Part shown: positions 1-64,000 of the stretch, piece by piece | Position numbering within the stretch: the first letter of the stretch is position 1 | Layout of the letters: each line of letters starts with the position of its first letter | Assembly: GCA_029881795.1 (NCBI GenBank) | Contig: JAOULX010000006.1 | Location: forward strand, 1 to 64,000 | Origin: Gammaproteobacteria bacterium | GTDB taxonomy: Bacteria; Pseudomonadota; Gammaproteobacteria; SZUA-229 | Direction: 5' to 3' | Length of the DNA stretch: 64,000 nt | The notes under the pieces: generated by a model | The model's input: only the letters and a program-made list of their open reading frames with translations | What the model was told of the DNA's origin: nothing | The model's database searches: none | Translations under genes and position numbers: made by a program

Positions 1-2
1 TT

Positions 3-137
3 ACTCAGGCAGAAGAGATAGATTACGCGATTAGCGAAGTACACAAAGCGGTCGATAAACTGCGTCAGCTGAGTCCGTTATGGGATATGTACAAAGACGG
101 TATTGATCTGGATTCGGTACAGTGGGCGGCGCATTAG
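3..137 (+). CDS. iscS: Cysteine desulfurase IscS, C-terminal end (partial)
   Basis: The last 44 codons of a gene that begins before the window, read in frame from base 3 to a TAG stop. The residues [21 protein letters not shown] match the conserved C-terminal tail of IscS, the PLP-dependent enzyme that takes sulfur from cysteine for Fe-S cluster and tRNA thiolation, and this tail is where IscU docks. The catalytic domain lies outside the window. No isc partner gene (iscU, iscA, hscB) follows; a terminator does, so this is the end of its transcript. Confidence 0.85.
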
Positions 138-223
138 GAAGCGCCTGCGCTGTTTCACCACTCAGGAACAAAACATCACAGGCTTAGAGTTTGACTGGTT
201 AAAGTTATAAAATAAATCTCTCT

Positions 224-251
224 AAAAAAGCCCGCAGTAGCGGGCTTTTTT
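224..251 (+). terminator. Rho-independent terminator after iscS
   Basis: A GCCCGC / GCGGGC stem (230-235 and 240-245) with loop AGTA, preceded by six A and followed by six T. The A/T runs allow it to work on both strands. It separates iscS from the next transcription unit. Confidence 0.9.
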
Positions 252-294
252 ATTGCCTGTTGAAACTATTTGTTTATTGTTTAATCATAGGAGC

Positions 295-789
295 ATGTAT
301 AAACAATTGTTTAAGTTAGTTTTAAGTCTTCTGATGCTGTTTTCTGTCTCTGCTATCACAGCTATGACTAGTTTAGAGCAGCAGCCAATCTATAGCTTAA
401 AATATGACCCTAAAAGAAATGCCTTTGATGATGGTCGTGCGGCGTTAAAGCTGGCGCAAGAAACTCACCGGCGCGTTATGATTGAAGTTGGTGGTGACTG
501 GTGTATGTATTGTCATATTTTTGACCGGTTTGTTCGCTCCGATATCGAAGTAGAAAAACGGTTTTTTGAAACCTTTGTTTTGTTGAAAGTAAATGTCAGT
601 GATGAAAATCCTAACAAGGAGTTTCTTTCTGGCTTTAAAGGAATCAATGGTTATCCTTATGTTTTTATCACTGAAACCAATGGCAAAGTGATTTATGCCA
701 ATGATATGCGCGAAATGACGATTAAGGGAAAGCCAGACAAAGAAAAAATGTTTAAGTTTTTAGCCCGCTGGAAATTGGGTGAAAAATGA
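295..789 (+). CDS. Secreted thioredoxin-fold protein with WCMYC motif
   Basis: About 164 residues. An N-terminal hydrophobic segment (roughly residues 5-23, ending SVSAITA) looks like a Sec signal peptide or membrane anchor. The thioredoxin fold contains a CxxC site, WCMYCH (C70 and C73), and a later cis-Pro-like GYPYVF. It resembles thioredoxin_7/DUF255-like proteins that act in periplasmic thiol redox reactions. An ATG at 295 gives a clean signal peptide, but its AGGAG (289-293) lies only one base away. TTG codons at 253 and 307 are alternatives, so the start is uncertain. The stop codon overlaps the next gene by 4 bases, which suggests coupled translation with the dehydrogenase subunits. 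Confidence 0.75.
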   Translation: MYKQLFKLVLSLLMLFSVSAITAMTSLEQQPIYSLKYDPKRNAFDDGRAALKLAQETHRRVMIEVGGDWCMYCHIFDRFVRSDIEVEKRFFETFVLLKVNVSDENPNKEFLSGFKGINGYPYVFITETNGKVIYANDMREMTIKGKPDKEKMFKFLARWKLGEK

Positions 790-1388
790 ATGATTCAATC
801 ATAGCTGAGTATCTAAAGTCATGGGACGCATCCGTCTCTGTTGATTATAGTCAGCCAGTTAAAGAGCTTGAGGCGCGGCGTGAGTTTTTAAAAAAACTGG
901 CGCTTGGTGCGACTGCTGTTGTTTTTGCTGACACTGTGCTGGCTAATGCAGCTACATTAAACACGCCGTCCTGGCAATCCATAGCAGCCGTGCATTTGTA
1001 TTTGTTTCCCGTTTCAAAAAATCAACCCGACGCTAAAAGTATTAATGCCACAGCGTATCTTAAATCCGTTCTTGAGTGGCCGGGTGTCGATCAGGCAGAC
1101 AAGAAGTTCATATTAGACGGGGTAGGCTGGTTAGATGGTATTTCAAATAAATTATTTCAGAACAGCTTTGATTTGCTGACAAACGAACAAAAAGAAAAAG
1201 CATTGCGTACTGTTGAAAAAAGTCAGGCAGGAGAAAACTGGTTGTCGTTAATGCTTCTTTATTTGATAGAAGCACTGCTTACTGATCCGGTATACGGCGG
1301 TAATGTTAATGGTGCTGGCTGGGTCTGGCTAGAGCATCAGCCCGGTTATCCGCTTCCGCTAAAAGATAAAAGGTATTTTAACTTATGA
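786..1388 (+). CDS. Gluconate 2-dehydrogenase subunit 3-like protein with Tat signal
   Basis: 200 residues. A twin-arginine stretch RREFLKK (residues 31-37) is followed by a hydrophobic segment and a cleavage-like site VLANAA, a Tat signal with an unusually long N-region. The mature part resembles the small subunit (gluconate 2-dehydrogenase subunit 3 family) of membrane-associated FAD dehydrogenases, which carries the cofactor-bearing large subunit through the Tat system. ATGA overlaps join it to both neighbours. The substrate cannot be read from the sequence. The usual third partner, a multihaem cytochrome c, is absent; a thioredoxin-fold gene takes that place. Confidence 0.75.
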   Translation: MNDSIIAEYLKSWDASVSVDYSQPVKELEARREFLKKLALGATAVVFADTVLANAATLNTPSWQSIAAVHLYLFPVSKNQPDAKSINATAYLKSVLEWPGVDQADKKFILDGVGWLDGISNKLFQNSFDLLTNEQKEKALRTVEKSQAGENWLSLMLLYLIEALLTDPVYGGNVNGAGWVWLEHQPGYPLPLKDKRYFNL

Positions 1389-3091
1389 GCAAAGATAAAT
1401 ACCTTGAAACCGATGTCTGTATCGTTGGCAGCGGTGCCGGGGCAGGCCCCGTGGCCTTGGAGTTGTCACAAGCCGGGCATAAAGTGCTGGTATTAGAAAA
1501 GGGCCCGTGGTTTACAGAAAATGATTTTTACAAAGATGAACTGGCTTGTTGCCGACGATCGGTTTATACGCCTGATTTAAAACATGAGCGTCATGTCATT
1601 GAAGATTACGATGGTAAAGATGCTAACGGCAATTACAAATGGAAATCTGTATCGACAGAAAAATCTGGCTCCGATTTCTGGAATGGTAATTGTGTCGGTG
1701 GCTCATCTAATTTTATGAGTGGTTTTTTTTATCGATTAAAGCCTGCAGACTTTCGTTTAAAATCTGAGTTTGGTGCGATTAAACATGCCAATGTTGCTGA
1801 CTGGCCGCTTAGCTATGACGAACTCGAGCCCTATTATGCCAAGGCAGAACAGCTGGTTGGTATCTCTGGCAGGGTAACGCCACACCCAAATCAGGAGCCG
1901 CGCTCAACCAAAGATTTTCCCTACCCACCGACACAAGAACATGCTATCAGTCAGAAAATAGACAGAGCTTGCGATGAACTCAGTTATCATTCGCTACAAA
2001 CACCCAGAGCGATTTTGTCGCAGCCTGCAATGAACCGGCGAAGTTGTGAATATTCCGGTTTTTGTGGCAGCTATGGCTGTTCATCTGGTGCAAAAGGCAG
2101 TGCGCGAGCTGCACTGTTAGATCACGCGATAAAGACCGGAAACTGTAATATTAAGCCTCACAGCAAGGTGTTTAAACTCGATAGTGATGACAGAGGTAAT
2201 ATTTCATCGGCAAGTTATTATGATAAAGATAACCAGGTTATCAAAGTGAAAGCAAAAATATTTGTTGTCGCTTGTCATGCCATAGAGACCTCGCGATTAT
2301 TGTTATCATCAACAGGGCCAAAGCATCTTGGCGGTCTAGCCAATAATCATAATCAGGTAGGAAAAAATTTATTGTTTTCAGCCGGTGGCTCCGGTACCGG
2401 TGAGTTTGAATATGAAAAACTCAATAAACAAGAAGCTGAACAAATGAAACAACGTGGCCCGTTTGTTAATCGAGGCTTACAGGACTGGTACTTTATTAAT
2501 GATAAAAAGTTGGGTGGAAAGTTTAAAGGCGGCACGATTGATTTTCTGTTGCGTCATCCCAATGCAATATCTCGTGCCAATAATCTGAAGTGGGGTAATG
2601 ATGGCAAGCTAGTCTGGGGTCAGGCATTAAAAGCTAAATTATATTCAGCGTTTACCTCAACCCAGGATTTGCGCTTTGAAGTCTTTAATGACTGGCTACC
2701 CACAGATGATTGTTTTGTATCGCTGGATAAGTCTGTTAAAGATAAATGGGGCTCGCCGGTTGCTAAAGTTCGGGTTGGTTACCATGACCACGATTTAAAA
2801 ATTGGCAAATACCTGGCCGAAAAAGCAGAGCGGGTTTTAAAACACATGGGCGCAACAAATATCCGTTCCCATGTCAGCGGTTCACCACCACCCAATCTGG
2901 TTGCCGGGGGCTGTCGCTTTGGTAACGACATCAAAAGCTCGGTATTAAATAAAGACTGTCGTGCGCATGATGTTGAAAATCTCTATATAACAGATGGCAG
3001 CTTCATGCCAACAGGTGGCAGTGTGCCTTATACCTGGACCATATATGCGAATTCCTTCCGGGTAGCGGATATTATTTTATCCAGACTGTAG
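1385..3091 (+). CDS. GMC-family FAD-dependent oxidoreductase, large subunit
   Basis: 568 residues, full length for the family. The dinucleotide-binding motif VGSGAGAGPVALELS is near residues 13-27, followed by VLVLEKG. A second FAD-contact region, GNCVGGSSNFMSG, and the GMC C-terminal domain (GGCRFG and ITDGSFMPTGGSVP, about residues 505-545) are present. Three cysteines at 221, 227 and 232 (C-x5-C-x4-C) recall the 3Fe-4S-binding cysteines of bacterial FAD-glucose and fructose dehydrogenases; that assignment is inference. It has no signal peptide of its own, consistent with export together with the preceding Tat-signal subunit. It probably oxidises a sugar, polyol or other alcohol; the substrate is unknown. 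Confidence 0.85.
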   Translation: MSKDKYLETDVCIVGSGAGAGPVALELSQAGHKVLVLEKGPWFTENDFYKDELACCRRSVYTPDLKHERHVIEDYDGKDANGNYKWKSVSTEKSGSDFWNGNCVGGSSNFMSGFFYRLKPADFRLKSEFGAIKHANVADWPLSYDELEPYYAKAEQLVGISGRVTPHPNQEPRSTKDFPYPPTQEHAISQKIDRACDELSYHSLQTPRAILSQPAMNRRSCEYSGFCGSYGCSSGAKGSARAALLDHAIKTGNCNIKPHSKVFKLDSDDRGNISSASYYDKDNQVIKVKAKIFVVACHAIETSRLLLSSTGPKHLGGLANNHNQVGKNLLFSAGGSGTGEFEYEKLNKQEAEQMKQRGPFVNRGLQDWYFINDKKLGGKFKGGTIDFLLRHPNAISRANNLKWGNDGKLVWGQALKAKLYSAFTSTQDLRFEVFNDWLPTDDCFVSLDKSVKDKWGSPVAKVRVGYHDHDLKIGKYLAEKAERVLKHMGATNIRSHVSGSPPPNLVAGGCRFGNDIKSSVLNKDCRAHDVENLYITDGSFMPTGGSVPYTWTIYANSFRVADIILSRL

Positions 3092-3128
3092 AAAAATGCC
3101 GACTCTGTGTCTCTCGGGGTTCATAAAT

Positions 3129-3136
3129 GTTATAAT
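3129..3136 (+). promoter_or_regulatory. Extended -10 promoter of acnB
   Basis: TGTTATAAT: a perfect TATAAT at 3131-3136 with a TGn extension and no good -35 hexamer. The predicted start near 3143 gives a leader of about 35 bases to the acnB GTG. Confidence 0.55.
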
Positions 3137-3177
3137 CAGAGGATTATTATCGAGTGAGTCAGTCTGAGGTCGTATTT

Positions 3178-5748
3178 GTGTTAGAAGCGTATAAAAAACA
3201 TCTAGAAGAACGTGCTGCTGAGAGTTTACCTCCGTTACCACTGGATGCGGAGCAGGTCGCTGCACTGGTTGAGCTGATCAAATCAGCTGCCGGAGACGAA
3301 ACGGAATTAATGACTTTACTGGTGCACCGAGTACCACCGGGTGTTGATCAGGCGGCTTATGTGAAAGCCGCTTTTCTGGCTGATGTGGCTAAAGGCACGG
3401 CAAGTTGTAGCTGGATAACGCGAGAATACGCGACTGAATTATTAGGCACCATGCTCGGTGGCTATAATATTCAGCCTTTGATCGACTGTCTGGATGATGA
3501 AGTAACGGCCAGTATTGCAGCAGATGCCTTGTCTAAAATCACGCTGGTTTACGATGCTTATCACGACATCAAAGAAAAATCGGCCAATAATGAACATGCG
3601 GCACGTATTATTCGTTCTTGGGCTGATGCAGAGTGGTTTACTAACAAGCCTGAAATGCCAAAAGAAATTACAGTCACTGTTTATAAAGTTCCTGGCGAAA
3701 CCAATACCGATGACTTGTCTCCTGCGACTGAAGCCTGGAGTCGTCCTGATATTCCATTACATGCTAAATCGATGTTAGCTACTAAGATGGCCAATGAAAA
3801 TGGGATGGGGCCTCTTGAAACAATCGAAGAGCTGAAGAAAAAAGGTCACCCACTAGCTTATGTCGGTGATGTAGTGGGTACCGGTTCTTCTCGTAAATCT
3901 GCAATTAATTCTGTGCTCTGGTATATGGGGCACGACATTCCATTTGTACCCAATAAAAGAGCAGGTGGTGTTGTTTTAGGTGGCAAGATTGCACCGATTT
4001 TCTTTAACACGGCAGAAGACTCAGGCGCATTGCCGATTGAGTGTGATGTCTCTGTGATGGAAACCGGTGATGTTATTACGATCAAACCCTATGACGGTGT
4101 TGTTCTGAACGAAGCGGGCGAAGAGCTGTGTAAATTTGATTTGCGCCCGACGACGATGCCCGACGAAGTACGTGCAGGTGGCCGCATCCCGCTGATCATT
4201 GGCCGCGGCTTAACCGATAAAGCCCGCGAAGATTTAAACGAAGGCTCGTCACCATTATTTCTGCGTCCTGTTGCACCTGCTGACACCGGTAAAGGCTTCA
4301 CGCTGGCACAGAAAATGGTTGGTAAAGCCTGTGGTGTTGACGGTGTGCGTCCAGGTACATACTGTGAACCGAAAATGACCACGGTTGGCTCACAAGATAC
4401 TACCGGTGCGATGACCCGTGATGAACTGAAAGAGCTGGCTTGCCTTGGTTTCTCGGCGGACTTTGTGATGCAAAGTTTCTGTCATACCGCGGCCTACCCA
4501 AAGCCGGTTGATATTACGCTGCAGCATTCATTACCCGAGTTTATCCAGACTCGTTCCGGTGTCTCTTTACGTCCGGGCGATGGCGTTATCCATTCCTGGT
4601 TAAACCGCATGGTGACACCTGACACGGTCGGTACCGGCGGCGATTCGCATACCCGTTTCCCGATTGGTATTTCATTTCCTGCCGGTTCTGGTCTGGTCGC
4701 GTTTGGTGCGGCAATGGGTGTGATGCCATTGGACATGCCAGAATCGGTACTGGTGCGCTTTAAAGGTGAAATGCAGCCGGGAATTACGCTGCGTGATCTG
4801 GTCAATGCAATTCCTTATGTGGCTATACAGAAAGGCCTGCTAACGGTTGAAAAGAAAGGTAAAAAGAACGTCTTTAATGGCCGTGTACTAGAAATCGAAG
4901 GTCTGCCGGATCTGAAAGTTGAGCAGGCCTTTGAATTATCCGATGCTTCTGCTGAGCGTTCAGCCAATGGCTGTACTGTGCATTTAGGTGAAGCCCCGAT
5001 TGCCGAATATCTAGCATCAAATATTACTTTACTGAAATGCATGATTGCCGATGGTTATGGTGATCAGCGCACACTGCAACGCCGAATTGATGCAATGCAA
5101 GCCTGGTTAGCTAATCCGGTGCTGATGTCACCGGATGCTGATGCGGAATATGCTGAAGTGATCGAAATAGATCTGAATCAAATCAAAGAGCCGATTCTGG
5201 CCTGTCCGAATGATCCGGATGATGTGAAGACCTTGTCGGATGTTAAAGGCAGCAAGATTGATGAAGTGTTTATCGGTTCCTGTATGACCAATATCGGTCA
5301 CTATCGTGCAGCCGGTAAGTTACTGGAAGGCATCAGCAATATTCCGACCCGAATGTGGATTGCGCCACCAACGCGTATGGATGAGCGACAGCTGATCGAA
5401 GAGGGAATTTACAGTACTTTCGGTAAAGCCGGTGCGCGCACCGAGATGCCGGGGTGTTCTCTGTGTATGGGTAATCAGGCACGGGTTGCAGATGGGGCTA
5501 CCGTGTTCTCAACCTCTACCCGTAACTTCCCGAATCGACTCGGTAACGGCGCCAACGTGTATTTAGGTTCAGCTGAGCTGGCTGCCGTCTGTGCAATACT
5601 CGGCTATATTCCTGATATGTCAGAGTACATGAAACTGATGGTCAATATCGAACCGATGTCGGCTGAGATTTATCAGTACCTCAATTTTAATCAGATGTCT
5701 GAATACCGTTCGGTGGCCGATAAAGTCATCCCGGTGACACTGGCCTAG
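3178..5748 (+). CDS. acnB: Aconitate hydratase B
   Basis: The TCA-cycle enzyme that interconverts citrate and isocitrate through a 4Fe-4S cluster; in E. coli the apo-form binds mRNA. 856 residues from a GTG at 3178, preceded by GAGG (3166-3169) at a good distance. This start reproduces the normal AcnB N-terminus ([14 protein letters not shown]), so a GTG 24 bases upstream is not needed. The HEAT-like N-terminal domain, swivel domain ([19 protein letters not shown]) and catalytic domains are in the usual AcnB order. The cluster ligands are Cys702 (GSCMTN) and Cys760/Cys763 (GCSLCMGNQ). It has its own extended -10 promoter. Confidence 0.97.
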
Positions 5749-5771
5749 CGCCAGGTTACGTTCTTACTGCG

Positions 5772-6152
5772 ATGTTAAAAGAGCTGCTTTTTATCGCCTG
5801 CGGTGGTGCCGCCGGATCGCTGATGCGGTTCGGTGTTTCCAGTATGGTTTATAGCGTCTTCGGCAGAGCCTTTCCATACGGAACCTTAACCGTTAATGTG
5901 GCCGGTTCTTTTTTGATGGGCTTGATGAGCGTGTTATTGCTGGAAAAATTCACTGTCTCAGCTGAATGGCGTGCTGCAGTATTAATCGGTTTTTTAGGAG
6001 CGTTTACTACTTTCTCAACTTTTTCATTAGAAACTCTGCAGCTGATACAGCAGGCTGAGTTGAGTAAGGCGGGTTTGAATATGCTAATCAGTGTATTCAG
6101 TTGTATTGTAGCTATCTGGTTTGGGTTTGTTGTTGGTAAACAATTTCTCTAA
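5772..6152 (+). CDS. crcB: Fluoride channel FluC/CrcB
   Basis: 126 residues with four hydrophobic helices, the normal length for the dimeric Fluc channel that lets fluoride leak out of the cytoplasm. Family motifs are present: GGAAGSLMRFG near the N-terminus, GTLTVNVAGSFLMG (the conserved Asn) and GAFTTFSTFS (the phenylalanine box and central Na+ site). It lies 23 bases after acnB and 29 before serS. No fluoride riboswitch was seen in the short gap upstream, so it is probably co-transcribed with its neighbours. Confidence 0.93.
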   Translation: MLKELLFIACGGAAGSLMRFGVSSMVYSVFGRAFPYGTLTVNVAGSFLMGLMSVLLLEKFTVSAEWRAAVLIGFLGAFTTFSTFSLETLQLIQQAELSKAGLNMLISVFSCIVAIWFGFVVGKQFL

Positions 6153-6175
6153 TCACTTTAATTAAAAGAATTTGA

Positions 6176-7459
<1,284 letters not shown>

Positions 7460-7517
7460 CCATTATATCGGCGGGTTTTTAACTGACAAAAATACTAAAT
7501 CAAACTATTATTGATCT

Positions 7518-8447
7518 ATGAATTCTGCCTCAGTTAAAAAACCGCAGCACTGGTATATCAACCAGCAGGGTAAGATTACCGGTCCTTTTCCAGCCAAACT
7601 CATTGGTAGTTATCTGATCCTGAACCGTATCGATGTCGACACGCTGGTCAGCACAGATAAACAAAATTGGATACCGATAGAGCGCTTACCGTCGTTAATT
7701 CCCGATGAAGTTAAGTACGCACATACCGTAGAAGGCCGGGATGAGCTGCTAAAAGCCAGACTGCGTGAAGATGAACGGCAGGGCGATAATCGCCGAAATG
7801 AAGAGGGCAGGCGGGATAAAGAACGTTTCAGTGATGAGCGTCGTGATATAGCCGGACGGCGCCAGCATAATGAAGAAGTTTCGCGGGCCTATCTGAAACT
7901 TAAGGCAGATTATTCTGCTGAAAGCAGAAAAGTTAAAAGTCGTCGGGTTCTGGGTATTATCGGTATCTTCGTTGTTGTCTCGGTTCTGCTGATAGGCTTT
8001 GTGCTGACTGATCCGGTACAGCCGACCCAAAAGACCGACTGTGCAGTTGCTGCTGCTGTTAACATCGACTGGCAGTTCTGTAATAAAACCGCTGTTGACC
8101 TTGTTTCTATGAATCTCAGCGGCAGTAATCTGCACAGTACCGTTCTCAATGATGCGGTGTTGGTTAAGTCTGATCTGTCGGCGGTGGATTTATCATACGC
8201 CAGTCTGCAAAATGCCAATCTGTCTTATGCCCGTTTACGCAATGCGAAACTAACAGGGGCCAATCTTAATAACGCAAATCTCAGCAATTCGGATCTTAGT
8301 GCGGCAGATTTATCCTATGCGGACCTCAGGGGCGCACACATTTCTAATGTGCAGGTTGCCAATACACGGTTTGATAATGCGCTATGGATCGATGGCCGCC
8401 GGTGTACACGACCATCGATTGATCGTTGCGAATTTGAGGTTAAATAA
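7518..8447 (+). CDS. Membrane protein with GYF-like domain and pentapeptide repeats
   Basis: 309 residues. Residues about 10-65 (HWYINQQGKITGPFPAKLIG and following) form a GYF_2-type domain. A strongly charged R/E/D-rich stretch follows (about 80-135), then one membrane helix (VLGIIGIFVVVSVLLIGFVL, about 143-163). The C-terminal part contains about a dozen A(D/N)LxxA-type pentapeptide repeats (about 195-285), expected to fold into a right-handed beta helix. GYF_2 domains usually bind proline-rich peptides. The topology suggests a cytoplasmic GYF domain and a periplasmic repeat domain. No specific function can be named, and it sits alone between serS and a diguanylate cyclase. Confidence 0.8.
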   Translation: MNSASVKKPQHWYINQQGKITGPFPAKLIGSYLILNRIDVDTLVSTDKQNWIPIERLPSLIPDEVKYAHTVEGRDELLKARLREDERQGDNRRNEEGRRDKERFSDERRDIAGRRQHNEEVSRAYLKLKADYSAESRKVKSRRVLGIIGIFVVVSVLLIGFVLTDPVQPTQKTDCAVAAAVNIDWQFCNKTAVDLVSMNLSGSNLHSTVLNDAVLVKSDLSAVDLSYASLQNANLSYARLRNAKLTGANLNNANLSNSDLSAADLSYADLRGAHISNVQVANTRFDNALWIDGRRCTRPSIDRCEFEVK

Positions 8448-8618
8448 GTAACGCTGACGGATTCTCGTCAAGTCCAGGTAGACTCTATTCGTCAAATCCG
8501 GTCAAATTTCCGTCACTCCAGTGTATGGCTTTGTTAAGTTGTTGATATTTATATATAAAACAATTTTGGCATGAAACTGGCAATAAAGCTTGTAAATCAT
8601 CAACAGGATTTACGGGTC

Positions 8619-9539
8619 ATGAGTACACAAATTCAATTGCCAGCGTTAGAACGCAATCTGGAAGTTATCAGTTTTGGAGCCGAGCGGATCAAAGAATACC
8701 GCCAGGCACAGCTAGAACAGCGTCTGCATAGCGTTACCAACCGATTATTAGCCACACTTGAAGTTGACAGGTGTGTCGAGATTTTCATGCAGGCAGTGGC
8801 TGAAGATTTAATCTTTGACGGATTTCATTATTCACTAGAGTTTCCAGAACCGGCAATAAATCTCCACTTTGGCCGGCAATCGCGGCATCAATGTTCCTAT
8901 AACCTCAGTGTTGAAGATGTCAAATTAGGTGAATTAACCGTTTACCGTGGTCGTCGTTTTACTGAAAACGAACTTAAACACCTAGAAAAACTGCTTTGTG
9001 TACTGGTGCAGCCGTTACGTAATGCCATTATGTACCGTAAAGCGGTGTTGTTATCGCAGATAGACGCACTAACAGGGCTTAATAATCGCGCTGCATTTGA
9101 TCGTGATATTGCCCGTGAAATGAGTATTGCTGATCGCCATGAGCGCTCATTAAGCCTGATGTTACTGGACATTGATTTCTTCAAGCAGGTTAACGATCAG
9201 TACGGACACGCTGCCGGTGATGAAGTCTTGCGTGTTGTTGCCAATACATTAAAAGAAGTGACACGCAGCAGTGATGTATTATTTCGTTACGGTGGTGAAG
9301 AGTTTGCTATTTTACTTGATGTCGATTCTTTAACTGCAATGGACGTAGCAGAAAGAATTCGTTTGTCATTGAAAGATCAGACTATTCCGTTTGATGGTCA
9401 GCAAATCAAAGTGACGGTGAGTATCGGTATGGCTAATTACCTGCATAATGAAGGCAGAGACTCCTTGTTTGAACGTACCGATAAGGCTTTATATATGGCA
9501 AAAGACATGGGTCGCGATCAGATCAAAGTCGCCGTTTAG
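8619..9539 (+). CDS. Diguanylate cyclase (GGEEF)
   Basis: 306 residues. The C-terminal half (about 150-306) is a GGDEF domain with active-site loop GGEEF (225-229), so it should make cyclic di-GMP from GTP. An inhibitory-site RxxD (RSSD, 216-219) lies five residues before it, which predicts product feedback. The first 140 residues match no domain I can name; they contain an amphipathic segment and no membrane helix. ATG 8619 (MSTQIQLPALERN) has AGGA at 8605-8608; an in-frame ATG at 8571 lacks a ribosome site and is less likely. Confidence 0.9.
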   Translation: MSTQIQLPALERNLEVISFGAERIKEYRQAQLEQRLHSVTNRLLATLEVDRCVEIFMQAVAEDLIFDGFHYSLEFPEPAINLHFGRQSRHQCSYNLSVEDVKLGELTVYRGRRFTENELKHLEKLLCVLVQPLRNAIMYRKAVLLSQIDALTGLNNRAAFDRDIAREMSIADRHERSLSLMLLDIDFFKQVNDQYGHAAGDEVLRVVANTLKEVTRSSDVLFRYGGEEFAILLDVDSLTAMDVAERIRLSLKDQTIPFDGQQIKVTVSIGMANYLHNEGRDSLFERTDKALYMAKDMGRDQIKVAV

Positions 9540-9567
9540 TTTATTTCTGAATAGCGATTAAAAACAG

Positions 9568-9598
9568 TTGTTTGAAAGCGTTAAACTTTTGTTATGAT
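9568..9598 (+). promoter_or_regulatory. Promoter of the nnr-tsaE operon
   Basis: TATGAT at 9593-9598 with TTGTTT (9568-9573, 19-base spacer) or TTGAAA (9572-9577, 15-base spacer) as -35. The predicted transcription start falls at or next to the nnr ATG at 9605. Confidence 0.45.
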
Positions 9599-9604
9599 CG
9601 CCCT

Positions 9605-11092
9605 ATGTTTTATTCACATCAACTCTATAGCGTGCAGCAAAGTCGTGAACTGGACCGCCTAGCAATAACCGGCAGTACCACTGAATCAGCAATCGATTCC
9701 TACGAGCTAATGCAACGTGCGGCTAATGCTGTTTTCGAGTTTTCCCAGTTGCAGTTTCCACAAGCTCATTCAATACTGGTGTTAACCGGTGCTGGTAATA
9801 ATGCCGGCGATGGTTACTTATTTGCCAAACAAGCCATCAGTCAGGGACGTGATGTGATGGTCTATAGCCTGACTGATCCTGATAAACTGAAAGGCGATGC
9901 CAGACAGGCTTATCTCGACTGGCTGGAGGCTGGAGGCGAACTGGCCGATGATATCGATAGTGCGGCTTATCATGCTGATCTAATTATCGATGCGATTTTA
10001 GGTACCGGTCTGCAGCGTGAACTCAGTCAGTCCTGGATTGCGATAATTGAACAAATTAACGAGCTTGAGACCCCGGTGGTTGCGGTTGATGTTCCTTCCG
10101 GCTTGAATGCTGATACCGGTGCAGTCTATGGCGCTGCCATAGTGGCCGACTTCACAGTCTGTTTTATCGGTCTGAAAAAAGGTCTTTTTACTGGTCTGGC
10201 GCGGAATCATTGTGGTGAAATTATCTTTAATAATTTGCATATTCCGTCCTCTGTGTATCAGCAGATCGATGAAGAAGCGCATTTATTATCAGATGAAGAG
10301 TTGTCATCACAAGTCCTGCCAAGGCCGGCCTGTACCCATAAAGGCCAGACCGGTCATGTGCTGATCGTCGGCGGCAACCATGGTATGTCGGGCGCTGTGA
10401 TACTGGCAGCGCAGTCGGCATTACGCAGTGGCGCCGGACGCGTCACAGTGATAACGCGGCCGCAGCATGTGGCCGCGGTTGTGTCGGTGCAGCCTGAAAT
10501 AATGGTCTATGGAACAGATGAGGCGGTAATCCCTGACGAGCTGTTAAATCGGGTCAGTGTAATTGCAATAGGCCCTGGGCTGGGCCGCGACGACTGGGCC
10601 AAGCAACTGTTGGAGCAGGTGCTGCACCTTGAACATCACAAAATTTTCGATGCGGATGCGTTGTATCATTTGCCTGAACATGCGGCGGATCTGTCCGATG
10701 CTGTGATCACGCCACATCCGGGCGAGGCTGCCTGGTTACTGGATTCCACTGTTGCAGCAATAGAAAATGACCGATTTCTGGCAATTAAACAGCTCTATCA
10801 GGAATACCATGCGGTGGTTGTTCTCAAGGGGGCAGGCAGTCTGATTTATGACGGTGCTGAGCAGGTTGATGTGTGTCCGTTTGGCAACCCGGGTATGGCT
10901 ACTGCCGGTATGGGGGATGTGTTGACCGGGCTGATCGCCGCATTAATGGCGCAAGGTTATCAGAAACAAGAAGCGGCAAGAATAGCGGTCTGCTTTCATG
11001 CGTTGGCGGCAGATTCTGCTGCAAAAGACGGCCAGATAGGATTGCTGGCCAGCGACTTGTTACCCTATATTCGACAACAGATGAATCACTGA
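9605..11092 (+). CDS. nnr: Bifunctional NAD(P)H-hydrate epimerase/dehydratase
   Basis: 495 residues. The N-terminal YjeF_N domain (GAGNNAGDGYLFAK near residue 61, then DAILGTGLQRELS) epimerises damaged NAD(P)HX. The C-terminal ribokinase-like domain (GGNHGMSGAVILAAQSAL and NPGMATAGMGDVLTGLIAAL) dehydrates S-NAD(P)HX using ADP. ATG 9605 was chosen because it starts the conserved N-terminus and a -10 element lies just upstream, although no Shine-Dalgarno is visible. It begins the nnr-tsaE-amidase-mutL-miaA-hfq order also seen in E. coli. Confidence 0.95.
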   Translation: MFYSHQLYSVQQSRELDRLAITGSTTESAIDSYELMQRAANAVFEFSQLQFPQAHSILVLTGAGNNAGDGYLFAKQAISQGRDVMVYSLTDPDKLKGDARQAYLDWLEAGGELADDIDSAAYHADLIIDAILGTGLQRELSQSWIAIIEQINELETPVVAVDVPSGLNADTGAVYGAAIVADFTVCFIGLKKGLFTGLARNHCGEIIFNNLHIPSSVYQQIDEEAHLLSDEELSSQVLPRPACTHKGQTGHVLIVGGNHGMSGAVILAAQSALRSGAGRVTVITRPQHVAAVVSVQPEIMVYGTDEAVIPDELLNRVSVIAIGPGLGRDDWAKQLLEQVLHLEHHKIFDADALYHLPEHAADLSDAVITPHPGEAAWLLDSTVAAIENDRFLAIKQLYQEYHAVVVLKGAGSLIYDGAEQVDVCPFGNPGMATAGMGDVLTGLIAALMAQGYQKQEAARIAVCFHALAADSAAKDGQIGLLASDLLPYIRQQMNH

Positions 11093-11113
11093 GCTGCAAT
11101 AGCAAGCCACCGT

Positions 11114-11593
11114 ATGCTGACAGAGACAACGCCAATTTCAGATATTTACTTAGCCGATGAAAAGGCTCAGCTGGATTTTGCAGCAACGCTGGCTAAACAC
11201 AGTTTTGCCGGGATGATTGTGTTTTTACAGGGCGATCTGGGCACCGGTAAGACCACATTTGTCAGAGGCTTTCTGCGCGCTATGGGCTATCAGGGAGTGG
11301 TTAAAAGTCCGACGTACACCCTGGTCGAGCCATACCAGCTGCCGGACATGAGCGTATATCATTTTGATTTATATCGGCTGGCAGAGCCGGAAGAACTGGA
11401 ATACGCTGGTGGTCGTGATTATTTTGATGGTCATTCGATCAGCCTGATTGAATGGCCGCAGCAGGCACAAGGCTATTTACCAGAAGCCGATTTACTGATC
11501 GAGTTGAGTTATGCGGAAACAGGACGTCATCTGGGCCTTTCTGCTGCGACAGAGGCTGGTAAAAAGCTGATGTTACGCTTAGTTGGTGACTAA
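11114..11593 (+). CDS. tsaE: tRNA t6A biosynthesis ATPase TsaE
   Basis: 159 residues. Walker A is GDLGTGKTT (residues 40-48), followed by KSPTYTLVEPY and the HFDLYRL motif typical of TsaE. It works with TsaB, TsaC and TsaD to make N6-threonylcarbamoyladenosine at tRNA position 37, resetting the TsaBD complex by ATP hydrolysis. It lies 21 bases after nnr, as expected for this operon. Confidence 0.95.
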   Translation: MLTETTPISDIYLADEKAQLDFAATLAKHSFAGMIVFLQGDLGTGKTTFVRGFLRAMGYQGVVKSPTYTLVEPYQLPDMSVYHFDLYRLAEPEELEYAGGRDYFDGHSISLIEWPQQAQGYLPEADLLIELSYAETGRHLGLSAATEAGKKLMLRLVGD

Positions 11594-11714
11594 TTACTCT
11601 AGGAAAGTGTGCTATCTGCTTAAATTTATTAAGAAAAAACTTGATTTATATTTAAAAAGGACGACACTATAAGCTAAGATAAATTAGTATCTGTTCAAAA
11701 AACAGGCAACTGAC

Positions 11715-13040
11715 ATGGCTAACAGGCGTCATTTTCTCAAAAAATTTGTAGGTTTAAGTGGTCTCATGGCTGCTCCTATAGCCGCGCGCGTCGCACACGC
11801 GTCCAACAAAGCCGCGGTTAAGAATATCCGATTGTCACAGTCAAATAACAGAACAAGACTGGTGTTTGACTTAGATCAGGCGATTGATCATTCACTTTTC
11901 CGTCTGCATAACCCGGAACGGGTTGTCCTTGATATTAAAGACACGCATTTACTGGATTCTGGCCTGGTCGAACAGATACATAATAGTTTACTGACCGGTG
12001 TGCGAACCGGTATTCGTAATAAAAACGACCTGCGGGTGGTACTCGATTTAAAAAATAATGTTACCCCGCGCAGCTTTTTATTGCGCCCGGAAGCAACAGC
12101 CGGTTACCGTCTGGTACTGGATCTGGAAGACTCGGAAACGGTTGTTGCGACAACAACAACACCAAAGAAAGCTAAATTGCGTGACGTTGTGGTGGCGATT
12201 GATGCCGGTCACGGTGGTAAAGACCCCGGTGCCAGCGGTCATTTAGGCACCCGAGAGAAAGATATTACATTGCAGATTGCGCGCAAGCTGCATGCCGTCA
12301 TCAATAAATACCCCGGTATGAAACCGGTTCTGATTCGTAATGGCGATTATTATATGGGTCTGCGTGAACGGGTACAAAAAGCCCGTGAGAATAAGGCCGA
12401 TCTGCTGATTTCATTACACGCTGATGCCTATCGAAATACTGATGCGCGCGGCTCGTCGGTTTATGCACTGTCGGTTGACGGTGCATCATCAGAAACAGCC
12501 CGCTGGCTGGCAGAAAAAGAAAACTCTTCCGATCTGATCGGTGGCGTAAAGCTCGACAATAAAGATGACATGGTCGCTGAAGTGCTGCTTGATCTGTCAC
12601 TAACCGGTACTATTCAGTCCAGTCTTGATGTCGGTGATGAGGTGTTGGGTGAATTAAAACGGATTGGCCGGGTTCACAAGAAACGCGTTCAACAGGCCGG
12701 TTTTGCGGTATTAAAATCACCGGATGTACCATCCATATTGCTTGAAACCGCTTTTATTTCTAACCCGCGTGAAGAGCGTAAACTGCGCAGTCCAGCACAT
12801 CAACGTAAAACAGCGAAAGCGATCTTGCGCGGTGTCTCGGATTATTTTGATCGCAAGGCACCTCCGGGTACCTGGCTATCTTTAAATAATAAAGAGCATA
12901 AAACACGTAGTGGTGAAACGCTGGCTGCTATCGCACAGCAGTACAATATCAGTTCAACTGATCTCAAAGTTTATAATCAGCTGACCAGTGATCATCTGCA
13001 AATAGGGCAGTCACTGAAGGTTCCTTATACCTCAGTCTAA
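11715..13040 (+). CDS. Tat-exported N-acetylmuramoyl-L-alanine amidase (AmiB/AmiC type)
   Basis: 441 residues. Twin-arginine signal RRHFLKK at residues 4-10, then a hydrophobic segment ending in AHAS. An AMIN domain (about 37-135) for septal localisation precedes an Amidase_3 catalytic domain (about 155-375) with zinc-ligand motifs IDAGHGGKDPGASG, SLHADA and LLETAFISNPREE. A LysM domain closes the protein (HKTRSGETLAAIAQQYNI). It cleaves the peptide from muramic acid to split daughter cells. The Tat signal matches AmiA/AmiC, while the LysM and the place before mutL match AmiB, so no single E. coli name is given. Confidence 0.93.
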   Translation: MANRRHFLKKFVGLSGLMAAPIAARVAHASNKAAVKNIRLSQSNNRTRLVFDLDQAIDHSLFRLHNPERVVLDIKDTHLLDSGLVEQIHNSLLTGVRTGIRNKNDLRVVLDLKNNVTPRSFLLRPEATAGYRLVLDLEDSETVVATTTTPKKAKLRDVVVAIDAGHGGKDPGASGHLGTREKDITLQIARKLHAVINKYPGMKPVLIRNGDYYMGLRERVQKARENKADLLISLHADAYRNTDARGSSVYALSVDGASSETARWLAEKENSSDLIGGVKLDNKDDMVAEVLLDLSLTGTIQSSLDVGDEVLGELKRIGRVHKKRVQQAGFAVLKSPDVPSILLETAFISNPREERKLRSPAHQRKTAKAILRGVSDYFDRKAPPGTWLSLNNKEHKTRSGETLAAIAQQYNISSTDLKVYNQLTSDHLQIGQSLKVPYTSV

Positions 13041-13189
13041 TTCTATGGCTTGTCGTAACCCCCGGCATGACTGCGTATCCGGTGCCGATAATGTTAATCG
13101 GCTTTGGCAGGTTTTCTCTGCCTTTGTGGCGCAAATTAGCTATCAATCTCTTGATTTAATCAATAAAACAGCACGTTTATTGGCAAGCA

Positions 13190-13219
13190 TTGCGGTAAAA
13201 GACCGGCCTTCCTGATAAA
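13190..13219 (+). promoter_or_regulatory. Possible mutL promoter
   Basis: TTGCGG (13190-13195), an 18-base spacer and GATAAA (13214-13219), about 30 bases before the mutL ATG. The 210-base gap between the amidase gene and mutL supports an internal promoter here. Confidence 0.35.
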
Positions 13220-13250
13220 ATAGTTTTTTTCATCACCATTCATCGAACCC

Positions 13251-15077
13251 ATGCTCAAACGTATTCATCAGATGCCGCACCAGCTGATTAACCAGATTGC
13301 TGCCGGTGAAGTAGTCGATAGGCCATCATCAGTTATCAAAGAATTGCTGGAAAACAGCCTTGATGCCGGTTCCAGTAAAATTGATATCGATATTGAACAG
13401 GGCGGTATTAAGTTAATTCGTATCACCGATAATGGCAGTGGTATCCATAAAGATGATATGGCGCTGGCATTATCACGTCATGCTACCAGTAAAATTCGCA
13501 GTCTCGATGATTTGGAACACGTAGGTAGTTTAGGATTTCGGGGTGAGGCAGTGCCCAGCATTGCATCGATTTCAAGACTGGTTATTACATCGGCAACTGA
13601 TGGGCAGCAAGGCTGGCAAGTGATCGGCGATGGCAGTGAAAAACAGATTGAACAGAAACCGGCAGCACATAAGGTTGGCACAACGATTGAGGTGCGGGAC
13701 TTATTTTTTAATGTGCCTGCACGCCGTAAATTCTTAAAAACTGAAAAAACAGAATTCAAACATTTAGATGATGTGGTAAAGCGTATCGCTTTAAGTCGTT
13801 TTGATATTGCATTAACGTTAAATAATAATCGCAAAACAGTAAGGCAATTCAGGTCTGCGACAGACCAGTCCGGTCAAGAAAAAAGAATCGCTGAAATTTG
13901 TGGGAAAAGTTTTATAGAACAAAGTGTCTATATCGAACACGAAGCGATAGGGCTTAAAATCTGGGGCTGGATAGCGCTGCCCACCTTTTCAAGAAGTCAG
14001 GCCGACCTGCAGTTTTTTTATGTAAACGGGCGCATGGTCAAAGACCGCGTTGTCACTCATGCCATCCGACAGGCTTATCAGGATGTGCTTTATCATGGTC
14101 GACACCCAGCATATATTCTTTATTTTGAGTTGGATCCGGTATTGGTTGATGTGAATGCCCATCCGACCAAAAGCGAAGTGCGTTTTCGTGAGTCCAGAAC
14201 CGTGCATGATTTTTTATACCGTTCAATTCATGATGCGATTGCAAAAATATCACCCTCGGAACAGTCGACGCCCGCTTATGCTTCTCATCTTTCAGGGCAG
14301 AATTCTGTTTCCGCATCCATGATGCCAGCGGCTCAGCAACATAGCGGATTCGGCCAGGGTTATGGAGGACGTCAGAGCACGATGTCACTGGCGGTAGAAG
14401 AACAAATAGCAGCTTATTCAAAACTGGCCAGCTCAGAAGCCAGAGCCGAGATAGCAGGATTGACACAGACGGATTCAGACTCCGCTGCCGATTATCCACC
14501 ACTAGGTTTTGCAAAAGCTCAACTACACGGTATTTTCATCATTGCCGAAAACCGTGAAGGCCTGGTTATCGTGGATATGCATGCGGCCCACGAGCGAATT
14601 ACCTATGAGCGCTTAAAACGGGCTTACGATAATGACGGTATCGCCTCGCAGCCATTATTGGTACCGATTGACATTGAGGTCAGTGAAAAAGAGGCTGATA
14701 TGGTCGAAGCCGAACAGCCCTTTTTTAACAATATCGGTCTGGATGTCGACAGAAGTGGGCCTCAGTCAGTGCGTTTACGACAGGTGCCGTTGCTGCTTAA
14801 CAAGGGTAATGCCGAAGCGCTACTGCGTGACGTGTTATCTGATTACAGTGTGCATGGTCGTAGCGAGCGGATAAAAAACATGATGAATGAGGTGCTTGGC
14901 ACCATGGCCTGTCATGGTTCTGTTCGTGCTAACAGACAACTCAGTATTCCTGAAATGAACGCTTTACTGCGCGACATGGAAAACACTGAGCGCAGTGGGC
15001 AGTGTAATCATGGCCGTCCGACCTGGGTGCAAATGAATCTGTCTCAAATTGATAAACTCTTTATGCGGGGGCAGTAA
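13251..15077 (+). CDS. mutL: DNA mismatch repair protein MutL
   Basis: 608 residues. The N-terminal GHKL ATPase has [20 protein letters not shown] and [10 protein letters not shown], followed by [21 protein letters not shown] variable linker (about 335-420) leads to the C-terminal dimerisation domain. That domain carries [12 protein letters not shown] at residues 442-453, matching the MutL endonuclease motif DQHA-x2-E-x4-E with Met for Gln, plus CHGSVRA and CNHGRPT metal-site motifs. This points to an endonuclease-type MutL, unlike E. coli MutL. It is followed two bases later by miaA. Confidence 0.96.
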
Positions 15078-15079
15078 TT

Positions 15080-16036
15080 ATGTTGACCATAGCTGCCGGC
15101 GCAGCAGCAGACTCACCCATTGCGATTGCCATTATGGGGCCGACTGCCAGCGGTAAAACTGATCTGGCTATAGAGCTAGCGCAGCAACTGCCGTGTGAAA
15201 TCATCAGTGTTGATTCTGCGCTGGTATATCGGGGAATGGATATCGGTACCGCAAAGCCGAGTAAACAAGAATTGGCGTTGGCGCCGCATCAGCTGATCGA
15301 TATTCGTGAGCCTGAAGAAACCTATTCGGCCGCTGAGTTTCGTACCGATGCTCTGGAATCAATGCATGATATGACGCAGCGGGGAAAAATACCGCTGCTA
15401 GTCGGCGGTACCATGCTTTATTACAAAGCCCTGCAAGAAGGCTTGTCACCATTGCCAGCGGCTGATCAAGATGTGCGTAATAAACTGGAAGCTGAAGCTA
15501 ACGCAAAAGGCTGGGAATACATGCATCAGCGACTGTTAGAGGTCGACCCGGAAGCGGCTGCTCGGATACATAAAAATGATCCACAGCGGATTCAGCGAGC
15601 ACTTGAAGTTTATCAAATAACCGGTCAATCGATGTCATCGCTGTGGGCTCAGCAATCAGCAGACAAACTAAAGTACCGGTTGATTAAAATTGTTTTGTTT
15701 CCTGAAGACAGGGCAGCTTTGCATCTGCGCATTGAGCAACGATTTAAAAACATGCTGGATCAGGGATTTATTGAAGAAGTTGAGGCACTGAAAAAATACA
15801 ATCATGTGGGTCTGGATATTCCCTCAATGAGAGCGGTTGGCTATCGACAGGTTCTGGAGTATTTGCAGGGTGACTATGATTACCCTGAAATGCTCGATAA
15901 AGGTATTTTTGCAAGCCGACAGCTGGCAAAACGACAAATTACCTGGCTAAGAAAAGAAAAAGATGCAAACTTTTACGATCCGGTAACACTCCGGGCTGAT
16001 GAATTGCTGCAAAACTTGAAAAATTCGCTATCATAG
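15080..16036 (+). CDS. miaA: tRNA dimethylallyltransferase
   Basis: 318 residues. P-loop [15 protein letters not shown] near residue 20, followed by [18 protein letters not shown] and HHLIDI-like PHQLIDI, then [11 protein letters not shown]. It adds the isopentenyl group to A37 of tRNAs that read UNN codons. The start lies two bases after the mutL stop, so translation is probably coupled. Confidence 0.96.
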
Positions 16037-16156
16037 TAGCTACTGATTGGGAATAATCAGTTAAGTTTATAGAAGAACAAACATATAACAAATTTCACAA
16101 AGGGATTTATTTCGGCATTAACCTTAATAATTCTAATTAAAATAGGGAGTTATACC

Positions 16157-16402
16157 ATGCCTAAAGGGCAATCATTACAAGACCCATTTTTGAATATCTT
16201 GCGTAAAGAGCGTGTACCCGTAGCCATTTATCTGGTTAACGGCATTAAACTGCAAGGTCAGGTTGAATCATTTGATCAGTTTGTTGTGTTATTAAAAAAC
16301 ACGGTTAGTCAGATGGTTTATAAACATGCTATTTCGACTGTCGTTCCGTCACGACCTGTTAAGTGGTCGCAGGGACTGGAAGAAAACGGTCCAAACTCCT
16401 GA
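16157..16402 (+). CDS. hfq: RNA chaperone Hfq
   Basis: 81 residues, an Sm-fold hexamer that pairs small RNAs with mRNAs. The Sm1 core reads [20 protein letters not shown] and the Sm2 core [12 protein letters not shown]; Gln8, the distal-face residues and the rim Arg residues are all in place. The C-terminal tail is short. GGGAG at 16145-16149 is a strong ribosome site. A 120-base gap from miaA suggests that it also has its own promoter. Confidence 0.97.
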
Positions 16403-16457
16403 TAAAAATATTCGACTCTCAATATCAGATGCTCAGTTTTGAGGCACGGTTATAAGG

Positions 16458-16463
16458 TATAAT
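16458..16463 (+). promoter_or_regulatory. -10 element before hflX
   Basis: A perfect TATAAT in the hfq-hflX gap, about 64 bases before the hflX start codon. No clear -35 hexamer is seen. Confidence 0.4.
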
Positions 16464-16526
16464 TGCGGCGGCTAATACATTTGTTATCCACTGTGTGTTG
16501 TATCTTATTTCATCGGAGCTATTTTT

Positions 16527-17828
16527 TTGTTTGATCGTCCTGGAACTGGTGAGCGAGCTATTCTGATTCATGTTGATATTAATGAAGAATGTCAGCGTGA
16601 AAATTTAGCAGAGTTTCGCGAACTGTCAGCCTCTGCCGGAGCAGATGCGCTTTTTGAATTCACGTCTTCCTGTCAGACCCCTAATGCCAAACTATTTATC
16701 GGCAAGGGTAAAGCAGAAGAGATTGAGCATTTTATCAAAGCCAACGATATTGAACTGGCACTGTTTAATCACGCGCTGAGCCCTTCACAAGAAAGAAACC
16801 TTGAAGCCATCTTTAAATGCCGGGTGCTTGATCGTACCGGATTAATTCTCGATATCTTTGCGCAAAGAGCGCGCTCCTTTGAAGGTAAATTGCAGGTCGA
16901 ACTGGCTCAGCTAAAGCATTTATCAACCCGCTTGATTCGGGGCTGGACCCACCTTGAAAGACAAAAAGGCGGTATCGGCCTCAGAGGACCTGGTGAAACC
17001 CAGCTTGAAACCGATCGTCGTTTACTGGCTCAGCGCATCAAACAAATTAATCGGCGTCTGGAAAAAGTCACCAGTCAGCGTGAGCAAGGCAGGCAGTCAC
17101 GTAAAAAAGCTGAAGTGCCGACTATTGCACTGGTCGGTTATACCAATGCCGGTAAATCCACCTTATTTAATGCCCTGACCGATTCACTGGTTTATGTTCA
17201 GGATCAGTTATTTGCCACACTTGACCCTACCTTCAGGCGGCTTGAGTTAGACGAAGCCTGTACGGTTATTTTTGCTGACACCGTCGGCTTTATCCGGCAT
17301 TTGCCGCATGACCTGGTAAATGCATTCAAATCGACCTTGCAGGAAACCAAAGAAGCCGACCTGTTACTGCACGTGATCGATGCCGCAGACGATAATCGAC
17401 TGCAGAATATCGATGAAGTCAATCAGGTGCTGGCCGACATTGGTGCTGACGAGGTGCCGCAGATCCAGGTTATGAATAAGATCGATTTACTTGATCTGCA
17501 ACCGTGGGTTGACCGCGATGAGCAGGACGAGGTTAAACGGATCTGGGTCTCGGCTGCAAAGAATGCAGGCCTTGATCAGTTAAAAAATGTGCTGATGCAG
17601 CGTTTTAAACAGGATCTGGTTCAGACTGAGATTTGCCTAAGCCCGGCAGAGGCACGAATCAGGGCTTTATTGTTTGATTTAGGCGCGATTAAGAAAGAAA
17701 CCACCGATGAGTCCGGTAACAGCGTACTGCAACTATCGGTGGCCAGACGCGATCTGAAGCAGCTTGCCAGCCGTGAAGGGCTGGATATCGATATTTTTTT
17801 AACGAATAAAAGCCTTGCGAGTGGTTAG
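16527..17828 (+). CDS. hflX: Ribosome-splitting GTPase HflX
   Basis: 433 residues. The N-terminal HflX domain (FIGKGKAEEIEHF and following) and coiled linker (RLIRGWTHLERQKGGIGLRG) precede the G domain: G1 GYTNAGKST, G3 DTVGFIRHLP, G4 NKID. It rescues stalled ribosomes by splitting subunits. The start is a TTG (16527) with GGAG at 16515-16518, giving the usual MFDRP N-terminus. It lies between hfq and hflK as in E. coli. Confidence 0.95.
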   Translation: MFDRPGTGERAILIHVDINEECQRENLAEFRELSASAGADALFEFTSSCQTPNAKLFIGKGKAEEIEHFIKANDIELALFNHALSPSQERNLEAIFKCRVLDRTGLILDIFAQRARSFEGKLQVELAQLKHLSTRLIRGWTHLERQKGGIGLRGPGETQLETDRRLLAQRIKQINRRLEKVTSQREQGRQSRKKAEVPTIALVGYTNAGKSTLFNALTDSLVYVQDQLFATLDPTFRRLELDEACTVIFADTVGFIRHLPHDLVNAFKSTLQETKEADLLLHVIDAADDNRLQNIDEVNQVLADIGADEVPQIQVMNKIDLLDLQPWVDRDEQDEVKRIWVSAAKNAGLDQLKNVLMQRFKQDLVQTEICLSPAEARIRALLFDLGAIKKETTDESGNSVLQLSVARRDLKQLASREGLDIDIFLTNKSLASG

Positions 17829-17851
17829 CATCACCCATAAAATGCGTAGTT

Positions 17852-17879
17852 CACATCAGACTTGATGTGTCATTTTTTT
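17852..17879 (+). terminator. Possible terminator/attenuator between hflX and hflK
   Basis: CACATCA (17852-17858) pairs with TGATGTG (17863-17869) around a four-base loop, followed by TCATTTTTTT. It could lower read-through into hflK. Confidence 0.5.
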
Positions 17880-17906
17880 AAAGACTGAAACAATTGGAGT
17901 TTACAT

Positions 17907-19076
17907 ATGGCTTGGAATGAGCCTGGTAATAACGATAACCAGAAAGACCCATGGGGCAACCGTGGAAATAAAGGCAATAATCAGGGCCCACCGGATCTTG
18001 ATGAAGCATTGCGTAATTTCCAGAAGAAACTGAGTGGAATTTTTGGTGGCGGCAAAAAAGGCGGCTCTTCCTTATCGTCAAATGGCGGTCTCGGAATGGG
18101 CTTCATCGCTGTCATAATCCTGTTGTTATGGTCGGCTTCCGGCATTTATAAAATTGAACAGGCTGAGCGCGGTATCATCCTGCAATTTGGTGCCTATAAA
18201 GAAACAGTTCAGAGTGGTTTGCACTGGCATTTACCGCGTCCGATTCAAAAAGTTATCAAGGTCAATGTTTCCAAGGTTTATTCGATTGGTGTCGACGAAA
18301 CCATGCTGACACAAGATACAAATATCGTCGATATTGAAGGTACGATCCAATACCGTGTCGATAACCCGACAGATTATTTATTTAATATCGCAGACCCTGA
18401 AATAACCCTGAAAAACTCTACTGAAAGTGCGCTGCGTGAAAGCATCGGTCGCCGGAATATGGATTTTGTTATCACTGAGGGTCGTGCAAATATTGCAGCC
18501 GATGTTCAGAAATTAACCCAGGATATTCTCGATCAATATAAGACTGGTTTGACCATTACAGAGGTTAATATCCGGCAGGCAAAGCCACCTGAAGCGGTAA
18601 AGGCTGCGTTTGATGATGTTAATAAGGCGCTGGAAGATAAGGTGCGTTTTCTTAACGAGGCCGAATCGTATCGAAATGAAGTCGTGCCCCGAGCCCGTGG
18701 TGCAGCCGCGCGTTTAACGGCGGAATCAGAATCATATAAAGCCGAAGTGATTGCCCGTGCACAAGGTAATGCCGGACGTTTCACTGCTTTATTAAAAGAA
18801 TATAAACGTGCACCAGGTGTAACCCGTGATCGTTTATATATCGATATGGTTGAGCAGGTACTAAGTAATTCAACCAAGGTGATGGTTGATGTTAAAGGCG
18901 GCAACAATATGATGTTCTTGCCGCTCGATAAGATTTTACAGAGCTCAGGAATGTCATCAAAGCAATCAGCTAATGTGCTCGATTCATTGAGTGCAGGTGA
19001 TGCCGCAAGAGATGCCGGTACAGATGTAGATACTTTAAGAAATAGAATTCCGTCACGCTCAAGGGAGACAAGATAA
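17907..19076 (+). CDS. hflK: FtsH regulator HflK
   Basis: 389 residues. A Gly/Asn-rich cytoplasmic N-terminus (about 1-60) precedes a single membrane helix (GMGFIAVIILLLWSASGIY) and a large SPFH/band-7 domain. With HflC it forms a periplasmic cage around the membrane protease FtsH and limits its access to membrane substrates. GGAG before the ATG is a good ribosome site. Its stop codon overlaps the hflC start by one base. Confidence 0.95.
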   Translation: MAWNEPGNNDNQKDPWGNRGNKGNNQGPPDLDEALRNFQKKLSGIFGGGKKGGSSLSSNGGLGMGFIAVIILLLWSASGIYKIEQAERGIILQFGAYKETVQSGLHWHLPRPIQKVIKVNVSKVYSIGVDETMLTQDTNIVDIEGTIQYRVDNPTDYLFNIADPEITLKNSTESALRESIGRRNMDFVITEGRANIAADVQKLTQDILDQYKTGLTITEVNIRQAKPPEAVKAAFDDVNKALEDKVRFLNEAESYRNEVVPRARGAAARLTAESESYKAEVIARAQGNAGRFTALLKEYKRAPGVTRDRLYIDMVEQVLSNSTKVMVDVKGGNNMMFLPLDKILQSSGMSSKQSANVLDSLSAGDAARDAGTDVDTLRNRIPSRSRETR

Positions 19077-19945
19077 TGAATAAGTTAATCCCTGTTGTTA
19101 TCGCTGTGGCTCTTATTGGAATATTTTCATCTGCTTTTTATGTGGATGAGCGTGAAAAGGCCATTCTGTTAAAGTTTGGTACGATTGAGCGTTCAGACTT
19201 CACCCCGGGTCTGCACTGGAAAATTCCTTTTGTGAATAATGTGCGTAAATTTGATTCCCGAATTTTGACCATTGATCAGCGTCCAGAGCGTTTTTTAACC
19301 GCTGAGAAAAAGTACCTGATTGTTGATTCATTCATCAAGTGGCGCATTAATGATGTTGAGAAATATTTTCTAGCCACCAGTGGTGATGAGCGTCGTGCCG
19401 GTCTGCTGCTGTATCAGATCATCAACAATGGTCTGAGAGATGAATTCGGTAAGCGCACCATTCAGGAAGTTATTGTTGGTGAGCGTGCTGAAATCATGGG
19501 TATCATGACTCAGTTAGCCGGTGATAAAGCTAAATCACTGGGTGTTGAAGTTGTCGATGTGCGGATCAAGCGGATTGACTACCCCGAAAAAATCAGTGAG
19601 TCAGTTTATCAGCGTATGCGCACCGAACGTGAACGTGATGCCCGTGAATTCCGTTCACAAGGTAAAGAAGCCGCTGAACGTGTCACCGCCGATGCCGATA
19701 AGCAGAGCAAGGTGATTCTTGCAGAAGCCTATCGTGAAGCTGAGATATTGCGCGGTGATGGCGATGCCAAAGCAGCTCAAATATACGCGTCAAGTTTCTC
19801 TAAAGACCGTGAGTTCTACCGTTTCTATCGTAGTCTTGAGGCTTATAAAGAAACTTTCAGAGAAAAGTCAGACGTTATGCTGATTCAGCCGGATTCCGAG
19901 TTCTTCCGTTACCTTAAAGATTCGGACGGCAAAAAAGCAAAATAA
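19076..19945 (+). CDS. hflC: FtsH regulator HflC
   Basis: 289 residues. An N-terminal signal anchor (LIPVVIAVALIGIFSSAFYV) is followed by an SPFH domain (EREKAILLKFGTIE-like start, LHWKIPFVNNVRKFDSR) and a charged helical stretch (RMRTERERDAREFRSQGKEA). It is the obligate partner of HflK in the FtsH-associated complex. A strong terminator follows. Confidence 0.95.
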   Translation: MNKLIPVVIAVALIGIFSSAFYVDEREKAILLKFGTIERSDFTPGLHWKIPFVNNVRKFDSRILTIDQRPERFLTAEKKYLIVDSFIKWRINDVEKYFLATSGDERRAGLLLYQIINNGLRDEFGKRTIQEVIVGERAEIMGIMTQLAGDKAKSLGVEVVDVRIKRIDYPEKISESVYQRMRTERERDAREFRSQGKEAAERVTADADKQSKVILAEAYREAEILRGDGDAKAAQIYASSFSKDREFYRFYRSLEAYKETFREKSDVMLIQPDSEFFRYLKDSDGKKAK

Positions 19946-19965
19946 AGCAGGCTCAAGCAAAAAGC

Positions 19966-19995
19966 AGCCGGAAGAAGAGTTCTTCCGGCTTTTTT
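19966..19995 (+). terminator. Rho-independent terminator after hflC
   Basis: An 11-base perfect stem AGCCGGAAGAA / TTCTTCCGGCT (19966-19976, 19980-19990) with loop GAG, followed by a T run. Confidence 0.92.
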
Positions 19996-20027
19996 ATGGA
20001 CTGTTAGAACTGAATTAAGATCCTGAA

Positions 20028-20210
20028 ATGAATGAAATTTTACATGCGGTCGCACTCCTACTGGTGATTGAGGGTATAATGCCGTTTCTCAATCCGATCA
20101 AATGGCGTGAAACCATGCAACAAATCAGTCAGTTTTCGGATAACGCATTGAGATGGATCGGCCTCTCCAGTATGCTGGCCGGTGTCATATTGCTCTATCT
20201 ATTGAGCTAA
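20028..20210 (+). CDS. Small inner-membrane protein, DUF2065 (YjeT-like)
   Basis: 60 residues with two hydrophobic helices (HAVALLLVIEGIMPFLNP and WIGLSSMLAGVILLYLLS). The NP/KWRE pattern is typical of DUF2065. The position between hflC and hisZ/purA matches yjeT in E. coli. The function is unknown. Confidence 0.85.
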   Translation: MNEILHAVALLLVIEGIMPFLNPIKWRETMQQISQFSDNALRWIGLSSMLAGVILLYLLS

Positions 20211-20238
20211 AGAATCACCATTTAGAAATAAGAGTTAA

Positions 20239-22717
<2,479 letters not shown>

Positions 22718-22732
22718 ACACTGAAAACTTGT

Positions 22733-22766
22733 AAAAAAAAGCCTGATTGATTCAGGCTTTTTTTTT
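22733..22766 (+). terminator. Rho-independent terminator after purA
   Basis: GCCTGA / TCAGGC stem (22741-22746, 22752-22757) flanked by eight A and a run of at least eight T, so it can act in both directions. Confidence 0.92.
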
Positions 22767-23405
22767 GCGCTGTTATTTTTTGTGGTAAACATTGTAAAAT
22801 AAACATTCAGCGTGTCCGATATGGCCGAAAGTTTATTGCAAAATCTGTTTAATGACGACTTCGAAACACTTGTTCTTGGCATTAGTTCCACCGGCTACTC
22901 TGGCTCAGTAATTTTATCAACAGGCTTGTCAGCTGCAAAACCAGCCTGATGCAGCTGACACTGTGTTACACAGCACCGATCGAGCAGCTTGTAACACAGT
23001 GTTTGTTATCGACAGCAGATGAAATCATCGTCAGTAAATTTCAGCTGCGGCTCAATAAATAGGTTACTGGAATAAATCTGAAATTAGCTGGTGTGCGCCG
23101 GCAACAATACACAAAGCACTGCAGACACTGCAGGCCAGTTTGCAGCAGCAGTGTCGTCGCTGTTCAGTTAGCTTGCCACAGCAGTTGTTTAAACCGCATC
23201 TGACACGGCTGAAAAAAAGCATTGAAATAAAACAAAATGAAACAATCAGCCTGCTGTCATGGGTGGTGACAGATTTTGTGTTACTGCTATCATCGACAAC
23301 AGCTCGGGGTGTTGTTTATGCAGAAATTAAACGCTGGCCATTGATCTGATGTCGCGGACAAAAATCTGACTGGCTCAGGGCATTAAAATAGAGTAAAAGT
23401 ACCTT
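22767..23405. other. Gene-poor stretch with two adjacent inverted repeats; possible gene remnant
   Basis: No convincing gene. A 45-codon frame starts with GTG at about 22811 (SDMAESLLQNLFNDD) and ends at TGA near 22949. A 69-codon frame lies at 23140-23349. Neither resembles a family I know. They could be pieces of one decayed gene. Between them are two perfect inverted repeats described separately. The stretch lies between the purA terminator and the MBL-fold gene. Confidence 0.4.
22929..23001. repeat. Two back-to-back inverted repeats
   Basis: TCAGCTGC (22929-22936) is mirrored by GCAGCTGA (22951-22958), an 8-base stem with a 14-base loop. Immediately after, CACTGTGTTAC (22959-22969) is mirrored by GTAACACAGTG (22991-23001), an 11-base stem that extends to 12-13 bases with flanking pairs. 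No T run follows, so they are not simple terminators. Confidence 0.75.
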
Positions 23406-24821
23406 ATGTATATAGAATTTCACGGCGCAGCTGAGCAAGTCACCGGTTCCTGTTATCTGATCGAGGCAGGCGCAAGCCGGATATTACTGGATTGCGGGAT
23501 GGTGCAGGGCAGTCAGCAGGATGAAAAGCACAATGCCGATGATTTTGCATTTAACCCGGCTACGATTGATGCGGTCATACTTAGTCATTCACATATTGAT
23601 CATTCAGGGCGTATTCCATTTCTGGTCAAGTCAGGCTTTAAAGGACAAATTTACAGCCACCGAGCCAGCCGTGATTTATGCAGCATTATGTTGCAGGATG
23701 CCGGCTACTTAAATGAACGTGAAAGCCAGTGGGAGAACCGCAAACGTGAACGTAAAGGACTGGAATTAATCGAGCCCTATTTCACGGTAGAGGATGCGCA
23801 AAATGCGATGCAGCAGTTTCACCCGCTGGAATACGGACAGACATTGCAACTGTCTTCGTCGGTCAGTTTTAAGTTATCGGATGCCGGCCACATCCTTGGC
23901 TCGTCCATTATTGAACTTTGGTTATCGGAAAATGGGCTACAACGAAAAATCGTTTTCAGTGGTGATATCGGTTATCCCGAACGGCCGATTTTGCATGATC
24001 CGGCGATCATTAAACAAGCCGATCTGGTGATCATGGAATCAACCTATGGGGATCGTCTGCACCGCACTTCGGAGCAGACCTGTCAGGAAATGACAGAAAT
24101 CCTCTGTCAGGCTAACAGTGAGCGGGGTAATATTATTATTCCGGCTTTTGCCGTGGGCCGAACCCAACGTATGATATATGAATTTGCGAAGCATTATGAT
24201 GACTGGGATCTTGCGCGCTGGCAGATTTTTCTCGATAGTCCAATGGCAATAAGTGCGACTGAGGTCTATACCAAACATACCGAGCTTTATGATGAGGAGG
24301 CCAGTGAGCTGTGGCAAAAAAACAGCGTCAGCCCATTACTACCTAATCTACAACTGTGCCGTACCGCGAATCAGTCAATGGCATTGAACAGCATCAAATC
24401 AGGTGCGATCATTATCGCCGGCAGTGGCATGTGCACTGGCGGGCGTATCAAACACCACTTAAAACACAATATCTGGCGCAAAGATTGTCACCTGATCATT
24501 ACCGGTTTTCAGGCAAGAGGTACACTGGGCCGCAAACTGGTTGATGGCAGTAAACGTATCCGTTTGTGGGGCGAAACATTTCAGGTTAACGCCCGACTGC
24601 ATACTCTGGGTGGGCTTTCGGCGCATGCCGATCAGGCCGGTTTACTTAGCTGGTTTCAGCACTTTGATAATGCACCACCGCTGGTTCTGGTGCACGGTGA
24701 GCCTGTCGCATTGAATGCCTTAAAAACAGCCATTGAAGCCAATACCGATTCAGCCGTTATGATAGCCAAGAAATTTTCAAAAATAGATTTAACCGCATCA
24801 ATACAGTTGACAATGGACTGA
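23406..24821 (+). CDS. Beta-CASP metallo-beta-lactamase-fold RNase-like protein
   Basis: 471 residues. Zinc motif SHSHIDHSG (HxHxDH), GHILGS, SGDIGYPERPI and MESTYGDR of the MBL domain; a beta-CASP insert with IPAFAVGRTQRM and SGMCTGGRIKHHL; and the C-terminal RMMBL segment LGGLSAHADQAGL with FLVHGE-like VLVHGEP. This is the RNA-processing nuclease architecture shared with CPSF73-like and YsdA-like enzymes, acting in the cytoplasm. The exact RNA substrate is unknown. It ends 132 bases before jetA; nothing ties it to that locus functionally. Confidence 0.9.
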   Translation: MYIEFHGAAEQVTGSCYLIEAGASRILLDCGMVQGSQQDEKHNADDFAFNPATIDAVILSHSHIDHSGRIPFLVKSGFKGQIYSHRASRDLCSIMLQDAGYLNERESQWENRKRERKGLELIEPYFTVEDAQNAMQQFHPLEYGQTLQLSSSVSFKLSDAGHILGSSIIELWLSENGLQRKIVFSGDIGYPERPILHDPAIIKQADLVIMESTYGDRLHRTSEQTCQEMTEILCQANSERGNIIIPAFAVGRTQRMIYEFAKHYDDWDLARWQIFLDSPMAISATEVYTKHTELYDEEASELWQKNSVSPLLPNLQLCRTANQSMALNSIKSGAIIIAGSGMCTGGRIKHHLKHNIWRKDCHLIITGFQARGTLGRKLVDGSKRIRLWGETFQVNARLHTLGGLSAHADQAGLLSWFQHFDNAPPLVLVHGEPVALNALKTAIEANTDSAVMIAKKFSKIDLTASIQLTMD

Positions 24822-24941
24822 TTTAACTCAGCAGATTGCGCATTAATTGCCTGCCATGGTGTGTGTTTTTTGATCATTTTATGATCTTAAAATCTTGCCC
24901 GGATTAGGCTTATGCGAATGGTCTTAAACTGACTTAACGCG

Positions 24942-24947
24942 TACAAT
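24942..24947 (+). promoter_or_regulatory. -10-like element directly before jetA
   Basis: TACAAT ends six bases before the jetA ATG (24954). No Shine-Dalgarno lies between. If used, transcription would start at or near the start codon, giving a leaderless message. The -35 region is poor. Confidence 0.35.
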
Positions 24948-24953
24948 GCGCTG

Positions 24954-26405
24954 ATGTTTTTTATCGAAACCCGCCAATATTTCTTCCGTCCATTTTCCGG
25001 TAAATACCGTGAGCAGGTAATGGAATGTCTGCGCGTGCTGTATGCCCGTTTATACGGTGATCAGGCTGATTATTCACGTGCTTTCACTCAGGATCAACTG
25101 CTTGAATGCTTCGAGGATGCGATAACCCGAACCCCGGTACTGGATGAAGATGAAGACAGCGAATTTGTCGTTTCCGGCAAAAGTGAGAGAGAGCAGGCCA
25201 ACTGGGTGCGCAATCTGTTGCTGGAGCATGGCTGGCTGGAATGTCATGCCGACGAGGCCACCTTGCAGAGTACCTATGGTTTTAGCCGGGTCGGGCGTTT
25301 ATTTACCCAGCCAATGGTAGAAACTGCCGGTGCCGGGTTTCGTACCCGTCACCGCAATACCCGCAATACCCGCAACGCACTTCAATCTTTTGTTGAACGC
25401 GGTGATGTTTACGATTTGCTCGATGCTTATGAAGCATCGGCACGAATCATCAGTGACTTTAGTGATGTGATTGCCGAACTCGATGAACGTAAACGTCAGC
25501 TGGTAAAAGAAGTGGAATCGCAGCAAGTCGTACAACAGGCAAGCGATGACTTTTTTGATTTTATGGAGCAGCGGTTTATGCCGGATCTGTCGATTCGTAT
25601 GTCGAGTGACAGTGTGGAAAAACACCGCGAAGAAATACAGCAACTGATTCGAAAAGCCCATCGCAAACAAAATGATTTTAAAGCCAGTGCTGAAAAAGAA
25701 CTGAGAAAAATGGCGCCGGAGTTGCGCAGTGCCGACAACGCCTCATTGTATTTACGCATACTCAATGGTATAGAAGGGCGCATTCACAGTGCCAGTGAAA
25801 TCATGTTGCCGGCCTTGCGTCAGGCGCTACACAGTTTCACCCGGCGTGCGGATATTATTATCCGTCAACTCAGTTACAACAGTTACAGTGATCAGGGAGG
25901 CTTACCAGCATTATGTCAGGCGCTGGCCGAAATGCCCGAGCAGGAAAAAACCAGCAAACTGCAAGCCATGGCAGAAGCTATGTCGGGTTTATCAGTTGGT
26001 TTTGTTGATCCCTCTGCGCTTAAACTGCACAGTGTGAGCAGCCAGCGGCTGGTCAACAGCGCGGTAGAAACTCAGCAGGAAGTCGGTAAAGAATCCCGCA
26101 AAACACTGTTTATCCAGCAGGTCTTGGAAAAAGCCTTTCAGGTCAATAGTAAGGATCAGATCCAGTATGTTATTGCCGCATTAAAAAATGGTCACCGTAT
26201 TCACAGTAAACATTTGCCAGTTAACAATGCGCGCGAGTTATTAATGTCAGCACATGCCATAGAAATTGCATCTGCTGCCAATATTTCTTCCGAGTTTGCC
26301 TTCAAGCTGCGTTATAACCAGCAAACTACCAGTACCGAATATTATGATCAGCTCGATGACTTTGTTATCGAGCTGGTTGAAAAAGATCAACAGGCTATTA
26401 ATTAA
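24954..26405 (+). CDS. jetA: Wadjet subunit JetA (MukF-like kleisin)
   Basis: 483 residues. The protein is mainly alpha-helical, with an N-terminal winged-helix-like region (FRPFSGKYREQVMECLRVLY) and a long helical middle rich in charged and Gln residues, as in JetA/MukF kleisins. The assignment rests mostly on context: it is the first of four genes in the order kleisin, DUF4194, SMC, DUF3322/DUF2220. In Wadjet, JetA bridges the JetC heads and recruits JetB to form the plasmid-sensing loop extruder. The stop is one base before jetB. No ribosome site is seen before the ATG. Confidence 0.88.
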   Translation: MFFIETRQYFFRPFSGKYREQVMECLRVLYARLYGDQADYSRAFTQDQLLECFEDAITRTPVLDEDEDSEFVVSGKSEREQANWVRNLLLEHGWLECHADEATLQSTYGFSRVGRLFTQPMVETAGAGFRTRHRNTRNTRNALQSFVERGDVYDLLDAYEASARIISDFSDVIAELDERKRQLVKEVESQQVVQQASDDFFDFMEQRFMPDLSIRMSSDSVEKHREEIQQLIRKAHRKQNDFKASAEKELRKMAPELRSADNASLYLRILNGIEGRIHSASEIMLPALRQALHSFTRRADIIIRQLSYNSYSDQGGLPALCQALAEMPEQEKTSKLQAMAEAMSGLSVGFVDPSALKLHSVSSQRLVNSAVETQQEVGKESRKTLFIQQVLEKAFQVNSKDQIQYVIAALKNGHRIHSKHLPVNNARELLMSAHAIEIASAANISSEFAFKLRYNQQTTSTEYYDQLDDFVIELVEKDQQAIN

Positions 26406-26406
26406 T

Positions 26407-27108
26407 ATGATTACCGATCTGATAGAACAACAGCTGCAAAAAGAAAATGTCAGCATCAGTGAGTTTCGTGAACTGCTGATTCGCCTGCTTAACTACAGTG
26501 TCTTGTCGCGACATGAAAACCAGACTGAACAACAGTTGTATGATCGCTATCTGCGGATCGCCGACTTGATTAACGAATATCTGGCGATGATAGGTGTGCA
26601 GGTTTTCCATGACACACGTTTCGAATACCTTCGGCTGTATCCGCCTTCTAGTCAGGTGCCGGGTATGGAAGAGGCTGATAATCAGGCCTTTGCCGGCAGT
26701 TTGCGTGCCCGTTTAAGCCAGCAGGAAGTGGCACTGATACTGGTTCTGCGATTGCAATACGATAAAGCCCTGAGAGAAGCCAAACTCGATGATCAGGGTT
26801 ACGTTACCGAATCGTTTGAAGCCATTAACATTGCGATGAAAAATATTATAGGCCGTTCATTGCCTGAAAAACCGGCCGAAAGACGGCATTTATTCGCGCG
26901 CTGTAAAAAACTTCGGCTGATTGAATACAATCAGGAAGATGATGTGTTAAAAGCCGAGGCCTGGTTAAAAATTCATCCTATGATAGTTAGCTTTGTTAAT
27001 GATGACGCAATCAATGCGCTGCAAAGCACAGCACATCCTGCGCCCGACGAGACCGATAATTTGCATCAGACCGGGTCTGAGTCAGCAGCGACAGAAGAGA
27101 CGGAATAA
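26407..27108 (+). CDS. jetB: Wadjet subunit JetB (MukE-like, DUF4194)
   Basis: 233 residues from ATG 26407, one base after the jetA stop. A winged-helix-type protein (VSISEFRELLIRLLNYSVLS, YLRIADLINEYLAMIGVQVF, DTRFEYLRLYPP) typical of DUF4194, the JetB family. It binds the kleisin JetA as MukE binds MukF. The C-terminal tail (about 210-233) is acidic and low in complexity. A longer frame reaches back to 26266 inside jetA, but coupling to the jetA stop favours 26407. Confidence 0.9.
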   Translation: MITDLIEQQLQKENVSISEFRELLIRLLNYSVLSRHENQTEQQLYDRYLRIADLINEYLAMIGVQVFHDTRFEYLRLYPPSSQVPGMEEADNQAFAGSLRARLSQQEVALILVLRLQYDKALREAKLDDQGYVTESFEAINIAMKNIIGRSLPEKPAERRHLFARCKKLRLIEYNQEDDVLKAEAWLKIHPMIVSFVNDDAINALQSTAHPAPDETDNLHQTGSESAATEETE

Positions 27109-27113
27109 GACCG

Positions 27114-30100
27114 ATGTTTTTAAAAAAATTTATTTTCATTAACTGGGGAAACATCCCTAATATTGAGTTTGACATGGGGCCGGTTAATTTATTATCCGGC
27201 GGCAGTGGTTCTGGTAAAACCACGGTCGGCGATGCGATCCAAACCATTATGACGGCAGCGCATGAAAACCTGTTTCAGTATAACCCCGGGCAGGATGAAA
27301 CAACCCAGCGAGGTCGTGGTGGAAAACGAGTGCGTACCCTGGCTTCGTATGTTTTGGGCTGCGATGATGGCAGTTATGCGCGACCTAATGATGCGACTGA
27401 TGGTTATCTGGCGGCGGTTTTTCACCCCACTCAAGGAGAGACCACAGAACCCTTTACTGCGCTGATTGCAGTACGAGCCTGGCTTGATCAGACCGGCAAA
27501 CAAAAAGTAGCACGACAGGAAGATCTGTTGTTTTTAATATTGCCGGGTGAACAGCTCAATATTCATCATTTAGTACGGCAGGATGTCGGTGGTAAATACA
27601 TCGTGCCGATGGACAAAATCAGCAACCTTCTGATAACGGAATTCGGTAAGCGTCATGTGGAAAAATACGATGCAAAAAAACGTGCTTACTTGCGCCGCTT
27701 ATACGGTGCATTACAGGGCCGAAGTGATTCAGTGACAGAACAGGAAGCGATGAATGCAGCCAGAGCCTTCTCTCGCTTCATGGCTTATAAACCGGTACAA
27801 AGTATCAATAAATTTGTATCAGAAGAAATACTTGAGAAAAAAGATCTGGGTGAGGCGATTCGCTCAATTTCGGGTCAGCTAAAAACCATTCATGGTATGG
27901 AAAAAGATGCTGCTCAGTTGGTTCAGTCTATTGAAATACTGCAACAGGCTGAGCAATATGCTGGCGACTATGTCGAGCGCTGGATTGACTATAATACACA
28001 GGAGTACACGCTGGCGATGCATCGCCACAAAGCACGGCAGAAAGATTACTTAAAAGCCAGCAAGCAGCGCACACAATATCGTACACAGTCGAAAGAAAAC
28101 CAGACTGAAACAAGCGAAGCGCAGCAGCGACTGAAGCAGCTGCATGAACAGCGAGTTCAGCTTGAGGCCCAGCGCCTGGGTATCAGTAGTTTAAAACAAA
28201 AAGATGAACTGGATAGCCAGCTGAAACAGCATCAGCAGCAAATGATTGAGGTAGCGCAGCAGCTGCTAAAACAGGATGCGGAGCAGGTTAGTAATTTTCA
28301 GAATATAGAATCCCTAAACCGCGAACTGCAATCCGAATCGATCCGACAGTTACTGCTGCAGTTTACCGACTTTGAAAGCATGGCTCTAATTAAGGATGTT
28401 CTTAAACAGGGTGATAAAGCGGACATCGACATACACTCTATTTTACAAAAAGATTTGACCGATGATTTAACCGCGCTTGAATTACATCTGGATCATATTC
28501 GTATTGCGCAAAACCTTCATAACCGCTGTTACCTGTACTGGCATCAGCACGACAATCAACAGAGCCGGTTTGAAGAGTTAAGTGCAGAAGTGCATAAAAG
28601 CCGTTCACGTTATGAAAAGCTGGGTCAACTGCGACAGCAAAAACAACACGAAATTGAGCGCCTGCAACAGCACAAAGTCAGTTACCCTGGTTTTGTGCAA
28701 CGAGCGCTAGAAGCTATAAAAGTAGCCTGCCCGCAGGCTGACCCGAGGGTGCTGTGCGATCATGTTGAAGTTACCGACGAACGCTGGCAAATGGCGATTG
28801 AAGGCTATTTAGGAGGCGCACGTTTTTCCATTATTGTCGATGAGGCTTATGAAGCCGAAGCGATTCAGATTATTCGTCAGCTGAGCGGGCGTGATAACCG
28901 TGCCAAAGTGATACAGGGCAGCAAGGCCCGCCGCGACAGCGAAAAAAATCGCCAGCAAAGCAATTCTATTTTACAGGTCTTAGACTGTTCGCATTCGACA
29001 GCGCAGCATTACTTAACGGCCAGTTACAGTTCGGTGCTAATGGTGGAAACCGCTGAAGAGCTTAAATCATGCGGTCGTGGTTTAACCAGTGATGGCATGG
29101 CTGCCGGCAGCTACAGTATGTGGCGCTGTGATTTAACCGATGCCGAGCTGGTGTTTGGGGTGGCAGCCCGTGAGCGCGCACTTAAAGCCAAACAGCAGGA
29201 GCTGCAGCTACTGACAGATGAGTGGCAACAGTCCAATGACCAGATGCAACAGCTGGCCAGAGTGCAGGATAATATACGATCATTAAAACTGCTGAGCTAT
29301 GCCGAAACACTGTCGTCATTGATGGCAGGTCAGCGTGAAATTCAGAAAATTGAAAAGCTGATGAGTCAGCTTGATTTATCGGAACACAATGAGTTGGAGC
29401 AGTCGCTGCAAGATTTGAAGCAACAACAGGAGCGATATCAACAACAGCACAGTGATTTGCTAGAAGAAAAAGGCAAACTTGATGAGCTGATAAAAAACAC
29501 CTCAAGTGACTGTGAAAAACTTTCAGATCAGCAAGATAAAACACAGCAGCTAGTTGAACAAAGCGAACAAAATTTAAGAGCAATAGTCAGCCAGTGGCCG
29601 GAGTTTGATGTCGAGTCAAAACTCGATTCGGCAGATGTTGACGCAACTCATATTAATGAAGCCACAGCGAATAATTTTTTACAGGAAACAGAAACGCAGT
29701 TGCATGAACTCGAAAGAAAACTATCGAAGTCTGTTCAGCAGCATAATGATAACTGTCTACCTGCAGACAGTCTGGTATACGAAAATTATTCAGGCCGCTA
29801 TGACCACGGTCTGTTCAGTTTGATATGTCAGACCCATAAGCAGCTAGATCTGGTTTACAATCGCTTAAAAAACAATATTCTGGTAGAAAAACATTCAAAA
29901 CTGACTCAGTTAAAAGAAAGTTTTAACAACGCCTTCGTGACTCATCTGTGTCATACCATTCATCAGGCTGTCAGCAGTGGTAAACGACAGATCGAATTAT
30001 TAAACAATGAGCTGCATCATCATAAATTTGGAGCCGATCAGGAAAGTTTTCGTTTTGATAGTCAGTGGATGCCAGAGTATAAAGAGTACGCCACATTCTT

Positions 30101-30755
30101 TGACGATGTGATCAATCAGCCGACGCTGGGGGAAGAAATGAATCTGTTTGATATGCCGTTATCCGATAAATCAAAAAAAGTCAGGGACCAGCTGATGAAA
30201 ATGTTGCTGGATGAGGATGAGAAAAAAGCCCTCAGTGAACTTGAGCGTATCGCAGATTATCGAAACTACCGGCGATATGAAATTTACAAAGAAGTCGAAG
30301 GCAAAGAACCGATTGCACTCAGTGAATATGGCACCGGCAGCGGTGGCCAGCTGGAAACACCGGCTTATATTATTCGCTCGGCAGCCATCACTTCGGCCTT
30401 CAGGTTTTCTGAAGGCCTCAGTCATCTGCGTATGGTGCTGGTTGATGAGGCTTTCTCAAAAATGGACGAATCACGTTCACGCGAAGTTATCGATTATCTG
30501 ACACGGAGTCTGGGCCTGCAGCTGGTATTCATTATGCCATCGAGTAAAAGCGGCCCGTTTATGGATTTGGTCAGCAATGAATTTGTGTTTGCCAAATGCC
30601 CGAGCGAAAACCCCAGAGGCGAACTCAAAACCCGGGTCTGGGTTGACCGCAAACAATGCAACAGCGACAAAATAAAAACCCTCTGGGCCAACCATCGAAA
30701 AACAGAGTATCGTCAAGCAGAAATGGACTTTATGAAAGAGTTTGCAGATGGGTGA
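27114..30755 (+). CDS. jetC: Wadjet subunit JetC (MukB-like SMC ATPase)
   Basis: 1213 residues. Walker A GGSGSGKTT at 29-37; long Gln-rich coiled coils (about 300-520 and 720-900) around a hinge-like region (about 540-620); ABC signature TGSGGQLETP near 1073-1082; and Walker B VLVDEAFSKMD with catalytic Glu near 1112. All ATPase motifs are intact. In known systems the JetABC complex extrudes DNA loops and identifies small circular DNA for cleavage by JetD. The gene starts five bases after jetB and its end overlaps jetD. Confidence 0.95.
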   Translation: MFLKKFIFINWGNIPNIEFDMGPVNLLSGGSGSGKTTVGDAIQTIMTAAHENLFQYNPGQDETTQRGRGGKRVRTLASYVLGCDDGSYARPNDATDGYLAAVFHPTQGETTEPFTALIAVRAWLDQTGKQKVARQEDLLFLILPGEQLNIHHLVRQDVGGKYIVPMDKISNLLITEFGKRHVEKYDAKKRAYLRRLYGALQGRSDSVTEQEAMNAARAFSRFMAYKPVQSINKFVSEEILEKKDLGEAIRSISGQLKTIHGMEKDAAQLVQSIEILQQAEQYAGDYVERWIDYNTQEYTLAMHRHKARQKDYLKASKQRTQYRTQSKENQTETSEAQQRLKQLHEQRVQLEAQRLGISSLKQKDELDSQLKQHQQQMIEVAQQLLKQDAEQVSNFQNIESLNRELQSESIRQLLLQFTDFESMALIKDVLKQGDKADIDIHSILQKDLTDDLTALELHLDHIRIAQNLHNRCYLYWHQHDNQQSRFEELSAEVHKSRSRYEKLGQLRQQKQHEIERLQQHKVSYPGFVQRALEAIKVACPQADPRVLCDHVEVTDERWQMAIEGYLGGARFSIIVDEAYEAEAIQIIRQLSGRDNRAKVIQGSKARRDSEKNRQQSNSILQVLDCSHSTAQHYLTASYSSVLMVETAEELKSCGRGLTSDGMAAGSYSMWRCDLTDAELVFGVAARERALKAKQQELQLLTDEWQQSNDQMQQLARVQDNIRSLKLLSYAETLSSLMAGQREIQKIEKLMSQLDLSEHNELEQSLQDLKQQQERYQQQHSDLLEEKGKLDELIKNTSSDCEKLSDQQDKTQQLVEQSEQNLRAIVSQWPEFDVESKLDSADVDATHINEATANNFLQETETQLHELERKLSKSVQQHNDNCLPADSLVYENYSGRYDHGLFSLICQTHKQLDLVYNRLKNNILVEKHSKLTQLKESFNNAFVTHLCHTIHQAVSSGKRQIELLNNELHHHKFGADQESFRFDSQWMPEYKEYATFFDDVINQPTLGEEMNLFDMPLSDKSKKVRDQLMKMLLDEDEKKALSELERIADYRNYRRYEIYKEVEGKEPIALSEYGTGSGGQLETPAYIIRSAAITSAFRFSEGLSHLRMVLVDEAFSKMDESRSREVIDYLTRSLGLQLVFIMPSSKSGPFMDLVSNEFVFAKCPSENPRGELKTRVWVDRKQCNSDKIKTLWANHRKTEYRQAEMDFMKEFADG

Positions 30756-31899
30756 TGCTAATCTACAGCCTGCATGGCTGCAGGATCAGCCTGAGATAGT
30801 TGCATTGTTACATAATGTGCTTGATAAATTAGATAACAATCCTGTTGCAGTACCGGGCTTTACCCTAACAGAAAAGCTATTACCAAAATTATTCGTTATT
30901 GATGATAATTCTGATTTGATGTGGCATTCATTGCAAACAATATTTAAAATAAAGCCACAAGATACTCAGTTTTGTGTATTTACTTATAAAGAAAATAAAA
31001 AGCGTAATGAATATGATCCTGAATATTGTGGAGCCCGTATCAAGTTTTTACCTGATGCCGAAGAAACATTGCGGCTTTGGCTTAATCGGCCATTTGTAGT
31101 ATCAAAATCACTGCAATGGAAAAATACAGTACAACAACACAAAACATACTTCCCTGGTTCTGTAGAAAAGCTATCTGCACGACACATATCGGTTAAACAA
31201 AAAACACCTGTTGAAGTGGTTCAGGGTTTTACGAAAATTTGTGAATATTTAAATCAAGAATTAACACTGCGAAATTTAAGTGCATGTTGCTTTTGGCAAG
31301 ATTCGAAATTTCTTGATGGAAAAGAGGAAATAGTCAGACAACTATATCCTCAGATAAAGATCAAAGTCAGACCTGTCATGGTCAGTGTTTTTCTTCCAGA
31401 AAACATACAAGGTATTTTATTTATTGAAAACTAGGATAGTTATACACAGGCCATTGCAGGCGTGCCGGCAATAGTTGATGGTATGGCCTTAGTATATAGT
31501 GCTGGTTTTAAAGCCAGTGCACAGCGGATAAGAGATCTGGAAGGGGTGTCTCTGCACTTTTCTGAATACAGTTGCCAACAAAATAGTGAAGAATTCAGAC
31601 AGTGGTGGATCGCAAATGGTGATACCCAATGGCCGGTCTATTTTTGGGGTGATCTTGATTATTCCGGGATGGGTATATTGGCGAACTTAAAACATCGTTT
31701 TGAAAATATCACGGCCTGGCAAGCTGGTTATCAGCCCATGCTAGAGCTGCTACTGACTGGAGCCGGACACGACGCGACGACAACAGGTAAACAGCAACAA
31801 ATAGACCCGAAAAAAACAGGCTGTTCTTTCGCAGATTCAAAACTACTGCCTGTATTAAGAAAGTATCGGCGCTTTATAGATCAGGAATGGCTTTGCTAA
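30748..31899 (+). pseudogene. jetD: Wadjet nuclease JetD interrupted by an in-frame amber codon
   Basis: Read through one TAG (31432-31434), the frame encodes 383 codons, a normal JetD length. The N-terminal part (DUF3322-like arm) runs to FIEN; the C-terminal Toprim part (DUF2220) continues in the same frame with DSYTQAIAGVPAIVDGMAL. The predicted catalytic residues are Glu227, two codons before the stop, and the DxD pair Asp302/Asp304 (GDLDYSG), after it. There is no frameshift and no other disruption. ATG 30748 overlaps the jetC stop; a TTG at 30742 is also possible. As read, the product lacks the nuclease core. One base change or read-through would restore it. The part before the stop is strikingly AT-rich. 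Confidence 0.9.
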
Positions 31900-32055
31900 A
31901 AAACAGGTTATCATAAATAGTAATCGATTGAATGTTGGACTGTGAAAACACTACATAAAGCTATTTAAACTCTTTTTTTTAACGAAACACCTGAGAATTC
32001 ACAAAATTCGACTATTATATCTACTGTTTTGTTTTTAATTGTAGGGTTTTATAAA

Positions 32056-34110
32056 ATGTTCAGTAAATTCAGCAAGTTATCGCTTGTCTATCAATTGGCG
32101 CTAATGGTTTTAGCGATCACGACATTGATATTTTCCATATTGATATTCTATGTGTCTGACAAAACAAATGATGATGCGATTTCAGCTGTTGAACATGAGC
32201 TGGATCGTGAAGTCAGACTGATTGCGGGTAATTTTGAGTTTTTTCACCGGAATTTGACTCAACGTACCAATCAGTTAGCTGATGCTTTTATTAATATGTT
32301 TCCTGGCGAAATGGTGATTGATAGTAAAACGAGTGTTGCTATTGGTAAATACTCAGCGCCTGTATTAAGTAATGACGGCCAGGTCATTAATGGTAATTTT
32401 TCCAAACCGGATGAGTTTACTCGTATGACCGGTGGTAGTGCGACTATTTTTATGCGCTATGGTGATGATTTTCTGAGGGTATCGACCTCACTTCGTAAAG
32501 CCAATAATGAGCGGGCTTTTGGTACGCTGCTGGGTAAAAATCACCCTGGTTATGACATATTGATGCGCGGTGATACTTATATGGGGCCAGCCTATCTGTT
32601 TGGCCGTCATTACATGACCAAGTATATTCCTTTTAAAGATAAAGCCGGTCAGGTAGCGGGTATTTTGTATGTAGGTTTCAATTACACCAAAGCGATGCAG
32701 GCGCTTAAAGAAAGTTTATCCAGCATAAAGTTTGGTGAAACCGGTTATGTGTATGCCATATCCGCAGCACAAGGTGAAAAACAAGGACAACTGGTGATTC
32801 ACCCGTCACTAGAAGGTAAAAATCTTGTTGCGATGAAAGACGCATCGGGTAATCAAATTTTCCATAAACTGCTTGATGGTGATGCTGGCGTACTGCATTA
32901 CAAATGGAAAACGGCTAATGGTCCGGCCAAGGATAAACTAGTTGCCTATAAACACGTTAAAGGCTGGAACTGGGTAGTCGCAGCTGGCAGTTATACCGAG
33001 GAATTCACCCGTCACAGTGTGGCGCTTCGTAATAGTATGATTGTCATGTCTGTCATCAGCGCTCTGATGATTATGGGGCTGGTTTTTCTGGCATTGCGTC
33101 AGTGGTTACGTCCGCTGTCTTCAATCGCTGAAACTATTAAGGCGCTGGGCCGTGGCGATTTAAAAGCCACCGTGAATGTATCTGGTTCTGATGACCTGAG
33201 CGAAACTTCAAACGAAATTCATTTTCTTGCAGGTAATTTGAATAAAATGATCAGTGATTTACGTGAACTGATCAATGGTATCTTAAACTCGGTTGAATCA
33301 ATGACAATGGTATCGAACAGGGTATCCAGTGTTTCTTCAAGTACCAGTAACGGCGTCAGTAATCAGCTGAATGATATTGATCAGGTTGCTACAGCGATTA
33401 CTGAAATGTCAGCCACGGTTCAGGAAGTGGCAAATAGTGCTGTTGCTGTTGATACAGCAACCCAGCAATCAAATGAATATGCTGGTGAAGGTAGTGCGCT
33501 TGTTAATCGCGTGTCTCGTTCAATTCAGGAGTTAGCTGGCGAAGTTGAACAATCAGCTCGCGTCATTGAAAAAGTAGAACGTGAAAGTGAAAGCATTGAT
33601 ACGGTTTTAGAAGTTATTAGAGGTATAGCGGAACAAACGAATCTATTGGCATTAAATGCAGCTATTGAAGCGGCAAGAGCTGGCGAGCAGGGCAGAGGCT
33701 TTGCTGTTGTGGCAGATGAAGTTCGTAATCTGGCACAAAAAACCCAGACCTCGACCACAGAAATTCGAGAAATTATCGAGCGGCTGCAATCCAGTGCTAA
33801 AGAAGCCGTTGTTACCATGCAAAGTGGCCGTGAAAAAGCCCAGAGCAGTGTTGAAGAAGTCGTTAAAGCAGATGATATTTTAAAACAAATCAGCGAGTCA
33901 GTTGCAACTATAACGGATATGACTGCTCAGATCGCAACCGCGACAGAAGAGCAAACACGCGTTGCAGAAGATGTGCATCAGAGCGTTGTTAATATCCGTG
34001 ATATTTCCAGTGAAACGGCAAATGGTACACAAGAGATGGAAGAGTCAACCAGAGAGTTACAGTCAGTAGCCAATCAGTTGCAGCAAGCTATCTCTCGCTT
34101 TTCAATTTAA
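32056..34110 (+). CDS. Methyl-accepting chemotaxis protein with Cache sensor
   Basis: 684 residues from ATG 32056, with AGGG (32043-32046) upstream. A first membrane helix ([20 protein letters not shown]) precedes a periplasmic double-Cache domain (Cache_3/Cache_2 type; [16 protein letters not shown], then [10 protein letters not shown] and [10 protein letters not shown]). A second membrane helix (about 335-355), a HAMP domain and the MCP signalling domain follow, with the conserved hairpin tip [19 protein letters not shown]. Ligand unknown; Cache domains commonly bind small carboxylates or amino acids. It has no chemotaxis operon around it. Confidence 0.95.
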
Positions 34111-34129
34111 TTATCTTAAACGCTACTTT

Positions 34130-34169
34130 GCTGAGACATTGCTTGTTATTAAAACAAGGTTGTCTCAGC
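34130..34169 (+). terminator. Stem-loop after the chemoreceptor gene
   Basis: GCTGAGACA (34130-34138) pairs perfectly with TGTCTCAGC (34161-34169), and an inner CTTGTT / AACAAG extends the stem. There is no good T run, so it may be a 3'-end stabiliser rather than a terminator. Confidence 0.45.
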
Positions 34170-34254
34170 TCTGTAGATATCAACTCGACAACTATCTGTC
34201 TGCTTATTTAATTTTTTCTTATACGATTTATAAATATCTCAAGCCCGGTAAGTC

Positions 34255-35814
34255 TTATAACGATTGCAGAAACATAATCATTGCATCACGGTCTTGTTGC
34301 GACAGGGTTCTGAACTGTTCTTTTGCTGCTTCAGCTTCGCCACCGTGCCATAAGATAGCCTCTTCAAGACTCTGTGCGCGACCATCGTGTAGAAATCCAG
34401 CCAAAGGATTAACTGTTTTCGTCAGCCCGATGCCCCATAAGGGCCGGGTTTTCCACTCACGACCTGAGGCCAGAAAATCCTGTCGGTTATCGGCCAGGCC
34501 GGGGCCCATGTCATGTAATAACATATCTGTAAAAGGGTATATTGTTTGATTCGATAACTCTGCAATCTGCGGATGTTGTCCGGTGGTAAATGAGGCGCTG
34601 TGACAGGCAGTGCAATTAGACTGCTGAAACAAACTAGCACCGTGCCTTACCTCCGGGTTATCGATATTTCTGCGTGCCGGCACATGTAAGGTCTGTGCAT
34701 AAAAGCTGACGGCATTCGCGGTGTCATCGGAGACTTCACGACTGTCTGCCGGCAGACTGGTAGCGGCAATATAATTATCATAAAGCGTAGTGCCGGCAAT
34801 ACTTTCTTCAGGGAATAAATGACTGGTAATACCCATGTCACCATTAAATGCCCCCAGTGTTTGCACCATGACACTGGGGTTGTTGGCTTTCCAGCCAAAA
34901 CGTCCCAGACTGACAGGTTGTGGCTCACCAGCTCTGGCTTTAATAGCGTCGAACACATAATTTGCTCGGCCCGATATGCCGTCGGCATCTGCATCATCCG
35001 GATCAGCTAGCGCCAGAATGTCAGCTTCTCTAATCGCTTCTAACAGACCCTGACCAATCATTGGCGGGCCGATCCGTGCACTGAGCCTGACAGTGTTCTG
35101 TAGTATCGCGCTGGCAGGTGAAATCGTTGTTGAGCTTTCATTAACCGCGTCATAAGGTTTATCAATTTCAAATACTGGCTTACGCAGGGTAATTGTGCTG
35201 CCATCAGCATAAGTGACCAGTTCGGTTTGATAACGATAGAGTACATCTGCCTGACCAGTATAGGGGGAATCGGTTCGCAGGTCGGCGACACCACGATGAA
35301 ATAACTGTGTGCCGAAATTTTCAACAGGTAGCGGAGCACACCAGTTATTATTAATATTCATCTGCGATTTTTCGCTGCAGTTTAGGTTGCTACCATCTTC
35401 GATACTGATGCGTAAAAACAGTGATTCGTTTGCGCCGAGTTTTTGCAGCAGCTCGCTGCCGGCAGGTGGTGTGCCGCGTCCGTCTTCCTGATGGCATTTA
35501 ACACAGCTGTTATTGTTGAAGGCCGGGCCAAGTCCATCGCGTTGCGGATAATCATTATTGGGTGCGGCAACAAAAGCAAATTCAAATGCTGCATCACCCT
35601 GCAAATGTGTTGCCAGTTGTGTCTCGCTAAGGTTTGCAGCCGGTGCAGAAAAGCCATGGCTGGAGTTAGATGCAGTGAGGTCGGTGGTATCCCCACCAAG
35701 CATCACGGCATTGATAAAGCCGGCTGCAGGGTTGCTGTTATTCGGGCTGTCACAACTACAGATAAAGACAGCTGCTAAAAGCAAGCTGATGCTATTGCGA
35801 ATAAAGGTAGGCAT
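34255..35814 (-). CDS. Di-haem c-type lipoprotein, DUF1111 (thiol oxidoreductase-like)
   Basis: 519 residues. A lipoprotein signal ends at Cys21 (ICSC), then Asp at +2. Two haem-binding motifs, CVKCH (104-108) and CTACH (401-405), frame a DUF1111 body (FGRFGWKANNPSVMVQTLGAFNG-like segment, FTDMLLHDMGPGL, TRPLWGIGLT, FLHDGRA). The fold is related to MauG/CcpA peroxidases. The gene is downstream of an imelysin and a porin behind a Fur box, a combination found in iron-regulated loci of marine bacteria. A role in periplasmic oxidation or iron handling is inference. Confidence 0.88.
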   Translation of the reverse strand: MPTFIRNSISLLLAAVFICSCDSPNNSNPAAGFINAVMLGGDTTDLTASNSSHGFSAPAANLSETQLATHLQGDAAFEFAFVAAPNNDYPQRDGLGPAFNNNSCVKCHQEDGRGTPPAGSELLQKLGANESLFLRISIEDGSNLNCSEKSQMNINNNWCAPLPVENFGTQLFHRGVADLRTDSPYTGQADVLYRYQTELVTYADGSTITLRKPVFEIDKPYDAVNESSTTISPASAILQNTVRLSARIGPPMIGQGLLEAIREADILALADPDDADADGISGRANYVFDAIKARAGEPQPVSLGRFGWKANNPSVMVQTLGAFNGDMGITSHLFPEESIAGTTLYDNYIAATSLPADSREVSDDTANAVSFYAQTLHVPARRNIDNPEVRHGASLFQQSNCTACHSASFTTGQHPQIAELSNQTIYPFTDMLLHDMGPGLADNRQDFLASGREWKTRPLWGIGLTKTVNPLAGFLHDGRAQSLEEAILWHGGEAEAAKEQFRTLSQQDRDAMIMFLQSL

Positions 35815-35888
35815 ATTTTATAAACTCTGTTGTTTGTTTGCCCTGCAACACTGAATAACAGTGTTGTAGGGCAGTTTATTAAACGCTT

Positions 35889-37070
35889 TTAATTATTGAA
35901 ATCTGTAACCGACAGTAATGAGATTACTTCATTTTGCAGAGAGCTTTGTAAAACACCCAGTGCGTTTATTGCGGTGCTGATACGGACACGACCTGCCGGA
36001 TCATTGATAGCATCTCGAAATGGAATCTGTGTCAGCGGATTGCTGATATCGGTGCTAGTGACATCAGCATCACCATCGATCAGTGCAATTTTTTGCATCG
36101 CATCGATGATTTCATTGAGTACGCGATCAGCCAGTTGTGAATCGTGTGCCTGCACAAAAGCATAGAGTCCGTTAAGGCTGTCTGAGATACTATCGACGGC
36201 TGGGTTATAAGATTTTTTACCGCTGTAAACATTGAGTACGCTTTGTATATTGTTATGGAAATCAGTCAGTGAATTCCAGCTGTACTGTGACTCAACCAGT
36301 GTGGTGTCTGCACTGTTAATATCGGCCGCAAACGGATCTGCTATTTTGCCGTTGCCAACTTCATCAACAATGCCGATCATGCCATTGATCAGCTCTTCCA
36401 TCACGGCCAGCTGTGACAAGTAAAGACCATCGCCAGTGAGTTTGAGTTCGTTGACATAAGGGCCACTGTTGACATCGCTTGGGTTGTACTGAATCGTCCA
36501 GGCATCAACCAGAGTCTGTGTGTGACTAGTGAAATTAGTCAGCAAATCCTGCAGATAAGTCAGCTCATTCGGGCTCAATTCAGTGCTGCGAGTGTTGCTT
36601 AAAATGCCATCACCAAATAATAGATATTCAATGGTATGAAAGCCCTGTACATCTTCGCTTGCATTGCTGCTGAAGCCGCTGTTGACAGCAGTTGCCAAAT
36701 CAACTGTGTTGAGTGGCCAGCTATCGAGTTTCGGATCAATGCCGAGTGAATCGACTGGTCCGATCAGAAAACCTTCACTACGTTCCCAGGGTCCGCGGGT
36801 TGCTTTCCAGGCATTCTGTGCGCTGATTAATGCACCGCTGCTGAGATCATCGCTGCCATTGAGAGCAGTGATGGCAGTCTTCAGTAAAGCGGCTTCTGTA
36901 TTTAATTCCTGATAACTGGCGACGATCACATTGTCGGCAAGATTACTGATGACCGGGTTAGCATCGTAATACAAATTATTATTACCGGCAGGCGCACTGC
37001 CTGAACACGCGCCTAAGCTCAGTGCAGAAGCGGCTATCGACAATAAAAAGGATGATTGTATTAGGTTCAT
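35889..37070 (-). CDS. Imelysin-family lipoprotein (peptidase M75-like)
   Basis: 393 residues from the ATG at 37070, preceded by GGAGA. Lipobox LGAC gives Cys22 with Ser at +2. The imelysin motif GFHTIEYLLFG (GxHxxEY) is present, with partner motifs PWERSEGFLIGPVDSLGIDP and LDSWPLN before it. Imelysins (IrpA, EfeO M75 relatives) are iron-regulated periplasmic or outer-membrane proteins thought to bind iron or haem. It lies between the porin and the DUF1111 gene in one Fur-box-preceded operon. Confidence 0.9.
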   Translation of the reverse strand: MNLIQSSFLLSIAASALSLGACSGSAPAGNNNLYYDANPVISNLADNVIVASYQELNTEAALLKTAITALNGSDDLSSGALISAQNAWKATRGPWERSEGFLIGPVDSLGIDPKLDSWPLNTVDLATAVNSGFSSNASEDVQGFHTIEYLLFGDGILSNTRSTELSPNELTYLQDLLTNFTSHTQTLVDAWTIQYNPSDVNSGPYVNELKLTGDGLYLSQLAVMEELINGMIGIVDEVGNGKIADPFAADINSADTTLVESQYSWNSLTDFHNNIQSVLNVYSGKKSYNPAVDSISDSLNGLYAFVQAHDSQLADRVLNEIIDAMQKIALIDGDADVTSTDISNPLTQIPFRDAINDPAGRVRISTAINALGVLQSSLQNEVISLLSVTDFNN

Positions 37071-37095
37071 ATTGATCTCCAAACAAGGGTGGGGG

Positions 37096-38466
37096 TTAAA
37101 ATGTAACGCCAAGGCCAAGCGCAAAATGATCGAACTGGTTGGCTATTTCACCGGCATGTTGGTGCTCTGCCAGTTCAGCTTTAAAAACGATATTGGGCAG
37201 AGGTTTGTAATTCAGACCCAGGGTTGTGCTGTTTCGTTGGTAGCGCAGATTGTCCTGAATCGTGCCTTCAACGGCTGCCATGGTGTCAAATTCATCATAG
37301 CGGATGAACAAATCAAGCCGGCCGTTGACAGTGCCCGAGTGCAGCAGATTGTAAGCGGCTTCAATATAAGCGGCTTCTGCCGCATGACCGACAGGTGTCG
37401 CAGAAATGCCGCGAACACCCTGGTTGACCAGGTTTTTATTGGCATCGGTAATCAGATCAGAATTTTCAACAGTACCGGCCATAACCTGGCTGCGGACAAT
37501 CCACGGGCCTTGCTGGTAACGTGCATGTATTTCCCAGATATTGACATTCGCGCTGACCGCGAGGTTTTGCTGATGACGATTCGAGGCACTGTTACCGGCA
37601 TACATCGCGGCACCGATCAGTCCGTGGTTTGCCAGCGGATAATCAAGCACAGCCACGATTGCCAGGTCATCCGCATTGGCAAATTCCATGCGCGTTTGGT
37701 AGCCACCAGCAACCCAGTTCTGACTGCTAAAGCCGGATGAGTCCAGGCCATTAACAACTAATGCGCGGTAATTAAACACGGCTGCCTTGCCGTATAATTC
37801 GACGCCGGTTTCATGCCAGGTATTGGGTATCAGTGCGGCTTCACCCAGTGATCGGCTAGCGGTGAAATAATCCGTCGGTTTGGTATAGCGATTAATCATG
37901 CCAAAAGGCACGACGATATGACCGATATGCCAGTTTATCGCAGCGCTGCTATGTATTTCTAGTTGGGCTTTTTCAACCACTACTTCGCCGCCTTTTTCCA
38001 GCTCAAGTTCATATTCACCAAACTCTGCTGCCTCGTATTCAACGGTAGAACCGGTGCCGCCGTGCTCAATTTCCAGCTCGGCTTCAAACATCATGGTTTC
38101 ACTCAGCTTGAACTTGGGTTCCAGTATCAGGCGTTCCAGATCAACTTTGCTACGACGATCTGGCACCGTGTCCTGTACGTTTCTAAAAAAATCATACTGG
38201 CTGTAATTGATCACCCCATAGCCTTCCCATTCCACAGCAGGGTGGCTCTTTGTGTGTAGTTTTTTGAACAGCTCACGTAGTTCAGAAACTGCTGCATTGG
38301 TCTGCTCCAGCTGTAACTTAAGCTCAGTAATCCGTGTTTTTTCCATTTCCAACTCGGTGTTTGATGCAGTGCTGTGCTGATCTATGGTATGAGTCACCGG
38401 CTCTGCAAAAGCCGCTGTGGAAGCCAATAGGATACAATTGAGCAGGTAATAAGTTGATTTTTTCAT
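37096..38466 (-). CDS. Outer-membrane porin-like beta barrel
   Basis: 456 residues. A signal peptide ends AAFAEP; a short coiled coil follows (ELEMEKTRITELKLQLEQTN, about 36-70), then a beta-barrel with alternating strands and a terminal Phe (LGLGVTF). The N-terminal coiled coil plus barrel recalls phosphate-selective/OprO-like and other trimeric porins. It is the first gene after a Fur box and is followed by the imelysin and DUF1111 genes, so it may form the outer-membrane entry for an iron or haem compound. The substrate is not recognisable. Confidence 0.85.
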   Translation of the reverse strand: MKKSTYYLLNCILLASTAAFAEPVTHTIDQHSTASNTELEMEKTRITELKLQLEQTNAAVSELRELFKKLHTKSHPAVEWEGYGVINYSQYDFFRNVQDTVPDRRSKVDLERLILEPKFKLSETMMFEAELEIEHGGTGSTVEYEAAEFGEYELELEKGGEVVVEKAQLEIHSSAAINWHIGHIVVPFGMINRYTKPTDYFTASRSLGEAALIPNTWHETGVELYGKAAVFNYRALVVNGLDSSGFSSQNWVAGGYQTRMEFANADDLAIVAVLDYPLANHGLIGAAMYAGNSASNRHQQNLAVSANVNIWEIHARYQQGPWIVRSQVMAGTVENSDLITDANKNLVNQGVRGISATPVGHAAEAAYIEAAYNLLHSGTVNGRLDLFIRYDEFDTMAAVEGTIQDNLRYQRNSTTLGLNYKPLPNIVFKAELAEHQHAGEIANQFDHFALGLGVTF

Positions 38467-38499
38467 GGGTATTAAGTCCGCAAATCACTATTTGTAAAC

Positions 38500-38530
38500 G
38501 ATAATGCGAATGATAATGATTCTCATTAAA
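38500..38530 (-). promoter_or_regulatory. Fur box upstream of the porin-imelysin-DUF1111 operon
   Basis: GATAATGATTCTCATTA (38512-38528) with flanking GATAATGCGAAT just before it (38500-38511) resembles the Fur consensus GATAATGATAATCATTATC, about 15 of 19 positions matching by eye. It sits about 35-65 bases from the porin start. Confidence 0.8.
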
Positions 38531-39137
38531 TAATCAAGTTATTTATTAGCCTTTTATTATTAAGCAGCCTGCAACTGCCCAGTGTTGTGAATAAAACGGG
38601 TGGAAATTTAATGGTAAAAGAGTCAGAGTGATGACAGTGTTCAATATCGTTAACTGAGTATTACTTGGTAATTTAGTAACAAAGGGCAAAGTGTTGATTT
38701 TGATCGAAAGCTAAATCTATCGAATTAGCTATTAACTACGGATGACTGCGAGAGGCTAAGAGAGGATTTTTTATTAGAAAAATGCACTGTTAAATTTCGC
38801 CAAAAAAACAAAATGTAAGCAGTAAATTATACCATTCACCCATAAAAAATAACGCCTCATCAGAATTCATCATAGAGTGTATTTTTAAGTTTGTATTGTG
38901 TGGTGCATGATACCGGCCTAAGCGGTCAATAGAGCTTAAGGTTGGGTTAAGAATAAAAGAATAGACTAATCTACGTAGCGTTAACTCAGGGTATATCCAT
39001 ATATTGAGCTCTATTGTTTTATGTTAGCCTAGTTCAATTAGAAAAATAATTGCTGCATGAAAAATTAACAGACAGGGTGGTCTGGCTTCTCAAACTGCCA
39101 TTAATAGGTCTGGATAAACAATAAAGGGATTTATTTT
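38531..39137. other. AT-rich divergent intergenic region
   Basis: About 600 bases between the Fur-regulated operon and the giant lipoprotein gene. I see no open frame or strong hairpin. It is AT-rich, with several -10-like hexamers, so it probably holds the promoters of the plus-strand gene. AAAGGGA (about 39123-39129) is that gene's ribosome site. Confidence 0.5.
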
Positions 39138-42100
39138 ATGAAATGGTTTTTACAACAAAGATTTTCAGTTAACAAAATAGTTTTAGTCTTTTTATTCTTT
39201 TCCTTGTCTGCTTGTGATTTATTTAATCATTCAAATGAACAGCCGGCAGATGTTCCACATGCATCACTTGATGTGCGCCTTATTTCTACCGATGGCTCGG
39301 CGTTAGCGGCTGTCAATGTTCTTGTTAATAACGTATCTCACGGAATCAGTGACACTAGCGGTTCGCTGCTAATTGATGATCTGGATGTAGACTCATCAAT
39401 GACTCTGGTATTTGATAAAAACAATTTTGCCAGCCAGGTGATTAATCATCAGACCGGCGCAGAAGGCAGTTCTGCTTCGATTGAAGTGGTTATGATACCG
39501 CGTCAATCCAGCATAACGTTTAATAACAATACTGAAAGTGTTTTGACAGGCCAGTTCGGTGCTTCGATAGAACTCAAGGGCAACGATTTTGTGGATACAT
39601 CGGGTGCGGTGGTCAGCGGTGATATTGAAATGCAGATCACCCCGGTTGATGTTTCAACCGAGGCGGGTCTTGAGGCCTTTCCCGGAAGTTTTAGTGCGAT
39701 TGATGATGCTGGCGCTGAGGTGCCGGTTATTGTGACCTATGGAACCACTGAATTTAATTTTACAAAAAACTCGGAACCCTTGCAGTTAGCAAACGGTAAA
39801 ACAGCCGTCATAGAACTGCCTTTATTTATCAGTCAACACCCGGACGGATCTGATGTGGCACTCGGTGATCAGATTCCTTTGTGGTATCTGGATGAAGACA
39901 GCGGTATCTGGATACAGCAAGGTGAGGGCACAGTGGTTGCCAGTGCCACCTCAAAAACCGGATTTGCATTGCGTGGTGAGGTCAGTCATTTCACCTGGTG
40001 GAATATCGATATCCCGGTTGATACGGGCAATATTTCAGTAAAAGTGGATTTGTCTGATTCTTCGATTGATACAAGCGGACTGAGTACCGTTGTAGTTGGT
40101 AAAACAGAGCGCTTTAGTACCGGTACAGTGACGTTACCGGTTGGCCAGAGAAGCAATTATTATAAAGTACCTGCCGGACAGGAGTTATGTTTTAGTGCAA
40201 AAGTACTGGTTGATTCCGGTACACCGAATGCCCAGTTGTTTTCATCGCCGTTACAGTGTGGCGTGACACTGGCGCCGGGTGAAAACCGTAATCTCGATAT
40301 CGTGGTCAATGTAACAGACTTTACCATTACGCCTGATGTGGTATCGACAGCCACAGTCGGATCTGACATATCATCCTGTGGTGCGTTGTCACGTTTGGTG
40401 CCCAATGGTTATCTCGCCCCGGTCAGCTACAGTGTGATTTCCGGCAACTTACCGGCCGGGGTGCAGTTAGATGCAAACAGCGGCAGCCTATACGGTATAC
40501 CCACACAGTCGGGTAACAGCGGCCCGCTTGTGGTACGGGCAACAGATGCTTCCGGCAGAATTGCAAATTCGTCAGCCTTTTCTATCGATGTATCTCCTGA
40601 ATTGGTCTTATCGCTGGCCAGCGAAGTACCGATGCTGAATGTAAACCAGTCGTATAGTTTTTCAAATTATCTGGTTTCTAGCGGTGGTTACGGTAGCCAC
40701 GTACTGGGTCAATACAATGACAGCAGTTTGCCAGCGGGAATGATATTTAATGCGCTGAGCGGAACGATTTCCGGCACCCCGTTAGCACTGGTGCTGAATA
40801 CCGAGTTGCAGGCACATTACAGTAAAACAGCAAAATTTCAGGTAACCGATCAGAACTGTGCCACTGCACGGCTGGATCACGCCATTCGGGTGTTGTATGC
40901 GCCTGACTTAAGCGGCGCGCCGGCAGCTGAGCTGCTGGTTGGCAATGCCATCGAGTTTACCGCAACCAATAACGCCGGCCCGGTGGAAAACTGGAGCCTG
41001 TCAGGTGCTCCGTCCTGGTTAAGCATCAATAATGTAAGCGGTGCCTTACAAGGTGTGCCAGCTGAATCGGATATTGCATCGAATATCAGTTTTAGCATTA
41101 TTGCAGAAAACAATATCGCTCACCCGATCGATCCGGCAGGCCATGCTGAGCTGGCTGTTAATTTGTCAGTCACTCAGATTGCACCGTTACTGAGCGGTGC
41201 CAGTGATGTTAATATGAATGTCAATCAGACGGTTCAATTAGCGCCGCTTAACAGTGGCGGGCTGGCGGCTAGTTGGTCGATTAACAGTGCGCCAGGCTGG
41301 CTCAGTTTCAATACCAGTAACGGTGAGTTAATGGTAGCGCCATTGGCCGGTGATGAAGGTGTGATCAGTAATATTATTATCACTGCAACGAATGCGGCAG
41401 GCTCGTCCAGTTACGGCCCTTTTAGTATTACAGTGACCGGCAGTTCGGTGCTTATTCCGGTTATTTCTGGTACACCGGCAACTGCCAAAGTTGATCAGGC
41501 GTATTCATTCATTCCTAGCAATAGCGGTGGACTGGCAGATACATGGTCGCTAAGTGGTACATTACCGGCTGGCTTAACATTTAACAGCAATAGCGGTGAA
41601 ATATCCGGCACACCCGTAACGGCCGGAACTTTCACGGCGTTGTCAGTGACCGCCAGCAACGCCTCAGGGCCCGGTAATAACCACGGCTTTACGATGGTGG
41701 TTGATAAAGGTGATCAGCTGATTGCTTTTGAAAAATACAATCAGGCCAGTGTTGTTCGGACTGTCGGCGGTATTATTTCAAACATTGCCACAGGTGGTGC
41801 CGGTAGTGGTGCTATTAGTTATGTCAGTGATACTCCCGCTACTGCAACTGTCGATCCTGGCACCGGCGCTATTAGCATCAGCGCTAATGGTACGACAACC
41901 ATTACTGCTACCAAAGCTGCGGATGCCAACTATCTGGCCAGTAGCACTTTCTTTAGCTTAACCGTGGCAGATGACGGGCCGGTAATAATTAGCGGATTAT
42001 TAAGCGTGACGCAAACAGTAACGGATTCCACGGTATTGTTTAGTTACATGCCGGTGCTTGAAAGCGGCTTAAATATTGAGTGGTCGGCAAGCAATCTGCC

Positions 42101-44177
42101 TAATTGGGCAAGTATTGATCCCAGCAGTGGTGAAATTACCGGTTATGTTGATCATTATGATAATGGTATTTACGCTAACATTGTTATAACTGCAACCAAC
42201 ACCGTATCTGCTTCGTCAGCAGATCTGGGTCCTGTTTCAATTTCGCTGTTATTAACCAGCGCACCGAGACTGGATACCCGTATGAGCGGAAATGCTCTGA
42301 CGGTCTGGCATGATGGCGGTGGTGATCTGTCGTGGATTCCGATCGCCAACAGTGGCGGCTATAGCAATAACTGGACGATAAGCGGTGATTATCCTGATCA
42401 GGCTTCAAACTGGCTCGGGGTGGCTGTAAATCCGTACCAATATCCTGAAATCTATCAATTTGAAAACAATCCGACGCTTCAACATATTGGTAAGTGGAAT
42501 GTGTCTTTAGTGGCTGAGAATGTGCTGGGTACGGATACATTAGATTTTGTTTACGAAGTGAAGTTAAAAATACCGCGTCTTAATCTGCGCGCTAAAGCCG
42601 GCGAGCTGGTGGTTGACTGGGCGGCGATAGATCAGTCCGCGTTAGCCACACCAATACCGATTCAGTATGATCTTTATGTCTCTGATATGGCAGGTTTTAC
42701 ACCGGAAAATCCGCAGCTGCTGGCAGGTGACATACTGACAAATTATGCATCAGGTACTGCGATTAACAGCGTCAACGGTAATCCAGTTTCGGTTGCTAAA
42801 ACCTATTACATGATGTTAGTGGCGCGATACACCAACAGCGAATCGCGCACCGAAGAATTTAAAATTACCGTAAACGCTTTGCCCGATACCGGGGTGATTG
42901 AATGCACTAATGGCACGACGATTGACCAGTATAACTGTCTGGATGCAACGGTGGTGACAAACTACCCCAATCAGGACGGAGGCTTAGGCCGGTCTGCAAT
43001 GGGTTCTAACTGGATTGGATGGCCTGCGCATTACACGGTGCCAGATTATGACCATATCAATGATGCCGGTGATGATAACCCGATCTTTTCAGAGCAACAT
43101 TGTGTGCGTGATAATGTAACCGGTTTGCTATGGCAGTCTGCCACCCAGTCATCGGTGCAGCAGGGTCAGGTCGATACACAAATCAGTGCTCTTAATGATG
43201 TCAGTCATGCATCCAATTGCAACAGGACGGACTGGCGACTACCGACGGCTAGCGAATTGTTCTCGATAGTGCATTATCGCCAGTATATTAAAGCCAATAA
43301 TTCCTTCTTTTCTAATATTGCCGGTGCTCAGTACTGGAGCGCTGATGTGGTTGAGCCTTCTGCAAGTACGCCTATGAATTGGACCGTGGACTTTGCTAAC
43401 GGTTTGATGAACAGTGCTGATATCACAACAGCAAACGGTGTGAATGCAATTCTGGTATCAGGCAGTAGCAATACGGCGGCTTTGGTTGATAATCTGGATG
43501 GCACGATAACCGATACGGTGACCGCTTTAGTGTGGAAAAAGTGCGCCGAAGGTTATAACTACAATGCAGCCGGTGCAACGCCGGCTGATAAATGTGTATT
43601 AGATCTGGCTGACAGTAATACTTTTAGCTGGACTGATGGCTTGATCCGCGCCAGGGATGTTAGCAATGGCAGCACCGGAGAAAATTACTCCAATACACGT
43701 TGGCGAGTACCCAATATCAAAGAACTCAACTCCCTTTTAAACCGGGCAGATGCAGCCGGTGTTGCAGGCATGTTTGACAGCACGATGATGCCCAATACAG
43801 CGATTGAAAATTTCTGGTCGAGCAGCATCAACTCTTATGCATTAACTCAGGCGCTGAGTCTGAATTTAAATGATACCGGCTTGCCTGCCTCAACGGCGAT
43901 TAGCAGCCTATTACCGCTGCGTCTGGTCAGTAGTGCTGAGGGCGGGCAGGACACCACGCGCTGGTATCGTGATGCTGATGGCGATGGTTACGGCATTCAA
44001 AGTGATTTCATTGACTCTGTTATACAGCCAGAGAATTATGTGCGGTCATCCGGCTGGGGCTGGGATTGTGATGATAGCAGTGCGACTATTAATCCGGATG
44101 CTTATGAAGTCATCGACGATGGCATTGATAATAACTGTAATGGAGTGATAGATGAAGGTGAGGTCGGTGGTGTCTAA
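39138..44177 (+). CDS. Giant lipoprotein with Ig-like repeats, two DUF1566 modules and MopE-like C-terminus
   Basis: 1679 residues. Lipobox LSAC gives Cys26, followed by Asp. Residues about 40-115 resemble a carboxypeptidase-regulatory-like beta sandwich (STDGSALAAVNVLVNN). From about 420 to 1150 there are at least six putative-Ig (He_PIG) repeats, recognisable by LPAGxxxxxxSGxxxGTP variants such as LPAGLTFNSNSGEISGTP. Two DUF1566 (Lcl-type) modules follow (DNVTGLLWQ...WRLPTASEL and DTVTALVWKK...WRVPNIKEL, about 1310-1600). The end has a calcium/copper-binding MopE-like motif: DADGDGYG and DCDDSSATINP, then DGIDNNCNGVIDEGE. It is probably a cell-surface adhesin or binding protein; the ligand is unknown. 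It is monocistronic and followed by a terminator. Confidence 0.85.
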   Translation: MKWFLQQRFSVNKIVLVFLFFSLSACDLFNHSNEQPADVPHASLDVRLISTDGSALAAVNVLVNNVSHGISDTSGSLLIDDLDVDSSMTLVFDKNNFASQVINHQTGAEGSSASIEVVMIPRQSSITFNNNTESVLTGQFGASIELKGNDFVDTSGAVVSGDIEMQITPVDVSTEAGLEAFPGSFSAIDDAGAEVPVIVTYGTTEFNFTKNSEPLQLANGKTAVIELPLFISQHPDGSDVALGDQIPLWYLDEDSGIWIQQGEGTVVASATSKTGFALRGEVSHFTWWNIDIPVDTGNISVKVDLSDSSIDTSGLSTVVVGKTERFSTGTVTLPVGQRSNYYKVPAGQELCFSAKVLVDSGTPNAQLFSSPLQCGVTLAPGENRNLDIVVNVTDFTITPDVVSTATVGSDISSCGALSRLVPNGYLAPVSYSVISGNLPAGVQLDANSGSLYGIPTQSGNSGPLVVRATDASGRIANSSAFSIDVSPELVLSLASEVPMLNVNQSYSFSNYLVSSGGYGSHVLGQYNDSSLPAGMIFNALSGTISGTPLALVLNTELQAHYSKTAKFQVTDQNCATARLDHAIRVLYAPDLSGAPAAELLVGNAIEFTATNNAGPVENWSLSGAPSWLSINNVSGALQGVPAESDIASNISFSIIAENNIAHPIDPAGHAELAVNLSVTQIAPLLSGASDVNMNVNQTVQLAPLNSGGLAASWSINSAPGWLSFNTSNGELMVAPLAGDEGVISNIIITATNAAGSSSYGPFSITVTGSSVLIPVISGTPATAKVDQAYSFIPSNSGGLADTWSLSGTLPAGLTFNSNSGEISGTPVTAGTFTALSVTASNASGPGNNHGFTMVVDKGDQLIAFEKYNQASVVRTVGGIISNIATGGAGSGAISYVSDTPATATVDPGTGAISISANGTTTITATKAADANYLASSTFFSLTVADDGPVIISGLLSVTQTVTDSTVLFSYMPVLESGLNIEWSASNLPNWASIDPSSGEITGYVDHYDNGIYANIVITATNTVSASSADLGPVSISLLLTSAPRLDTRMSGNALTVWHDGGGDLSWIPIANSGGYSNNWTISGDYPDQASNWLGVAVNPYQYPEIYQFENNPTLQHIGKWNVSLVAENVLGTDTLDFVYEVKLKIPRLNLRAKAGELVVDWAAIDQSALATPIPIQYDLYVSDMAGFTPENPQLLAGDILTNYASGTAINSVNGNPVSVAKTYYMMLVARYTNSESRTEEFKITVNALPDTGVIECTNGTTIDQYNCLDATVVTNYPNQDGGLGRSAMGSNWIGWPAHYTVPDYDHINDAGDDNPIFSEQHCVRDNVTGLLWQSATQSSVQQGQVDTQISALNDVSHASNCNRTDWRLPTASELFSIVHYRQYIKANNSFFSNIAGAQYWSADVVEPSASTPMNWTVDFANGLMNSADITTANGVNAILVSGSSNTAALVDNLDGTITDTVTALVWKKCAEGYNYNAAGATPADKCVLDLADSNTFSWTDGLIRARDVSNGSTGENYSNTRWRVPNIKELNSLLNRADAAGVAGMFDSTMMPNTAIENFWSSSINSYALTQALSLNLNDTGLPASTAISSLLPLRLVSSAEGGQDTTRWYRDADGDGYGIQSDFIDSVIQPENYVRSSGWGWDCDDSSATINPDAYEVIDDGIDNNCNGVIDEGEVGGV

Positions 44178-44227
44178 AAGCTTTTAAGGGCATCAGCTAT
44201 GATGCGGAGACACAGTTTAGCGAATGT

Positions 44228-44259
44228 AAAAGCAGGGCCTTAAGGACCTGCTTTTTTTA
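44228..44259 (+). terminator. Rho-independent terminator after the giant lipoprotein gene
   Basis: AGCAGG (44231-44236) pairs with CCTGCT (44247-44252), with an inner CC/GG around TTAA and a T run of seven. Confidence 0.9.
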
Positions 44260-44462
44260 TGTACTCACATCAAACAGATAGCGTGCAGGGTTATGCTGTC
44301 TATTTGTCTTCTAAAATATTGATTATGATCATTAATTGTAGTGCGCGCTACTTGACATGCGTGAGTAATTTGTAAGATAGTAATGAACTTGCAGTGGTTG
44401 TGATCATATCAATTTATTAATCAGTACGAGGCACAATCATCAAATCCCAAAACAACATTTTT

Positions 44463-46448
44463 GTGCGCAGTCGTTCGCCACTATTAATTACTCTAAGTCT
44501 TGTCCTGTTACTGCTGGCCAGCACACAGGCTGTTTCGGCTGAGGCTTTAAAAACAGCAGATGTGAGCCTTGATAAAGTCGCATTAGTTGCTTATGCAAAG
44601 ATTGTTGAAGATCCTTTGCATCAACTAAAAGCAGAAGAGTTATTGGCACAAACGGTTTCAAATGATGAACTGGCAGGACAAAATGTTGCCAGTTTTGGTT
44701 TTAGCAACAGTGCCCACTGGTTCTTAGTTTCCCTAAAAAATCCGCAAAAAACGCCTATAAAACGTCTGCTGGTGTTTGAACCCAGCTGGTTAGATGATAT
44801 CGAGATCATTCTGGTGAGTCCGGCAGGTAATAAAACGCTGATTAAAGCTGGCGACAATACGGTATTTTCGAACCGCTCACTGAGTCATCATTATATTAAT
44901 TTTGAATTAACTATAGCACCTGGCATCAGTCAGTTACTGGTGCGTACACGCACGGTTGACCCTTATCATGTCGCCATGACATTGTGGGATAAAAATGTTT
45001 TTTTAGATTCAGTTAATAATGAAATGCTTTATCTGGGAATACTCTATGGCGCGGTTGTCGCCATGTTACTTTATAACCTGATGCTGTTTGTTTCAGTCAG
45101 AGAAAAAGTTTACGCAGCCTATATCACTTATTTATTGTTTTTTCTATTAATGCATTCCACCTATAACGGTTACCTGTATCAGTTGTTGTGGCCGGCTTCA
45201 CCGCTATGGGACAGCTGGGCTCACTCGATCTTTATTTACTTATTTGTTGGTTCGGGTTTGGTTTTTGCTATTGTTTTTCTGGAACTGCAAGCAAAACATA
45301 AAACGGCTTTGCGCTGGTCGCTGGGCATCGGACTTTTAATACTGCTCTCGTTTTGTTTAACAGCACTCGGTGGTTATGGCTTACATGTCTCCAGTTCTAT
45401 TCTCTGGGTACTACTATACGCGCCATTTGTTCTGGTGCTGGGTATTGTGTCTCTGCTGGCAGGTAATCATGCGGCGCGCTTTTTTTTAACAGCAGCGATT
45501 GCCGGATTTATCGGCTCCTTTATTACCGGTCTGGCTGCAATGGGTTTTATTGAATACACCTATCTGGCCTTTCATGCGGTAGATATCGGGATGCTGATCG
45601 ATGCTATTTTGCTTTCTTTCGCACTGGCAGACAGGTTGCGACTGTCCCGAGCGCAAACAGAAGAAGCCAGAGCCGAGTTATTAAAAACAACTAATGAATA
45701 CGCTCAAAAACTTGAAAAGACAGTGATGATCCGCACCGCCGAACTGAGCAAAGCGAATGCGACAAAAGACAAGTTTTTTTCTATTATTGCTCACGATTTA
45801 AGAGGCCCGGTTGGCAGCCTGGCTTCATTGTTTAACAGCAGTATTACTAAAGCGGAAGATTTTACCAGTGAAGAACTGGAACTGGTGCGAACAGCCACGC
45901 TTGATACACAGAATTTTCTCGAGCAGTTACTGGCATGGGCCAGCAGTCAACAGGGCAGCGTGCAGATCAATATCAGAGCGCTCAGCCTGCATGATGTTTT
46001 TACTAATATGCAGCATCTCTTTCAAGTACATGCTCAAAATAAACAGATCGAACTTGATCTAAAGAACGATGCCGGTTGCTGGGTCTATGCCGACACAAAT
46101 ATGCTGCAGACCATTCTGCGCAACCTGATTAATAACGCGCTTAAATTTACCCGCAGCGGTGGTACTGTTCGCGCCACTGTTGAAGAGTTAAAGGATCATT
46201 GTCTGATAACAATAACGGATACAGGTATCGGTATAAGCGACGATGTTATACCCAGTCTTTTCAGAGTCGATAAAAAATCCTATTCTACAGCGGGCACTGA
46301 TAATGAATCCGGCAGTGGTCTGGGACTGATTTTGTGTGCCGAGTTTGTAGAAAAAAATAATGGCGAGATAGGCGTGGACAGTGTAACAGGTGAGGGCTCA
46401 AGCTTCTGGTTTACGCTGCCAAAAGTCAGTGATATAACTGCAGATTAA
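44463..46448 (+). CDS. 7TM-DISM sensor histidine kinase
   Basis: 661 residues from GTG 44463. A signal peptide ends AVSAEA; a periplasmic 7TMR-DISMED2 beta domain (about 30-190) precedes a 7-helix DISM membrane region (about 190-400). The kinase core has phospho-acceptor His444 (IIAHDLRGP), N box LRNLINNALKF, G1 DTGIGIS and G2 GSGLGLIL. DISM extracellular domains are thought to bind carbohydrates or similar ligands. No response regulator gene is adjacent. The start codon is not well supported by a ribosome site, so the N-terminus may differ. Confidence 0.9.
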   Translation: MRSRSPLLITLSLVLLLLASTQAVSAEALKTADVSLDKVALVAYAKIVEDPLHQLKAEELLAQTVSNDELAGQNVASFGFSNSAHWFLVSLKNPQKTPIKRLLVFEPSWLDDIEIILVSPAGNKTLIKAGDNTVFSNRSLSHHYINFELTIAPGISQLLVRTRTVDPYHVAMTLWDKNVFLDSVNNEMLYLGILYGAVVAMLLYNLMLFVSVREKVYAAYITYLLFFLLMHSTYNGYLYQLLWPASPLWDSWAHSIFIYLFVGSGLVFAIVFLELQAKHKTALRWSLGIGLLILLSFCLTALGGYGLHVSSSILWVLLYAPFVLVLGIVSLLAGNHAARFFLTAAIAGFIGSFITGLAAMGFIEYTYLAFHAVDIGMLIDAILLSFALADRLRLSRAQTEEARAELLKTTNEYAQKLEKTVMIRTAELSKANATKDKFFSIIAHDLRGPVGSLASLFNSSITKAEDFTSEELELVRTATLDTQNFLEQLLAWASSQQGSVQINIRALSLHDVFTNMQHLFQVHAQNKQIELDLKNDAGCWVYADTNMLQTILRNLINNALKFTRSGGTVRATVEELKDHCLITITDTGIGISDDVIPSLFRVDKKSYSTAGTDNESGSGLGLILCAEFVEKNNGEIGVDSVTGEGSSFWFTLPKVSDITAD

Positions 46449-46460
46449 ATCTGCAGTTAT
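46434..46460. repeat. Perfect inverted repeat with the kinase stop codon in its loop
   Basis: ATAACTGCAGAT (46434-46445) and ATCTGCAGTTAT (46449-46460) are 12-base perfect arms; the three-base loop is exactly the TAA stop codon of the kinase gene. No T run follows. Confidence 0.85.
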
Positions 46461-46499
46461 TCAGGCTGCCGGAAATAGATCGCCCGGCACCCCCGTCGT

Positions 46500-46691
46500 T
46501 TAACCGGCTGTCATATCCTGCCCGCAGCACATCGGTGATTTCACTTTGCCGTGGCCATCGGGACATTCTGAAACATGAACTGTTTCGCCGCTTTCGGTTG
46601 TGATGGTGCCATGGACCAGTTCTTTGTCGCACTTGCCACAGGTCATATTACCAATACTCATACCACATACATCACAGGTATATGCTGTCAT
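46500..46691 (-). CDS. Small cysteine-rich zinc-ribbon-like protein
   Basis: 63 residues with four CxxC-type pairs or clusters: CDVCGM (6-11), CGKC (18-21), SECPDGH and MCCGQDM near the end. The CxxC pairs look like a rubredoxin/zinc-ribbon metal site. GGAG lies upstream of the ATG on the minus strand. Small proteins like this are common in gammaproteobacteria with no assigned role. It is convergent with the sensor kinase and divergent from the ferredoxin-like gene. Confidence 0.75.
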   Translation of the reverse strand: MTAYTCDVCGMSIGNMTCGKCDKELVHGTITTESGETVHVSECPDGHGKVKSPMCCGQDMTAG

Positions 46692-46810
46692 TGTTCTCTC
46701 CTTGTTTATTATTGGGGGAGATTGATTATAAAAGCATTGAATTCAGATTCACAAGTATTTAATCGTATTCGGTGATACGATTTTACTGATAATTAGTTAC
46801 GATACCAGAT

Positions 46811-47539
46811 ATGAAAAACAGCCAGTCACAACAAGACGTTTTTAACAGTGATTATTTTGATCAAAAAGGTCTGAATATCCATGCGATTTTTAAGCTGTCT
46901 GAGCTGCCGGCAGAGCTTATCAATCCCGCTGCTGCAGCTGAGGCGAATGATCACGATTATAAGCAGTTAATTGTTATCGGGCATCTCGGTCAGATGCTCT
47001 GGAAAAATCTGGATTCTGTCATTAGTTTGAGTAAACACCCGATTGATGAATACGCGACGGCAAGTGTGAACAATTACTTTAAGCAAAATCACAACTGCCG
47101 CTCTTATAAAATAGTTTATCCGCTAAGTGATTCGCACGCAGCAGTGCCGGCTTTACAGCAGCTGGGAAGACTGGCTGGCTGGCATTTTGATTCACCGTTT
47201 AAAGTTGGCGTGAATAATATATGGGGTAGCTGGTTTGCCTATCGAGCAGTCGTTTTGGCCGATACGGATTTTACTGAAACACCGTTACTGCAGGCGTCAT
47301 CACCCTGTGATAATTGTCAGCCGAAATACTGTGTGACGGCTTGCCCGGCAAAAGCGCTGGACAATGATGAGCTGAGTTTTCAGGTCTGTATCGATTATCG
47401 TAAACAGGCTGACTCATTGTGCAAAGAATCTTGTGTCGCAAGAGTGGCTTGCCCGATTGGACAGCCGTATCGATACAGTGAACAACAGCTGGCTTATCAC
47501 TACGGCGTGTCAATGCAGACTATCGAAGCCTTGTATTAA
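46811..47539 (+). CDS. 4Fe-4S protein related to the QueG ferredoxin-like domain
   Basis: 242 residues. The C-terminal part has two cysteine groups: CDNCQPKYCVTACP (about 163-176) and CIDYRKQADSLC, then CVARVACPIG (about 192-216), consistent with two 4Fe-4S clusters. The N-terminal 150 residues lack a named domain but resemble the region before the ferredoxin domain in epoxyqueuosine-reductase-like proteins. It is convergent with cobO and overlaps its 3' end by 4 bases. QueG and related proteins use cobalamin, so a link with B12 metabolism is possible but unproved. Confidence 0.7.
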   Translation: MKNSQSQQDVFNSDYFDQKGLNIHAIFKLSELPAELINPAAAAEANDHDYKQLIVIGHLGQMLWKNLDSVISLSKHPIDEYATASVNNYFKQNHNCRSYKIVYPLSDSHAAVPALQQLGRLAGWHFDSPFKVGVNNIWGSWFAYRAVVLADTDFTETPLLQASSPCDNCQPKYCVTACPAKALDNDELSFQVCIDYRKQADSLCKESCVARVACPIGQPYRYSEQQLAYHYGVSMQTIEALY

Positions 47540-48150
47540 AGCTCCACCCCTTTCTGCGCTTTAATACCGGCACGAAACGCATGTTTAATATCTCGCATTT
47601 CAGTCACTGTATCGGCAATTTCAATTAACTCATCTTTTGCACCACGCCCGGTCAGTACCACATGCTGCATTACCGGGCGGCTTTGCAAATCGGTTAATAC
47701 AGTGTCGAGCGAGAGCAGTCCGCCTTTGATGGCGATATTCACTTCATCCAGTACCACCAGATGATAACTGTCATCATCAAGCATTTTTGCAGCCACTTCC
47801 CAGGCCGCCACAGCGGACTGTTTATCCTGTTCAGGGTTTTGCGTTTCCCAGGTAAATCCATCACCCATTACGTGGTAGTCAACCTCGTCAAAGCGTTTAA
47901 AAAAGGCTTCTTCACCGGTCGAGAAAGAACCTTTAATAAATTGTACAACTCCGACCTTCATTTCATGGCCTAGAGCGCGAGCGACCATGCCAAAAGCGGA
48001 TGAACTTTTACCTTTGCCGTTTCCGGTGTGAATTAATAATACGCCGCGTTCTTCTGTTGCCTGAGCAATTTTTTCATCAATAATTTGTTTTTTACGCTGC
48101 ATGCGCTCAATATAACGTTGTTCTTTTGTGCTGGTTTTATTATCTGTCAT
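47536..48150 (-). CDS. cobO: Cob(I)yrinic acid a,c-diamide adenosyltransferase (CobO/BtuR)
   Basis: 204 residues. P-loop-like HTGNGKGKSSSAFG (about 41-54), VVQFIKG, and VVLDEVNIA typical of CobA/CobO/BtuR. It adds the adenosyl group to corrinoids in the cytoplasm, making coenzyme B12 from imported cobalamin. It is the last gene of the riboswitch-preceded group; btuF lies 39 bases upstream. No corrin-ring synthesis gene is present, so the locus is for salvage. Confidence 0.95.
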   Translation of the reverse strand: MTDNKTSTKEQRYIERMQRKKQIIDEKIAQATEERGVLLIHTGNGKGKSSSAFGMVARALGHEMKVGVVQFIKGSFSTGEEAFFKRFDEVDYHVMGDGFTWETQNPEQDKQSAVAAWEVAAKMLDDDSYHLVVLDEVNIAIKGGLLSLDTVLTDLQSRPVMQHVVLTGRGAKDELIEIADTVTEMRDIKHAFRAGIKAQKGVEL

Positions 48151-48189
48151 CGATATTCACTCTTAATAAATCGCTGCTTCTGGCAGTGC

Positions 48190-48999
48190 TTATTGCCAGC
48201 TGTGTTTCTGTAGAATCAAACTGTCCAGACCGTCAAGAATAGCAGTTGTCGGGTGTAAAAACAGTTTGCCATCAAAGTTTAGTATGCGCACGGCTTTGTT
48301 TGGAAAAAGCATCTGGCATTGCTTCGTTAATGTCTGCTCAAATATAAACAATAAATCCGGCTGGTAATGGTTAAGCAGTCTGGTCAGATCTTCAATTTCA
48401 TTACCGGGCCGGATGTGGCGTATTTTTCTGCCGCTTTCAAGTACATTAAAGCCGGCCAGAGTAAACAGATCATAGAGCCGCGAATCCGGGCCGAAAGAAT
48501 AGGCTGAACCACTACAGGATGACAGTAACAAAACTTTTTTATGATTACCCTGTACCTGCTTAACTTTATTACGCCACGATTGTGCAAAAACACGGACTTT
48601 GTCATTAGCCTGTTGCCAGTTTGTGGCTTTAATAATCGCAGCCATGTTATCTTCAAGCTGGTTCATCGTATTAAAACTACTTAAACGTATGGATTTAACT
48701 TTTTCTGGAATAATTTTTTCAATTGTTTCAAGACTTGTCCAGTCAGAGGTGATAAATAAGTCGGGCATCAGTGAATCAATGGCTTCGGCATCCGGGTCGA
48801 GAATGCCACCGGTATGCGGCAGTTGTCGTTTGCTATAACGGCTGACACCAACAATGCATTCACCTAAGCCAAGATAATCAAGCATTTTACTGATATAAGG
48901 CGACTGACTGATGATGCGTGGGCAGGTTGTGTTATTAGAGGATGCTAAGGGTGAAATAGAAAATACAACTAACAAAAGAATTATCTGATTTAAACGCAT
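48190..48999 (-). CDS. btuF: Periplasmic cobalamin-binding protein BtuF-like
   Basis: 269 residues. A signal peptide (LNQIILLLVVFSISPLASS) precedes a class III periplasmic binding fold: CPRIISQSPYISKMLDYLGL, VGVSRYSKRQ, then DLFITSDWTS and the C-terminal lobe ending LDSLILQKH. BtuF carries B12 from BtuB to the BtuCD importer. Family membership (BtuF/FecB/HutB type) is clear; B12 specificity follows from the riboswitch, BtuB and CobO neighbours. Confidence 0.88.
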   Translation of the reverse strand: MRLNQIILLLVVFSISPLASSNNTTCPRIISQSPYISKMLDYLGLGECIVGVSRYSKRQLPHTGGILDPDAEAIDSLMPDLFITSDWTSLETIEKIIPEKVKSIRLSSFNTMNQLEDNMAAIIKATNWQQANDKVRVFAQSWRNKVKQVQGNHKKVLLLSSCSGSAYSFGPDSRLYDLFTLAGFNVLESGRKIRHIRPGNEIEDLTRLLNHYQPDLLFIFEQTLTKQCQMLFPNKAVRILNFDGKLFLHPTTAILDGLDSLILQKHSWQ

Positions 49000-49043
49000 T
49001 TTCTATTGACTCTTAAAAAAGGGGGCGGTGACTGATGTAAAGT

Positions 49044-49070
49044 GCCTGACCCTGGCTTGCAAGGTCAGGC
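49044..49070 (-). terminator. Hairpin between the propeller lipoprotein gene and btuF
   Basis: GCCTGACC (49044-49051) pairs with GGTCAGGC (49063-49070) in the gap of 79 bases. On the minus strand it is followed only by ACTTTA, so it may trim or attenuate rather than terminate. Confidence 0.4.
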
Positions 49071-49078
49071 TTTGTGTT

Positions 49079-50251
49079 TTATTGGTTGATAAAGCTGATT
49101 TTGTTCGGGTTAAGAACAGTTGCCACGCTGTCTAATAACGTGTCAGTCTGTGGGTCAATCACATGCACTGTTGCATTACCATTAGCAACATCAGATAACC
49201 AGATCAGACCATTCACATCAACAGTGATATTGGAAAAATTACCTGTTGCCAGTGTGCCGATAGTCGTTGGTGTTTCTGCACCTGTGCTAGGATCAAAACG
49301 GTACAAGGCATTGCTGCCCCAACTAATATAGCTGACATAATAACCCAGTGTAGGTGAAACAATAGCCATCGCCGATACTCTTTCATCAGGGTGGGTAGTG
49401 GCAGTGCCATCATCGATGATCAGAGATGTTTCATAAGTAGTGGCATCTACTTTTTCTATGCCGCCTATAAACTCTCCATCTGTGTAGCTGCCAATGGCCT
49501 GAATATAAATCGAATCATCTGCTGCCAGGTATTGCATTGAGGTGGTCGGGTTCTTGATTGTTAAAGGAATGCCTTTTAATGCAGTACCTGAGGTTGTTGT
49601 ATCAATTTCGGTGTCCGTTGCGGTATCAATCACTGCAATATAAGCATTATTTACAGGACTCCAGTACTCAAGTCGTTGCATCGCGACAAATAATTTACCG
49701 TTGGCAATCACACCCATTGTCATTTCTGGGGCACCATCGACATCTGCATAGGCGGACAAATCAATTTCACCGGTTTTAAAATCGGCTGCTGTTGTCGCCG
49801 ATGGATTTACAACCCAGATCGTGCTTCGGTTATAACGAAGTACATAGGCTTTTGTTTCACTTAAAAATACAATTTGATGTGGGTTTGTTGAAGATGCTTC
49901 ATTTAGTGCATCTTGAGAAGAGTACTGCCAGACAGGGTAGGTGCTGTCTATAATGTTAAATTTTGTGATAGTTGACTGTGTTTCGCGATCAAGTATGTAG
50001 AAGTGATCATTAAATGTATTAACGGTTCTATCAGAGTTTCCCGCTAATAATTCATTAGCTGCTATGCGATTGTCATCACCGGTAATAACAGAAATGGCAC
50101 CGGTAGTGTAATCTGTTGAGGTTGTTGCGACGACCGCAGTAACTGAACTCGGCGTGTAAGACTGTGTGCTATCTTCCGGTAAAAGATCGCAGCCGGCAAG
50201 ACTGAGCAGCGACAGTGCTGTCAGTAATAATTTATTTTTAAAACTCATCAT
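49079..50251 (-). CDS. Beta-propeller lipoprotein in the B12 operon (BtuG-like candidate)
   Basis: 390 residues. Lipobox LAGC gives Cys21, followed by Asp. The body has repeated strands and blade-like units typical of YncE-type propellers (HFYILDRETQSTITKFNI, IWVVNPSATTAADF, AYIAVIDTATDTEID, ALYRFDPSTGAET, VHVIDPQTDTLLDS), consistent with about seven blades. It lies 16 bases after the TonB receptor gene and before btuF. Bacteroides BtuG is a surface propeller lipoprotein that caps BtuB and captures cobalamin; the domain type and location match, but sequence similarity was not tested. Starts at 50251 and 50248 are equivalent. Confidence 0.8.
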   Translation of the reverse strand: MMSFKNKLLLTALSLLSLAGCDLLPEDSTQSYTPSSVTAVVATTSTDYTTGAISVITGDDNRIAANELLAGNSDRTVNTFNDHFYILDRETQSTITKFNIIDSTYPVWQYSSQDALNEASSTNPHQIVFLSETKAYVLRYNRSTIWVVNPSATTAADFKTGEIDLSAYADVDGAPEMTMGVIANGKLFVAMQRLEYWSPVNNAYIAVIDTATDTEIDTTTSGTALKGIPLTIKNPTTSMQYLAADDSIYIQAIGSYTDGEFIGGIEKVDATTYETSLIIDDGTATTHPDERVSAMAIVSPTLGYYVSYISWGSNALYRFDPSTGAETPTTIGTLATGNFSNITVDVNGLIWLSDVANGNATVHVIDPQTDTLLDSVATVLNPNKISFINQ

Positions 50252-50267
50252 GGTTTATTTTCCTTTG

Positions 50268-52256
50268 TTAAAATTGATAGCTGTAGCCCAGATAAATAAT
50301 CTGGCCTGGTTTAGGGTAGCCGTTATAATCTTCATAACGGTTATTCATAATATTGTTAACAGAAAATTCAAATGTCTGATTTAATGCGCTGTACTTTATT
50401 TTTATATTGCTTAAATCTCGGTCTTTAGCTCTCAGCAGGTTGGTTCTGTCGTAATACATGCCTTCTTTAATGTTGTGCTCAAACTGAAGCAGCCAGGCAT
50501 AGTGTGAATAGGTGTAGCTAAAGAGATAATCTTCTGTGAAATAACCGGGGATCAGGTTGCCATTAAAGCTGCCATTGTCACTGATGATTTCTGAATCAGT
50601 GATGGTCATATTAAACATTAACTGGTGGTTCTTAAATAATGGCAGAGAGGCACTGGTTTCAATACCGGTGATAACGCTGTCGTTGATATTTTCAGGCACA
50701 CCAACGCCGCGTGAATTATTATAGGTACGAACAATAAGATTATTACTATTATTATTAAAATAGCCCAGATGCAGATTCAGGTTGTGCCATAACGATGATT
50801 CTGTCTGATTAATATAATCAAAGCCAATATCCATATTGACAGAGTCTTCAGCCAACAGATCACTGTTACCATGGAAAAAACCACGGTTACCATATAGTTC
50901 AAATAAATAAGGTGCTCTGTGATACTGGCCAATGTTGAATTTAAGTTGTGTACTCTCAGTCAGGTAATGAGAGTAGCCGATGCGTATGTCGTCAAACTGA
51001 TACTGTCTGCTTTGCGCGGGAATATGATTGTCATAGATGTCATAAGCATCGTCCAGGTTATCAGTAAGCTGTTCGCTTTGATAAACAACATCAAGCACTC
51101 TGTTTCCGTTTTTAAATAACCGTCTTAATCCGAGATTGAGTTTTGCAGTGTTTCTTCTGTGAGATACATCATTCAGAATTTCAAATAAATCTTCTGATGT
51201 TGATTGCTGCTGATCCAGATCAAGTACCATGCGCCATTCAATGTGATTACTGTCCGTGGTTTTAATATAGCTTTTCAGACCCGTAATCTGACTTTTTTGA
51301 GAAAGGTGATTGGCTTTCAAACCGATCTCGGAATTTCTGTCGTCGTATATTTCGCTTTTATTTCGGTGATAAAGTTCAAAACTGGATTCTGAGTCTGTAT
51401 TTAATAACTTGCGAATAACCAGTCTGGAATTGAACTGAACTAATGATGTGAATAAATTGGTTGTTATTGCCGAACTGTTCGCTATATTTGGAAGATTTTG
51501 TTTCTTTTCGAAAAGCCTGAAACTATTGATTAAAGAAGTGTTGATATTCAATAAATGTTTCCAAACAAGCAAAGAAGAGTTTTGCTCGATTTCGGCATGA
51601 TTTCGTGTTTCCTCGCGGTCATCACTGCTGACGTAAATTGTACCGTTGTCATTGGTTATCGGGTAATGATTCTTGTTTTCTAGTGATTCGGCGACCAGTC
51701 GATAATGATTTTTTTCATCACCGCCTGAGACGTGAAAATTTAATTTGTTTACCCCATAACTTGCGCTTGCGTAACTTATGGTCTTTTTGCTTTCCGTACC
51801 ATCATTTGTAATAATATTTATTGCACCACCCATTGATGCGGCGCCAAGTTCTATCGGCGTTGAGCCTCTGAAAATTTCTATACGTTTTATCTGACTGACA
51901 GGTATCAAACTTAAATCGACATAGCCACTGACCGCATCATTTATTAATATACCATCCAGAAACACAAGTACCTGTTCACTGCTGGCCCCTCGTAATGAGA
52001 CTGCAGAAAAACTACCAAGTCCCCCTGATTGCTGAATTTGTAATGCTGTTTCGTTCTGGAGAATAGTGGCGAGGTCTGCGTTTGATGCAGACTGCTGATC
52101 AATATCAATTTCAGAGAAGTTTACCGTTGCTGTTTTTAGGTCAACATTGCCGATGTTTTCACTAAACACATCCGGGTTTGAAATATAAACCTGTAGTGGT
52201 TCCGCAACGCTAGTGGCTGATAGTAAAATAATGAATTGTAAAAAAATGAATCGCAT
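50268..52256 (-). CDS. btuB: TonB-dependent cobalamin receptor BtuB-like
   Basis: 662 residues. A signal peptide ends SVAEP; a plug domain (SLRGASSEQVLVFLDGILIN, EIFRGSTPIELGAASMGGAI) precedes a barrel that ends in aromatic residues (YLGYSYQF). Length and plug are like BtuB. It is the first gene after the cobalamin riboswitch, which makes B12 or another corrinoid the likely substrate. The barrel has no Ton-box-like sequence that I can name with certainty. Expression should fall when adenosylcobalamin is plentiful. Confidence 0.92.
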   Translation of the reverse strand: MRFIFLQFIILLSATSVAEPLQVYISNPDVFSENIGNVDLKTATVNFSEIDIDQQSASNADLATILQNETALQIQQSGGLGSFSAVSLRGASSEQVLVFLDGILINDAVSGYVDLSLIPVSQIKRIEIFRGSTPIELGAASMGGAINIITNDGTESKKTISYASASYGVNKLNFHVSGGDEKNHYRLVAESLENKNHYPITNDNGTIYVSSDDREETRNHAEIEQNSSLLVWKHLLNINTSLINSFRLFEKKQNLPNIANSSAITTNLFTSLVQFNSRLVIRKLLNTDSESSFELYHRNKSEIYDDRNSEIGLKANHLSQKSQITGLKSYIKTTDSNHIEWRMVLDLDQQQSTSEDLFEILNDVSHRRNTAKLNLGLRRLFKNGNRVLDVVYQSEQLTDNLDDAYDIYDNHIPAQSRQYQFDDIRIGYSHYLTESTQLKFNIGQYHRAPYLFELYGNRGFFHGNSDLLAEDSVNMDIGFDYINQTESSLWHNLNLHLGYFNNNSNNLIVRTYNNSRGVGVPENINDSVITGIETSASLPLFKNHQLMFNMTITDSEIISDNGSFNGNLIPGYFTEDYLFSYTYSHYAWLLQFEHNIKEGMYYDRTNLLRAKDRDLSNIKIKYSALNQTFEFSVNNIMNNRYEDYNGYPKPGQIIYLGYSYQF

Positions 52257-52375
52257 CTGCCGTCTTCAATACCTTTTTAACGACGGGCAAAGAGCTGGAC
52301 AGAAGAAAAACGAGGGAATGACCCCTGAGAATGTTCTGCCAGTTGTTAACCCTCCGTAACAAACTGGAAATAATC

Positions 52376-52545
52376 ATCTCAGGCCGGTCTCCGGGCTTAT
52401 GAGTGAATACTGTTAGTATTCAAACTGCTTGCCTTCCCATGTCTTAACTTGACACAGTGGCTGTTTAAGCAGTTTTTAACTCAATTACCGTTGCGGGGGC
52501 AGCGCTGGATTTGCTATAAAAAGCTCACCAGTTTCCCGTTTAACT
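52376..52545 (-). promoter_or_regulatory. Cobalamin riboswitch (aptamer) upstream of btuB
   Basis: Read on the minus strand: GGGAAACTGGTGAGC, then GCCCCCGCAACGGTAA, GCCACTG, CATGGGAAGGC and the B12 box AGCCCGGAGACCGGCCTGAG. All the conserved blocks are in the right order. The start of btuB is about 120 bases further on. Bound cobalamin would be expected to repress btuB, the propeller gene, btuF and cobO. A downstream TCTCAGG (minus strand, 52330-52324) can pair with the aptamer's 3' strand CCTGAGA (52383-52377), a possible switching helix. Confidence 0.95.
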
Positions 52546-52566
52546 CTGATTCAGACTGAATCAGAG
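52544..52566 (-). repeat. 23-base palindrome at the 5' side of the riboswitch
   Basis: CTCTGATTCAG (52544-52554) and CTGAATCAGAG (52556-52566) are perfect 11-base arms around one base. It lies between the probable promoter and the aptamer core and could bind a regulator or form the start of the leader RNA. Confidence 0.75.
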
Positions 52567-52659
52567 AACCTGTATAATGCGCGAACTTTACGTGTTGAAG
52601 GGCTTTAAGTCAATAGAGAACATTGGCTGCTGAAAAAAAACTGACCGGCGTTAACGGCT

Positions 52660-53427
52660 TCAGGCAGGAAGATAAATCGTTCTGTCTGCGCTCTTAATCG
52701 CTTCAACCGGGTGGCTGAATGTTTGTTGCAGGTTGTCAGTGGTGAGAATTTCTTCTGCTGAGCCAGCAAGATAACCGCCTTCACCGGTCAGCAATAACAG
52801 ATGGCTGCAAAAACGTGCAGCCAGATTGATATCATGCAGAGTCATAATAACCAGACGCTGATCTGAGTATGCATAAGATGAAAAATATTTCAGTAAGCCG
52901 ATCTGGTAATTCATATCCAGATGACTGTTGGGTTCATCGAGCAGGAAAATTTCTGGGTTCTGTGTCATCAGTGTGGCTAATGAAACTCGTTGCCTTTCTC
53001 CGCCGGATAAATGGTTGACCAGGCGTTGGCTCAGCTCTTTCATTTCAACCGTTTCTAGAGCGGCCTGTGCTTTCTCTATGTCGGCCTCGCTTTCCCACTG
53101 CCAGTTTGAAAGATAGGGGTGGCGACCGGTTAAAACCGTATCGAGTACCGAGCTGGGGAAGGGGTCTTCATTGTGTTGTAACTGAATACCGATAAGACGA
53201 GCTATGCTGGCTCGTTTATAGCTTTGAATATTTTTTTCTTTAAGAAAAATATCGCCGTTATAGTCTTTTTTTAACAAACTAAGTGTGTGTAATAACGTTG
53301 TTTTACCGACACCATTGCGCCCAAGAATTCCCCAGCATTGGCCGGGCATGAATTCTATCGTTAATGAATTGCAGATTTGTTTATCGGCAATCTCAATGCT
53401 GAGGTTTTTGGTTGACAGCAAGCTCAT
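52660..53427 (-). CDS. btuD: Cobalamin ABC transporter ATPase BtuD-like
   Basis: 255 residues. Walker A GRNGVGKTT, signature LSGGERQRVSLA, Walker B IFLLDEPNSHLD and the switch His in MTLHDINLA. It belongs to the FecE/BtuD group of importers. Its start overlaps the end of the permease gene by 4 bases (ATGA). B12 specificity is inferred from the locus. The gene ends upstream of the riboswitch and so is not under it. Confidence 0.9.
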   Translation of the reverse strand: MSLLSTKNLSIEIADKQICNSLTIEFMPGQCWGILGRNGVGKTTLLHTLSLLKKDYNGDIFLKEKNIQSYKRASIARLIGIQLQHNEDPFPSSVLDTVLTGRHPYLSNWQWESEADIEKAQAALETVEMKELSQRLVNHLSGGERQRVSLATLMTQNPEIFLLDEPNSHLDMNYQIGLLKYFSSYAYSDQRLVIMTLHDINLAARFCSHLLLLTGEGGYLAGSAEEILTTDNLQQTFSHPVEAIKSADRTIYLPA

Positions 53428-54410
53428 TTAATCGGTTGCCTGTCAAAGTTTTTATTCAGTAAATAAAGAAAGAAGGGCACACCAATAAATGCGGTAATGA
53501 CGCCGACCGGTAGTTGTTGTGGTGCAATAATGGTTCTTGCCAACGTGTCAGATATTAATAATAAACTGCCGCCGGCCAGAACCGAAGCCGGTATTAATAG
53601 TCGGTGATCACTGCCGCAAATAAGGCGCAACATATGCGGAATAACTAGCCCAATAAAACCGACGCTGCCGGCCTGAATGACGGCGAAGGCGGTCAGTGCG
53701 GATGCCAGTAAAAACAGACTTATGCGTAACGGTTTGACGGCAACGCCCAGCGCAATAGCCTGTAAATCACCTCTTGAAAGAATATTTAATTGGCGGGCGA
53801 TGGCAATGCTGATGATAGTACCTGCGATCAGCGCGATAAAACTGGAGAGTTCGGGCGTGATGTTATTGATGTCACCCATTAACCAGAACAACATGCCGCG
53901 CAATGGTTTGTCGGGGCTGGTTGATAGAATAAAGTTGATCATCGCTCCCCAGCCGGCAGCGATGACGACACCGGTTAATAACAGTCGCGAAGGCTGCCAG
54001 CTGCCGTTGCTGTGCGACAGGCTAAATACCAGCACAACCGATAACAGGGCTCCAGCAAAAGCACCGCCAGTAATCCAGAAACTGCTTAAGCCGGCCGCCA
54101 TAGCACTTAAGGCTAATACCGATGAGCCGCTTGAAATACCTAAAATATAAGGATCGGCAAGAGGGTTGCGTAACAATACCTGCATTAACAGGCCGGCCAG
54201 TGCTAACAGCGCACCGGTAACATAGGCAATATAGGCACGCGGCGCACGTAATTCCCAGATAATAGTCTGAGCCATGCTTTTGTTGTCGCTAAAGAGGGCT
54301 GTGCCGATCTGCTCAAACGATAAACTGATACTGCCAACCGAGAAAGCACTGATAAAACTTAATGCAGAAATCAGAATCAGCGTAGCGAGTAGAGGAAATG
54401 CTTTTTGCAT
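53424..54410 (-). CDS. btuC: Cobalamin ABC transporter permease BtuC-like
   Basis: 328 residues with about ten membrane helices, the BtuC/FecCD permease family. Characteristic segments: ELRAPRAYIAYVTGALLALA, GLLMQVLLRNPLADPYILGIS, and GSVGFIGLVIPHMLRLICG, with the coupling-helix Gly/Pro pattern. It makes the inner-membrane channel for cobalamin with BtuD. It has its own promoter immediately upstream and no riboswitch. Confidence 0.92.
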   Translation of the reverse strand: MQKAFPLLATLILISALSFISAFSVGSISLSFEQIGTALFSDNKSMAQTIIWELRAPRAYIAYVTGALLALAGLLMQVLLRNPLADPYILGISSGSSVLALSAMAAGLSSFWITGGAFAGALLSVVLVFSLSHSNGSWQPSRLLLTGVVIAAGWGAMINFILSTSPDKPLRGMLFWLMGDINNITPELSSFIALIAGTIISIAIARQLNILSRGDLQAIALGVAVKPLRISLFLLASALTAFAVIQAGSVGFIGLVIPHMLRLICGSDHRLLIPASVLAGGSLLLISDTLARTIIAPQQLPVGVITAFIGVPFFLYLLNKNFDRQPIK

Positions 54411-54441
54411 TGGGTTTTAAGGTCAGGCCAACAGATGCCTG

Positions 54442-54470
54442 ATTATAATGCAGCTATCGGCGAATATCAG
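54442..54470 (-). promoter_or_regulatory. Promoter of btuCD
   Basis: On the minus strand, TATAAT (54447-54442) with CTGATA 17 bases upstream as -35. The start of transcription would be near 54435, about 25 bases before the btuC ATG. A short TCAGGC / GCCTGA hairpin (54423-54442) overlaps the start of the leader. Confidence 0.5.
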
Positions 54471-54502
54471 CTGTTAATCTAGGCGACTGTATCAGCGAAA
54501 AT

Positions 54503-54532
54503 CACAGACTGATGATAAAACATCAGTCTGTG
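54503..54532 (-). terminator. Hairpin after ettA
   Basis: A perfect 12-base stem CACAGACTGATG / CATCAGTCTGTG (54503-54514, 54521-54532). On the minus strand it is followed by ATTTT, a weak U tract, consistent with the end of the ettA message. Confidence 0.6.
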
Positions 54533-54550
54533 AGATGCACTCAGGATTAA

Positions 54551-56218
54551 TTACGCATCAATCTTTTTGTATTTGATGCGGTGCGGGTTGAGGGCTTCGT
54601 CGCCCAGCCGGTTTTTAAGGTCTTCTTCATACTCAGAATAGTTGCCGTCAAAGAAAGTTACTTTGCTGTCACTTTCAAACGCCAGTATGTGTGTGGCAAT
54701 CCGGTCCAGGAACCAGCGATCATGCGAAATAACAACCACAGAGCCGGGGAAGTTAAGCAGAGCTTCTTCCAATGCGCGCAAGGTTTCTACATCAAGATCA
54801 TTGGTGGGCTCATCGAGTAGTAACAGATTGCCACCGGATTTTAATAATTTTGCCAGATGCACGCGGTTGCGTTCACCACCGGATAAATCTTTAACGCGTT
54901 TTTGCTGGGCATCGCCTTTAAAGTTAAAGCGACTGACATAACCACGAGAAGAGAAAGTATGGTTGCCTACGGTCAGGTTATCCAGACCCTCAGAAATTTC
55001 TTCCCAGACACTGTTGTCACCGTTAAGAGCATCTCTGGACTGATCGACATAGGCGATCTGTACGGTTTCTCCGACAGAAATATCGCCGCCATCTGGCGTT
55101 TCCTGTTGTGTCAGCATCCGGAATAAAGTGGTCTTACCGGCACCATTGGGACCGATCACGCCGACGATGCCACCGCGTGGCAAACTGAACGACATGTTTT
55201 CATACAGCAGTTTGTCACCATATTTTTTTGCCAGACCATTCGCTTCGATAACTTTGTCACCGAGTCTGGGGCCGGGAGCAATATAAATCTCATTGGTTTC
55301 ACTGCGTTTCTGATAATCGCTGGATGACATTTCTTCAAACGCGGCAAGACGCGCCTTGCTTTTCGCACGACGGCCTTTTGCATTTGAGCGCACCCATTCC
55401 AGTTCGGCACTGATCGCCTTCTGGCGATTTTTTTCGCTTTTCTCTTCCTGCTCAAGACGGTTTTGTTTTTGTTCCAGCCAGCTTGAGTAATTACCTTCCC
55501 ATGGAATGCCCTGACCGCGGTCGAGTTCTAAAATCCAGCCGGCCACATTATCAAGGAAATAACGGTCGTGGGTAACAGCAACCACGGTACCGGCAAAATC
55601 TTTTAAGAAGCGTTCCAACCAGGCGACTGATTCAGCATCAAGGTGGTTGGTAGGCTCATCCAGGATCAGCATGTCGGGGGTTGATAACAGTAATTTACAC
55701 AAGGCGACTCGGCGGCGTTCACCACCGGACAGTTTAGTTACATCGGCATCCCATGGTGGCAGGCGCAGTGCATCGGCAGCCACTTCCAGTTTGCGTTCAA
55801 GGTTATGCGCATCCGATGCCTGTATGATATTTTCTAAACGGGCTTGTTCTGCTGCCAGCGCATCAAAATCAGCATCAGGTTCAGCATAGGCGGCATAAAC
55901 TTCTTCCAGCTTGGCGGTGGCTTCTGAGATTTCTTTCAGACCTTCTTCTACATTGCCGCGCACGTCTTTAGACGGATCCAGTTCAGGTTCCTGAGACAGG
56001 TAGCCGATTTTAATATCCTTGGCCGGCCTGGCTTCGCCGATAATATCGGTATCAAGTCCGGCCATGATGCGTAGCAGGGTAGATTTACCGGCACCGTTAT
56101 AGCCGAGTACGCCAATTTTTGCGCCGGGGAAAAAGTTAAGGTAAATGTCTTTAAGTATTTGTCGCTTTGGGGGTACGATTTTACCCACGCCGTTCATCGT
56201 ATAGATATATTGAGCCAT
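54551..56218 (-). CDS. ettA: Energy-dependent translational throttle protein EttA (ABC-F)
   Basis: 555 residues from ATG 56218, exactly the E. coli EttA length. Two ABC domains: Walker [10 protein letters not shown] and GPNGAGKTT, signatures [11 protein letters not shown] and [11 protein letters not shown], Walker [13 protein letters not shown] and [11 protein letters not shown], and the arm and P-site tip region between them. It binds the ribosomal E site and senses the ADP/ATP ratio. The in-frame codons upstream are not needed. A TATAAT promoter lies about 36 bases upstream. Confidence 0.96.
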
Positions 56219-56253
56219 AGTCCCGGATAACTTTATTTGTTTAGATGGGCGCA

Positions 56254-56259
56254 ATTATA
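56254..56259 (-). promoter_or_regulatory. -10 element of ettA
   Basis: A perfect TATAAT on the minus strand (56259-56254), about 36 bases before the ettA ATG. The -35 region is not conserved. Confidence 0.5.
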
Positions 56260-56365
56260 AAGGAAATTTGAGCAACAAGTGAGATTCCAGAACGGAATAT
56301 TTTATAAAGTATCTAAATCTAAGGTCAGCAATCTGTATCATAGGCTATTAGCGGCTGATATCGAA

Positions 56366-57595
56366 TCAGCTGTTGTTATTAAAAGAATACCCGCGCGGAA
56401 CCACAACAATACCTGATTCTGTGACCATGAATCGTTCTTTATCTTTGACCGCATCATAGCCAATACATTCGCCATTGGGTACGCTAACGTGTTTATCGAT
56501 AATGCATTTATTGAGTCTTACGTGTTTACCAATCCTCACATTATCAAAGATCACCGAATTTTCTACCATCGAACCATCATCGATAAAAACATTTTGTGCC
56601 AATACTGAATTTGCGACATTGGCACCGGATATAATGGTGCCGCCGGATAGTATGGAATTAATAAAAATACCTTCATTGCCGGAAGAGCCGGGAACAGCCC
56701 TGGCTGGCGGTGTCTGTGATTGATAGGAACGGATGGACCAGTCATTCTGATACAGATCCAGCGGTGGAATAGACTTTAATAAATCCATATTGGCTTGATA
56801 ATAACTATCAATAGTACCAACATCGCGCCAGTAATTATCAGCTGATACACGGCCTTTTGATTCGCCAAAGCGGTGACCGTAAACTCGGTGGGTTTTGATT
56901 AAAGCCGGTAAAATATCTTTACCAAAATCATGGCTTGATCGAGTCTGCAGATTATCAGCTGCCAATACATCGATCAGTAATTGCTTAGAAAAAACATAAA
57001 TACCCATCGAAGCCAGTGCCTTATCAGGCGCATCGGTGCAAGCATCTGGTGACTCAGGTTTTTCTGCAAAGCAGGTTATTTTATGATTGGCATCGGTACT
57101 CATAATGCCGAACTGCTGTGCCTCTTGCAGTGGTACCTGCATACAGGCCACAGTGACATCGGCAGCCCGCTCTTTGTGGCTTTTTAACATCGCCGCATAA
57201 TCCATTCGATAAATATGATCACCTGACAAAATAATCACATTGTCAGCATCATTGCGCTCTAGAATATAACTGTTCTGAAAAATTGCATCTGCAGTGCCCT
57301 GATACCAGTTATTACCTTGGCGCATTTGAGCCGGCACTGGGGTGATGTATTCACCTAACTCAGGATTAAAAATTGACCAGCCATCACGCAGATGTTTTTG
57401 TAAAGAATGTGATTTATATTGAGTCAGTACCAAAATACGGCGTAAGCCGGAGTGCAGACAGTTTGATAAGGTGAAATCAATTACTCGGTATTTGCCTCCA
57501 AAAGGAACCGATGGTTTTGCACGAAACTGAGTCAGCGGCTGTAGTCGTGTTCCTTCGCCGCCGGCCAGAATAATTGCCAGAGTTTTATCAGTCAT
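56366..57595 (-). CDS. glgC: Glucose-1-phosphate adenylyltransferase
   Basis: 409 residues. Nucleotide-binding GGEGTRLQPLT, FGGKYRVIDFTLSNCLHSG, then YQGTADAIFQN and the C-terminal left-handed beta helix with hexapeptide-type repeats (IISGANVANSVLAQNVFIDD). It makes ADP-glucose from glucose 1-phosphate, the controlled step of glycogen synthesis. AAGGAAG precedes the ATG on the minus strand. It is divergent from gnd across a 335-base gap. Confidence 0.95.
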   Translation of the reverse strand: MTDKTLAIILAGGEGTRLQPLTQFRAKPSVPFGGKYRVIDFTLSNCLHSGLRRILVLTQYKSHSLQKHLRDGWSIFNPELGEYITPVPAQMRQGNNWYQGTADAIFQNSYILERNDADNVIILSGDHIYRMDYAAMLKSHKERAADVTVACMQVPLQEAQQFGIMSTDANHKITCFAEKPESPDACTDAPDKALASMGIYVFSKQLLIDVLAADNLQTRSSHDFGKDILPALIKTHRVYGHRFGESKGRVSADNYWRDVGTIDSYYQANMDLLKSIPPLDLYQNDWSIRSYQSQTPPARAVPGSSGNEGIFINSILSGGTIISGANVANSVLAQNVFIDDGSMVENSVIFDNVRIGKHVRLNKCIIDKHVSVPNGECIGYDAVKDKERFMVTESGIVVVPRGYSFNNNS

Positions 57596-57930
57596 TTTTG
57601 TTCTTCCTTTTCTTTTTAAGCCAACCCAGTTTACTTATCGAATGCACTTTTATCGGGCGATCTGCATTTTTTTGACCAATAAGCCCCGTTCTCATGTTCA
57701 GTTTTAGTGCCTGTCAGTTAAAAGGTGCTAGCTTTTGCACTTAAACTGGTTGATTGCATATCTTGTACCAACAGCAGTAATTCTTAAGTAATAATTAAGT
57801 TGTATTTGGCAGTGGCTTTCATGGCATGATATTGCTGGCGGATAAGATTATGCTACTAGTGGTATGAACTTTGCTGACAGATAATCAGACCGGTATTAAA
57901 AACACGGATGCATAACACACAAGGTGGCGT
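57596..57930. other. Divergent promoter region between glgC and gnd
   Basis: 335 bases without a gene. It is AT-rich, with several -10-like sequences, and must hold promoters for both glgC (minus) and gnd (plus). No clear operator was seen; a TGGCAT...TTGCT pair near 57822-57836 has the wrong spacing for sigma-54. AAGGTGGC before the gnd ATG is a ribosome site. Confidence 0.5.
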
Positions 57931-58845
57931 ATGAAACTTGCAATGATGGGTTTGGGAAAAATGGGTGCCAACATGGTGCGTCGTTTAGCAGCGGACGGTC
58001 ATGAAATCATCGTTTATGATGTTGATCCTGCGATCGCCAGTTCACTGCAGCGTGAACTCGAATCCGTCACGGCTGCAACATCGCTTAGCGAACTGGTCAG
58101 TGCCTTGCCGGTACCGCGTGCGGTCTGGTTAATGGTGCCACATCAGTACGTGGACGACAGCATAGAAGCGTTGTTGCAAGCCGGCATTAATGCAGGCGAT
58201 CTCATTATCGATGGTGGTAATTCGAACTTTAAGTTGAGCCAGCAACGTGCAGAAACGCTGAGCCAGTCACAGATTCACTTTGTTGACTCGGGTACTTCGG
58301 GCGGTATCTGGGGGCTGGAAAACGGTTATAGCATTATGGTGGGAGGCAGTGATGAAGCTGTGGCGATGATCCAGCCAGCGCTGCAATCACTGGCTCCGGC
58401 CAGCGACAAAGGCTGGGGCCATGTCGGGCCCGCTGGTGCCGGACATTACGTAAAGATGGTTCATAACGGCATCGAATACGGCATGATGCAGTCGTTTGCT
58501 GAAGGTTTTGAAATGCTCAATGCAAAACAGGAAATGGATCTTGATCTGTTGCAAATCTCGGAAATCTGGCAGCACGGCAGTGTCGTGCGTTCCTGGTTAC
58601 TGGATTTAATGGCTGATGCATTCGCCGCTGATAAATCTTTATCCTCGCTCAGTGATTATGTTGATGACTCCGGCGAAGGCCGCTGGACAGTTCACGATTC
58701 AATTGATCTTGGCGTGCCGGCACCGGTACTGACACTGGCCTTGCAAATGCGCTTTCGAAGCCGTCAGGAAAACGCGTTTTCTGGAAAAGTTTTAAATGCC
58801 ATGCGCGCTGGTTTTGGCGGGCACAGTATTAAAGCTGTCGAATAA
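57931..58845 (+). CDS. gnd: 6-phosphogluconate dehydrogenase, short NAD-type
   Basis: 304 residues, the short (GndA/YqeC) form rather than the about 470-residue long form. Rossmann motif GLGKMGANMVRRL at the N-terminus; GGNSNFKLS; DSGTSGGIWGLENG, the family signature; and KMVHNGIEYGMMQ, the catalytic Lys/His/Asn region. An Asp ends the second strand (VYDVDPA), which suggests NAD over NADP. It decarboxylates 6-phosphogluconate to ribulose 5-phosphate. zwf and pgl follow, giving a complete oxidative branch. Confidence 0.93.
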   Translation: MKLAMMGLGKMGANMVRRLAADGHEIIVYDVDPAIASSLQRELESVTAATSLSELVSALPVPRAVWLMVPHQYVDDSIEALLQAGINAGDLIIDGGNSNFKLSQQRAETLSQSQIHFVDSGTSGGIWGLENGYSIMVGGSDEAVAMIQPALQSLAPASDKGWGHVGPAGAGHYVKMVHNGIEYGMMQSFAEGFEMLNAKQEMDLDLLQISEIWQHGSVVRSWLLDLMADAFAADKSLSSLSDYVDDSGEGRWTVHDSIDLGVPAPVLTLALQMRFRSRQENAFSGKVLNAMRAGFGGHSIKAVE

Positions 58846-58862
58846 AATTCATAGAGGTAACC

Positions 58863-60359
58863 ATGGAAAGTAATAATGCCGCTCAGTGTTTAGGTGAAGC
58901 AACAGAACCAACGAATATTGTGATTTTAGGTGCCGGCGGTGACCTGACAAAACGAAAACTAATTCCTGCGCTGCTTAAAATGCTGCGTTGTGGATTGTTG
59001 CATGCAGACAGTAAAATTATCGGTGTCTTGAAAGGGCGCACACAAGAACAGTGGTTAACAGGCTTACATAAAGGTATGCAGGAGTATTCACCTGAGATAA
59101 AACTGAACGATCAGCAATGGCAGCAATTCAGCTCAATGTTCAGCATGATAGAAGGCGACTTGCAGGAAGAGCGGACTTACACTGATCTGGCTGCCGCCAT
59201 CACTTCCATACAACAACATAAAAATGCCCTGTTTTACTGTGCAGTACCACCACGCTGGTACACCACCATAGCCGCTGGTCTGGATAAAGCCGGGCTGTCA
59301 GATCAGAGCGAGGGATTTCGTCGGGTAGTTATTGAAAAACCGTTTGGTATGGATATTGACAGTGCGCGTCAGTTAAATAATGAACTGCAGAGTTTGCTCG
59401 ATGAATCCCAGATCTACCGGATTGATCATTATCTCGGTAAAGAAAGTGTACAGAATCTGCTGGTTTACCGTTTTGCCAACAGCATACTTGAGCCACTTTG
59501 GAACCGTAACTTTATCGACCATGTGCAGATATCTGCTGCCGAGTCGATAGGCATAGAATACCGCGCTAACTATTACGAAAAATCCGGTGCCTTGCGTGAC
59601 ATGATTCAAAGCCATTTAATGCAGGTCATGACACTGGTAGCGATGGAGCCACCGGTAGAATTTACTGCAGATGCGGTGCGCGATGAAAAAATAAAAGTGC
59701 TACGGGCTGTACGACCGATCAAGCCTGAATCGGTCAGTCAGCAAACGGTAGCGGCGCAATACGGTTCTGGCACAAATGCAGAAGAAGCGATTAAGGCCTA
59801 TGTGGCTGAGGATGATGTATCTGCAGAATCGGTTACTGAAACCCTTGCCGGGGTGCGTTTTCATATTGATAACTGGCGCTGGCAGGGAGTGCCCTTTATT
59901 TTGTGGACAGGTAAACGACTGCCGCAACGGGTTTCTGAAATCGTCATACGTTTTCGTAAACCACCGTTTAATTTGTTTGATACCCATGCCAATCCACCGA
60001 CTGCGAATTCACTGGTTTTTCGGGTACATCCTGATGAAGGTATTTCACTGCGTATGAACGCAAAAATGCCGGGGCTGACAACAGATACCCAGCGCATGGT
60101 AATGCGGGCACCTTATGCAGAAAATGGTGAAGATGTATCCGATGCTTATGAAGTCTTGCTGCATGATGTGTTAACCGGCGACGCTACATTATTTTCACGT
60201 GCCGATGAGGTCGAGCAATCGTGGTCTATTATTGAACCAATACTTAACGAATGGCAGCACCGTATCTCAGTCAATCGATACCGCGCCGGTACTTGGGAGA
60301 TTCCCGGCATGGAGGATTTGTTTGCAGACTGTGTCGGTGGCTGGCATAAACCCAGCTGA
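58863..60359 (+). CDS. zwf: Glucose-6-phosphate 1-dehydrogenase
   Basis: 498 residues. N-terminal coenzyme-binding GAGGDLTKRKLIPALLK and active-site signature RIDHYLGKESVQNLLVYRFAN, with catalytic His. It oxidises glucose 6-phosphate to the lactone. GAGGTAA before the ATG is a good ribosome site; 17 bases separate it from gnd. Confidence 0.96.
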   Translation: MESNNAAQCLGEATEPTNIVILGAGGDLTKRKLIPALLKMLRCGLLHADSKIIGVLKGRTQEQWLTGLHKGMQEYSPEIKLNDQQWQQFSSMFSMIEGDLQEERTYTDLAAAITSIQQHKNALFYCAVPPRWYTTIAAGLDKAGLSDQSEGFRRVVIEKPFGMDIDSARQLNNELQSLLDESQIYRIDHYLGKESVQNLLVYRFANSILEPLWNRNFIDHVQISAAESIGIEYRANYYEKSGALRDMIQSHLMQVMTLVAMEPPVEFTADAVRDEKIKVLRAVRPIKPESVSQQTVAAQYGSGTNAEEAIKAYVAEDDVSAESVTETLAGVRFHIDNWRWQGVPFILWTGKRLPQRVSEIVIRFRKPPFNLFDTHANPPTANSLVFRVHPDEGISLRMNAKMPGLTTDTQRMVMRAPYAENGEDVSDAYEVLLHDVLTGDATLFSRADEVEQSWSIIEPILNEWQHRISVNRYRAGTWEIPGMEDLFADCVGGWHKPS

Positions 60360-60403
60360 GATAAACCCAGTTGACATAGATACGGTTAAAGGTGGGACAA
60401 ATA

Positions 60404-61066
60404 ATGCATCACTGGTATGTATCAGCAGATTTTGATAAGGCGTCACAACAAGCGGCAGAGTTTTTAGCCGACGCGATCGGCCTGTGTGTCGATAAAAAAG
60501 GCAGTTGTCATGTGGTGTTGCCCGGCGGTAATACACCGGCAAAATGTCTTGGTCTGCTAGCCCAGCAGGATCTGCCATGGGATAAAGTTCACTGGTATCC
60601 TGGCGATGAACGCTGTTATCCAGTCGCCCATGCCGAGCGCAATGATGTTATGTTAGAACAGCATCTGTGGTCACATTTGTCCGTGGCTCATGTGCACAGG
60701 ATAGCCGCCGAATTGGGTGCTGAAAAAGCAGCCTTGTTATTTAGTGAACTGATCAGTGCTATCGAGCATTTTGATATCGCCTTTCTCGGCATCGGTGAGG
60801 ATGGCCACACCGCAAGTTTATTTCCCGGTAATGAGGCTTTACTCGATAGCCGGCCCGCTGTGCCGGTGCATCATTCACCGAAAGCCCCGCAAGATCGTGT
60901 CAGCTTAAGTATCAGCACCTTAAAGCAGGCAACAACCCGACTGGTATTAGCAAGCGGTGTCGGTAAACGAGATATTATCAGTCGCATTAAGCAGCAAGAG
61001 TCTTTACCAGTTAATATGCTGGGAAGCATTAACTGGTTTATCGACGAATCTGTGCTGGCAGATTAA
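60404..61066 (+). CDS. pgl: 6-phosphogluconolactonase
   Basis: 220 residues. Conserved PGGNTPAKCLGLLA, WYPGDERCYP and GIGEDGHTASLFPG. It hydrolyses the lactone made by Zwf to 6-phosphogluconate. ATG 60404 was chosen because AGGTGG lies eight bases before it; a GTG at 60392 overlaps that site. It completes the gnd-zwf-pgl unit. Confidence 0.93.
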   Translation: MHHWYVSADFDKASQQAAEFLADAIGLCVDKKGSCHVVLPGGNTPAKCLGLLAQQDLPWDKVHWYPGDERCYPVAHAERNDVMLEQHLWSHLSVAHVHRIAAELGAEKAALLFSELISAIEHFDIAFLGIGEDGHTASLFPGNEALLDSRPAVPVHHSPKAPQDRVSLSISTLKQATTRLVLASGVGKRDIISRIKQQESLPVNMLGSINWFIDESVLAD

Positions 61067-61236
61067 AAGTCAGCACTTATTTACCGCTGCAGCAGCACGA
61101 TATAGTATAAAAAGATGAACTGATAATGGGCGCTCTGCCATTTTCAGGTGCATTTTTTCAGACAGTACGGCAGCCTTATAAAAAACTGTTGTTACTTAAG
61201 CCCTTGATAATGCGACCTGTTGCCCTTATCAATAGC

Positions 61237-61269
61237 TGGTTAATGCCTAGCTAATGACTGGCTAATGAC
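61237..61269. repeat. Three 11-base tandem units upstream of the SAP-like gene
   Basis: TGGTTAATGCC, TAGCTAATGAC and TGGCTAATGAC follow each other without a gap, with the last two nearly identical. The period of one helical turn suits a protein-binding array. Confidence 0.55.
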
Positions 61270-61331
61270 TGGCAGGTTTTTTGCTTTGTTGTTTATAGGT
61301 ATTTCATTGAGGATTAATGGGAGAAGCTAAT

Positions 61332-61538
61332 ATGAATATGCAGCAAGTTCGAGAAGTCGCTAAAAATTTCGGTATTAAAACATCACGCATGAGCAAGGAA
61401 AAACTGATTCAGAGTATTCAGTTATCAGAAGGAAATTTCAGTTGTTTCTCAACAGCTGTTAATGGTGAATGTGATCAGGCCGGCTGTATTTGGCGTGATG
61501 ACTGTTTCACTACAGCGACTAAAAAACGCGACAGTTAA
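61332..61538 (+). CDS. Small SAP-like protein with cysteine-rich C-terminus
   Basis: 68 residues from ATG 61332, with GGAGAAG eight bases upstream; an ATG at 61317 is in frame but poorly spaced from its site. The N-terminal half (QVREVAKNFGIKTSRMSKEK, LIQSIQL) resembles a SAP or Rho-N-type helix-turn-helix that binds nucleic acid. The C-terminal half has four Cys (CFSTAVNGECDQAGCIWRDD, then CF), a possible metal site. Function unknown. Confidence 0.75.
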   Translation: MNMQQVREVAKNFGIKTSRMSKEKLIQSIQLSEGNFSCFSTAVNGECDQAGCIWRDDCFTTATKKRDS

Positions 61539-61550
61539 AATTTTGGCCGA

Positions 61551-62999
61551 TTATTTTTTCTGTAGTGCCTGTTGATACAGATGCAGATAATGAGTGGCAC
61601 TGGACTGCCATGAAAAATCCTTGCTCATGGCGTTAAGCTGAAGCTGTCGCCAGCTTGCTCGATTCTGATAGAGTTTTAGTGCGAATTTCAGCGTCTGTAA
61701 CAAAGCGGCAGCGCTCGGCTGTTTAACCATAAAACCGTCGGCATGATCAATCTCAGTTGTCGATTCACTGACAGTGTTGACGGTATCGGCCAGACCACCA
61801 ACATTGGTCACCACGGGTAAGGTGCCATAACGCAGACTGTAGAGTTGATTCAGGCCACAGGGTTCAAAGTTTGACGGCATCAGATAAATATCACTGGCCG
61901 CTTCTATTTTGTGAGCCAGCTCTTCGCTATAACCAATAATTACTTTCATCTGTTGCGGGTGCTTCTGAGCCCAGCCAGATAACTCGATTTCATAATGCGT
62001 TTCACCGGTACCCAGTATCACAATCTGCAGAGGCATCTTTAACAAGGCCGTTAGATTCTGCACAATAATGGGCAGACCTTTTTGTTCAACCAGCCGGCTA
62101 ACCATGCCAAGCATAGGAATATTTTCATCCACCGGTAGTTCCAGTTGCTGTTGTAAAGCGGTTTTGTTCAGGCTTTTTTTAGCTAATGAGTGGCGGTTGT
62201 ATTTGTGTGCAATCAGGTTGTCACTGCCTGGGTTCCAGTGTTTGTGATCGATTCCGTTAAGAATGCCGGACAGATCATCTTTTCTTTTATTAAGCAAGCC
62301 ATCAAGACCGTAGCCGAAATTTTGCTGAAGAATTTCACGGGCATAATTAGGACTGACCGTATTGATTTTGTCGGCATAGACCAGGCCGCCTTTGATAAAC
62401 GATAACTGATTATAAAATTCCAGCCCTTCCATTGACCAGAGTTGTTCCGGCAGTTTTAGGTCTGTAAAGGTTTGCTGATCAAACACGCCCTGGTATGCCA
62501 GATTATGAATGGTAAAAATGCTGGCAGGTCTGACCGGTTGCAGACTTAATAAAGCCGGCACCAGACCTGTCTGCCAGTCATTGCAGTGGACGATGTCGGG
62601 CTGCCAGTCTAGCGATAATTTATTTAATGCGATATCAACTGCGGCATGACAGAAAATTGAAAAGCGAAACGCATTGTCATGCCAGTCTTCGCCGTGATGA
62701 TCGGTATAAGGCCCACCCGGACGATCAAAAACTGCCGGGCAATCGATCAGCCAGACAGTTAGTTTTGTTCCGGGCATCCGGGTTTCGATAATGTTGACCG
62801 TTTGATTGTAATAACTGCATTGCCCGCGTATTTTACTTTGTTTAATATTTTTAATGACATCGGGATAAGCCGGTAATAACAGCCTGACATCCAGCCCGAG
62901 TTTAAGCAGAGCGGGGGGCAGGCTGCCTGCAACATCGCCCAGGCCACCGGTTTTAATCAGTGGGAAGGCTTCACTGCTGATATAAAGAATTTTTTTCAT
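61551..62999 (-). CDS. glgA: Glycogen synthase
   Basis: 482 residues, a GT5 enzyme. N-terminal [20 protein letters not shown] with the KTGGLGD ADP-glucose-binding loop; C-terminal [18 protein letters not shown] with the catalytic Glu. It extends alpha-1,4 glucan chains from ADP-glucose. Its start overlaps the glgB stop by 4 bases, so the two are translated together. glgC is about 4 kb away in its own unit. Confidence 0.95.
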
Positions 63000-64000
63000 G
63001 ATTGTTTTTTTAGAACCAGCCCTGCCAGTGGCGGCAGGCTAAGTGATAATGAGGCCGGCTGATTCATCCATGGCATATCGTCGGCTCTTATCAGGGCTGA
63101 GCTGCCGGCATTGCTGCCTGAATAAAAGTCCGAATCGGAATTAAAAATAATCTCATAGCTGGCATTTTCAGGCACGCCGATCCGGTAGTTATCACGGATA
63201 ATTGGGGTAAAGTTCAGCACCATGATCATGCATTCGTGGTCACTTTTTCTGATATAAGATAACACCGATTGGTCGGTATCATTACAGTCTAGCCATTCGA
63301 AACCGTGGTGATCAAAATCGTACTGATGCAGTGCCGGTTGTTGCCGGTAGAGTTGGTTAAGATCGCTGACCAGTTTTTTAATGCCATTGTGCAGCGGATA
63401 TTGTAAAACATACCAGTCGAGGGTTTTGTCGTGATTCCATTCTGTACCCTGAGCAAATTCACAGCCCATAAACAGCAGTTTTTTACCGGGATAGGTAAAC
63501 ATATAGGTGTAAAGCAGGCGCAGATTAGCAAACTGCTGCCATTCATCACCGGGCATTTTATACAGCATCGAGCTTTTTCCATGTACCACTTCATCATGCG
63601 AAAAAGGCAGAATAAAATTTTCACTGAACAGGTATAACAGGCCAAAGGTAAGCTGATGGTGATGGTAGTGACGGTGAACCGGATCATTCGCCATATAATG
63701 CAGGCTGTCATGCATCCAGCCCATATTCCACTTCATACTGAAGCCGAGACCTCCGAGTTGGGTTGGTCGTGTCACCTGTGGCCAGGCGGTGGATTCTTCG
63801 GCCATAATAATAGTGCCGGGAAAGTTCGCATGAGTGACACTGTTGAGTTCACGCATCAGTTCTATGGCTTCAATATTTTCGTTGCCGCCATGTTGATTGG
63901 GTAGCCAGTCTCCATCTTCGCGTGAGTAATCAAGGTATAGCATCGAAGCCACTGCATCGACGCGTAAACCATCAATGTGATATTCCTGTAGCCAGAATAC
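62996..64000 (-). CDS. glgB: 1,4-alpha-glucan branching enzyme (partial, 5' end outside the window)
   Basis: 335 codons are visible; the gene runs past the window end on the upstream side. GH13 motifs: [20 protein letters not shown] (with the catalytic Asp), MAEESTAWP (with the acid/base Glu), [13 protein letters not shown] and [14 protein letters not shown], then the C-terminal beta domain. It makes alpha-1,6 branches in glycogen. It is translationally coupled to glgA. Confidence 0.95.

What the first reader, a model, noticed from the sequence alone, without database searches (positions are those of the whole stretch)
30748..31899. Wadjet jetD carries one in-frame amber codon exactly at the entry to its Toprim nuclease core
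Seen: the jetD frame is continuous for 383 codons apart from a single TAG at 31432-31434. The residues on both sides (FIEN, stop, DSYTQ) read as an unbroken Toprim motif, with the predicted catalytic Glu just before the stop and DxD after it. jetA, jetB and jetC show no damage. Known: JetD is the nuclease of Wadjet; without it JetABC cannot cleave plasmids. Inference: either a recent loss of function that lets the host keep plasmids while the loop extruder stays expressed, or a regulated read-through/suppression, or a sequencing error. One base change (for example C to T in CAG) explains it.
Basis: partly seen in the sequence, partly recalled or inferred. Interest (0 to 1): 0.75.

Follow-up and report, generated by a model that had tools for sequence, protein, structure and literature searches.

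The report
Anti-plasmid nuclease gene with nonsense codon
A bacterium's Wadjet anti-plasmid system is intact except for one stop codon in the gene of its DNA-cutting enzyme, most likely an ordinary recent inactivating point mutation (or a sequencing error), not a new way of decoding genes.

Summary
A type I Wadjet operon (jetA 24954-26405, jetB 26404-27108, jetC 27114-30755, jetD 30748-31899) has one in-frame TAG in jetD at 31432-31434 (codon 229), two codons after invariant Glu227 and before invariant Asp302/Asp304. The congener G003 carries the same operon with an intact 387-aa JetD and CAG at this codon. All 21 distinct relatives with the ENQDSY motif have CAG there, so one C-to-T change explains it. 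The stop is young or unreal: at 52 positions after it that are at least 95% conserved, this genome has no lineage-specific change. Nothing supports recoding: RF1 is intact, TAG terminates 27 of 187 long ORFs sampled, none of 33 tRNAs has a CUA anticodon, the RNA around the site is not unusually structured, and no other JetD has a stop there. Best reading: a recent nonsense mutation that removes most of the Toprim domain, so JetABC can no longer cut plasmids. An assembly or consensus error cannot be excluded without reads. Regulated read-through and a split JetD are unlikely. Pseudogenes in defence systems, Wadjet included, are already documented. Interest is low.

The parts
24954..26405 (+). 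jetA (kleisin), 483 aa, intact
   Evidence: PADLOC JetA1 E 3e-203, Pfam JetA; 82% identical to the congener G003
26404..27108 (+). jetB (KITE, MukE-like), about 234 aa, intact
   Evidence: PADLOC JetB1 E 6.5e-94, Pfam DUF4194
27114..30755 (+). jetC (SMC ATPase, MukB-like), 1213 aa, intact
   Evidence: PADLOC JetC1 E 0; Walker B, P-loop and hinge domains in Pfam; dN/dS about 0.05 against G003
30748..31431 (+). jetD before the stop: N-terminal CAP-like domain, first Toprim strand and invariant Glu227 (228 codons)
   Evidence: overlaps the end of jetC by 8 nt, as in G003
31432..31434 (+). In-frame TAG, codon 229 of jetD; relatives have CAG (Gln)
31435..31899 (+). jetD after the stop: rest of the Toprim domain with Asp302/Asp304 (154 codons) and the terminal TAA
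   Evidence: Pfam JetD_C 219-322; no lineage-specific change at 52 sites at least 95% conserved

Best explanation
This is a type I Wadjet operon whose jetD has recently acquired a nonsense mutation, one C-to-T change turning the family-wide CAG (Gln229) into TAG. Translation should stop after Asn228 and give a fragment with the CAP-like domain, the first Toprim strand and the metal-binding Glu, but no DxD and most of the Toprim dimerisation domain missing. JetABC would still be made and could extrude DNA loops, but without its nuclease the complex should not cut plasmids. Shown here: the stop, the intact relatives, the ancestral codon by comparison, the young age, and the absence of a visible suppressor. 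Inferred: that the stop is real in the organism, that the fragment is inactive, and that plasmid restriction is lost.
For: Congener G003 has the same jetABCD order with an intact 387-aa JetD and CAG at this codon. All 21 distinct ENQDSY-type JetDs retrieved have CAG there. In a class-wide search 10 of 274 genomes have a JetD, and only this one has a stop inside. The part after the stop is undamaged in frame. At 52 sites at least 95% conserved this genome has 0 private changes and G003 has 1. With 124 nonsynonymous sites, that bounds the neutral age below about 0.024 changes per site, against saturated synonymous divergence from G003. JetD evolves faster than JetC in every pair compared, so 59% identity to G003 is not a sign of decay. 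RF1 is intact, TAG ends 27 of 187 long ORFs, and no CUA tRNA was found. The AlphaFold2 model of the read-through frame has mean pLDDT 87, and its best solved matches are the nuclease MksG (8b7f), P. aeruginosa JetD (7til) and topoisomerase VI A. In MksG, alanine at the metal-binding E236 or D279 drastically impairs cleavage (PMC10123090). All four subunits are needed to suppress plasmid transformation in B. subtilis (PMC10586767).
Against: No reads and no second genome of the same species are held, so a consensus error or a minority allele cannot be told from a fixed mutation. The absence of decay is equally expected of an artefact. The Foldseek TM-scores are low (0.25-0.37), so the domain assignment rests mainly on sequence families.
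Confidence: 0.7

Rival explanations
1. Sequencing, consensus or assembly artefact, or a minority allele in a mixed population: the organism's jetD is intact.
For: The assembly is a draft (27 contigs, 97.5% complete). The only defect is one base, and the rest of the gene looks fully constrained. Another draft genome, L063, has a different single stop (TAA) in its jetD N-terminus, so lone stops do occur in such assemblies.
Against: Interrupted frames are rare in this assembly: in a sample of about 292 kb only one other likely case was seen, a Y1 transposase-like gene with TAG at C8:85832, so general base quality seems good.
Confidence: 0.22
2. Regulated read-through or amber suppression: the TAG is decoded at low level and gives full-length JetD, keeping a dangerous nuclease scarce.
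For: The part after the stop shows no decay, and the position carries Gln, a common amber-suppression residue (own knowledge), in all close relatives.
Against: None of 33 tRNAs has a CUA anticodon, RF1 is intact, TAG is a usual terminator, the RNA structure around the site is not unusual (z -1.0), and no relative has a stop at this codon. The tRNA set of the draft is incomplete, so a missed suppressor is possible but improbable.
Confidence: 0.05
3. A split JetD: translation restarts after the stop (GTG 31462, ATG 31483 or GTG 31546) and two chains reassemble into a working Toprim.
For: In-frame start codons lie 27 to 111 nt after the stop.
Against: No well-spaced ribosome-binding site precedes them (by inspection). 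Glu and DxD would sit on different chains, the stop falls just after a core strand of the model, and no relative has a two-gene JetD.
Confidence: 0.03

Closest known systems
Wadjet type I (JetABCD), JetD1 family
   Same: Gene order, all four subunits by PADLOC models, jetC-jetD overlap, Toprim acidic residues
   Different: jetD carries one nonsense codon; this JetD branch is sequence-distant from the solved JetDs, with no profile match to PDB sequences
Pseudogenes in defence systems, including a frameshifted jetC in a Wadjet operon (PADLOC, PMC9252829)
   Same: One broken gene in an otherwise complete Wadjet operon
   Different: Here the broken gene is jetD and the lesion is a nonsense codon
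[quoted passage not shown]
   Same: JetABC-like loop extruder without a working nuclease
   Different: Here the loss is a single very recent base change; a lasting new role for JetABC is not shown, and the genome has its own Smc

Membership tests
Wadjet type I (JetABCD) | Adjacent jetA, jetB, jetC and jetD genes matching family models | tested here: met
Wadjet type I (JetABCD) | Intact JetD with CAP-like and Toprim domains | tested here: not met
   TAG at codon 229 splits the frame inside the Toprim domain; both pieces belong to JetD1
Wadjet type I (JetABCD) | Toprim acidic residues (Glu and DxD) encoded | tested here: met
   E227, D302 and D304 are invariant in 19 sequences and encoded here, but on opposite sides of the stop
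Wadjet type I (JetABCD) | Restriction of circular plasmids | not testable with these tools
   Needs an experiment
Programmed stop-codon read-through or amber recoding | Stop codon conserved at the same place in relatives | tested here: not met
   CAG in all close relatives; no stop in any other JetD of the class search
Programmed stop-codon read-through or amber recoding | Amber-decoding tRNA or loss of RF1 | tested here: not met
   No CUA anticodon in 33 tRNAs; prfA intact; the draft lacks some tRNAs
Recent nonsense mutation (young pseudogene) | Orthologue intact in a close relative, one-step codon change, no further decay | tested here: met
Recent nonsense mutation (young pseudogene) | Stop present in the reads and fixed in the strain | not testable with these tools
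   No reads or conspecific genomes held

The most novel reading that the evidence does not exclude
The TAG is a natural low-level read-through switch that keeps JetD scarce, or the mutation is favoured because it frees a JetABC loop extruder from its nuclease, a first step towards a MksBEF-like condensin.
Probability: 0.05. Interest if true: 0.6.

Novelty: already known. Interest (0 to 1): 0.15.

Why it matters
If real, it is a clean natural example of a Wadjet operon that lost only its nuclease very recently, which fits the proposal that condensin-like complexes can arise from defence systems by loss of JetD. Otherwise it is an ordinary case of defence-gene turnover. It also warns that gene callers would report this locus as JetABC plus two fragments.

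Tried and rejected
Amber suppressor or recoding: rejected on tRNA, RF1, stop usage, RNA fold and conservation. Long-standing decay: rejected by the relative-rate count and by JetD/JetC rate comparisons. Two-gene JetD in relatives: none seen. 5-methylcytosine deamination: with CAG the local sequence would be CCAGG, a Dcm-type hotspot, but no C5 DNA methylase (PF00145) was found in the assembly, so this is not claimed. Plasmid carriage as the selective reason: no PF03432 relaxase in the assembly, uninformative for a draft. Sequence search of solved structures found no JetD relative; fold comparison did. The congener G001 could not be used for jetD because its contig ends inside jetC. dS was saturated, so dN/dS of the two jetD halves is only rough.

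Full report
Observation. The frame 30748-31899 reads for 383 codons with one internal stop, TAG at 31432-31434, codon 229. The upstream genes are an intact jetA, jetB and jetC. The read-through frame is a JetD1 (PADLOC E 2e-104 over residues 7-381; Pfam JetD_C over 219-322).

What relatives show. The window lies in a 2.93-Mb draft genome. Of three congeners held, G003 has the whole operon with an intact 387-aa JetD, 59% identical; the contig of G001 ends inside jetC; G002, 68% complete, has none. At codon 229 all 25 retrieved loci with the ENQDSY motif, 21 of them distinct contigs, have CAG; three more distant JetDs have Phe or Glu there. In a search of 274 genomes of the class, 10 encode a JetD and only this one has a stop inside; a phylum-wide profile search found three others, none with a stop. 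One further draft genome, L063, has a TAA near the start of its jetD.

Age. At positions conserved in at least 95% of outgroup JetDs, this genome has 2 private changes in 46 before the stop and 0 in 52 after it; G003 has 0 and 1. If the part after the stop had evolved neutrally, zero changes in about 124 nonsynonymous sites limit that time to about 0.024 changes per site (95%), while synonymous sites between the two congeners are saturated. The stop is therefore very recent, or not real, or the downstream part is still under selection. JetD is 12 to 28 points less conserved than JetC in all pairs compared, so the lower conservation of JetD here is normal.

Decoding. prfA (RF1) is intact. TAG ends 27 of 187 ORFs of 200 codons or more in a sample of contigs C8 and C12. 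Of 33 tRNA genes in the assembly none has a CUA anticodon, though the set lacks some expected tRNAs (for example Glu and Ile). The RNA around the stop folds no better than shuffles (z -1.0). There is no sign of recoding.

Consequence. A model of the read-through frame (mean pLDDT 87) matches C. glutamicum MksG (8b7f), P. aeruginosa JetD (7til) and topoisomerase VI A best (TM-scores only 0.25-0.37, perhaps because the two domains are hinged, so this is support, not proof). In MksG, loss of either of two metal-binding acids drastically impairs cleavage (PMC10123090), and in B. subtilis all four Wadjet subunits are needed against plasmids (PMC10586767). A JetD cut at residue 228 lacks the DxD and most of the Toprim domain and should be inactive; JetABC would remain. 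The genome has its own Smc, so JetABC is not its only condensin-like complex.

Position. The stop's place next to the catalytic Glu is not evidence of anything special: 42 codons of jetD are one transition from a stop.

Known context. [quoted passage not shown] The finding is a fresh example of a known kind of event, pending confirmation in reads.

Noticed in passing
G000:C8:85400-86104 (L070:5400-6104), outside the window: A Y1 (IS200-like) transposase-type gene is also interrupted by one in-frame TAG (C8:85832), after its complete Pfam domain; the only other likely interrupted gene in about 292 kb sampled.
   Followed up: partly
L063:8001-9215: jetD of an Ectothiorhodospiraceae draft genome (NORP100) has a TAA near its N-terminus while its jetA and jetC are open.
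   Followed up: partly
C8:1-100000 (window plus L069, L070): CCWGG is under-represented (119 seen, 194 expected from shorter words) while CCSGG is not (144 against 152), although no C5 DNA methylase was found in the assembly.
   Followed up: partly
window 21425-31899; L071; L073: The jet operon has different neighbours in the three congeners: just after purA and an MBL-fold RNase-like gene here, about 15 kb after purA behind a RuBisCO/CbbQ-like cluster in G001, and in another setting in G003.
   Followed up: partly
window 34258-38484, - strand: A cluster of a di-haem oxidoreductase (DHOR), an imelysin (peptidase M75) and a protein without a Pfam match, resembling an iron-uptake locus.
   Followed up: no
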